Below, one piece after another: positions 1-36,125 of a stretch of DNA of 36,125 nucleotides. The notes below the pieces were generated by a model. That model saw nothing but the letters and a program-made list of their open reading frames with translations. It was not told where the DNA came from and did no database searches. Every line of letters starts with the position of its first letter. Position 1 is the stretch's first letter. The position numbers and the translations under genes were made by a program. Source of the DNA: Planctomycetota bacterium (GTDB lineage Bacteria; Planctomycetota; Phycisphaerae; Sedimentisphaerales; Anaerobacaceae); assembly GCA_014384025.1 (NCBI GenBank), contig JACNGQ010000111.1:1-36125 (forward strand), read 5' to 3'.

Positions 1-791
1 CCCGGCGACCAGGTCAGGCTCACCCACGTATCCTTATGGAAGGCCCCATCCTCCGGATCGGGATTGGAAGCCTTTGGGAAGGAGAGGCCGTACATGACGT
101 CTCTGATCTGCTGCTCTGTAAGGGCCACATTGAAGATGGCGACTTCGTCGAGCACGCCGTTAAAAAATTCGCTGGGCGCATCATTCGTAAATCGGGCACC
201 GATGAGAACCGGGGTTAGGGTGTCCGTATTTTGAGGACCCCGTTCCTGTGCGGAGTCGAATTCCCCGTTAATATAGATCTTCATTTCAGCTCCGTCATAG
301 GTGACTGCGACGTGCCCAAAGTCATCGTCCGGCAGGGCCATGGTGCCAGAAAATGACCAGGGATCGACTTCTCTATGAAATGAGACTGTTCCGCCTCCGT
401 TGATTGCCAGGATGTAGGCGCCTATGATGCCGCCGTTAAACTTACCTATGACAGTTCCTCCGCCCTGATTCCTCACCCATGCGGTGATAGTGAAGGGGGA
501 GCTTGCACCGAAAGGCAGGTTTTGACTCGAATTGCGGATATCAAGATAACTTGCACCCTGGAACTCAAGAGCGTGGCCGAATTTTCCCTCCACCCATACA
601 GGATTTTCTTTGAGGTCGGCATCGTAACCATGTCCGGAGTTGTCCCTGGCGATGTTACCTGAGGCTTCATCAAAGAGCCAGTACCCCACGACGGATTTTG
701 GATCAACCTGGCCGTAACTGTGGGATGTGCATAACAGGCCTATAATTATGAAAATTATGCATACTGTAAATTGATCTCTGGTTGTTGTCAT
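1..791 (-). CDS. Secreted LamG-domain protein, 3' end cut off by window edge
   Basis: The frame is open from ATG at 791 down to base 3 with no stop, giving 263 codons of a larger protein. A signal peptide is visible at residues 1-28 (MTTTRDQF, then a run of I/L/V, ending near SYG). A LamG/concanavalin-like jelly roll follows, with the usual landmarks VGYWLFDEASG, ALEFQGASYLDI, FTITAWVRN, HVAVTYDGAEMKIYINGE and LDEVAIFNVALT. The visible end (NPDPEDGAFHKDTWVSLTW) matches the linker that precedes further beta-sandwich modules in large planctomycete secreted proteins, so a long multidomain protein is likely. AGGAGG lies 8 bases upstream of the ATG and decides the start. Its role, presumably carbohydrate or surface binding, is an inference from LamG. 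The gene is divergent from the DUF4185-like gene. Confidence 0.8.
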   Translation of the reverse strand, partial: MTTTRDQFTVCIIFIIIGLLCTSHSYGQVDPKSVVGYWLFDEASGNIARDNSGHGYDADLKENPVWVEGKFGHALEFQGASYLDIRNSSQNLPFGASSPFTITAWVRNQGGGTVIGKFNGGIIGAYILAINGGGTVSFHREVDPWSFSGTMALPDDDFGHVAVTYDGAEMKIYINGEFDSAQERGPQNTDTLTPVLIGARFTNDAPSEFFNGVLDEVAIFNVALTEQQIRDVMYGLSFPKASNPDPEDGAFHKDTWVSLTWSP

Positions 792-1052
792 TGTCAAATC
801 CTCCTACTATTTTGTTAATGGTATTTTGATGAGCTAATGTAATGCAAACTATGAATAATTCTATCACCCGGGATTTCCCGTATAAATTTAATTGACATAC
901 TCCTGCAAGCCTCAAGTTTCATAATAACGTATTTCATCAAAATATCAAGAGTATTTCGACGGCTTCAACATACCGATGGCCAAAAAAGCATCCAAAACGT
1001 CCAGCACTTACATATAGATGCGGGATAGAAAATCAATCGGCAGATTTTCTCA

Positions 1053-1081
1053 TTCACACATTCCAGATGCGAGACTATAAT
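1053..1081 (+). promoter_or_regulatory. Sigma-70-type promoter for the DUF4185-like/transglutaminase pair
   Basis: TTCACA at 1053-1058, a 17-base spacer and a perfect TATAAT at 1076-1081 lie about 80 bases upstream of the ATG at 1159. The expected start site near 1088 would give a leader of about 70 bases. The rest of the 792-1158 divergent spacer shows no other gene or clear structure. Confidence 0.5.
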
Positions 1082-1158
1082 GAATGTGATACGCAATCAG
1101 CGTAGGTTGCCATAGCAGATGTGTTTCTACTGAAAGCAAAGGAGGTTTCGCATAACTC

Positions 1159-2247
1159 ATGAACAGATTTTCATTATCATTGCCGGGTCTGGCTGCATGC
1201 CTTCTGCTTAGTCTGGTTCACCACTCTATGGCGGACTTTGATGCCCCTTATCCGCCGAGCAGTCTCATTTCAGAACTCAAGTGGTCACCTGTGGTGAAGA
1301 TGAAGGGCTATGCAAATGGCGATAACTGGCCCATTGCCTGGATGCATGACGATTCTCAATTAACAGCCTTCTGTGACGGAAAAGGCTTCTCCAAGAAGGA
1401 TCCGGATTTGTCTTTGGGATTTGCCTGTGTGTATGGAGATCCGCCGGAGTTCCGCGCAAAAAACATCAGAAGTGACGCAGATACTCCGACGGGCTGGGGG
1501 GCAGAGGGGATAAAGGCCAGCGACATGATTGCAGTGGATGATGTACTCTATATGTTCGTCAGAAATTACAAGCCTTCGGATTCGGACGATTTCACGAATT
1601 CCCGATTGGCCTGCTCGACCGATTATGGTGTGAGCTGGACGTGGGCGGACTGGCATTTCTCAGATACCTTTGGCTGCCCCGCATTTGTACAGTTCGGCAA
1701 GGATTATCAGGGAGCCAGAGACGAGTATGTCTATATTGCCTCTCAAGCCAACGACAGTGCATACGGCTATTCTCCGGACATTGTGATGGCGCGGGTCAAC
1801 AAGGGTGCCGTCATGAGGAGGAGCAAATACACTTTCTTCGGGGGGATTGAGAACGGCCAAGCAATCTGGTCGGTGGATATCGCCAAGCGAAAACCAATTT
1901 TCACGGATCCCAAGGGAACGCAGCGTATAGCGATTACATACAATGCAGGCCTTGGCCGATACATCCTGACGAGCTCACATCTAACGGGTAAGAAGGCGAC
2001 GCACACAGCGGCCCTTGGTGTATTTGAGGCCCCTGAGCCATGGGGGCCCTGGTCAACGATATATTACGATGATCACTGGTCGGTACAAGACGGAAAGGAC
2101 TGTCGGACATATCACCATAGATTTCCGGGGAAATGGATAAGCGCCGACGGCAAGACGATGTGGTTATTGTATTCGGGTCTGGACTGCGATTTGTATTCTT
2201 TCTGCGTAAAGAAGGCCGTGCTTGAAGTTGTCCAGAAGCAATATTAA
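1159..2247 (+). CDS. Secreted DUF4185-like beta-propeller protein (glycosidase/sialidase-like fold)
   Basis: A 362-residue exported protein. Residues 1-25 form a signal peptide (MNRFSLSLPG, a leucine-rich core, cleavage near SMA). The mature part is rich in short W/Y/D strand motifs typical of five-bladed propellers: WPIAWMHDDSQLTAFCDG near 57, LACSTDYGVSW near 149, YVYIASQANDSAYGY near 190, and a late WGPWSTIYYDDHW. The order and spacing resemble DUF4185 proteins, which sit in the GH43/sialidase-like propeller group. I cannot identify catalytic residues with certainty, so hydrolase activity is only suggested. GGAGG lies 13 bases before the ATG, slightly far. The stop is 12 bases from the next ATG, so the two genes are probably co-transcribed and act in the same extracytoplasmic process. 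Confidence 0.7.
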   Translation: MNRFSLSLPGLAACLLLSLVHHSMADFDAPYPPSSLISELKWSPVVKMKGYANGDNWPIAWMHDDSQLTAFCDGKGFSKKDPDLSLGFACVYGDPPEFRAKNIRSDADTPTGWGAEGIKASDMIAVDDVLYMFVRNYKPSDSDDFTNSRLACSTDYGVSWTWADWHFSDTFGCPAFVQFGKDYQGARDEYVYIASQANDSAYGYSPDIVMARVNKGAVMRRSKYTFFGGIENGQAIWSVDIAKRKPIFTDPKGTQRIAITYNAGLGRYILTSSHLTGKKATHTAALGVFEAPEPWGPWSTIYYDDHWSVQDGKDCRTYHHRFPGKWISADGKTMWLLYSGLDCDLYSFCVKKAVLEVVQKQY

Positions 2248-2259
2248 CGAGGACACATT

Positions 2260-3423
2260 ATGAATATCAACATAAAGGCCAACCATATTCGGCGCTTTCG
2301 GCTTTTGGTCGCTACAGTCAGCGCCTTGTTCACTTTGAATCTCGTGGCGTCATCGCGGACGTCCGCTGAAGAAAGCAGTCGGTTTGTTGTGGTGCCAGTC
2401 GATAATCCGCAGTATTGCGGAAACGAGCTGTTTCGGGCGTTCGAAAACTACTATAGCCCACGCATCAGTCAGCTACATTCGCGGTACAGGCTTGCTGAAG
2501 TCGTGGCTGGTGGGAGCGATGAGTGGAAGCGTATCCTTCTGCTACGCCACTGGATCAAGTCGAATATCGCCATCGAAAACGACAATCCCACACAGACCCG
2601 AGGCGATACGTTCGCCATCCTCGATGCTGCGCTCATGGGAGGCAAATTCCATTGCACGCATTTCAGTATTGTGCAGCACGCCGTACTTAACAGCTTCGGC
2701 TACGTCACCCGCCGGCTGGGTTGCGGGCCGGGGCTCAAAGACGACGGGGGACACCACGGGGTCAACGAGGTTTGGGTCAATAAGTTCAGCAAGTGGGTTC
2801 TGATCGACGCCAAGTACGACGCCCATTTCGAAAAAAACGAGGTGCCCCTGTCGGCCCTGGAAATCCGTGACGAACTTTGGCGCGATGGAGCCAAATCGGT
2901 GATTTGCGTTGTCGGACCTGACCGAAGGCGCATTAAGCCGGACTCCAAAACCGGCAAGTCGGAGACAAGGCCCGATACCTATCGCTGGTGTAGCTGGGAA
3001 ACGGACACCAATCGCTTCACCACGTTCCCGGCCAGACCTACCTCTACGCTCATCATGCTTGAGGACGATATCTTCCGCATCAATACCTGGTATCGAGATG
3101 GCAAGCCCCACTGGGCTTATAACACACCTTACCTTATAGCAACGACCCGGCGGGACTGGATCGAATGGACGCCCAACGTCATCACCTCAAATGTAACAAT
3201 CGAGGGCGGCAAGGCGAGCGGGTTTCTTAGTTCGTGCACGCCCAACTTCCGAAGCTTCCAAAATATGGGCGACGACGGCACATGGCGAGACTGCGACGAG
3301 AAGGTCGAATTTTCGCTTGATAGACGGGTCCACAACCGCTTCAGGTTCCGGACGATCATCCTCTTCGGCGTAGCTGGGCCGGAGCATCGCGTCGAGATTG
3401 CCTATAAACCCTACAAGAGTTGA
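2260..3423 (+). CDS. Secreted transglutaminase-like (papain-fold) protein
   Basis: A 387-residue protein with an N-terminal export signal (basic MNINIKANHIRR, then a hydrophobic core to about residue 36). The transglutaminase-like triad is visible: Cys132 in GGKFHCTHFS, His165/166 in GGHHGVNEVWV, and Asp183 in KWVLIDAKYD. Upstream, LLLRHWIKSNI is the usual helix leading into this fold. The C-terminal 170 residues look beta-rich (WIEWTPNVITSNVTIEGG, FRFRTIILFGVAG) and may be an immunoglobulin-like or carbohydrate-binding domain. In bacteria this superfamily includes peptidases and deamidases as well as cross-linking enzymes, so the reaction is open. GAGGA upstream of the ATG is a plausible ribosome binding site. 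It is probably the second gene of a two-gene operon with the DUF4185-like protein. Confidence 0.75.
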   Translation: MNINIKANHIRRFRLLVATVSALFTLNLVASSRTSAEESSRFVVVPVDNPQYCGNELFRAFENYYSPRISQLHSRYRLAEVVAGGSDEWKRILLLRHWIKSNIAIENDNPTQTRGDTFAILDAALMGGKFHCTHFSIVQHAVLNSFGYVTRRLGCGPGLKDDGGHHGVNEVWVNKFSKWVLIDAKYDAHFEKNEVPLSALEIRDELWRDGAKSVICVVGPDRRRIKPDSKTGKSETRPDTYRWCSWETDTNRFTTFPARPTSTLIMLEDDIFRINTWYRDGKPHWAYNTPYLIATTRRDWIEWTPNVITSNVTIEGGKASGFLSSCTPNFRSFQNMGDDGTWRDCDEKVEFSLDRRVHNRFRFRTIILFGVAGPEHRVEIAYKPYKS

Positions 3424-3603
3424 AAAACACCCTGATTTTCGGGTGACACAATGACTCCATTTTGTCACTACAAATATCAAATTTGACGATTAATGGAAGG
3501 ACTAAATCCCAAATATTTACATAAAAAACAGAGATTTTTTTATTCTTATCGGATTAAGTATATGGAGAGAAAAGAAGTTTAGAAATTATCTAATTCTTTT
3601 GGG

Positions 3604-3639
3604 AATAAAAGAGAGCTGGCAAATTTTCCAACTGCCAGC
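3604..3639 (-). terminator. Intrinsic-terminator-like hairpin after the Kelch gene
   Basis: GCTGGCA (3615-3621) pairs with TGCCAGC (3633-3639) across an 11-base loop. On the minus strand the stem is followed by CTCTCTTTTATT. It lies about 40 bases past the stop of the minus-strand Kelch protein, as expected for its terminator. The T run is interrupted, so strength is uncertain. Confidence 0.45.
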
Positions 3640-3677
3640 CCCTTGAGTATCCTTAAATGTGTTAACGTTTTTCTTTC

Positions 3678-5390
3678 CTATGGTTTCACTGCTCTGTTGT
3701 AGATGCGGACGTCATCGATCAGGCCGGACCAGTAGGTTCCTGCTGCAGAGTTGCTGCCACAACCTATATTCAAGCCGCCGAAGGAACTCTCTAATCCTTT
3801 TTGTGTATCTTCAGCAACGAGGATGTCATCTACATAGAGCGTTCTATACAATCCGTCCCATACGAAACCAACGCGGTGCCACTTGCCGTCGGTAATATTT
3901 GTTTGTGATATCATCGGACTTCCAGAGCGACCGGCAGCTTGAAGCTCCGTCATAAGATTACATTCCAACGAATCAGTACAAAGCCAGTTGGCTGTATTCA
4001 TCTGCGACATAACGACCTGTCCAGGTGCGCCTCCTTGAATCCATGCAAAGACGCTGAACGGCCCATCTGCCGGATTAGGGGCAGCCCCAGTGATAACATA
4101 GTCATCCACACCATCTAAAAGAATCGCCCCGTTCACTTTTCCGCCATCGGGTTGCCAAATAGGTTCGCCTAAGGCATATCCGTTGTTATTACCGGCACTG
4201 TCAGAGACATCCATACCCTCCGTCTCATCCAATGCCCAATGTGCTATCAGTGTAGGATCATCAACAGGTTGTCCCCAGAAGCTCATCAAAAGCTCCAAGT
4301 CCAAAGCGTCCACAACTCCATCGCCAAACGGCTGTGGTGCAATATCACACATCGGATCATCCAGACCCCAAGAATCGATGAGCCGCAGGAGGTCCTTGAT
4401 GTCCACGATTCCATCGCCGTTGAAGTCCACCACAATTGGATTGGGATAGTACTCTTCGACAGTCGAAAGCACGTCATTAAAAAGCGTTACCGTTCCTCCA
4501 ATGACATAAATCTTATCGTTCAGCGCTATTGTAGAAAGGGCACCTCTCGGGGTCGGCATGTCCGCTCTTGTCGTCCAGGTGTCCGTCGCAGGATCATATT
4601 CTTCCACGTCCGCATCCGGAGGTCCGGCATCTCCCCCGATCACGTATATCCTCCCATCCACTACACCGGCCGTGGGGGATTGCCAGGATCTGGCCGTTGG
4701 TGCATCGGTCTTCCTTTCCCATGTATCGCTCGCCGGGTCATACGCAAAGACGGCCGAACTCGCTGTTCCTGCCTGCCATGAGCCGGCGATGATGTATATC
4801 TTACTGTCCACCACGCCGGCGGTATGAAAATACCTTGGTTCCGGCATGTTGGCTCTTCTCTTCCAAGTGTTCGTCTCCGGGTCATATTCCTCTACTGTTC
4901 TGAAAGCAGGCCCGCTCGTGTCCGTCGCGCCTCCGATGGCGTAGATTTTCCCATTGACTACGTTGGTAGTGAAAAAGCCTCTTGCCGTCGGCATATTGGT
5001 CTTTCTCGTCCAGGTATCCGTGGCCGGGTCATATTCTTCCACGGTCCCAATACTTCGTTCTGCGCCTCCAATAGCATAGATCTTGCCGTTTACCGCGCTG
5101 ACGCCCAGACCCGCTCTTGGCGTCGGCATGGGAGCTTTCCTCGTCCAGGTGTCGGTTTCCGGATCATATTCTTCCACGGCCGAACTATGCATGTGGGGCG
5201 CCGGCCCACCTCCGATGGCGTAGATCTTCCCATCCACCACGCATGTGCCCAGCAATATCCTTGCAGTAGGCATATCCGCCTTCGCTGTCCATATATCCTC
5301 TGCTGCCAGAGAGACAGAAGGTATGCTGAATGCCAAAACCAAAATCAGTAGCATTTCGCCGCAAACTATCTTTGCTTTTGTCGTTTCCAT
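3678..5390 (-). CDS. Secreted Kelch-repeat / dockerin-like / LamG protein
   Basis: A 570-residue exported protein with signal peptide at residues 1-30 (ends SVSLAAED). Residues 31 to about 325 hold six Kelch repeats. Each has a M-P-T-x-R start, a KIYAIGG or IYVIGG strand and a VEEYDPxTDTW end, consistent with a six-bladed propeller. Two EF-hand-like, dockerin-type segments follow: DFNGDGIVDIKDLLRLIDSW, then a weaker FGDGVVDALDLELLMSFWG. A LamG domain fills the C terminus (LIAHWALDETEG, ILLDGVDDYV, FSVFAWIQGG, WSGLIDDVRIYNRAV). In planctomycetes such dockerin-like tails are common on exported proteins and do not imply a cellulosome. The role is probably extracellular glycan binding or surface attachment. 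No catalytic residues are recognisable apart from a possible Kelch-propeller oxidase fold, for which I see no copper ligands. The gene stands alone. Confidence 0.85.
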   Translation of the reverse strand: METTKAKIVCGEMLLILVLAFSIPSVSLAAEDIWTAKADMPTARILLGTCVVDGKIYAIGGGPAPHMHSSAVEEYDPETDTWTRKAPMPTPRAGLGVSAVNGKIYAIGGAERSIGTVEEYDPATDTWTRKTNMPTARGFFTTNVVNGKIYAIGGATDTSGPAFRTVEEYDPETNTWKRRANMPEPRYFHTAGVVDSKIYIIAGSWQAGTASSAVFAYDPASDTWERKTDAPTARSWQSPTAGVVDGRIYVIGGDAGPPDADVEEYDPATDTWTTRADMPTPRGALSTIALNDKIYVIGGTVTLFNDVLSTVEEYYPNPIVVDFNGDGIVDIKDLLRLIDSWGLDDPMCDIAPQPFGDGVVDALDLELLMSFWGQPVDDPTLIAHWALDETEGMDVSDSAGNNNGYALGEPIWQPDGGKVNGAILLDGVDDYVITGAAPNPADGPFSVFAWIQGGAPGQVVMSQMNTANWLCTDSLECNLMTELQAAGRSGSPMISQTNITDGKWHRVGFVWDGLYRTLYVDDILVAEDTQKGLESSFGGLNIGCGSNSAAGTYWSGLIDDVRIYNRAVKP

Positions 5391-5627
5391 CTTGTATTCC
5401 TTTCTTTCATAAAAAATGGTTCATATTAAAATTACTTGGCAACATGATTTTCATTGTTCTTTATTACCACCTTACTCAAATTCGAGGAGCAAACGTGTCT
5501 GCATCTCCAAACCATGAGGCTACCTTTAATTCCGTAAAAATTTGTCATTCCTGCATGAATTCCTGAAAAATCTTGAAAAAGGCAAAAAAGTCACTTCCAG
5601 CCCCGTCATTGTTGTCATAAGAGACAC

Positions 5628-6026
5628 ATGAGCCTTGCCGAGGAATGGGTGAAAATGGTATCATGTAAGGTGAAAGACGTGTTGCCTGGTAATCGGCACC
5701 AATATGGAGATCCCAAAAAGATGACATACCGTGACCGTACAGACATGGGGGGCGTGAGGGAGACGTTTCTGACAACCCATTGGTCCCTCATCGATGGAGT
5801 TAAAGGGCACACTATGCAAGATGAGAGCTTTGACCAGGATTCTTCCGTCGAAATTTCCATGGATGAGACGGTTTATATCGGCTTGGCCATTACTTCCAGC
5901 AGTTCCACGCGCAGCGCCCAAGCCCGCCTATCCAACGTCGATATCACCGGCTCAGTAACTCCCGATGGCCTGTTTACCATGTTGGACGATATTAGCCTTC
6001 TAATACTGTCTGATCCTAAGGACTAA
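5628..6026 (+). pseudogene. Chimeric gene remnant: ECF sigma N-terminus joined to a secreted-protein tail
   Basis: The 132-codon frame joins two unrelated family signatures. Around residues 40-60 it reads GGVRETFLTTHWSLIDGVK, the start of the planctomycete-type ECF sigma factors that open with F-x-T-T-x-W-S. The helices of sigma regions 2 and 4 that should follow are absent. From about residue 70 it instead reads VEISMDETVYIGLAITS and ARLSNVDITGSV, the last strand of DUF1349/LamG-type modules in large secreted planctomycete proteins. Such a protein could not work as a sigma factor or as an exported domain, so I read it as a deletion fusion of two dead genes. It has no convincing ribosome binding site. 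The alternative, a real small protein, is less likely. Confidence 0.4.
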
Positions 6027-6138
6027 GGAATTAAAGGTAAAAAAATTCAGACAGGGTGGAACATCTCTACTTTTTTCTCATCACCTGTCCAATTTGCGAA
6101 ATCTCTTGGACCACTCCCACCAGCCCATCACCGGCTGA

Positions 6139-6219
6139 TCACGGTGCCATCAATGATAGGACAATAATCCCACAAACACAAAATATTACCTTTTTGCTAT
6201 TACTATTGTTACAGCTCAT
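6139..6219 (-). pseudogene. 5' remnant of a paralogue of the 459-aa exported protein at 7128-8507
   Basis: Minus-strand ATG at 6219 with AAAGGAGA upstream opens 26 codons before a TGA. The peptide begins MSCNNSNSKKVIFCVCGIIV. This aligns with MKNINSKKAIFYLYGIIALS, the signal peptide of the gene at 7128-8507, and the leader DNA (CTCCTTTGTAGTTG against CTCCCTTGTTGTTG) is similar too. Nothing recognisable continues after the stop. It is therefore the start of a lost duplicate, and the 204-bp repeats now lie in its upstream region. Confidence 0.55.
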
Positions 6220-6286
6220 AATCGGTCTCCTTTGTAGTTGCGAATCTTACAGTTGGCAGAAAACATCGCGTGCGAATATCACCATC

Positions 6287-6888
6287 CACTTCGCTCACTA
6301 TGTTTGCTCAGTGGTTGCCACCCGTCGGCTGGTCATTAATTGTCAGGGCTGGAAATAACAAAAGACAGCCACCAAAATTAGTGGCTGGCCATTGCTAAAA
6401 TCATTGGACGACTTTTTCAACAGACCCAATGTTCTTAGTTAATAAAGCGTGGTATCAAGAAATTAATAGGTAAACGTCCCCTATATTTTACACTTCGCAC
6501 ACTATGTTTGCTCAGTGGTTGCCACCCGTCGGCTGGTCATTAATTGTCAGGGCTGGAAATAACAAAAGACAGCCACCAAAATTAGTGGCTGGCCATTGCT
6601 AAAATCATTGGACGACTTTTTCAACAGACCCAATGTTCTTAGTTAATAAAGCGTGGTATCAAGAAATTAATAGGTAAACGTCCCCTATATTTTACACTTC
6701 GCACACTATGTTTGCTCAGTGGTTGCCACCCGTCGGCTGGTCATTAATTGTCAGGGCTGGAAATAACAAAAGACAGCCACCAAAATTAGTGGCTGGCCAT
6801 TGCTAAAATCATTGGACGACTTTTTCAACAGACCCAATGTTCTTAGTTAATAAAGCGTGGTATCAAGAAATTAATAGGTAAACGTCCC
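6287..6888. repeat. Three tandem copies of a 204-bp unit
   Basis: Copies start at 6287, 6491 and 6695, an exact 204-base period. Copies 1 and 2 are nearly identical from the first few bases on, and copy 3 matches through GGTAAACGTCCC at 6877-6888, where another element interrupts it. Each unit carries a CAGCCAC/GTGGCTG hairpin and a GGTAAACGTCCCCTATATTT segment. The near-identity implies recent amplification by slippage or unequal exchange. No coding frame spans the array. The first 41 bases belong to a dispersed motif seen again, inverted, at 36007-36051. Confidence 0.9.
6764..6795 (-). terminator. Terminator-like hairpin in the 204-bp repeat (three copies)
   Basis: CAGCCAC (6774-6780) and GTGGCTG (6789-6795) form a 7-bp stem with an 8-base loop. 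Read on the minus strand the stem is followed by TCTTTTGTTATTT. Identical hairpins lie at 6570-6591 and 6366-6387. They are oriented to stop transcripts from the minus-strand gene at 7128-8507, giving that gene three terminator candidates in series. Confidence 0.45.
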
Positions 6889-7081
6889 GAATGGCGGGAC
6901 TTTAAGCCATATTTTGGTCTTTTTCGTAATTATTGGAGGTTTCAAGCACAGATTGACGAAATTACTTCTAAAGGCAGTTCTTGTTCTCTTTTGCGGCAAG
7001 AGCAGGATCTTCGAATTCATACGCGGCCTCTTGTCGATGCGGGTGGTTTCTATGCAAGAATCCCTTAAAGTCCCGCCATTC
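6889..7081. mobile_element. 193-bp MITE-like element with 18-bp TIRs and 12-bp direct flanks
   Basis: GAATGGCGGGACTTTAAG at 6889-6906 is repeated as its exact reverse complement at 7064-7081. Both outer edges are bordered by GGTAAACGTCCC (6877-6888 and 7082-7093), and the right flank continues into CTATATTT as in the neighbouring 204-bp units. This is what insertion into a GGTAAACGTCCCCTATATTT target with a 12-base duplication would leave. No transposase fits in 193 bases. An open frame across the middle is unrecognised. A 12-base duplication would suit IS4-type transposition, but that is inference. Confidence 0.7.
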
Positions 7082-7127
7082 GGTAAACGTCCCCTATATT
7101 TGTGTTTAATATCCTTCTTTTAGCCGT

Positions 7128-8507
7128 TTACTTTTTGACCTTGAATTCGAGTACTCGCTTCCCTCGTCGTCCCTGGAAGTTTTCGCCCTTGCAGCGGAGG
7201 GCAAAGCCCTCATTTGTTATCTCATATACGAAGTCCAAGCCGGTAAAAGGATCCTTTGGTAAACCACCAGGAATTGTTTTGGGCAACTGCCCTGTTTTTG
7301 CCACATTAAGGTATACCTCCAAAGCAACCTTGATACCGTTGATATGGGCCACGTGCCCAACCTGGAATGGGTATTTACCCTTAGCCAGTGGATCTGTCCC
7401 TGACAGAGACATGAAACGTTTAACTAATTTATCAGTACTATCTCCTTCCTCAAGCTCGTCGACAAGTCTTTGCATTTGGGTACACTTTTGTTCATAAGTC
7501 ATTTCACTGTCCGCAATTCGGAAAACAGAGTTAAAAAATCGTAGATGTCCTTCGCCGAAGAGCGATAAAATTTGTTCATCTGTCAATTTCCGGGCATTTT
7601 CCTTGCCTTGTTCGTCCTCGGCCAACTTTACAAGTAGATCCCTGGTCCTCGCAAGAAAGAAGTCTGGTTGCGTCCGCATATGGTATAGGTAAGATTTGAA
7701 GTTAGCCTGTAAAGTTTTCTCAAGCAACATCGGCACGCCCTGAATGAGGGCAAGCTGTCCTCGAAACCACGAGATAATGTCCGCATTCGGTGGCATGACA
7801 CCAAGTATATGCTTGGCCGTACGCAGCGCCCCTGTGTCAACCGACCATGAAAATGACATTATCCCCGATATGTTGCTATCGCTGAGTTGGCGAGCGAGGC
7901 GGCGTAGAGTTAGGCAGCGTTCTAAAGCTGCATGGTAGTGTCCGTCAGCAGCCAGTATCCTCGCATCCAACATAAGAATTTCCTGAAGATTAGTCACCTC
8001 TGAATACAAATCTTTCCAGTCAAATCTCGGTCCAGCTCTGTATCCTATTGCCCATGTGCATTGTGGTATCCGAGATGCAATTTCGGCCGCTTGGATCACA
8101 GGTAAACAGTGACCTAAATAAGTTCTGATCTCTCTATCGGATTCGGCACCTCTAAGAATATCATCGATCTTTTGAGAGGCGGTCTTATCAAGAAAAGGCC
8201 GGAGCAGAAACGCCTGGTAATACAAGAGGGCCGCATTATCCTGATTTGGAGTGTCAGTTTCTTCGGTCCAGGGAGTGACTTCGGTATCTCTTTTCTCGTA
8301 TGCCTCAAAAGCGCGTCGTTCCTTATTAACAGCTACTGCACGACGCAGTGCCTTCAAGTTTTTTTCAATAATTAATGATTTTTCTTCATAGGATTTTGGG
8401 TCCTCTGTTTTGTTACCGCCAAACGCTGGGACATTCGCAGTGATTAAAGATAAGGCGATAATTCCATAAAGATAAAAAATTGCCTTTTTGCTATTAATAT
8501 TTTTCAT
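7128..8507 (-). CDS. Exported helical protein of unknown function with a pseudopilin-like C terminus
   Basis: 459 residues. MKNINSKKAIFYLYGIIALS begins a signal peptide ending near residue 30 (AFGG). Residues 40 to about 350 are predominantly helical with no motif I recognise; repeated amphipathic stretches such as ALERCLTLRRLARQLSD look TPR-like but are not convincing repeats. The last 80 residues (ALEVYLNVAKTGQLP, PGGLPKDPFTGLDFVYE, GFALRC) resemble the C-terminal part of type II secretion pseudopilins and DUF1559-like planctomycete proteins, where DPFTG is typical. The start is fixed by AAGGGAGACTG upstream of the ATG. A truncated relative lies at 6139-6219, so the gene was once duplicated locally. 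The function is unknown. Confidence 0.7.
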   Translation of the reverse strand: MKNINSKKAIFYLYGIIALSLITANVPAFGGNKTEDPKSYEEKSLIIEKNLKALRRAVAVNKERRAFEAYEKRDTEVTPWTEETDTPNQDNAALLYYQAFLLRPFLDKTASQKIDDILRGAESDREIRTYLGHCLPVIQAAEIASRIPQCTWAIGYRAGPRFDWKDLYSEVTNLQEILMLDARILAADGHYHAALERCLTLRRLARQLSDSNISGIMSFSWSVDTGALRTAKHILGVMPPNADIISWFRGQLALIQGVPMLLEKTLQANFKSYLYHMRTQPDFFLARTRDLLVKLAEDEQGKENARKLTDEQILSLFGEGHLRFFNSVFRIADSEMTYEQKCTQMQRLVDELEEGDSTDKLVKRFMSLSGTDPLAKGKYPFQVGHVAHINGIKVALEVYLNVAKTGQLPKTIPGGLPKDPFTGLDFVYEITNEGFALRCKGENFQGRRGKRVLEFKVKK

Positions 8508-8620
8508 AATCAGTCTCCCTTGTTGTTGAGAACGTTATAGTTGAGAAAAATCAGCTACTCAATAATACCAATTACATTTACAAATGGCCGAAGGAGCTAT
8601 ATATAACATAACGTAAAGAC

Positions 8621-8648
8621 CTGGATTCCTGCTTTCGCAGGAATGACA
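8621..8648. repeat. Short dispersed palindromic repeat (CCTGC-TTTC-GCAGG type)
   Basis: CTGGATTCCTGCTTTCGCAG continues into GAATGACA. The core ATTCCTGC/GCAGGAAT is a perfect 8-bp stem with a TTTC loop. A variant with compensating changes occurs at 14277-14304, and a half-site (GCAGGAATGACA, reverse strand) is near 5541. It sits in the 8508-8978 intergenic region. Confidence 0.6.
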
Positions 8649-8744
8649 AGGTCAGGCAATAAACAATAAAGAAAATTGGTATTATCCATATAAACTGTGT
8701 CAATCAAGCTTATCGAGTTCTGCTCGCGATATTCCTTATCTCAT

Positions 8745-8922
8745 GGGCACTTCTAAAAATTCATTTTTACTGCGAACGGCTGCAATTTACTCTCGCGTCG
8801 TTGTCGGCACAAAATTCGTACTCAACGTAGCTTTGGCTACGCCTGCGGCGATTTTGAACCTCCGCCAAAGCGATAGAAACTTTCGCTCGTTCTCGTGACA
8901 AAAGCAATTTTTAGAGATACCC
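8745..8922. mobile_element. 178-bp MITE-like dispersed element
   Basis: The ends read GGGCACTTCTAAAAATTCAT and, from the other side, GGGTATCTCTAAAAATTGCT. They share a perfect 10-bp inverted pair, TCTAAAAATT at 8752-8761 and AATTTTTAGA at 8906-8915. The interior is GC-rich with a GTAGC-TTTG-GCTAC hairpin and has no coding frame. Composition changes sharply against the AT-rich spacer around it. This resembles non-autonomous dispersed elements in other environmental bacterial genomes. It fills most of the gap between mcsB and the 459-aa protein. Confidence 0.5.
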
Positions 8923-8978
8923 TTTATTATACGCGCAGGAGGAGGAAATAATCAAAAAAAATGAGGAAAGGGGCACTC

Positions 8979-10121
8979 TTAGCTGTTTTTGGGTTGTGTG
9001 TCCTGGTTTAGTGCTGAGCGGATGATTTGGGCCCGCAGTGCGTCTCTGTGTGTGGGGTCGAGGGTTTTTCCGTAGTTCATCTGCAGATGTGCCGGCAGTG
9101 TCAGCATGAAAAGCCGATTTATAGTTGCGATTGAAAGAGGGGTTGCTTTATCGGATAGGCCGGAGCCGCATAGTGTGTAAAGCTTTTCTATGGCGGGGGT
9201 CGAGGCGCCCATATACTTGTGCATGTTGATGCCGAGGCGCAGGTGACTTAGAAGGAAGAGGGCTTCCTGCGAGCTTATCAAATGGGCGTTTTGCAGCAGC
9301 GCCATTGCGCGAGAGATTTTGTCGTCGAGGATATTGGACTGGCGGGAGAGGAGCTGTTTTCTCGCGGCATTTTCGTATTCGATGATTTCAGTGATGATGG
9401 TGTTTTCAAATTTCGCGATTATGTCGGACTCGGCGATTCCGAGTGTCACCTGATTTGAAATCTGGTAGAGGTCACTTGAGGCTTCCGTGCCTTCACCGAA
9501 AAGGCCGCGGACGGCCAGGCTCATAGCTCTTGCGGCGTTGAAGAATTTTTCTATCTGGCCGGTCATCTTCAGGGCGGGCAGGTGGAGCATTACAGAAATT
9601 CTTATACCAGTTCCGAGATTTGTCGGGCAGGCAGTAAGGTATCCATATCTGGGGCTGAACGCGAAATCAACTTTCTCTTCTATCATATCGTCGATTTTAT
9701 TTATCTGCTCGGCGCACTGAGAGAGCTGGCAGCCGGCTTTCAGCACTTGCAAGCGGAGATGGTCTTCTTCGTTAATCATCGCGGTGAAAAATTCGCGCTG
9801 CACCATAACGACGCCGCGCGGGCCTTTGCCGAAAGCATGATGGCGGCTGATTAGATGGCGTTCAACGAGGAAGTGCCTGCTTAGAGTCGGGGCCTTGTCC
9901 ACACAGATATAAGAGGCTTTATCGCCAAGCTCAAGGGACATGAGGACGTTTTTGAGCTTTTCAAGTATTTCAGCTTTTTCGGTATTGGAGCAGTGGCTGA
10001 GGAATTTATAACCTGCGATGTTCCTGGCCAGACGAATTCTTGATGATACGACGATGTCGGCCTGTGGGCCTGACCCGCTGAACCATTCATTTATATCGTT
10101 ACTTATATCTGTAAGTTTCAT
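8979..10121 (-). CDS. mcsB: Protein-arginine kinase McsB
   Basis: 380 residues from ATG at 10121, close to the family's usual 350-365. McsB transfers phosphate from ATP to arginine side chains of proteins, which marks them for ClpCP in Bacillus. The guanido-kinase fold signature is complete: IVVSSRIRLARNIAGYKF at 23-40, the substrate-binding NEEDH at 117-121, Cys165 in ACPTNLGTGIR, RGLFGEGTEAS at 205-215 and ISNQVTLG at 221-228. An upstream in-frame TTG at 10139 would add six residues, but neither start has a strong ribosome binding site and ATG matches family lengths better. It follows mcsA by 25 bases, so the two are co-transcribed. No clpC or ctsR is in the window. Confidence 0.95.
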   Translation of the reverse strand: MKLTDISNDINEWFSGSGPQADIVVSSRIRLARNIAGYKFLSHCSNTEKAEILEKLKNVLMSLELGDKASYICVDKAPTLSRHFLVERHLISRHHAFGKGPRGVVMVQREFFTAMINEEDHLRLQVLKAGCQLSQCAEQINKIDDMIEEKVDFAFSPRYGYLTACPTNLGTGIRISVMLHLPALKMTGQIEKFFNAARAMSLAVRGLFGEGTEASSDLYQISNQVTLGIAESDIIAKFENTIITEIIEYENAARKQLLSRQSNILDDKISRAMALLQNAHLISSQEALFLLSHLRLGINMHKYMGASTPAIEKLYTLCGSGLSDKATPLSIATINRLFMLTLPAHLQMNYGKTLDPTHRDALRAQIIRSALNQDTQPKNS

Positions 10122-10146
10122 ATCTGATACTGTAAACAATCCGTTG

Positions 10147-10644
10147 TTATTTTTCCATTTGTTTTATTTTGTCCCGTAATTCGGCAGCCATCTCGTAATC
10201 TTCGGCCCTGACTGCTTCTTCGAGCCGCTGGCGGATGTTCATCAGCTCTATTTCATTTCTGGTGTTCTTCGGTGTTTTCGAAGGAAGCTTCCCACAGTGG
10301 GTTGTCTTGCCATCGTGTGCCTTTTCGATTAGCGGGGTAAGCGACTTTTCAAAAAACTCATAATCATAGGGACAGCCCAGGACGCCCTGCTTTCTGAACT
10401 GGGCGAGAGTAAAGCCGCAGTTCGGGCAGGCAATCTGCTGGTCGGCGGTGCCGGAGATTTCTTCATCCGAGGGCTGTACGGCGAGCAGGCCGCTTAGCAG
10501 CTCATTTATCGGGATGTGACTTTTCACAGCTATATCCTGTTCGGCGGCGCAATTCTCACAAATGTGCATTTCGCTGCGCACTCCATCTGAAATCTCAGTG
10601 AGGTGGATAGTAGCGTTATTATTGTTACAAATTTGACACTGCAT
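10147..10644 (-). CDS. mcsA: McsA-like zinc-binding activator with UVR domain
   Basis: 165 residues from ATG at 10644 (MQCQICNNNN); an in-frame TTG two codons upstream is a less likely start. McsA binds metal through paired cysteines and activates McsB. Here the first site is CQIC plus CENC in the first 35 residues. The second begins CPNC, but its partner reads GVLGCPYDYEFF, with aspartate where Firmicutes McsA has the fourth cysteine. The C terminus is a UVR/UvrB-UvrC coiled motif (RQRLEEAVRAEDYEMAAELR, then DKIKQME). The adjacent mcsB confirms the assignment. Excinuclease-like UVR proteins are the only serious alternative. Confidence 0.9.
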   Translation of the reverse strand: MQCQICNNNNATIHLTEISDGVRSEMHICENCAAEQDIAVKSHIPINELLSGLLAVQPSDEEISGTADQQIACPNCGFTLAQFRKQGVLGCPYDYEFFEKSLTPLIEKAHDGKTTHCGKLPSKTPKNTRNEIELMNIRQRLEEAVRAEDYEMAAELRDKIKQMEK

Positions 10645-10842
10645 AATCAACTCGATTCTTTGATTGGGGATACTCGATTTTCTTCTTCTACGAGCATCGA
10701 GTATTCTGGTAAAGATTTCATCCGTATATTATACCAAACCTCTGCTTAAATAATCGACAATTTTATAAAACATCTACAGGCCGAAACCAAAGATTTTGCA
10801 GATTATTCAAGATTTAACAGATTTTCAGCCTGAATCCTCCTT

Positions 10843-11002
10843 AGGACTTGTAAATAAATTATCTTCCACTTTTGGCTGGCTGCGGCTTCGTCTGGCTGTG
10901 TCAGCAAAACTCGGACTACCAACCAGCAGGCCTGCGTTATGCTTCCTTGCCAGCCTTGTCCTCGCTCAACCAAAAACGAAACCTAATTTCTTTACCAGTC
11001 CT
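10843..11002. mobile_element. 160-bp MITE-like element with 19-bp imperfect TIRs
   Basis: AGGACTTGTAAATAAATTA at 10843-10861 and the reverse complement of 10984-11002 (AGGACTGGTAAAGAAATTA) match at 17 of 19 positions. The interior is GC-rich (GGCTGGCTGCGGCTTCGTC) and non-coding in all frames of useful length. The right TIR ends on the last base of the stop codon of the PTPS-family gene. The rest of the 10645-11001 spacer is AT-rich with no visible gene. Confidence 0.6.
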
Positions 11003-11382
11003 TAGTTTTCGTCAGCCTCTGTTTGGTATTTTGCCGAGCAGCCTGGCTGCTCAACGACTTTTATATTTCTGAGTTTGACGCTTTCGGGCAGCTCGGTCCT
11101 TAATTTATCGTATATATACTTGGCTACGTTCTCGGCAGATGGATTGTTCTGCTGAAAACAGCCGGTTTCGTTCAGTGCCTTATTACTAAACTCAGCGGCG
11201 ATATTATCGAGCATCTCTTTCAGCTCATGAAAGTCCATCACAACGGCCATATCGTTGAGCCTGTCACCGGCGACTTCGGCATTAACAAGCCAGTTATGAT
11301 GGTGCAGGAGCTCTTTTGAGCCGTCCGGCAAGAGAAGCTGATGTGATGCCCAAAAGTGCGTTTCAACACTGATAATAAACAT
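11002..11382 (-). CDS. 6-pyruvoyl-tetrahydropterin synthase / QueD family protein
   Basis: 126 residues, the usual length for this fold. The family converts 7,8-dihydroneopterin triphosphate, in QueD to 6-carboxytetrahydropterin on the way to queuosine and other deazapurines. Zinc ligands are visible: His14 in FWASHQ and His27/His29 in LLHHHNW. Further family motifs are NPSAENVAKYIYD, Glu111 in VVEQPGCSAKY and Asp50 in VVMDFHELK. The catalytic cysteine normally four residues before the first zinc histidine (C-x3-H-G-H) is missing; that position is Lys23. So this may be a PTPS variant with a different reaction, not a canonical QueD. The start is ATG at 11382; the frame extends six codons to a TTG inside a small repeat. 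It lies downstream of coaD on the same strand. Confidence 0.75.
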   Translation of the reverse strand: MFIISVETHFWASHQLLLPDGSKELLHHHNWLVNAEVAGDRLNDMAVVMDFHELKEMLDNIAAEFSNKALNETGCFQQNNPSAENVAKYIYDKLRTELPESVKLRNIKVVEQPGCSAKYQTEADEN

Positions 11383-11387
11383 TTTGT

Positions 11388-11413
11388 GCTCGATGCTCAA
11401 TGCTCGATGCTCG
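11388..11413. repeat. Short tandem repeat of GCTCGATGCTC
   Basis: GCTCGATGCTC occurs twice in 26 bases, separated by AAT, directly upstream of the PTPS-family start codon. The reverse complement CGAGCATCGAG recurs at 10691-10701 upstream of mcsA. It may affect translation initiation or may be a small dispersed repeat. Confidence 0.5.
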
Positions 11414-11447
11414 TTATTCGGCGAGCATCAGGCATTGGGCCTTAGTT

Positions 11448-11942
11448 TTATTCTTTAAGGTGTTTTTTAATTCGCTCGTAAACATTATTGGGAATTAATT
11501 TTGATAAATCTCCACCTAAAGAGGCGACTTCCCGAATCAAGGTCGAACTGGTGAATCCGTACTGCTCGCTGGTCATAATAAAGATGGTTTCAATACCGGC
11601 GACAGCCCGGTTTGTCATAGCAAGCTGGAATTCATACTGGACGTCGGTGAGGCTTCTGAGGCCGCGGAGTATTACGTCGGCCTTTTTACCTGTTGCGTAT
11701 CCGACTGTAAGGCCTTCGAAACTTTCCACCGAGATATTCGTCATCTTTTTTTCGCGGATCAACTCATCGATCATTTCGACCCGCTCTTCAGGTGTAAAAA
11801 GCTGATTTTTGACCGGACTTCTTCCGACCGCGATGATAAGCTCATCGAAGAGTTTCATACCGCGTTCGATAACGTCCAGATGCCCGTTTGTTATCGGGTC
11901 GAACGAGCCCGGGAAAATAGCTCTTACACATTTTTTAGTCAT
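11448..11942 (-). CDS. coaD: Phosphopantetheine adenylyltransferase
   Basis: 164 residues, the normal CoaD length. It joins ATP and 4'-phosphopantetheine to dephospho-CoA in the fourth step of CoA synthesis, in the cytoplasm. Nucleotidyltransferase motifs are complete: the N-terminal AIFPGSFDPITNGHLDVIER with the T/HxGH-type histidine, ILRGLRSLTDVQYEFQLAMTNR in the middle (phosphopantetheine and ATP pocket) and the late YGFTSSTLIREVASLGGDLS, which carries the S/T-S-S/T-x-x-R loop. ATG at 11942 is chosen over the in-frame TTG at 11954 because family members begin a few residues before the FPGSFDP strand. It is followed after a 65-base gap by the PTPS-family gene on the same strand. Confidence 0.97.
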   Translation of the reverse strand: MTKKCVRAIFPGSFDPITNGHLDVIERGMKLFDELIIAVGRSPVKNQLFTPEERVEMIDELIREKKMTNISVESFEGLTVGYATGKKADVILRGLRSLTDVQYEFQLAMTNRAVAGIETIFIMTSEQYGFTSSTLIREVASLGGDLSKLIPNNVYERIKKHLKE

Positions 11943-12046
11943 GATTTTATCCAAGGTAGATAATTGTCTTTATTTATCGGTAATGCAGGATAGCACAGGT
12001 GCAGGAAATAATCAATCCTGATTTACGTGATTTTCGGGATTCGGAG

Positions 12047-14125
12047 TTAATCAGTGTTTTTCAGCCAGCGGTCCAGCCAGCTAATTACCGTTTCGTGCCA
12101 GAGGATGGAATTCGCAGGCTTTAGGACCCAGTGGCTTTCGTCGGGGAAGTAGAGCAGCTTGCCGGGAACACCGAGCCTCTGCAGGGCGTTGAAGGTGCCG
12201 AGCCCCTGTGTATCGGCCACGCGATAGTCCAGCGCACCGTGTATGACCAGCATTGGAGTTTTCCAGTTTTTGACGAAGTTTACCGGGTTGTGCTTTTCAT
12301 AGCCGGCGGGGTTTTCCCAGGGGGTGCCGATATGGTCCCACTCGGGAAACCAGAGTTCTTCTGTATCGAAATATGCCATTCGCTCGTCAATGTTACCATC
12401 GTGGTTGACCATACAGCGGAAACGGTCGGGCCAATTGCCGGAAATCCAGTTAATCATATAACCGCCGAAAGAGGCGCCGAGGGCACCGACTTTGTCGGCA
12501 TCCATCCAGGGGTAGCGTTTTAAGGCGGCGGCGAGACCCTTTTGCAGGTCTTCGAGAGGTTTGCCGCCCCAGTCGCCCCGGATGGAATCGGTGAAGGCCT
12601 GTCCGTATCCGGTGGAGCCGTGGAAATCGACCATGACGGCAGCGTAGCCGGCACCGGCGTATGCCTGCGGGTTCCAGCGGTAATGGAAGCTGTTGCCGAA
12701 GGAGCCCTGCGGACCTCCGTGAATGAGAAATGCCACGGGGTATTTTTTCGCAGGATTGAAATCGACAGGTTTGACTACATAGCAATAAACCGTTTGGCCG
12801 CTCCATCCGTCGAATGTAAACTGCTCATACTCGCCCATGTGGGCGGCGGCGATTTTTTCGTCGTTGATGTTGGTGATTTTGCGGATATTACGGCCGTCAG
12901 GTTCAACCGAATACAATTCAACAGGACTGCGAAGACTACTCATACCGTAAATAATTCTACCGGACGAGACAGCGGGTGAATCGATGCGGCCTTCTTTGAC
13001 AATAGTGCGAACGGCGCCGGTTTTTACATTGACGGCGAACAGAGATGCCTGGCCAACATTGGTTGCGGTTGCATAGATTGTTTCACCGTCGGCGGAGAAG
13101 CAGAACGACGAAGGGCTGCGGTCCCAGTTTTCGGTGAGGACACGTTTTTCGCCGTCAGGCCAATTGCGCAGAACAATTCGAAAACAGTCGGATTCATAGC
13201 CCGGTTTGGCCATTGCAAGATAAGCAAGGGTCCGGCCGTCGGGAGAAAAAACCGGATTTGTGTCCCAAGCCTTGTTTTCTTCAGTTATACATACTAATGG
13301 TTTGGAACCATCGACGGGTACGGCGTAAAGATTGAAGTCCGTTGACCAGGATTCGGCACGGCCGGCATCCCGAGCGGAAAAGACAAGCCAACCGCCGTCA
13401 GGAGTGAAAGTGATTTCTTCCGGGCCGCCGAACGGTTTTGAAGGAGTATCGGCATCCATACCCCACATCAGGTCAATCGCATCGCCGCCGGTAAGCGGCA
13501 TGACAAACAGGTGTGAGCGCCGGCCGTCTTTCCATGTGTCCCAGTGGCGAACAAAAATCTGCTCGTAAATTCGTCCGCTTGTTTTTCTGCTGCTGATTTC
13601 ATCGAGCCTGTCTTTTGTGTTGGCTATCGTTTTGCAGTCCGGGAAAACTTCCATAGTAAAGGCGATGTGCTTTCCATCGGGCGAGACGAGCAGATTTCCG
13701 ACGTCAAGAGGCAGGTCCGTAACCTGTTGTGCTTCACCACCGTCAACACGAATACGCCAGACCTGCGAGGAGTCCGAGCGTGTGGAAATAAACCAGACGG
13801 ACTTGCCATCGGGCGCCCAGCGGGGATTAAAGTCGCCCTCTGGATGAGAGGTCAAACGGCAAAGGTCCGTTCCGCCTGCGCCAATCAGCCAGAGGTCTGT
13901 TCGCCCCTTGTCGGCTTCGAGGTCGGTCTTTCTTAATGTAAAGACAATCAATTTGCCATCCGGTGAAACCTGCGGGTCAGAAAGGCGGTCCATTGCGAGC
14001 ATATCGTGAATGGAAAACGGATGAGTATCGGAAGATGACGCATGGCTGTTACTGAGCGGAATCCCGGTGACAGAGCAGGCACCTACAAATACAAGAAAAA
14101 ACAAAAATGAAGATGTCAGACGCAT
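12047..14125 (-). CDS. S9-family (prolyl oligopeptidase-type) serine peptidase, lipoprotein
   Basis: 692 residues from ATG at 14125, preceded by AAAGGGA. The N terminus is a lipoprotein signal with lipobox VGAC (Cys17). An open upstream extension of 30 codons runs into a hairpin repeat and lacks signal character, so it is rejected. Residues 35 to about 430 form a WD40/TolB-like propeller with repeated SPDGK and APDGK strands. The C-terminal alpha/beta hydrolase carries Ser552 in GASFGGYM, Asp633 in HGALDYR and His665 in DESHW, with oxyanion-region IHGGPQGSFG near 468. This is the acylaminoacyl/dipeptidyl peptidase group that trims short peptides. The lipobox places it on the periplasmic face of a membrane, for peptide scavenging or turnover. 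It is a single-gene unit. Confidence 0.93.
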   Translation of the reverse strand: MRLTSSFLFFLVFVGACSVTGIPLSNSHASSSDTHPFSIHDMLAMDRLSDPQVSPDGKLIVFTLRKTDLEADKGRTDLWLIGAGGTDLCRLTSHPEGDFNPRWAPDGKSVWFISTRSDSSQVWRIRVDGGEAQQVTDLPLDVGNLLVSPDGKHIAFTMEVFPDCKTIANTKDRLDEISSRKTSGRIYEQIFVRHWDTWKDGRRSHLFVMPLTGGDAIDLMWGMDADTPSKPFGGPEEITFTPDGGWLVFSARDAGRAESWSTDFNLYAVPVDGSKPLVCITEENKAWDTNPVFSPDGRTLAYLAMAKPGYESDCFRIVLRNWPDGEKRVLTENWDRSPSSFCFSADGETIYATATNVGQASLFAVNVKTGAVRTIVKEGRIDSPAVSSGRIIYGMSSLRSPVELYSVEPDGRNIRKITNINDEKIAAAHMGEYEQFTFDGWSGQTVYCYVVKPVDFNPAKKYPVAFLIHGGPQGSFGNSFHYRWNPQAYAGAGYAAVMVDFHGSTGYGQAFTDSIRGDWGGKPLEDLQKGLAAALKRYPWMDADKVGALGASFGGYMINWISGNWPDRFRCMVNHDGNIDERMAYFDTEELWFPEWDHIGTPWENPAGYEKHNPVNFVKNWKTPMLVIHGALDYRVADTQGLGTFNALQRLGVPGKLLYFPDESHWVLKPANSILWHETVISWLDRWLKNTD

Positions 14126-14161
14126 AATTTTTCCCTTTACATTTTGGTTGAATAGGTTAAT

Positions 14162-14216
14162 GGTGCGAAATATCGCACCCTGTGGCACACGGCCAAACAA
14201 GTTTGACCGTGCCACC
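14162..14216. repeat. REP-like double hairpin upstream of the S9 peptidase
   Basis: GGTGCGA-AATA-TCGCACC (14162-14179) is a perfect 7-bp hairpin. It is followed by a longer imperfect one, GTGGCACACGGCCAAAC against GTTTGACCGTGCCAC (14182-14215), with a 2-base bulge and one mismatch. The pair lies 37 bases upstream of the peptidase start, so it could lie in its 5' leader. Confidence 0.6.
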
Positions 14217-14276
14217 CTTGTACGCGAATTTGGACTTTCTCAACAGACACGAGAACGCCAATCCAGCGATACATTC

Positions 14277-14304
14277 CTGGATCCCTGCTTTCGCCGGGAT
14301 GACA
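14277..14304. repeat. Second copy of the CCTGC-TTTC-type palindromic repeat
   Basis: CTGGATCCCTGCTTTCGCCG continues into GGATGACA. It matches the copy at 8621-8648 except at a few positions in the arms, and one arm change (T to C) is matched by A to G in the other arm, so the stem is kept. It lies between the sensor kinase and the S9 peptidase. Confidence 0.55.
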
Positions 14305-14335
14305 TCACGAACCGACCAGTTTGAGTTACCTACGA

Positions 14336-16075
14336 TTACACACTGGGCTCTTTTGTAAGTGTAATGGGGATATCGAGCCAGAAGGTCGAGCCTTTGTTAA
14401 GCTCGCTCTGAAGACCAACGTTGCCGGCGAGCATAGCGGCCAATTCGGTGCTGATGGTAAGACCCAGACCGGTACCGGTGGATTCGCGTGTTATGGAGCC
14501 GTCAACCTGTCTAAATTTTTCAAAAATCTTTTCTCTGTCAGATTCGGCGATGCCACAGCCGGTATCGCTTACAGCAATCCGAACCATTCTTTCAACCGCC
14601 AGCTCTTCAGTCTCCCATTTTTCGACGTAGGGTGGACTGCTCAACGGGGCGCCGGCCAAGATTTCAATTGTGCCCCGCTTCGCTGTAAACTTCACGGCGT
14701 TACTCAGGAAGTTATAGAGGATCTGGCGGACCTTTCCGGTGTCCGTCAAAATAAGCGGTATATCGGAATCAACTTTCAGCTTGATTTTTATTTTCTTTTT
14801 TTCGGTCATCAGAGAGAAAGACGAAATCAGCTCCCCGCATAACTGCTGGACGGAGGTTTTTTCAATATGCAGCTCCATTTTTCCGGCCTGTGTTTTCGCC
14901 AGGTCGAGCAGGTCGTTAATCATATTCAGAAGGCTGTTACCGCTGGAAATAATATTTTCCGCATACTTTTGCGCCTTATCTTTTTTTAATCCGCCCGCCG
15001 AGGAGGGTTTTTCCCTGAGAACCTGAGCGAAGCCAAGGATAGCATTCAACGGGGTTCTGAATTCGTGTGAAATATTTGCCAGGAATTCACCCTTTACCTT
15101 GTTAGCTTTGAACAACTCAATATTTCTTTCCGAAAGCTCAGCAATTTTCGCATCGAGCTGTTTGTTTGCCTGCCGGAGTTTTTCCTGGGCGGCCTGCAGG
15201 CCGTCAAGCATGTTGTTGAAGGCATTTGCCAGCTTCTCATATTCGTCGCCGGTCTTAATCGCACTTCTGATATCGAGATTTCCCTCGGTGACATTGTTGG
15301 CAATTGCCCTTAGCTGGCGGATTGGCCTCAGGATGACACGCTGAGTTATCCAGTAGAAAACAACAATGGCTCCGATGCCTCCGATGAGGCCTGCAACAAT
15401 GACCCATATTCTGTTCATAAGGATTGTTTTGCTGATTTCGCTTCCGATACCTCTTAGAGAAATAATTACCGTCCCTATCTGTTCATTCAACGAAAATGCG
15501 CTGGCGGAGCCCTGGGGATTGTGGCAGGTTAAGCAATTGTCGGTCGCTCTGAAAATCCGCACATAATTGGCTCGAAGTACGCCGGTCTCTCTATTTAAGA
15601 GGATTTTATCGTTCTGGGTCGGATTATTTTTCAGAGATTCAATCGTCTGGCTGATTTTCTCGTTCACCTCAATAGAAGCAGCTTTATTTTCATCGCCTTC
15701 GGGCTGCGCAGGTGCGGGAGTGAAGCGAATCCAGCGTATGTCAGAGTCATTCACATCGGCGAGCAGCCCGAGGCTGCTGAGCGGAAGTGTGGTTTGGCCG
15801 GTATTTTTGAGCTGGAAGTGCCGGTCGAGGAGCGTCTGCGACCTTGCTCTGCCGGTATCGAGGAGGTCTTTTTTAATGAGCTGACCCATCCAGATATAGG
15901 GCAGAAGAAGAGCAATTGTCAGGATAAAGACCACAGCGGCGCCGAAGGTGATTCTGCACTTTTTCGCCAGTGAGACCGGTGACAGCCGTAAAAGCTTCAA
16001 AAGCTTCTGCCAGATGTGTTTTATATAAATCCGGTAAATTAAAATTCGCTTCCGGAAAGCATTAGCTGTTTTCAT
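14336..16075 (-). CDS. Membrane sensor histidine kinase with heme-c-type CxxCH sensory domain
   Basis: 579 residues. Transmembrane segments lie near 43-63 and 222-242 and enclose an extracytoplasmic domain. In it NCLTCHNPQG (Cys181, Cys184, His185) is a covalent heme-c attachment motif, as in Tll0287/DUF3365-like sensors. A HAMP linker (RPIRQLRAIANNVTEGNLDI) and a coiled coil lead to HisKA with His337 in ANISHEFRTPLNAILGF. The HATPase domain has the N box (ILYNFLSNAVKFTA), G1 (DTGCGIAESDREKIFEKF) and G2 (GTGLGLTIS). There is no receiver domain, and no response regulator is adjacent. It starts inside the MscS gene's stop (ATGA overlap), so translation is coupled. A redox, NO or CO signal is plausible from the heme but not shown. 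Confidence 0.92.
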   Translation of the reverse strand: MKTANAFRKRILIYRIYIKHIWQKLLKLLRLSPVSLAKKCRITFGAAVVFILTIALLLPYIWMGQLIKKDLLDTGRARSQTLLDRHFQLKNTGQTTLPLSSLGLLADVNDSDIRWIRFTPAPAQPEGDENKAASIEVNEKISQTIESLKNNPTQNDKILLNRETGVLRANYVRIFRATDNCLTCHNPQGSASAFSLNEQIGTVIISLRGIGSEISKTILMNRIWVIVAGLIGGIGAIVVFYWITQRVILRPIRQLRAIANNVTEGNLDIRSAIKTGDEYEKLANAFNNMLDGLQAAQEKLRQANKQLDAKIAELSERNIELFKANKVKGEFLANISHEFRTPLNAILGFAQVLREKPSSAGGLKKDKAQKYAENIISSGNSLLNMINDLLDLAKTQAGKMELHIEKTSVQQLCGELISSFSLMTEKKKIKIKLKVDSDIPLILTDTGKVRQILYNFLSNAVKFTAKRGTIEILAGAPLSSPPYVEKWETEELAVERMVRIAVSDTGCGIAESDREKIFEKFRQVDGSITRESTGTGLGLTISTELAAMLAGNVGLQSELNKGSTFWLDIPITLTKEPSV

Positions 16076-17127
16076 CTGTCAACCTTTTGCCGGTTTAATT
16101 CGGTTCTGAGCTTTGGTAAAGCCTCAGGAAAATTCTTCTGAACGAAGTCAATGAGTTTTTCTCTGACGTGGCAACGAAGAGACCAAGCAGTCGAGGCATC
16201 GACGGCACTCATAAGGGCCCTCAATTCAACGGTACGCTCGGATGTGTTCGTTACCTGCAGGACACAGACCTTTCGGTCCCACAATTCCGACTCTTCGAGG
16301 ATACGACGAAGCTCGGTTCTGACGGATTCGATAGGTACGGTATAGTCAACATAAATAAACACGGTACCTAAAATGTCTGCGGTTACGCGGGTCCAGTTCT
16401 GGAAGGGTTTTTCAATGAAAAAGGTTATGGGTACAATGAGGCGTCTTAAATCCCAAATTCTGACAACCACATACGTTAAAGTTATCTCTTCAATTCGTCC
16501 CCATTCATTTTCGACGATGACAACATCATCGACACGAATAGGCTGGGTAATGGCAATCTGGAGGCCGGCTATAAAGGTTGTAATAGTTTTCTGAGCGGCC
16601 ATACCAACAACGATGCCGATAATACCCGCCGAGGCCAAAATCGTGGTACCTAACTGTTGAACCTTTTCGAAAGTCATCAGGCATGAACCGAACGCCAAAA
16701 TAGCGACAACCACAATTACTATTCGCTTTAGAACCCGGAACTGTGTGTGTATTTTCCTGGCTTTTAGATTATCTTTTACGTCAACATCAAACCGTCTGAG
16801 GATATAGCCTTCCAAAACATAAACCGACCTGATTAACAGCCATGAGACCAAACCGATAAGCAGCAGGCTCATAACGTGACTAATAAAATCAGGCACTTGA
16901 GTTTCAAATACGGTTAATTTCTGCAAGAGCCGAACGACGACAAGGATGATTATCCACTGTAAAGGTCTGTAGCAAAATTTTATAAACGTATTATCGAGGT
17001 TGCTCGTAGTGCTTTTTGAGATTTTAAGCAGGAGTCTGTACAGCAACAAATGTCCTGTAATCCCGATGAGCCCCGCCGCACCTAATAAGAGCGCCAGTCT
17101 TTCCCAGTTTTCTAAAGAAGCAAACAT
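16072..17127 (-). CDS. MscS-family mechanosensitive channel
   Basis: 351 residues from ATG at 17127, with AAGGA eight bases upstream. A TTG 30 bases further up is in frame but adds a non-family tail. Hydrophobic helices lie near 12-32, 55-75, 85-105 and 130-155. The pore helix TM3 and beta domain of MscS follow: SAGIIGIVVGMAAQKTI, FIAGLQIAITQPIRVDDVVI and GRIEEITLTYVVVRIWD, then VPITFFIEKPFQNW. MscS channels open under membrane tension to release solutes on osmotic downshift. The 4-base overlap with the downstream sensor kinase suggests a two-gene operon. Whether the channel and kinase act together is unknown. Confidence 0.93.
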   Translation of the reverse strand: MFASLENWERLALLLGAAGLIGITGHLLLYRLLLKISKSTTSNLDNTFIKFCYRPLQWIIILVVVRLLQKLTVFETQVPDFISHVMSLLLIGLVSWLLIRSVYVLEGYILRRFDVDVKDNLKARKIHTQFRVLKRIVIVVVAILAFGSCLMTFEKVQQLGTTILASAGIIGIVVGMAAQKTITTFIAGLQIAITQPIRVDDVVIVENEWGRIEEITLTYVVVRIWDLRRLIVPITFFIEKPFQNWTRVTADILGTVFIYVDYTVPIESVRTELRRILEESELWDRKVCVLQVTNTSERTVELRALMSAVDASTAWSLRCHVREKLIDFVQKNFPEALPKLRTELNRQKVDR

Positions 17128-17368
17128 ATAACTGTCCTTGAAAAATATCGATTTCAATTTTGCAGTATGTCGAAAACAAAAAACATTCAGGTAGCGAATA
17201 ATACACTGAAAAACGATAACCTAAAAACAATTAAATTCCGAAAGAAACTTATATTCTGAGGATATATTCCTCTCCAAATATATTTTTCCCCCAAAACCAT
17301 CGCAACGGTCAAGACATTTTTTCACTTTTTAGTGATTCGAATCTCAGATTCCAACGCAGCCAAGAGAG

Positions 17369-19177
17369 CTACTCATTGTTTTGTTGTCCGGTTTTGTGCG
17401 AATGCCTCTGCGTGCGCAGGTTCAGCTCGTCAAGCTGTTTTTGGTCCACTTCTCCGGGAGCATCGGTCAAAAGGCACTGTCCCCGCTGGGTCTTCGGAAA
17501 GGCAATGACGTCTCTGATATTTTCCGTACCGGTCAGGAGCATAACAAGCCTGTCGAGTCCGAAGGCTATTCCACCGTGCGGAGGTGCACCGTAATCCAGG
17601 GCCTTCAAAAAGAAGCCGAACTGCTGCTGTGACTGCCGCCTCGATATATTAAGCAGGTCGAAGACCTTCTGCTGAATCTTCGGGTTGTGGATACGAACAC
17701 TTCCGCCGCCGATTTCAGAGCCGTTGACAACGATATCGTATGCCTGCGAGCAAATGTTAGCGGGGTCGGTCTCAAGCTTGTGCAGGTCTTCTTCGATGGG
17801 AGAAGTGAACGGATGGTGCAGTGAGTCGTAGCGTTTCTCGTCTTCGTTCCACTCGAACAGCGGAAAGTCCACTACCCATACGAACTCGAATTTTTTCGGG
17901 TCGTAAAGTTTCAGGTCGCGTGCAAGTTTGCATCGCAGGGGGCCGAGTGCCTTGTTGACGGCGGCTTCGGTGTCGGCGACAAACAAGAGTAAATCGCCGT
18001 CTTTCGCACCGAACAGCTCGATTATCTGCTGCTGAGCTTCGGAGCTGAAGAACTTCGCACTACCGCCGAGCAGTGAGAGCTTGTCGTTTTCCGTTTTAAC
18101 TTTCGACCAAGCCAGCCCTTTTGCGCCGTAGTCGGCGGCGAAGGCGGTCAGGGTTTTTTCGATATCGCTTCTGGAATATTTTTCTCCGCCGGGGGCGCAA
18201 AGACCTTTTACTATGCCGCCGCTTTCAACCACCGAAGTGAATACCTTAAACGAGCTTTGTTTTGCTAAGCCGGATATGTCTTTGAGTTTCATATCGAAAC
18301 GCAGGTCGGGTCTGTCGGAACCGTAGTCGGCCATCGCCTCCTTATAAGACATACGGCGAATCGGCAGAGGTATATCGATATCCAATATCTGTTTCCATAT
18401 ATGGGCAACGAGGTTCGAGTGGACCTCGATGACATCGTCGCTATCGACGAAGCTCATCTCGACATCGATCTGTGTGAATTCGGCCTGCCTGTCGGCGCGG
18501 GGGTCTTCATCGCGGAAGCAGCGGACTATCTGGAAATATTTGTCAACGCTGCTGACCATCAGAATCTGCTTAAAGAGCTGGGGCGACTGGGGCAGAGCGT
18601 AGAAGCAATTCGGATTAAGCCTGCTGGGCACGAGGAAATCTCTTGCGCCTTCGGGTGTGCTCTTTGCGAGCATCGGTGTTTCAATTTCCCAGAAACCCAT
18701 CTTGTCGTAATATTCGCGCACGGCCATAGTGACGCGATGGCGGGTTTGCAGTTTCTTCCGCATTTGCGGGCGGCGCAGGTCGATGTATCGGCTGACGAGG
18801 CGAATCTCCTCGTTTGTCTTTTCGGCGCTGTCTATTTCGAACGGCGGAGTCTTAGAGATATTGAGGATGTCAAGCTGCTGAACGGCGACTTCAATCCGGC
18901 CTGTCGGCAGCTTGGGATTTTCCATACCCTCGCTTCTTGGCTGGACGAGGCCTTCAATAGCTATGACCCATTCACAGCGGGCGGTTCTTGCCAGGGCGTG
19001 GGCTTTTGGCTGAGTGTCTGGATTGAAAACCAACTGGGTCAGGCCTTCCCTGTCCCTCAGGTCGATGAAAACCAGATTTCCGTGGTCTCGGTAGGAATGT
19101 ACCCAGCCGGCTAAAATAACCTTCTTTCCGGCATCTTCAATGCGAAGCTGGCCGCAATTATGTGTTCTTTTGAGCAT
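17369..19177 (-). CDS. aspS: Aspartyl-tRNA synthetase, probably non-discriminating type
   Basis: 602 residues from ATG at 19177 ([10 protein letters not shown]), as in bacterial AspRS of about 590; the 50 extra upstream codons lack family character. The enzyme charges tRNA-Asp. The N-terminal OB fold ([20 protein letters not shown]) is followed by class II motifs: QSPQLFKQ near 197, motif 2 [20 protein letters not shown], a bacterial GAD insert in the 300-430 region and motif 3 [20 protein letters not shown]. His32 in RDHG and glycine in RSEGMENP match positions that are His/Gly in non-discriminating enzymes and Leu/Lys in the E. coli type. It may therefore also form Asp-tRNA-Asn for GatCAB; that part is inference. 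Confidence 0.96.
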
Positions 19178-19211
19178 TGCAAATTCTTTCTTTAATAAAA
19201 GTCTGTCTGAA

Positions 19212-19229
19212 TCTCTGCGCGCGCAGAGA
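19212..19229. promoter_or_regulatory. Perfect 18-bp GC palindrome in the aspS leader
   Basis: TCTCTGCGCGCGCAGAGA is fully self-complementary, about 35 bases upstream of the aspS ATG. It could be an operator or a leader hairpin. There is no T run after it, so it is not a classic terminator of the preceding gene. Confidence 0.35.
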
Positions 19230-19313
19230 AACCAGCACAACAGGATAGACAATTTATAAGATTTAGTCAATGATGGCTTTTGAGATTTGATATAAAGGTC
19301 TGATAACGGCGGC

Positions 19314-20150
19314 CTATTTTGGTGCATATTCGAGCAGGAACTTTTGGAGGGCGGGGAGGTCGTCGGTATTTAGGAGGTCAACGCCGCTATCCAGAAGTAT
19401 GCGCCAGAGGTTCTCGCGTTCGGGCGAGGGGCTATCGGGGGTGGCCCAGAATCTTACGATTCGGCCTTTTTTGTGTGCGGTTTCGACGATGGTTTTTAAT
19501 TTTTGCTGCTGATCGGCTGGCATGGGGCCTGCGCCTTTGTATGAGAAATGGCTCGACCAGCGGTCGCTTATAATGGGTATGAATGTTGCAGGTGCGTCGG
19601 ACTGCAAATCAGTTAGTCTGCCGTCATAGCCGGCATAACGGATTTGCTCTGATTCCATAAATGCGCGGGGGCGATTGCCGGATACATAGACAACTATCGC
19701 TTTGTCGTTGCGGCCATTCGAGTCAAACGAGGTAATAATGTTCTTGTACTCAGCGAGCATTTCGCTTAGCACTTTGTAGGTAGGAACGGACTGGGTTTTT
19801 ATGTCGATGAACAGTGTGAATTGCGGGCCGCTGGGATAGACCCGGCCGGAGTTTTTGGCTATGCGTTCTTTCAGAGGTTCGAGATAGAGCGAACGTAGTG
19901 TTCTGTCGGGTTTTACTTCATCGGGGTCGTGAGCGACTAATAAATCGCCATCGACGAGATGGATGTCGGCCTCGACGCTGGCAAATCCGTGGTCCAGGGC
20001 ATCGAACAGCGGGCGGTCGTGTGCATAGTCGTTGTGGGCATGGGCATTGAGCAGAGGCTTTGGGCCAGGCGCAGTGGGAGATATACTGCATGAGCAGGCA
20101 AGAAAGATTGATAACAGTAAAACAGTCGCGATGATAGTTTTAGCTTTCAT
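19314..20150 (-). CDS. GDPD/PLC-like TIM-barrel phosphodiesterase lipoprotein (AIM6-like)
   Basis: 278 residues. The lipobox is at FLACS (Cys19) after a hydrophobic signal. The mature part opens with [20 protein letters not shown] and [20 protein letters not shown]. This is the His/Glu-Asp/His metal-site pattern of the phosphatidylinositol-phospholipase C/glycerophosphodiester phosphodiesterase barrel, in the form seen in AIM6-like proteins. FTLFIDIKT and [17 protein letters not shown], then LLNTDDL, fit later strands. The substrate is not determined; related enzymes cleave glycerophosphodiesters. AAGGAG lies at a good distance from the ATG. It begins 27 bases after the FG-GAP gene on the same strand, so they form an operon. 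Confidence 0.82.
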
Positions 20151-20177
20151 TAAAATTGCTCCTTATACGAGGCCTCA

Positions 20178-21344
20178 TTACTTATTACCAAGTTCAATTA
20201 GCATATTTCGAAGATATACGTGCTCGTCGCCGTTCCAGGGTTTGGAGCAGATGTCGATATCGCCGTCGCGGTCAACATCGGCGGCCTTTGCTTCGTGGCA
20301 GCGTTTGCCGCTGAGGATTTCGTGCTGTTTGAAGCTTCCCCCCCTGCCGTCCAGATTTTCCCAGATGAACCATTTATGGGGAGGCTTTTCAGTTAAGGGC
20401 CCGCCGCCTGAGAAGACGTCAAGGTCGCCATCGTTATCGAAATCGGCCAGAGCAAGGGAGTGGTAGTCCTGGCCAGCCTTGTCCGCGATTATATGTTTAA
20501 TCCAAATTCGGCCTTTGCCGTCGCGGTTTTCGTGCCAGGCCACCCGGCCGCTTATACAATCCCCTTCGGCCTGGATGATGTCGTTATCGCCGTCCTTATC
20601 GATATCCGATATCCAGGTTTTTGTCATAAGAGGGTATCTGGCTTCGGGCTGTCCGAAATCGATGTTTTCATGGGCCGTCCATTTTGTGCCTTTTCCATCG
20701 GCGTTCTCGAACCAGATGTTTGTGCGAACAACATCGTTATCGCCGTCGCCGTCGATATCGGCCACGCCGGCGGGGTCGATAGCACCGTGGACGGGCGGGC
20801 CGATTTTGTGCTCTATCCATTGTTTAGTAGGGTCGGCGGGGATTTTATACCAGTAGAGTGCGCTTTTGTCGCTCATTGCGACGACGTCGAGCTTACCATC
20901 GCCATCGATGTCTGCGGCCACGTTGTCGTGGCAGCCTGCGGTAACGGCGTTGGGGTACATGATAAATTCTTCTTCTCGTGGATTTCCGGTATTACGGAAC
21001 CATGCCTGGCCCGAGACCTGGTCAATCCAGCCGTCGCCGTCAATATCGAAGGCTGTTCCGCCGACGTCGGTCGGTGCCTTTGGGGCGAGGGTATGTCTGA
21101 GCCAGTCGTCGGGGGCTTTGTATTCGAACCACCAAATCTGTCCGCCGTTGCAGCCGGTAATCCAGTCCAGGTCGCCGTCTTTATCGACGTCCACGAGAGA
21201 GGTCTGGCCCATTTTGCTGCCGACTTTGTCGATTTGGTGATATTCGAACTTCGGGATAACTGCATAGGCCAATGGGCCAAACAGGCCAATCAGCGTAATA
21301 ATGAAAGACAAACTATGAAAGCCTCTATATTTATGAGAAAACAT
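20178..21344 (-). CDS. Exported FG-GAP/VCBS-repeat beta-propeller protein
   Basis: 388 residues with a signal peptide ending near residue 28 (GPLAYA). At least seven calcium-binding repeat loops are visible: VDVDKDGDLDW, FDIDGDGWIDQ, ADIDGDGKLDV, ADIDGDGDNDV, SDIDKDGDNDI, ADFDNDGDLDV and ADVDRDGDIDI. Each is followed by a WFEN- or WHEN-type strand. This is the FG-GAP/VCBS propeller common in exported planctomycete proteins, usually involved in binding or as a scaffold. No enzyme signature is seen. AAGGAGTTTAATATG supports the start. It is followed closely by the GDPD-like lipoprotein gene. The opposite strand is open over much of this gene because of the GA-rich repeat codons; that frame is a shadow. 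Confidence 0.88.
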   Translation of the reverse strand: MFSHKYRGFHSLSFIITLIGLFGPLAYAVIPKFEYHQIDKVGSKMGQTSLVDVDKDGDLDWITGCNGGQIWWFEYKAPDDWLRHTLAPKAPTDVGGTAFDIDGDGWIDQVSGQAWFRNTGNPREEEFIMYPNAVTAGCHDNVAADIDGDGKLDVVAMSDKSALYWYKIPADPTKQWIEHKIGPPVHGAIDPAGVADIDGDGDNDVVRTNIWFENADGKGTKWTAHENIDFGQPEARYPLMTKTWISDIDKDGDNDIIQAEGDCISGRVAWHENRDGKGRIWIKHIIADKAGQDYHSLALADFDNDGDLDVFSGGGPLTEKPPHKWFIWENLDGRGGSFKQHEILSGKRCHEAKAADVDRDGDIDICSKPWNGDEHVYLRNMLIELGNK

Positions 21345-21490
21345 ATTAAACTCCTTGTTAATAGTGAATATGAATTTTGTAAATAATGGATTTTATTTGT
21401 TAAATTATGGCCGGTTCCAGGGGAAATTTGAAACAAAATCCGGGCGAGCGGTAATTTTTGTCAAAATTGAGAATAAAAATATTTTCCCGG

Positions 21491-21599
21491 AGTGAACTTT
21501 TATGAGAAGCAGACGTATGGAATAGCTCAAAGCCACGGGCTGAGGTTTTTTTACTTTCTCTCCTTTCCTCCTTGCCTCAGCCCGCATTTTTTTATTTTG
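21491..21599 (+). ncRNA. Candidate small RNA 1: stem with anti-SD C/U-rich loop and terminator
   Basis: CGGGCTGAGG (21536-21545) pairs perfectly with CCTCAGCCCG (21575-21584). The 29-base loop is almost all pyrimidine after the T run and includes TTTCCTCCTT. The stem is followed by CATTTTTTTATTTT, so it doubles as an intrinsic terminator. A weak promoter, TTGTCA (21458) - 16 bases - TATTTT (21480), would start transcription near 21491. No conserved frame is present. Its likeness to the second candidate 330 bases downstream argues against chance. On the minus strand the loop would read as AGGAGG, so a leader function for a minus-strand transcript remains possible. Confidence 0.4.
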
Positions 21600-21693
21600 A
21601 CACAAACAACACTGCTTTTGAGGGGCGAAAAGGTTAAATTTTATTCATTTTAAGCTGAAATATACTTTTTTTAAAAATTTAGTAAAATTATAG

Positions 21694-21722
21694 TTGACAA
21701 TATAAAGGGAAAGGATTATTAT
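21694..21722 (+). promoter_or_regulatory. Consensus-like sigma-70 promoter
   Basis: TTGACA at 21694-21699, a 17-base spacer and TATTAT at 21717-21722. This is the best promoter match in the window, yet no protein gene follows on the plus strand. The next plus-strand structure is the hairpin/terminator at 21865-21957. A transcript from here would be about 225 bases. Confidence 0.5.
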
Positions 21723-21819
21723 ACTTTCAAGCGTATAATGAAGATGAGTTGTATGGAGTCTTTTGACAAGCGGAATAAAACTTTTTTTCAAATACAAACA
21801 TTTATTTTTGAAAAGAGTA

Positions 21820-21848
21820 TAGACTTATATAAAGCTATTTGATATATT
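21820..21848 (+). promoter_or_regulatory. Proximal promoter of small RNA 2
   Basis: TAGACT, a 17-base spacer and TATATT would place the start site near 21855, ten bases before the 12-bp stem. It is weaker at -35 than the upstream TTGACA promoter. Confidence 0.35.
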
Positions 21849-21854
21849 ATTGTC

Positions 21855-21957
21855 GAGCACATTCACAGGGCTGAGGATATCTCGCTTTTTCCTCTCCCTC
21901 CGCACCTCAGCCCTGTTTCCTCCTTAAATAAACTCAGCCCTTGCTGAGTTTTTTTTG
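21855..21957 (+). ncRNA. Candidate small RNA 2: 12-bp stem, CCTCCTTAA linker, strong terminator
   Basis: ACAGGGCTGAGG (21865-21876) pairs perfectly with CCTCAGCCCTGT (21905-21916). The 28-base loop is pyrimidine-rich (CTTTTTCCTCTCCCTCC). The single-stranded linker contains CCTCCTTAA (21919-21927), matching the anti-Shine-Dalgarno end of 16S rRNA. A strong intrinsic terminator closes it. The stem core GGGCTGAGG/CCTCAGCCC is the same as in candidate 1. C-rich loops that pair with ribosome binding sites are a known mode of bacterial small RNAs. Function here is inferred; no protein frame fits. Confidence 0.5.
21931..21957 (+). terminator. Strong intrinsic terminator of small RNA 2
   Basis: AACTCAGC-CCTT-GCTGAGTT is a perfect 8-bp stem with a 4-base loop, ending in eight T residues. 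It lies on the plus strand with no plus-strand protein gene upstream, which supports a non-coding transcript. Confidence 0.75.
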
Positions 21958-22093
21958 TCTTCGTTTTCTGCAAGTAACTATTTGCAATACATGGCAAACG
22001 CCTGACCGCGCAAAATTCTTTTCGTTTAATTGCCTCCTGAGTTCAGTTGTGATTTATTTGATGGCCGCCACCTTTTAATACATGTTTGGAAGG

Positions 22094-22615
22094 CTAAAGA
22101 AGGCCTTTATTTTGAATTGAGTGTATCTGGCCTATGCATGTATTCTCCTCACGGAACTTCTTTGTATATATAAGTTCCAATTCTCGTGAGAAACCGATCT
22201 GTTTCAAAATTTCCTCTAATGAAATCCCTTGTTCAGATCTTCCAAGCAAGCCAAGCACTCTATAAACTACATGATCAGCAGAACAAACAAGCCAATCGTC
22301 CGAAGAATTACATAAAAATGCTAATGTTTCTTTTTCGCCAGCATGGATGCTAATATTATATTGTTGGTCGAACTTTTCGTGGAAGGCTTTAATATTAGAC
22401 AATTCTACATCAATAATCTTAACCAAATTTTGTTCTTCGTAAATATCAAGATTTATGCAAATATCCTTAAATTCTAAACTTGCAAATTTAGCTTCCTCTG
22501 CAACTGTACGAGAAATTGCAACATCACATTTGGTGATAAACTCATCCCAGATTTCCAACTGAAAGAGTTTTATAATTGGCCCAGCATCAAGCAATAGAAA
22601 GGGAAATCGTTTCAT
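22094..22615 (-). CDS. PIN-domain protein, probable ribonuclease toxin
   Basis: 173 residues from ATG at 22615. The frame is open further upstream, but only inside the preceding gene and without PIN character. Acidic PIN positions are visible: Asp10 in FLLLDAGPIIKL, Glu40/41 in TVAEEAKF, Glu94 in HAGEKETLAF and Asp114 in VCSADHVV. PIN nucleases of toxin-antitoxin systems cleave RNA with Mg ions. The gene overlaps the end of the XRE-ImmA-like gene by 29 bases, so translation is probably coupled, and the upstream protein is the natural antitoxin candidate. The sequence is visibly AT-richer than the aspS region, consistent with acquisition. Closest by impression is the DUF3368/DUF4411 type of PIN protein. 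Confidence 0.75.
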   Translation of the reverse strand: MKRFPFLLLDAGPIIKLFQLEIWDEFITKCDVAISRTVAEEAKFASLEFKDICINLDIYEEQNLVKIIDVELSNIKAFHEKFDQQYNISIHAGEKETLAFLCNSSDDWLVCSADHVVYRVLGLLGRSEQGISLEEILKQIGFSRELELIYTKKFREENTCIGQIHSIQNKGLL

Positions 22616-23702
22616 CCATGAAACCCTCGTCTTCCATGAGGTATTCTTGAGCTTTTTTGTAACTAATACCCATGTATTTTGCAAACTGCATTATAGACAG
22701 CTTCCCTTCCCTTAAAGCACGCAGTGCCAAATCACAATATCTCTCAGGTAATATCTCTTGGTTTTCAGATTCTCTATTTTTATCGAATTTGATCATCTTT
22801 TTGGCGGCATCGAGACATTTTTCAGTATCTTGTTTTTGAATTCTGAACAGATTAGCCATTCGGTAAACCAACGCATCTAAAGATACTCCGAATTCTCTGG
22901 CAATATCATCCAAGTGGTCAAGTTCAATTTGCCCTTGCTCGTTTTTTCGCAAATCAATCCTATCTCTTAAGGTATCATCAGGCATTAAGAGTTGGCTTGC
23001 AAATGCGTTCGCAAGTTTCTCTTCATTCTCAGTAGGTTGGGTATTTTGTGAACGGCAAGTAGCAAAAATATTCCATGTCAAAAGATGAAAGAGTTCGTGA
23101 GCAAGGTCGAAGTTCCGGCGCCACTGCTTGGTTGTTTTATCTATATTTAAAAGGACAGCATATCCATATTCCGGAGATAATGTCGAAATCGCACTTCCGG
23201 AAAAAGCTAAATGAAATATTTTCACATAGTATCGCTCTTCCAAAACTTGTTTAATTGAGGCACTTGGTATATCGCCAAGGCAAAATTGATTTTGGACCTT
23301 TCTTGCGAAAGACTCAGCTCGCTCGAACGTAAAGTCTTCCGGTCTATCAACATCCGGCTCCGGGAGCTTAGCCTTTCTTACCTCCCCTGTAAGCACCTCA
23401 AGATTACGGTATTGTTCACAAAGTTGAGCAAATTCCGCCTCAGTTCTTTTCTTTTCTTCTTCGCTGTTCGGTTTACTACGCCAAAGCATTACTTCTTCAA
23501 TAAATGGTTCATCGGTCAAGAAAAACTCCACTGTTCTGCGGTAAACCTCTGCTAACTTGCTGAGTTGGGAAAACTTCGGCTCTCTATTATCATTTTCAAA
23601 ATCACTTAGAGAGGACTGGCCTATTCCGCTTACACTTGAAGCCTTTTCCAGAGTGTAACCAATGGCTTTTCTTGCGATTTTGAGTCTTTTACCAATATTC
23701 AT
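22587..23702 (-). CDS. XRE repressor fused to ImmA/IrrE metallopeptidase, with UPF0175-like C-terminal HTH
   Basis: 371 residues. Residues 1-62 are an XRE helix-turn-helix (IGKRLKIARKAIGYTLEKAS, then GIGQSSLSDFENDNREP). Residues 130 to about 285 are the ImmA/IrrE (COG2856) zinc peptidase, with HELFH at 202-206 and the third-ligand glutamate in NEEKLANAFASQLLMP. Residues 317-357 (LPERYCDLALRALREGKLSI, then MQFAKYMGISYKKAQEYL) resemble the small UPF0175 antitoxin HTH that partners DUF3368-type PIN toxins. The architecture suggests one protein that represses the operon, neutralises the toxin and may be switched by proteolysis; that is inference. AGGAGG precedes the ATG and two matching operator candidates lie just upstream. 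Confidence 0.85.
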   Translation of the reverse strand: MNIGKRLKIARKAIGYTLEKASSVSGIGQSSLSDFENDNREPKFSQLSKLAEVYRRTVEFFLTDEPFIEEVMLWRSKPNSEEEKKRTEAEFAQLCEQYRNLEVLTGEVRKAKLPEPDVDRPEDFTFERAESFARKVQNQFCLGDIPSASIKQVLEERYYVKIFHLAFSGSAISTLSPEYGYAVLLNIDKTTKQWRRNFDLAHELFHLLTWNIFATCRSQNTQPTENEEKLANAFASQLLMPDDTLRDRIDLRKNEQGQIELDHLDDIAREFGVSLDALVYRMANLFRIQKQDTEKCLDAAKKMIKFDKNRESENQEILPERYCDLALRALREGKLSIMQFAKYMGISYKKAQEYLMEDEGFMDETISLSIA

Positions 23703-23717
23703 TTTAGCACCTCCTAT

Positions 23718-23785
23718 TTCTGCCTCACAGAATATTATACCATATATATCGGCGAAATGTGCACTAAAAATTCTGAAATACAGAA
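23718..23785 (-). promoter_or_regulatory. Twin XRE operator candidates around the toxin-antitoxin promoter
   Basis: TTCTG-CCTCA-CAGAA (23718-23732) and TTCTG-AAATA-CAGAA (23771-23785) are two inverted repeats with identical arms and 5-base spacers, centred 53 bases apart. A minus-strand TATAAT (-10 element) occupies 23734-23739 between them. Binding would cover the transcription start and the region upstream of -35. Autoregulation by the XRE domain of the adjacent gene is the natural reading. Confidence 0.65.
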
Positions 23786-23837
23786 TATTTAGTAGTATTT
23801 CTATGATTTTTTAGGTTTTTTCTGAAATTTCACCAAT

Positions 23838-25343
23838 TTAATATCTTCTGGTAGTGGTTTTTGCGGGGTGGTTGTAGTTTATGAAGAAGTATCTCAGGGC
23901 GTCTATTGGGTGGTCGTAGAGGCCATCTTTTAGAGGTAGTTCGCCGGCGGCGGTGGCGGAGTGGGGATAGTGATAACACTGCATTGCTTCGACGAGGCGT
24001 GTGCATCTCGGTGAGATTAGAAGTGTGCTTTGGCCGGAGCCGGAGCGAACGGCCCGGCGGATAAGCTCTATGCCCTCGAGGATACCGCTTCGTCTGGAGC
24101 GTACTGCTATGCCTAAGCTGCGCAATTCCCGAACGGCACTTGTGCCGGTAACATCGTTTACTCCTTTGCCCGCGGGATCGCAAAACGTAGCGGCCACCTG
24201 CTCTTCGGGTACCGGAGTCCGGTTCTTAATCTCATCGGCGTGCACATCAATAGTCGCCCTGCTACGGACATACTCATCTATTATGCGCACGAGGCCGTCA
24301 GCATCAACCTGAATCCACAAACAAACAAAAGGATTTACAAATCCAAAATCAACTGCGCGGTAAAGCGGAAGATTAGGGTCGTAATCGACAGGCCGAACAT
24401 GTATGTCCGGGTCGAACTGAGCGAAGACCACATTTTCCCGCGAAGGTCTTTTGCAGAGCATCTCGGCCTCCCATCCGGGCCTGCTGGCCCGGCGCATCTG
24501 AGTTATGCAATCGTCGATTTTCAGATAGCCGTTGGTAGCTTTGGCCCTGCCCTGACAATCTTCCCATAAAAGACACTGCGAGCAGTTTCTATCGGTGCAT
24601 TTTTCAATCACTTCCCATATACACCATTTGAAGACGGGTGTGCCGAGCTGCGGTGCGGAAGAAACCACCTTTTGCATTAAGCCGTAAGGCCGATGCATAG
24701 TACTGATAAGCTCCATAGCAGCGGTGATATTTTGCGTGCTTTGTGTGGTGAACTTTGCGGCGGCGAAGACATCTTCATTGAAAAGCTCAAGCTCATCACA
24801 GCGGAGTTTTTGAATGTGCTGGCCACGGACACTGGTTGGTGACTGCGTGAGGACCTCAACTGCCGAGCTATTGGTGAATCGGCATTTTGATTTGAGGGCA
24901 GGCCCGGCTAACAAATGCTCGAGGCCGTTGTTTAGAAAAGCGGTCAGGTATTCATACATTCTGGCTGCCTGCTCACCTGAGCCGCCGAGTATTCTGATCT
25001 GGCAGTTCGGCTTAAAGATACAGTCCAGAAGCGTTGCGACTGCTGCCAATTCGGTTTTGCCGCCGGCACGGTTGGCCCAGATGACAGCATCGGCATTTGC
25101 CGGGCGCTTGTATCCCGAATGAGGAGCAACAATCGCATCGGCAGAAAAGCTGTGCCAGAGATAATCCATCGGGCTGCTGTGGTCGGGGCAAATACTTTTG
25201 TCGGGCACGTCAATACCGAGAAAGACCTTAACGTAGTTTCTCAGGTCGCGTTTAGTGGCCGGCCGAGTCCGCCGAAGCTCGACATAAATACGGGAAGCTT
25301 TCTCGAGGTCGGTGGAAGTTTGAGATAAAGCCATTTGTGTCAT
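23838..25343 (-). CDS. Phage terminase large subunit (ATPase-nuclease)
   Basis: 501 residues, a normal TerL length. The ATPase has Walker A ANRAGGKT (90-97) and Walker B LRCDE (Asp183-Glu184). The RNase H-like nuclease shows its acidic residues in YRAVDFGFVNP (Asp332), ATFCDPAGKGVND (Asp389) and DGLYDHPIDALRYF (Asp477/Asp481). TerL pumps DNA into a capsid and cuts it. Between the two domains lies an unusual cysteine set, Cys249-x4-Cys-x2-Cys-x5-Cys263, likely zinc or Fe-S binding. The start ATG has GGGGG upstream. In its module it is separated from the small-terminase candidate by a sulfatase and an oxidoreductase gene. No portal or capsid gene follows; the toxin-antitoxin pair lies downstream. 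Confidence 0.9.
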   Translation of the reverse strand: MTQMALSQTSTDLEKASRIYVELRRTRPATKRDLRNYVKVFLGIDVPDKSICPDHSSPMDYLWHSFSADAIVAPHSGYKRPANADAVIWANRAGGKTELAAVATLLDCIFKPNCQIRILGGSGEQAARMYEYLTAFLNNGLEHLLAGPALKSKCRFTNSSAVEVLTQSPTSVRGQHIQKLRCDELELFNEDVFAAAKFTTQSTQNITAAMELISTMHRPYGLMQKVVSSAPQLGTPVFKWCIWEVIEKCTDRNCSQCLLWEDCQGRAKATNGYLKIDDCITQMRRASRPGWEAEMLCKRPSRENVVFAQFDPDIHVRPVDYDPNLPLYRAVDFGFVNPFVCLWIQVDADGLVRIIDEYVRSRATIDVHADEIKNRTPVPEEQVAATFCDPAGKGVNDVTGTSAVRELRSLGIAVRSRRSGILEGIELIRRAVRSGSGQSTLLISPRCTRLVEAMQCYHYPHSATAAGELPLKDGLYDHPIDALRYFFINYNHPAKTTTRRY

Positions 25344-25445
25344 TATTATACCCCCTGATTTGGTGTGTTGTTTAAAAACAGAGCGCAGGATTCAATCGCC
25401 AAATAATCCCCCCTTTCATTATGTGATTATGTATTTATGCTATTG

Positions 25446-28400
25446 TTACTGCGTGGCCGAAGTCTCCACCATGAAATTGCGTGTGATGCCGCTATGCAGA
25501 TTTATCGGCAGGCCCTGCTGCAATTGTGCGCCTGTATATACTTTTTTTGAATTGAATGCCAGGTCGTGAACGGCATAGCGATTTTCGGCTTTGGCTGTGA
25601 ACCATTCAGGGAACTGATTGATTCTGGGCCAGTCAAGGGGCATCTTCATAATCGTTTTATGACGCGGCGAGTCAAAGATAATTTTTCCTGTGTAACCTCT
25701 TCGGGAGCTGATACTTATTTTAAGAGCATCACCATCCAGAACGGCCCCGAAAATGACATCATTACTCCATGGCTCGATAGTGAGTCCCTTTGTTTTCCAG
25801 AGGCAGTACATAATCGTAGTTCTGGCGAAGTTGCCGTCTCCGTGCCACCCTTCGATGATACCGCTGCTTTTCTGCATGCTCCACATAATCTTTATTTCGC
25901 TGTCCATCCAATCAGCGACGGATGGGACTAGTTCACGATTGTAAAGGTTAATTGCGCTTTCAATGGAATCGGCATAGTCATCGGAGCCCCCCCAATTATA
26001 CCGGTGGTAGTTGTAATAATTATTGAGGTTTATCAGTGCCGTACGAACGGCCAGACGATAGGCCTCGGTATTATCGATCAGATATACGGTGTAAAAGCCG
26101 TTGAGGTTATAGCCCCATGTATCGGCAAGGCCCTGGTCGTGTCTACCTGTTTTAGTATTGGCGGAGTTATAGAACATGCCATGTTGATTTCTGCCTACCT
26201 GAAGGACGTTATCGAGCATGACATGAATGGATTTTTGGTAGGCATTTTTCCTGGCCGGCATTGCAAAACTGACCGTCGCATAAAGTTCGCAAAGACCTGA
26301 GATAATTTCGCAGCCGTGGTCACGTAACTTGATTATGGTTTCATCCCTTGTCGGGTGATGATTGCCCAACAAATAATAGTCCCCAAGCCGCATTGCCCAA
26401 TAGAGATATTTGCTGTCGCCGGTCATCCAGTATATTCGGGACAAGACCTGGAGCATTTCGCCGTTAGTTTCCTGGCTGCGTGAGACGATATTACCGTAAT
26501 TTGTTTGCTCGGGCGCATGCATCCACATATCGTCGAGTATGTTGATCATACGTTCGGACCAGGGACTCGGGCCGAGCCATTCGGTCAGCGGCAGCAGGCC
26601 GTCTTTGACGTATTCGGAAGAACCGAAGATGATACGAGCTATATCAGGCTTTTTAAAAAAGAAATCCTGCTTTGAAAAAGAATACGTATCCGGCAAACGG
26701 TCGATACGGGATGTAAGTATGGTTTCCGCGCGAAGCATCTCCATCATCCTGCCCTTGAAGAGAGCCGGGTTCGTGATGGCCGCGGTAAGGACCATAAAAG
26801 GGTAATTGTCGGCGGCGCTGTCCTCGGCGTTCCATATGTCCCTGTCTCGGTCTAAATTTCTGGGTATGAGGCGGCTTCTGGGGTCGGCCTGCTGGAGCCA
26901 TCCCCTGACGAAGTTTTGGCAACGAATAAATCCTTCGTTGGCGAGTTTACCGTTTTCCGCGGCCAGCCCGAAAGCTTTATCATTTGTTTCGTTGACCTTT
27001 CCGACACCCTGTTTTGCCAATTGTGTGAGCCTGCTTAAATGGTCCTGATAAACGCCGCGAGGGTTAGTGTTGTATTTTTTACAAAGCGAGGCGGCCATAC
27101 CGACAAGCTCGCCCATCATACCGCACGTGCGCATAACTCGGACCGTTCCCAGGGCCACGTGGGTAACGCTTATACATCGACCGGCCATCATCAGATTTTG
27201 TATATTGCGTGAATACAGGCAACGGTATGGAATTGGGTACGGCTTGATTTTAGGTTGCGTACAGATGGTACGGAATTCTTCGCCCGGGAAATATTTAGTG
27301 TTTTCCGGGTCCGGATAGTGCAGGTCTATCGACCAGGTGCTGGTTACAAAAGCGTCGGGAAATCTATTTCGCTTCTGGATGTCCTGCTGCTGAAGTATTA
27401 CGTCACCGAGCAGCCGGCGGGATTCGCGTTTGCCGCCTATGTAAGCCACCCAGTCGAGCTTAAGTTTGGCATATTTGTCTTTATTTCGACTGTGGTTTTT
27501 CTGAAAGGCCCAGTTTCCGTAAATTGCTCTAAATGAATGATCGCGTATATATTCGAATTCGGTAATTTGGTCGCGGCTTAGTCCGGCTTCCCAGTTCCAG
27601 TCACCTCTGGTTGCCTGCTGGCAGCTTTCCTCGGTGAACTGCAAGGCCCAGGGACAATCGGGAAATATTGTAGGCTGATTGGACTGCGCCGAATACCACA
27701 TTACAGATGCGCCCATAGTCATCTTGTCGGGCTTTTCGGGTGCCATGGATTCGCCGGTCTGTTCTTTGCTTTCGCGTCCCATACGATACTCGGCGCCGGC
27801 CAGATAGCCAAGAGTGCCGTCACCTGTGCAATCGACAAACAATGGTGCGCGGAAGCTAAATTCGCTGCCGTTGATAATGTGTTTGGCGATGACGGCGACG
27901 ATACGGTCGCCCTGCTTTTGAACTTTGAACGCATGCATATTTACGAACAGGTGGATATTTTCCTCCGCCTGTACGAGGCTCATTTTTCGGTTGTCATCAT
28001 AGAACTGGGCGGGTCTTGCATTTCCCTGATGTCCGGAGTCGAGTTCTCTTACGACGTTGCCTATGGCCGGGTAAGGCGGAAGGTTGATTTCGCCCCCGAG
28101 ATGGACGCGGACTTCGGAGCTGTTGTTGCCGCCCAATACGGGTCGGTTTTGTATAAGGGCCACCTGCAGGCCAAGCCTTGCGGCCGAGACGGCTGCGCAG
28201 GATCCAGACATTCCGCCACCGACCACGACCAAATCAAAATTGCCGGCGTCTTTCGGCTGAGAACTCAGGCCCAGCATCTGGCTTCGAAAAGCGGCCATTT
28301 GCTCACCGGCATTCGGCGGCACAAAATTAGTATCGGTAGTAAAAATAATCGCATCACAACGGCCCTCGAAGCCGGTTAAGTCGTGCAGTGAAACGGCGAT

Positions 28401-28811
28401 CTGCAGATTAGTTACTATAATCGCCCCGCCCTGCTGCCAGTGCCAGTCTGCACCTTCGGTTCCGAAGATTGCATTTAGCGGCATACCATTGACGAGTACC
28501 TGGAACCTTCCCGGAGCGCCCGGCGCCTTCCATGGCGCCACCCAGTCTCGTGTTCGGACCCATACGCGGTATGTTCCTGCAACCGGGAACGTAACCGATG
28601 TTACAGCGTCGCTGACCGGCTTACCTAAACCGTGAGCTAAAAGAAACGGTGAGCCCATCTGGTCCATAAACTGCTGGTCAAGAACCCAGCCGCCATGGTT
28701 AGTAAAGGCCTCAGCTTCAACAAGGATAGTTTCTGCGGCGGTAATAGAAGCAAAGGACAGTAGTAAAGTTACACATATCAGTATGCTTCGGACAGGCGTA
28801 CTATTTTTCAT
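25446..28811 (-). CDS. Large exported FAD-dependent oxidoreductase with N-terminal CBM-like and C-terminal helical domains
   Basis: 1121 residues. Signal peptide at 1-26. Residues 28 to about 160 are a beta-sandwich (ILVEAEAFTNHGGWVLDQQF, FPVAGTYRVWVRTRDW, FQVLVNGMPL) like carbohydrate-binding modules in polysaccharide utilisation enzymes. The FAD Rossmann motif is DLVVVGGGMSGSCAAVSAARL near 193-213, followed by PVLGGNNSSEVRVH and LFVDCTGDGTLGYLAGAEY, as in the FAD_oxidored (PF12831) family. From about 720 the protein is helix-rich (SKYLYWAMRLGDYYL, GLADTWGYNLNGFYTVYLID), suggesting an alpha/alpha toroid as in some glycoside hydrolases and lyases. The substrate is probably a sugar or uronate but unknown. 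It lies 132 bases after the sulfatase on the same strand, and together they form the insert within the packaging module. Confidence 0.85.
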   Translation of the reverse strand: MKNSTPVRSILICVTLLLSFASITAAETILVEAEAFTNHGGWVLDQQFMDQMGSPFLLAHGLGKPVSDAVTSVTFPVAGTYRVWVRTRDWVAPWKAPGAPGRFQVLVNGMPLNAIFGTEGADWHWQQGGAIIVTNLQIAVSLHDLTGFEGRCDAIIFTTDTNFVPPNAGEQMAAFRSQMLGLSSQPKDAGNFDLVVVGGGMSGSCAAVSAARLGLQVALIQNRPVLGGNNSSEVRVHLGGEINLPPYPAIGNVVRELDSGHQGNARPAQFYDDNRKMSLVQAEENIHLFVNMHAFKVQKQGDRIVAVIAKHIINGSEFSFRAPLFVDCTGDGTLGYLAGAEYRMGRESKEQTGESMAPEKPDKMTMGASVMWYSAQSNQPTIFPDCPWALQFTEESCQQATRGDWNWEAGLSRDQITEFEYIRDHSFRAIYGNWAFQKNHSRNKDKYAKLKLDWVAYIGGKRESRRLLGDVILQQQDIQKRNRFPDAFVTSTWSIDLHYPDPENTKYFPGEEFRTICTQPKIKPYPIPYRCLYSRNIQNLMMAGRCISVTHVALGTVRVMRTCGMMGELVGMAASLCKKYNTNPRGVYQDHLSRLTQLAKQGVGKVNETNDKAFGLAAENGKLANEGFIRCQNFVRGWLQQADPRSRLIPRNLDRDRDIWNAEDSAADNYPFMVLTAAITNPALFKGRMMEMLRAETILTSRIDRLPDTYSFSKQDFFFKKPDIARIIFGSSEYVKDGLLPLTEWLGPSPWSERMINILDDMWMHAPEQTNYGNIVSRSQETNGEMLQVLSRIYWMTGDSKYLYWAMRLGDYYLLGNHHPTRDETIIKLRDHGCEIISGLCELYATVSFAMPARKNAYQKSIHVMLDNVLQVGRNQHGMFYNSANTKTGRHDQGLADTWGYNLNGFYTVYLIDNTEAYRLAVRTALINLNNYYNYHRYNWGGSDDYADSIESAINLYNRELVPSVADWMDSEIKIMWSMQKSSGIIEGWHGDGNFARTTIMYCLWKTKGLTIEPWSNDVIFGAVLDGDALKISISSRRGYTGKIIFDSPRHKTIMKMPLDWPRINQFPEWFTAKAENRYAVHDLAFNSKKVYTGAQLQQGLPINLHSGITRNFMVETSATQ

Positions 28812-28943
28812 TTTTACCTCTTTGATTAACGAAACAAATTCACATAAATCATTTTCTTATCGGCCAGATGCCTGTCGTAGTTTATCTTCGCGTTAAGTAC
28901 TTATTGTAACAGTTTACACCCGTATATTCACTTTTCAGTATTG

Positions 28944-30332
28944 TTAAGAGCTTTTTATTTCTACCGGATACTTCTCCCATGGTACGGCGCCAGCTTCGAT
29001 GATGTGATTGCGCAGAGCGGTAAAGAGTCTTTGATACATTCTGTGCTTTATGCCAAGCGGATTCTGTTCCTGCGGGTCGTCTTTTAGGTTGTAGAGTTCC
29101 AGCGGTTCAAAGGGACTGTTCTGGACGAGTTTATAGTCGCCATAGCGTGCGGCATAATAAGCACGCCCTCCGTACCCGCCACCTTCACGGCGCACCCAAA
29201 AGAGGAAACGGTCCTCTTGGGGCTGGTCGCTGCCGAGCAGAGTCGGCAGGATGCTTCTGCCATCTATCTTGTGCACAATATCAGCGCCCGCAGCATCGCA
29301 GATAGTCGGAAATAAATCCATAGTTAGAGCGAGGCGATTACTTCGTGAGCGAGGTTCTATTCTGCCCGGCCAGACGGCACACATAGGTTCGCGGATACCG
29401 CCTTCGTACATATCCTGTTTGCCGGCTCTGAGAGGGCCGTTGTTTGCTCCGACGTTAAGCTGGCCGCCATTGTCAGAAGTGAAGATGACCAGTGTGTTCC
29501 CGCTTTGGCCGGAGTTTTTCAGAGCGGCTATCACCCTGCCGATGCCATCATCAAGATGCTCGATTAGTGCGACGAGTTTTGCACGTTTATCACTGATATT
29601 ATTTTCGCGATTTTTGATGCGCTTAATCCAATCGTCAGGGGGCTGGATCGGCGTGGGCGGCGCGTTGTACGCAAGATATAAAAAGAACGGCTGTGCTGCT
29701 TTTGAGCGGGAGTTAATATAATCGACAGACCACTGTGTGAACAAATCAGTGGCGTGTCCTTTGGGATCAATTTCTTCGTTGTTCAGACGCATATAGTTAT
29801 TGCCGTGGCGACGATGGTTGTAGTAGTCGTCCATCATATCGCCGAGGAAGCCGTGGAAGTGATCGAAGCCCCGCTCGTTCGGAGTGTTCGGAGATTCCAA
29901 TCCGAGGTGCCACTTACCGACCATCGCAGTGTGATATCCAGTGCGGTTAAGAAGCTTCGGCAGCAGCACTGCCTGCGGAGCCAGATAACCCCAGTTGTTT
30001 GTCAGGTGTGTGCGGATAACACCGGGGACGCCGACAAGGTCGGGGTATCTGCCGGTCAGCAGCGATGCCCGCGTGGGCGAGCAGACGGGGCAGTTGGCGT
30101 AAAAGTTATCGAAGCGCATACCGGAAGCCATGAGCTTGTCGATATTGGGTGTTTGCATGTCTTTCGCGCCGTAGCTGGAGAGGTCTCCGTAGCCAAGGTC
30201 ATCGACAAGAATCATAAGTATATTAGGCCTGTTAGCTGTGCGCTCTGCGGCTAATGCACAGCCTGAGATTGCAAGTGACGCCACTGTTGTACCGGCGGCT
30301 CTGAGGAATTTACGTCGTGTGTAATTAATCAT
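28944..30332 (-). CDS. Exported formylglycine-dependent sulfatase
   Basis: 462 residues. The N terminus MINYTRRKFLRAAG is a Tat signal followed by a lipobox-like SGCA (Cys25). The sulfatase signature C-S-P-T-R-A-S-L-L-T-G runs 84-94, and Cys84 would be converted to formylglycine by a maturase (not in this window). Metal ligands Asp44-Asp45 in LVDDLGYGD, MVGKWHLG and TSDNGG are all present. It removes sulfate esters from glycans, typically marine or mucin-type polysaccharides; the exact substrate cannot be read. AAGGAG lies nine bases before the ATG. Paired with the FAD oxidoreductase downstream, it fits a glycan-degradation pair, but sits between the two terminase genes. Confidence 0.92.
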   Translation of the reverse strand: MINYTRRKFLRAAGTTVASLAISGCALAAERTANRPNILMILVDDLGYGDLSSYGAKDMQTPNIDKLMASGMRFDNFYANCPVCSPTRASLLTGRYPDLVGVPGVIRTHLTNNWGYLAPQAVLLPKLLNRTGYHTAMVGKWHLGLESPNTPNERGFDHFHGFLGDMMDDYYNHRRHGNNYMRLNNEEIDPKGHATDLFTQWSVDYINSRSKAAQPFFLYLAYNAPPTPIQPPDDWIKRIKNRENNISDKRAKLVALIEHLDDGIGRVIAALKNSGQSGNTLVIFTSDNGGQLNVGANNGPLRAGKQDMYEGGIREPMCAVWPGRIEPRSRSNRLALTMDLFPTICDAAGADIVHKIDGRSILPTLLGSDQPQEDRFLFWVRREGGGYGGRAYYAARYGDYKLVQNSPFEPLELYNLKDDPQEQNPLGIKHRMYQRLFTALRNHIIEAGAVPWEKYPVEIKSS

Positions 30333-30476
30333 ATCAGCCTGCTCCTTAACAGCATGATTACTTACTGATAGTGTTCAAAACTGCTTCGATTATAATCTTA
30401 TTATACTTTGCTTTAATTTGCGAATTCTTATTATAGTTTTTGCGGAAAAGGCATGAGGCCTGCACATCATTGACAA

Positions 30477-30920
30477 TTACAGCTTATTAATTGTTTTTTC
30501 TTCGGCAAGGACGGCCAGGAGTTTGCCTGCGGTTTCGTCGTTAAGCGAGGCCGGGAACCGGGTGTCGGCAGGTTGAGGTTCGTCGGATGGCTGAACTTTC
30601 CTGTTGGCTGTCAGTATCGGCATAGAGATTATATCCAGGCAGGCTTTTCGGGCAGTCTCGGGCTTGTCGGATTCTGTGAGCTGAATCAGTTTTGCCGCCG
30701 CTACGGGTGCGTAACGCGCAATCAAAACATCACTTTGGCGATACGCATCGGTGATGCGCTTCTCGAACTGTTCGGCGAAACTATCGTCATTTCGCCACTG
30801 GTTATAAAGCTTCCTGCTGAGCTTGTATTTGTCCAGTATTGCCTGTTCGTCAAGCTCGCCGGCGAACAGGTCCTCTATTACGGCAAGCTGTTTTTTTGTT
30901 AATTGCTTTGCTCCGGGCAT
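30477..30920 (-). CDS. Terminase small-subunit-like DNA-binding protein
   Basis: 147 residues. The N terminus LTKKQLAVIEDLFAGELDEQ, then AILDKYKLSRKLYNQWRND, is a helix-turn-helix of the phage small terminase type (phBC6A51-like). It is followed by a helical stretch (FEKRITDAYRQSDVLIARYA, then PVAAAKLIQLTESDKPETAR) typical of the oligomerisation region, and a proline-rich tail. Small terminases recognise the packaging site and load TerL. GGGGAGG precedes the ATG. It is the last gene before the sulfatase/oxidoreductase pair. The fold is convincing, and the assignment is supported by the terminase large subunit on the same strand 5.1 kb downstream. Confidence 0.7.
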   Translation of the reverse strand: MPGAKQLTKKQLAVIEDLFAGELDEQAILDKYKLSRKLYNQWRNDDSFAEQFEKRITDAYRQSDVLIARYAPVAAAKLIQLTESDKPETARKACLDIISMPILTANRKVQPSDEPQPADTRFPASLNDETAGKLLAVLAEEKTINKL

Positions 30921-31022
30921 TATTAGAACCTCCCCATTATATTGTGGATAATCGGATAAGCGGACATACTAACGTCCACTCGCATTGAGGTATAAATCTG
31001 CTTTTTACACTTTGAATACTTT

Positions 31023-31394
31023 TTAACTTTTTTTGCGTCGCTTTCGGGGGCGAGATTTGATGGCTTTGAAATAGCTCTCTGATTTTCTAACTCCCAATTG
31101 ACGGGCTTTGGTTTTTATCGAACCGGCGGAACGTTTAAGCCGCTCGGCGAGCTCTGTTGTTAACGTGTTGGGGTAAAGCTTTTTGAGCAGTTGCAGATCT
31201 TCCTTCGTCCAATAATTGTACACGTCACTTTTCATCCCGATATCGTATGCTTTTTGACGCACCGCCGTCAAAGGCCGATTTAGCCGCTCAGCTATCTTCC
31301 TTATGTTTCCGAAGGGGTATAGTTTTTTGAGCAGTCTTATATCTTTCTTTGTCCACGACCATGGCCCCTTGATGAGTTCTTTTTTCTTTGCCAT
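31023..31394 (-). CDS. Double SANT/Myb-like helix-turn-helix protein
   Basis: 123 residues made of two direct protein repeats of about 45 residues. The first is WTKKDIRLLKKLYPFGNIRK with IAERLNRPLTAVRQKAYDIG; the second is WTKEDLQLLKKLYPNTLTTE with LAERLKRSAGSIKTKARQLG. Each has the W-x-x-x-E/D-x-x-L-L-K-K-L-Y start and A-E-R-L-x-R / A-V-x-x-K-A recognition helix of SANT/Myb-like DNA-binding domains common in phage-borne regulators. A very basic tail (SRPRKRRKKS) ends it. GAGG lies upstream of the ATG. It stands in the packaging module between the ParB-like and TerS-like genes, probably binding module DNA. Confidence 0.75.
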   Translation of the reverse strand: MAKKKELIKGPWSWTKKDIRLLKKLYPFGNIRKIAERLNRPLTAVRQKAYDIGMKSDVYNYWTKEDLQLLKKLYPNTLTTELAERLKRSAGSIKTKARQLGVRKSESYFKAIKSRPRKRRKKS

Positions 31395-31534
31395 TGTACA
31401 ACCTCGTGATATTGACTATTTTCTATTTAATTGCAAAGGTTAATTCCTTTGTTAAAAGTCAATTTTCAAGAATAGAGTCTCAATTGTCAATAGTTTTTTC
31501 GTTGTTTTCCTTTACAAAACGTACCGGTTATTTT

Positions 31535-32212
31535 TTACAGGCTGACTTGTTGAGAATTTATAAATTCCTGAGCTATGTATGTAAGAGCGGCCGCATTCTT
31601 CACAGCCCTTGTCCGGTTTTCTTTGACCCATTCGGCTTCGCTCAAGGCAGGCTTCTGTTGGCTCATTGCGTCCGACAGTGCTTTTGCAATAACCTCCTGC
31701 TGTTTGTCGTTTAAGAAAAACACCAGCGGATTTAATATCTGGGTTTTGCTTTTTTCAACCGCCTTTAGGCAATCGGAAATCGCCAATTCGGTGAGACGTT
31801 TAATTTGATTTGACGTTTGGGGCAGAAGTTTTGCCAATTTGGCTGTTCGTCCGTCAAATGCGGATTTATTCAGCCTTTTGAGCAGAGCCAGCTTCTTATC
31901 AAGAACATCCGAGCCGCCAAGGCGGTTAAGCGTAGCAAGGAGTATGTCAGTATCCTGATCATTGACGTCCCAGACAAGAGCTTCAGCGGTTTTATAACCA
32001 AGCTCTCTCAAGGCCCGCCAGCGATGATGGCCGTTGATTATCTGGAAACAGTCCGGTTTTCGCGGGCATGGGCGAACCACCAACGGCTCGTATCGGACGG
32101 TCCTTTCTATGTTACGAACCAACTTCGCAAACTTAGCTTTACTCATTCGGTTAGGATTGTCCGGATGAGCAACGAGTTTATCAAGTGCTATCGATTGAAC
32201 CTGGTTAAGCAT
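31535..32212 (-). CDS. ParB/sulfiredoxin-like nuclease-domain protein
   Basis: 225 residues. The ParB N-terminal fold is clear: IALDKLVAHPDNPNRMSKAK, EPLVVRPCPRKPDCFQIING and the signature GHHRWRALRELGYKTAEALVW. The remainder is helical (DVLDKKLALLKRLNKSAFDG), without the long HTH and dimer domain of chromosomal ParB, as in phage ParB-like proteins found near terminases. Near the C terminus the residues PALSEAEW are encoded by a dispersed repeat that seems to have inserted in frame. It starts five bases after the GNAT gene stop, so the two are translationally linked. It may act as a nuclease or as a packaging-site factor; neither can be decided from sequence. Confidence 0.8.
   Translation of the reverse strand: MLNQVQSIALDKLVAHPDNPNRMSKAKFAKLVRNIERTVRYEPLVVRPCPRKPDCFQIINGHHRWRALRELGYKTAEALVWDVNDQDTDILLATLNRLGGSDVLDKKLALLKRLNKSAFDGRTAKLAKLLPQTSNQIKRLTELAISDCLKAVEKSKTQILNPLVFFLNDKQQEVIAKALSDAMSQQKPALSEAEWVKENRTRAVKNAAALTYIAQEFINSQQVSL
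31626..31651 (-). repeat. Dispersed repeat inside the ParB-like gene, encoding ALSEAE
   Basis: ACCCATTCGGCTTCGCTCAA continues into GGCAGG. Read on the minus strand it encodes PALSEAEW; on the plus strand it gives the DPFGFAQGR series. Both peptides are typical of a small palindromic repeat that recurs in many bacterial genomes. It splits the C-terminal helix of the ParB-like protein without breaking the frame. Confidence 0.55.
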
Positions 32213-32217
32213 AATAA

Positions 32218-32961
32218 CTAAATATGAAATCTGAAATTCGAAATTGATTCATTGAACCAGATATAATAGACAGGCCTGGCGTTAAGCCTGCTCAAAATGT
32301 ATTTTGTTCGCTCCGGGCCCGGGTGCATATTCCTGCGGCGGCCGTAACCTTTAAGAAAACGCTTAATTTCACGCTCTATAAATTCAGCTTCGGCACGGGT
32401 AAGCTGAGTGAGTTTTTCCTGCACTTTTTCAGGGTCGATAAGATCTTTATCTTCTATCCCAATCATGCCGAGGGCTTCGATGAGCTGTTCAAAACGTTTT
32501 GGCAGCTTCGACGCATAAGGCATCATTCCCGCTTTTTCGAGGAACGGATTGACCTGTCCCATAACCGCCATCGCTTCGATGATCGGGACGTTCATTTTCG
32601 GCATAGTCTGCTGTACTAATCTTTTTGCAAGTCCCAATCCGCGAAACCTCGGGGCGATAATGACTCTGCTGATGCAGCGAATGTTCCTGTTAATAAGCTC
32701 AAGCTGTGTGTTCCTGTCGAAGCCGGAAAAGAAATTATCCGTAGCCGCCCCGCGAAGCTCCAGCCTCGGACTCGGCATCGAGTAAACGATGACACCGATG
32801 TTTTTTTCCCGGGCAGGTCCTGCTGCTTCATTTCGCAAAATAAATATTTTCTCGAACGGACCCGGGCGACAGTGGCGATAGTGATAATGCGAAAGCTGCA
32901 TATAATCATCAAGACAGCCGGGGACAATTTGAACTTTTTTGCATACTGAACACTGTTTCAT
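32218..32961 (-). CDS. GNAT-family acetyltransferase with N-terminal Cys/His cluster
   Basis: 247 residues. The N terminus holds CSVCKK, Cys16 and SHYHYRHC (Cys31), a likely zinc site. The GNAT core follows, with IGVIVYSMPSPRLELRG on strands 2-3 and the acetyl-CoA motif RVIIAPRFRGLGLAKRLVQQ at 99-118 (R-G-L-G-L-A), then VPIIEAMAVMGQVNPFLEKAG. The last 90 residues are helical and basic. GNAT enzymes of this shape occur in phage and plasmid genomes beside ParB-like proteins; the acceptor is unknown. It is the first gene of the minus-strand module and leads the ParB-like gene by five bases. Confidence 0.78.
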   Translation of the reverse strand: MKQCSVCKKVQIVPGCLDDYMQLSHYHYRHCRPGPFEKIFILRNEAAGPAREKNIGVIVYSMPSPRLELRGAATDNFFSGFDRNTQLELINRNIRCISRVIIAPRFRGLGLAKRLVQQTMPKMNVPIIEAMAVMGQVNPFLEKAGMMPYASKLPKRFEQLIEALGMIGIEDKDLIDPEKVQEKLTQLTRAEAEFIEREIKRFLKGYGRRRNMHPGPERTKYILSRLNARPVYYIWFNESISNFRFHI

Positions 32962-33329
32962 ATCTGCCTTTTTGATTTTTCCTTATGCCGGCCGGGCACA
33001 AACTATTACTTAAGACAAGCGATATACTTTATATATCCCCCCCTATAATTAGAGCAGTGTGCACATTTGACACGAAAATTGATGATTTTTTTAGCAAGCC
33101 GATTGCTCTAAGTGCTTATCAGGAAATGAGTAAAAAAATATTTGAAAAATTTTATTTTTGTTTTCAAGAGTGAGCGTTTTTGACCGAAAATTCCAAAGAA
33201 AAGACCTATAAAGAGAGTGTTCTGATTGAATAAAACTGCGTTATTCCAACAATTAAAGACTGAAAAAAAGCCATTTTCCTGAAATGAGGTAATTTTCTAC
33301 ATAGGAAAACAGTTAAAATTAGGAAAATA
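32962..33329. other. AT-rich divergent spacer, no gene seen
   Basis: This 368-base stretch separates the minus-strand module from the plus-strand genes. It contains a C-run (33037-33043) and, shortly before 33330, inverted short motifs ATTTTCCT / AGGAAAAT (33271-33278 and 33321-33328), which may form an operator for the plus-strand gene. A 62-codon frame here shows no protein character. Confidence 0.4.
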
Positions 33330-33947
33330 GTGATTAGGATAACAGAAAAAGAAATAATTCAATATCTGCAAAATTCCGGCAGGCAATATGCACCTTTAGT
33401 AATCAATCGCCTTGAAGAGCAGGTTAATCTGGCAGATGGATATCAGGCTGATGCAATTATAGGGTTCTCGATTCCGGACGGGCCCTGTTTCGAAGCTTTG
33501 GTGGAGATTGCATCTGTAGCGACGCCAAAAAATATCCTTCAAAAATCACTACAACTTTCTGTTAATATTAGTAAAGCAAACAAACCTGATATAATCCCCC
33601 TCCTAATAGCTCCCTATATAGGCAAGAAACAGGCTCAGATGCTGGAGGATAAGGGCATTTCATGGATAGACCTTTCCGGCAGTATGTCCGTCAAGGTTTC
33701 AAACCAGATATATATTGAACGTACCGGCCAGAGGAACCGATTTCCCGACACGGCTCCTATCAAAAAAATCTTCCAGGGAACATCCTCTCTGGTAAGCAGA
33801 GCTTTACTGCTGACACCGGAAGGCTTCTCATCTTTGTATGAAGCAGTTGATTTTATCAATGAGCGTAATGTTGGCATTACGCTATCAACAGCATCAAAAG
33901 TTATAAAATCTCTTGAAGATGATGGCCGATACGCCAAGAGGCCCTAA
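33330..33947 (+). CDS. Truncated nuclease-fold/winged-helix protein, probably a decayed gene
   Basis: 205 residues from a GTG start with AGGA five bases upstream. The first half (AIIGFSIPDGPCFEALVEIA, ATPKNILQKSLQL, PLLIAPYIGKKQAQMLEDKG, then ISWIDLSGSMSVKV) resembles PD-(D/E)XK-like proteins with an E-x-K centre, but here the position reads VEIAS, so the catalytic lysine is gone. The second half (KIFQGTSSLVSRALLL, ITLSTASKVIKSLEDDG) is a MarR-like winged helix. The frame ends abruptly in RYAKRP. A shift to the next frame continues PKIAEQLKKNFKQG before TGA at 33985, the expected end of the domain. Frameshift plus truncation suggests a dying gene; a short regulator remains possible. Confidence 0.6.
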   Translation: MIRITEKEIIQYLQNSGRQYAPLVINRLEEQVNLADGYQADAIIGFSIPDGPCFEALVEIASVATPKNILQKSLQLSVNISKANKPDIIPLLIAPYIGKKQAQMLEDKGISWIDLSGSMSVKVSNQIYIERTGQRNRFPDTAPIKKIFQGTSSLVSRALLLTPEGFSSLYEAVDFINERNVGITLSTASKVIKSLEDDGRYAKRP

Positions 33948-34056
33948 GATTGCTGAACAATTAAAAAAGAATTTTAAACAAGGTTGATGTTAACCCGGAT
34001 TTCCCATATTAAGGTGGCGCATTTGATATTGATTTGATATTATAGGGCCTATCGAT

Positions 34057-35301
34057 ATGTATAAATCAAGCACACACAGTTCGCTTCCTTTCCTAACCAC
34101 CCAATTTGATGGGACAGGAGGTACAATAAAGACATATGAAGAAGATTTTTTCGTTGAAGAAATCCCTTCATATATTCCTTGCGGAGAGGGGACACATATT
34201 TATGCCCAAATCGAAAAAAATGGAATATCAACGATGGATGCACTGGTTCAGATTGCCAATGCGCTGCGGATAACTCGAAAAGAAATCGGCTATGCCGGCC
34301 TGAAAGATGCTCATGCTGTCACAAGGCAGTGGATTTCCATAGAGCATATAAAACCGGAACGGTTACTGTCACTTGATATTCCTAATATTAAGATTATTCA
34401 AATTGCCCGTCATTATAACAAGCTGAAATTGGGCCATCTTGCCCGCAATCGGTTTGTTATTCGTCTTCGAAATCTCAAATTTCCTCTGAAACAATCAGTT
34501 AAAATAGCTGAACGCATCATAGCAGTTCTGATTCGTAAGGGTGTGCCGAATTATTTTGGAGGCCAGCGATTCGGTATTCGCAGTGACACCCACCTGTTGG
34601 GTGAAGCTATTTCAAAAGTCAAAATAGAGGAGTTTGTTGACATTTTCCTTGGCCAACCAGCAATAGATGAGTCGTCGACTTTTGCTGTCGCACGCTCATT
34701 TTATGAAAGAGGTGATTATAAAAAAGCTCTCAATACATGGCCATATTCATACTCAAATCAGCGTCGTGCATTAAAGGCTCTCATTGTAAATAAGGGTAAT
34801 AAAAAAAAGGCTTACAATATAATAGACAAACATCTCAAAAGGTTTTTTGTATCTGCGTATCAATCTGACCTTTTCAACCAGGTTCTTGCCGCTCGCATGC
34901 CTGGCATTGACAAGCTTTTTGTCGGGGATATGGCTTATAAACATATTAATGGTGCATGTTTCCGAGTGGATGATGCTGTTTTGGAGCAACCTCGCTGTGA
35001 TGTCTTTGAGATTAGCCCTACAGGACCTCTATTGGGCTCTCATATGACTAGGTTGACTGGACCAGCCGGTGATATTGAAAACTCGGTGTTAAATACTGCA
35101 GGATTGGAAAGCGGGGATTTTCAGCAAATGAGCAAGTATGGTGGCCGGGGAGGCCGTCGGCCTCTGCGTTTTCGGCCTCACCATCCCAAGGTTACCACAA
35201 GTCAGGATAAATTGGGGCCTTATATCGAATTGCAATTCGAACTTGATTCCGGCTGCTATGCAACTTCTTTTATTCGGGAAATTAGCAAAACCAATCTATA
35301 A
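34057..35301 (+). CDS. truD: tRNA pseudouridine(13) synthase TruD
   Basis: 414 residues, longer than E. coli TruD (349). TruD isomerises U13 of tRNA-Glu. Catalytic Asp84 lies in YAGLKDAHAVTRQW, the exact family motif. Other landmarks are EDFFVEEIPSY, HLARNRFVIRLRN and VPNYFGGQRFG. The region from about 230 to 330 holds the TRUD insertion (RAFKALIVNK-like helices, FFVSAYQSDLFNQVLAARMP). The C terminus (RRPLRFRPHHPKV, then LDSGCYATSFIREI) is the usual finish and shows the gene is complete. It follows the truncated gene by about 70 bases on the same strand. It is slightly AT-rich for a housekeeping gene. Confidence 0.93.
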   Translation: MYKSSTHSSLPFLTTQFDGTGGTIKTYEEDFFVEEIPSYIPCGEGTHIYAQIEKNGISTMDALVQIANALRITRKEIGYAGLKDAHAVTRQWISIEHIKPERLLSLDIPNIKIIQIARHYNKLKLGHLARNRFVIRLRNLKFPLKQSVKIAERIIAVLIRKGVPNYFGGQRFGIRSDTHLLGEAISKVKIEEFVDIFLGQPAIDESSTFAVARSFYERGDYKKALNTWPYSYSNQRRALKALIVNKGNKKKAYNIIDKHLKRFFVSAYQSDLFNQVLAARMPGIDKLFVGDMAYKHINGACFRVDDAVLEQPRCDVFEISPTGPLLGSHMTRLTGPAGDIENSVLNTAGLESGDFQQMSKYGGRGGRRPLRFRPHHPKVTTSQDKLGPYIELQFELDSGCYATSFIREISKTNL

Positions 35302-35490
35302 GTTTATTCAACAATAGACTCTGCTAAGGAACTAAAAGGTCACTGTACGAAAACGAAAAGATTTGTATTTTGGCAGCAGATTAATTATGAGTATCATTTT
35401 TGAAAAAGCATCCAATTTATATCACTTTATTTTTCTCTTAGCGCATAGCACTTACTGCTCCTGATAGTATTTTCGGCTTTATATAATGTG

Positions 35491-35666
35491 AACTTTCGCA
35501 CTTTTAACGATGTGTTAACTTGGGCAATTTGCATCAATAGGCCGATTTGACAACAATCGAATTATTTTTGGCAAGTTCGAGGTATTTTCCGAACATTCAT
35601 AAAATACAAAACGGCTTCTAAATGCTTGTTTAATAAGGTTTTCCTTAATAAAAAAGTGCGAAAGTT
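35491..35666. repeat. 15-bp perfect inverted repeat flanking 146 bases upstream of the HNH gene
   Basis: AACTTTCGCACTTTT (35491-35505) and AAAAGTGCGAAAGTT (35652-35666) are exact reverse complements. With one mismatch the arms extend to GTGAAC/GTTAAC. The right arm ends six bases before the HNH start codon and covers its ribosome-binding region. It could be a pair of operators, the ends of a small element, or a long-range RNA stem. No coding frame lies between, and nothing else is seen in the 35302-35672 spacer. Confidence 0.6.
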
Positions 35667-35672
35667 AACTAA

Positions 35673-35993
35673 ATGAAAAATGAAATTAAGAAGATAGGAG
35701 ATGCTATTTTGGCTCACGTCCGTTCCGCAATACGTGAGGCAGCAAAAGGCGATGCTGATTTTGAATTTAAACTGAATCGCTGGGTGTTTACAAGGCTACA
35801 GGGAGATGGTCGGAAACAAAGCAAACCCATAAAACAAAAATTGTGGGATTCCGGCATAAGACAGTGCCAAGCTTGCAGGAAAAATTTCTTAAACATCAAG
35901 GGAGTCGAAATTCATAGAAAAGATTCTTCTTTATGTTACTCCGTTGAAAACTGCGAACTAATGCACAGGCAATGTCATCAAAAGAAAACTTAA
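35673..35993 (+). CDS. Small HNH-type nuclease-fold protein
   Basis: 106 residues. The second half shows an HNH-type zinc fold: Cys65-x2-Cys68 (RQCQACRKNF), VEIHR with His81, and ENCELMHRQCHQKK with Asn93, His98, Cys101 and His102. The N-terminal 55 residues are helical and charged (KLNRWVFTRLQGDGRKQSKP). HNH proteins of this size occur in phage packaging modules, group I introns and mobile elements. Here it stands alone on the plus strand, so its link to the terminase module is only proximity. The start lacks a clear ribosome binding site; the inverted repeat occupies that region. Confidence 0.65.
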   Translation: MKNEIKKIGDAILAHVRSAIREAAKGDADFEFKLNRWVFTRLQGDGRKQSKPIKQKLWDSGIRQCQACRKNFLNIKGVEIHRKDSSLCYSVENCELMHRQCHQKKT

Positions 35994-36006
35994 TTCACAA
36001 TTTCGG

Positions 36007-36051
36007 CGACGGGTGGCAGCCACTGAGTGAACGCAGTGAGCGAAGTGGATG
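36007..36051 (-). repeat. Dispersed repeat, inverted copy of 6283-6327
   Basis: Read on the minus strand, CATCCACTTCGCTCACTGCG continues into TTCACTCAGTGGCTGCCACC. It matches 6283-6327 at 40 of 45 positions. The copy follows the HNH gene by about 13 bases. The two copies, nearly 30 kb apart in opposite orientation, show that the motif is a genome-wide repeat. Confidence 0.65.
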
Positions 36052-36125
36052 TTAGTTCTCGAATATCCAGAATCGAGCAATTTTCGACAAAATACGCTCA
36101 AAAACTAACCCAATTCATCAAAAAC

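Follow-up and report, generated by a model that had tools for sequence, protein, structure and literature searches.

A minus-strand run of packaging genes

The window analysed here is a stretch of 36,125 bp that makes up the entire contig C30 of a 6.7-Mb MAG from the planctomycete class Phycisphaerae. On its minus strand lies a run of seven genes that begins with a GNAT acyltransferase (32218-32961; phrog_886, 2e-12) and a ParB-like protein (31535-32212; ParB_N PF02195, 1e-10; phrog_8071/723), continues with a double SANT/Myb-like HTH protein (31023-31394; phrog_323, 3e-18) and the terminase small subunit TerS (30477-30920; phrog_2538, 7.5e-10), and ends with an exported sulfatase (28944-30332; Sulfatase PF00884, 5e-62), an exported FAD-dependent oxidoreductase (25446-28811; FAD_oxidored PF12831, 1e-74) and the terminase large subunit TerL (23838-25343; phrog_2, 1e-18). 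An initial annotation of the same DNA had listed these genes in this order, and all seven open reading frames were found, with profile searches that agree with their names. Read from GNAT to TerL, the intergenic gaps are 5, 140, 102, 144, 132 and 102 bp; among the gap sizes given in that annotation, 5, 140 and 144 were recovered, while a gap of 82 was not found.

The TerS match to phrog_2538 spans residues 6-111, and the protein is kept across the class, though a Pfam search gave no HTH match for it. In the window TerL, both the Walker A/B motifs and the RNase H nuclease motifs are intact: residues R92, G95-K96-T97, D183-E184, D332, E357, D389 and D481 are invariant in 12 class-wide homologues. 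For the acyltransferase, AlphaFold gives a confident GNAT fold (pLDDT 86.8), and its structural matches single out no substrate. We had considered a close relationship to the Mom protein of phage Mu and dropped it, as the Foldseek matches are GNATs of a general kind, headed by NAT10, and Mom ranks only 41st. A defence system was likewise set aside because TerL, TerS and GNAT have no PADLOC match.

Two further genes on the same strand lie between 22094 and 23702, where a regulator with an XRE-type HTH and an ImmA/IrrE-type (M78) domain (22587-23702; HTH_3 and Peptidase_M78; NF052239, RmrA-like in PADLOC) overlaps a gene for a PIN-like protein (22094-22684). The start codon of the latter is uncertain and its name reflects a sequence pattern only, with no match in Pfam. 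On the other side of the run, a non-coding element on the minus strand (33024-33191) stands upstream of the GNAT-ParB-SANT-TerS genes. Just upstream of GNAT, synteny with a related locus (L035) is broken (window 33255-36125 against positions 1-295 of contig C147, described below): beyond the break the window carries UP205 and TruD, and the expected rubrerythrin-like gene and ABC-HTH genes lie at the end of C147. This break points to a rearrangement or insertion in the window genome.

A conserved module and its variable interval

Across the families of the Phycisphaerae we find a conserved chromosomal module with one gene order, HTH-ABC ATPase-GNAT-ParB-(SANT)-TerS-TerL. Far beyond chance, the order seen in the window is repeated in all 39 loci where both terminase genes were present, and ParB adjoins GNAT in 35 loci with a median gap of 34 bp. 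The SANT gene is limited to part of the family (6 of 37 loci of the order with a long upstream flank). This bears out the earlier proposal that the genes form one packaging module, as did the comparison with Phycisphaerae relatives that the initial annotation had called for: the GNAT-ParB-(SANT)-TerS-TerL order is conserved there, and TerS and TerL are adjacent in many of them.

Of the 161 genomes of the order, 127 have TerL (58/66 among those of high quality), as do 203/397 genomes of the class, normally as a single copy. Profile matches below E 1e-100 are confined to the class, and outside it the profile finds weak matches only (2e-75 for the best, the others weaker than 1e-35). Among viruses, just three viral contigs reach 42-43% identity, and the nearest TerL of isolate phages stands at 21-34%. 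Identity to the window TerL tracks that of AspRS (Spearman rho 0.89, n = 92 genomes), and a quick TerL tree mostly matches family labels. In family f1, the module often sits a few genes upstream of AspRS, so that its position is conserved there. On an IMG/VR contig (L032, 3190-7821; also L031), TerL is split into two open reading frames: ParB and a small protein are followed by one gene for the nuclease domain of TerL, a TerS-like gene and another for the TerL ATPase domain.

The interval between TerS and TerL is the variable part of the module, with a median gap of 1942 bp compared to medians of 34-91 bp at the other junctions. The earlier observation that two glycan genes split the packaging module is borne out in 11 of the 39 loci with both terminase genes, which hold the sulfatase and FAD-dependent oxidoreductase between them; the two subunits are adjacent (29-371 bp) in 13, and the remaining 15 have other content, i.e., an RpiB-like gene in seven and different genes in eight. 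Since the two terminase genes adjoin each other in the loci examined from families f5, f11, f20, f22 and f25, the metabolic genes most likely entered the interval later, within the order to which the window belongs. Another suggestion, that the pair is transmitted by particles, found no support, and the sulfatase and oxidoreductase look like chromosomal genes that have settled in the interval. They could alternatively be a functional part of a particle system rather than hitch-hikers, e.g., by removing exopolysaccharides for particle release or entry, and such a role in release or entry is speculation. Their shared strand, short gaps, recurrence in 11/39 loci and purifying selection would fit a functional part, which we nonetheless consider rather unlikely given that in other lineages the interval is empty or occupied by an RpiB-like gene or by genes of unrelated kinds and that the head cluster described below is conserved without the pair.

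Head genes at a second locus of the same genome

The initial annotation had noted the absence of portal, capsid and integrase genes. This is correct for the 36-kb window, which contains none of them, but portal and capsid genes are present elsewhere in the same genome. A search of the window genome with the ABC ATPase (92% identity) located contig C147 (locus L289), which carries the ABC ATPase and HTH genes and, divergent from both, an 11-kb head/tail cluster. This cluster encodes an SPP1-type portal (SPP1_portal PF05133, 2e-15), a scaffold protein (Phage_scaffold PF06810, 2e-6), an SU10-type major capsid protein (SU10_MCP PF17236, 3e-87) and a gp80-like fibre/tail protein (PF23140, 3e-44). 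It also contains genes for a LamG protein, a 609-aa protein and several small products of virion type. Several tail genes had no family match in profile searches, and no lysis gene was identified. We had considered the 609-aa protein as a tail hub and dropped this idea because its AlphaFold model is too poor (pLDDT 51).

The SPP1-type portal occurs in 109 of 159 genomes of the order (53 of 66 good ones) and the SU10-type capsid in 162/377 genomes of the class, and the head cluster is colinear in every genome read. Three genomes (G252, G096 and G243) have more than one capsid match each, four in the case of G252, which may be duplicates or fragments. At one locus (L288, 3408-5662), HTH-ABC and the portal are separated by nitroreductase-like and PfkB-like genes, and other loci likewise carry metabolic genes inside the element.

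Several lines of evidence connect the packaging and head genes. In a genome of the same genus (G068, locus L320), a single contig holds TerL, GNAT and ABC-HTH in this succession, then the divergent portal. A locus of family f15 (L349) even presents HTH-ABC-GNAT-TerL-portal-scaffold-capsid as one co-directional run beside a divergent S24 repressor, and both parts fit within 20 kb in L351 (f20), L352 and L359 (both f10); in other genomes the distance ranges from <2 kb to >1 Mb. Furthermore, the non-coding element upstream of GNAT in the window (33024-33191) matches positions 5760-5929 of C147 upstream of the portal (blastn, 77% over 171 bp, E 3e-30), and other genera of the family have it before their portal gene, as G068 and G059 have it before GNAT. 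We rejected an RNA leader as an explanation for this element since structure prediction gave no RNA structure.

At the level of genomes, TerL and portal occur together in 95 cases, TerL alone in 29, portal alone in 14 and neither in 23 (Fisher p 3.5e-5, a significance that is overstated because the test counts genomes as independent). The roughly 29 genomes with TerL but no detected portal and the 14 with the reverse are explained partly by gaps in MAGs and partly by loss. Portal identity tracks both AspRS (rho 0.95, n = 70) and TerL (rho 0.95, n = 63), and distances between capsids, portals and TerL proteins agree with each other (Mantel 0.88, 0.91 and 0.96; 0/2000 permutations). Most head and packaging genes have dN/dS values of 0.04-0.2, near those of AspRS (0.06-0.12), with ca. 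0.05 for the capsid, 0.13-0.17 for TerL, ca. 0.19 for GNAT and ca. 0.3 for HTH.

A candidate gene transfer agent of the Phycisphaerae

Taken together, we read the window genes as one half, that for packaging, of a particle system that derives from phages and was domesticated in the Phycisphaerae. This system, known from its genes alone, is most likely a gene transfer agent (GTA), a reading to which we would give a probability of roughly three in four. The sequences are best explained by a GTA lineage that would be new to Planctomycetota, with no relationship to RcGTA and with its genes split between loci. Like GTAs, the system combines phage-type packaging and virion genes (TerS, TerL, portal, scaffold, capsid and gp80-like fibre) with vertical inheritance in a stable single copy, purifying selection on structural genes, no integrase or replication gene in the intervals scanned and a division of genes over several loci, in the window genome between C30 and C147. 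Points that weigh against this reading are the genomes in which only one of TerL and portal was detected, the lack of a visible S24 repressor at the window locus and of an identified lysis gene, the tail genes with no family match and the poor model of the 609-aa protein. The initial annotation had suggested a domesticated, possibly gene-transfer-agent-like unit, and this is the best-supported class.

Division over several loci is common among known GTAs. They are firmly established in only a few lineages, and reviewers have asked whether the distant ones are outliers or widespread (PMC11841831). RcGTA of Rhodobacter capsulatus and CcGTA of Caulobacter share with our system phage-derived head and packaging genes, long vertical inheritance and distribution over several loci (PMC11841831). 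However, the Phycisphaerae system differs from both in its SU10-type capsid (PF17236) and SPP1-type portal (PF05133) and adds the ABC ATPase/GNAT/ParB set and the S24 repressor. The capsid and portal of the RcGTA type, the HK97 families PF05065 and PF04860, were not found in the window genome, and both families, which are common in ordinary prophages, occur only sporadically among its relatives (PF04860 in 6/88 and PF05065 in 11/88 of the family). FpGTA of Faecalibacterium, a podovirus-like agent outside the Alphaproteobacteria, is similarly split into two operons ca. 125 kb apart, but it belongs to another phylum, and its packaging was inferred from sequencing of packaged DNA while our system is known only through its genes (PMC12946183). 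VSH-1 of Brachyspira also has a divided genome (Stanton 2009, cited in PMC11841831); its host is from a different phylum, and the likeness considered here is one of genome organisation. Among the open-access literature searched, we found no GTA of Planctomycetota, and given this scope the novelty of the lineage for the phylum is likely though not certain. A genomic survey of Phycisphaerae mentions neither phage nor gene transfer (PMC11266412).

The closest phage counterparts of the module are nickie, RHEph10, RHph_N1_15 and SSU5, which carry ParB, ABC ATPase and GNAT (phrog_886) genes near TerL as in the Phycisphaerae, and the first three also have an HTH gene and the portal within the same stretch. 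These are free phages of ca. 103-117 kb, while the Phycisphaerae module is chromosomal, and they use capsid phrog_212 and portal phrog_145 instead of the SU10 and SPP1 types; the phrog_145 portal is found in just 2/68 genomes of the order. Still, their similar ParB-ABC-GNAT-HTH-TerL-portal order, the phage relatives of all genes and the phage-like S24 and XRE-ImmA regulators would suit a prophage or prophage-remnant lineage common in Phycisphaerae, with the window as a decaying piece. We regard this as unlikely because temperate prophages are sporadic and have integrase and replication genes, whereas the system described here is found as one copy per genome with host-tracking divergence, a conserved position near AspRS in f1 and purifying selection, and it has no close virus (33% for the best isolate capsid, 43% for the best viral TerL). 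A scan of 56 ORFs in the intervals of L324, L348, L349, L351 and L352 showed no integrase or replication gene among the 25 of 43 Pfam families listed and the 16 PHROG families. In GC-rich loci the ORFs were taken stop-to-stop and then profile-searched. ORFs in the intervals of compact loci matched metabolic families of the host, a toxin and proteins of phage tails.

A further alternative is that the terminase module alone was domesticated for a particle-free, capsid-independent host role in DNA repair, segregation or defence. The sporadic occurrence of PF04860, phrog_145 and PF05065 had suggested such a lone terminase, which we dropped after finding a portal and a capsid of other families on C147. 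It would agree with the 29 of 124 TerL genomes in which no portal was detected and with the presence of ABC ATPase, ParB and GNAT, which suggest DNA handling or modification (PMC7824862). Given that capsid and portal are as conserved and vertical as TerL, that the upstream element is common to both operons and that both parts are contiguous in other families, this role is quite improbable. Least probable is a PICI-like satellite with metabolic cargo that exploits helper phages, in line with the "satellite-like" label of the initial annotation. Terminase, HTH, regulator and cargo genes do lie in one stretch, but satellites have an integrase, vary in presence between strains and use a helper capsid. 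Here, the stretches scanned showed no integrase, the distribution is near-universal and vertical and not sporadic, and the genome has a portal and capsid of its own.

How might a GTA of this kind be controlled? A divergent XRE-S24 repressor is found in 13 loci, all outside the family of the window, and its Ala-Gly bond and Ser/Lys pair are invariant. In sequence terms, these residues correspond to the autocleavage signature of LexA/CI/UmuD, from which SOS induction of the element is a fair inference. No S24 repressor is visible at the locus of the window genome. Family f1 often has an XRE-ImmA(M78) gene, fused or paired, just 3' of TerL; XRE-M78 lies directly downstream of TerL in nine loci, and a PIN-like gene stands beside it in eight. 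This pair is possibly a toxin-antitoxin pair, with the PIN-like protein as a putative toxin, or a regulator of the GTA.

Particle production could then start with derepression, through the S24/LexA-type repressor in other families and possibly through the XRE-ImmA regulator in the window genome, and both operons would be switched on from the upstream element that they share, if the element is active as its position suggests. Procapsids would assemble around the portal, as expected from the gene content, and TerS-TerL, whose catalytic residues are in place, would presumably cut host chromosomal DNA and fill the heads by a headful mechanism. Before packaging, the ABC ATPase/GNAT/ParB set might mark, modify or select DNA, and the particles would finally deliver fragments of host DNA to relatives. 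In jumbo phages, acylation of DNA bases is the predicted function of an ABC-ATPase and GNAT pair (PMC7824862), and the same gene pair is present here. Unlike that predicted system, the Phycisphaerae pair is chromosomal and linked to a terminase, and its modification activity is putative. It is possible, though tentative, that all of this amounts to an independent class-wide GTA in which acyl-modification by ABC ATPase, GNAT and ParB marks host DNA, a LexA-like repressor acts in most families and the polysaccharide-degradation pair was recruited to the terminase operon in one lineage.

If the GTA reading is true, a whole class of abundant bacteria that degrade polysaccharides would have maintained a GTA lineage that has capsid and portal types of its own and possibly modifies DNA; it could be a route for glycan-degradation genes to spread in sediments. 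A concrete gene list and closed genomes are now at hand for testing this reading.

Two minor observations concern head genes. Most genomes of family f11 have no TerL of the window type or only a weak match to it, and all nine loci read (L273-L281) share a pair of portal (phrog_2662, PF04860) and head maturation protease (phrog_80) genes with no other common neighbour among these nine; could the class have domesticated another head fragment here? Finally, one "viral" contig (L340, IMGVR_UViG_3300031673_016560) carries the head cluster with 87% capsid identity and may be a chromosomal GTA locus that was called as a virus.
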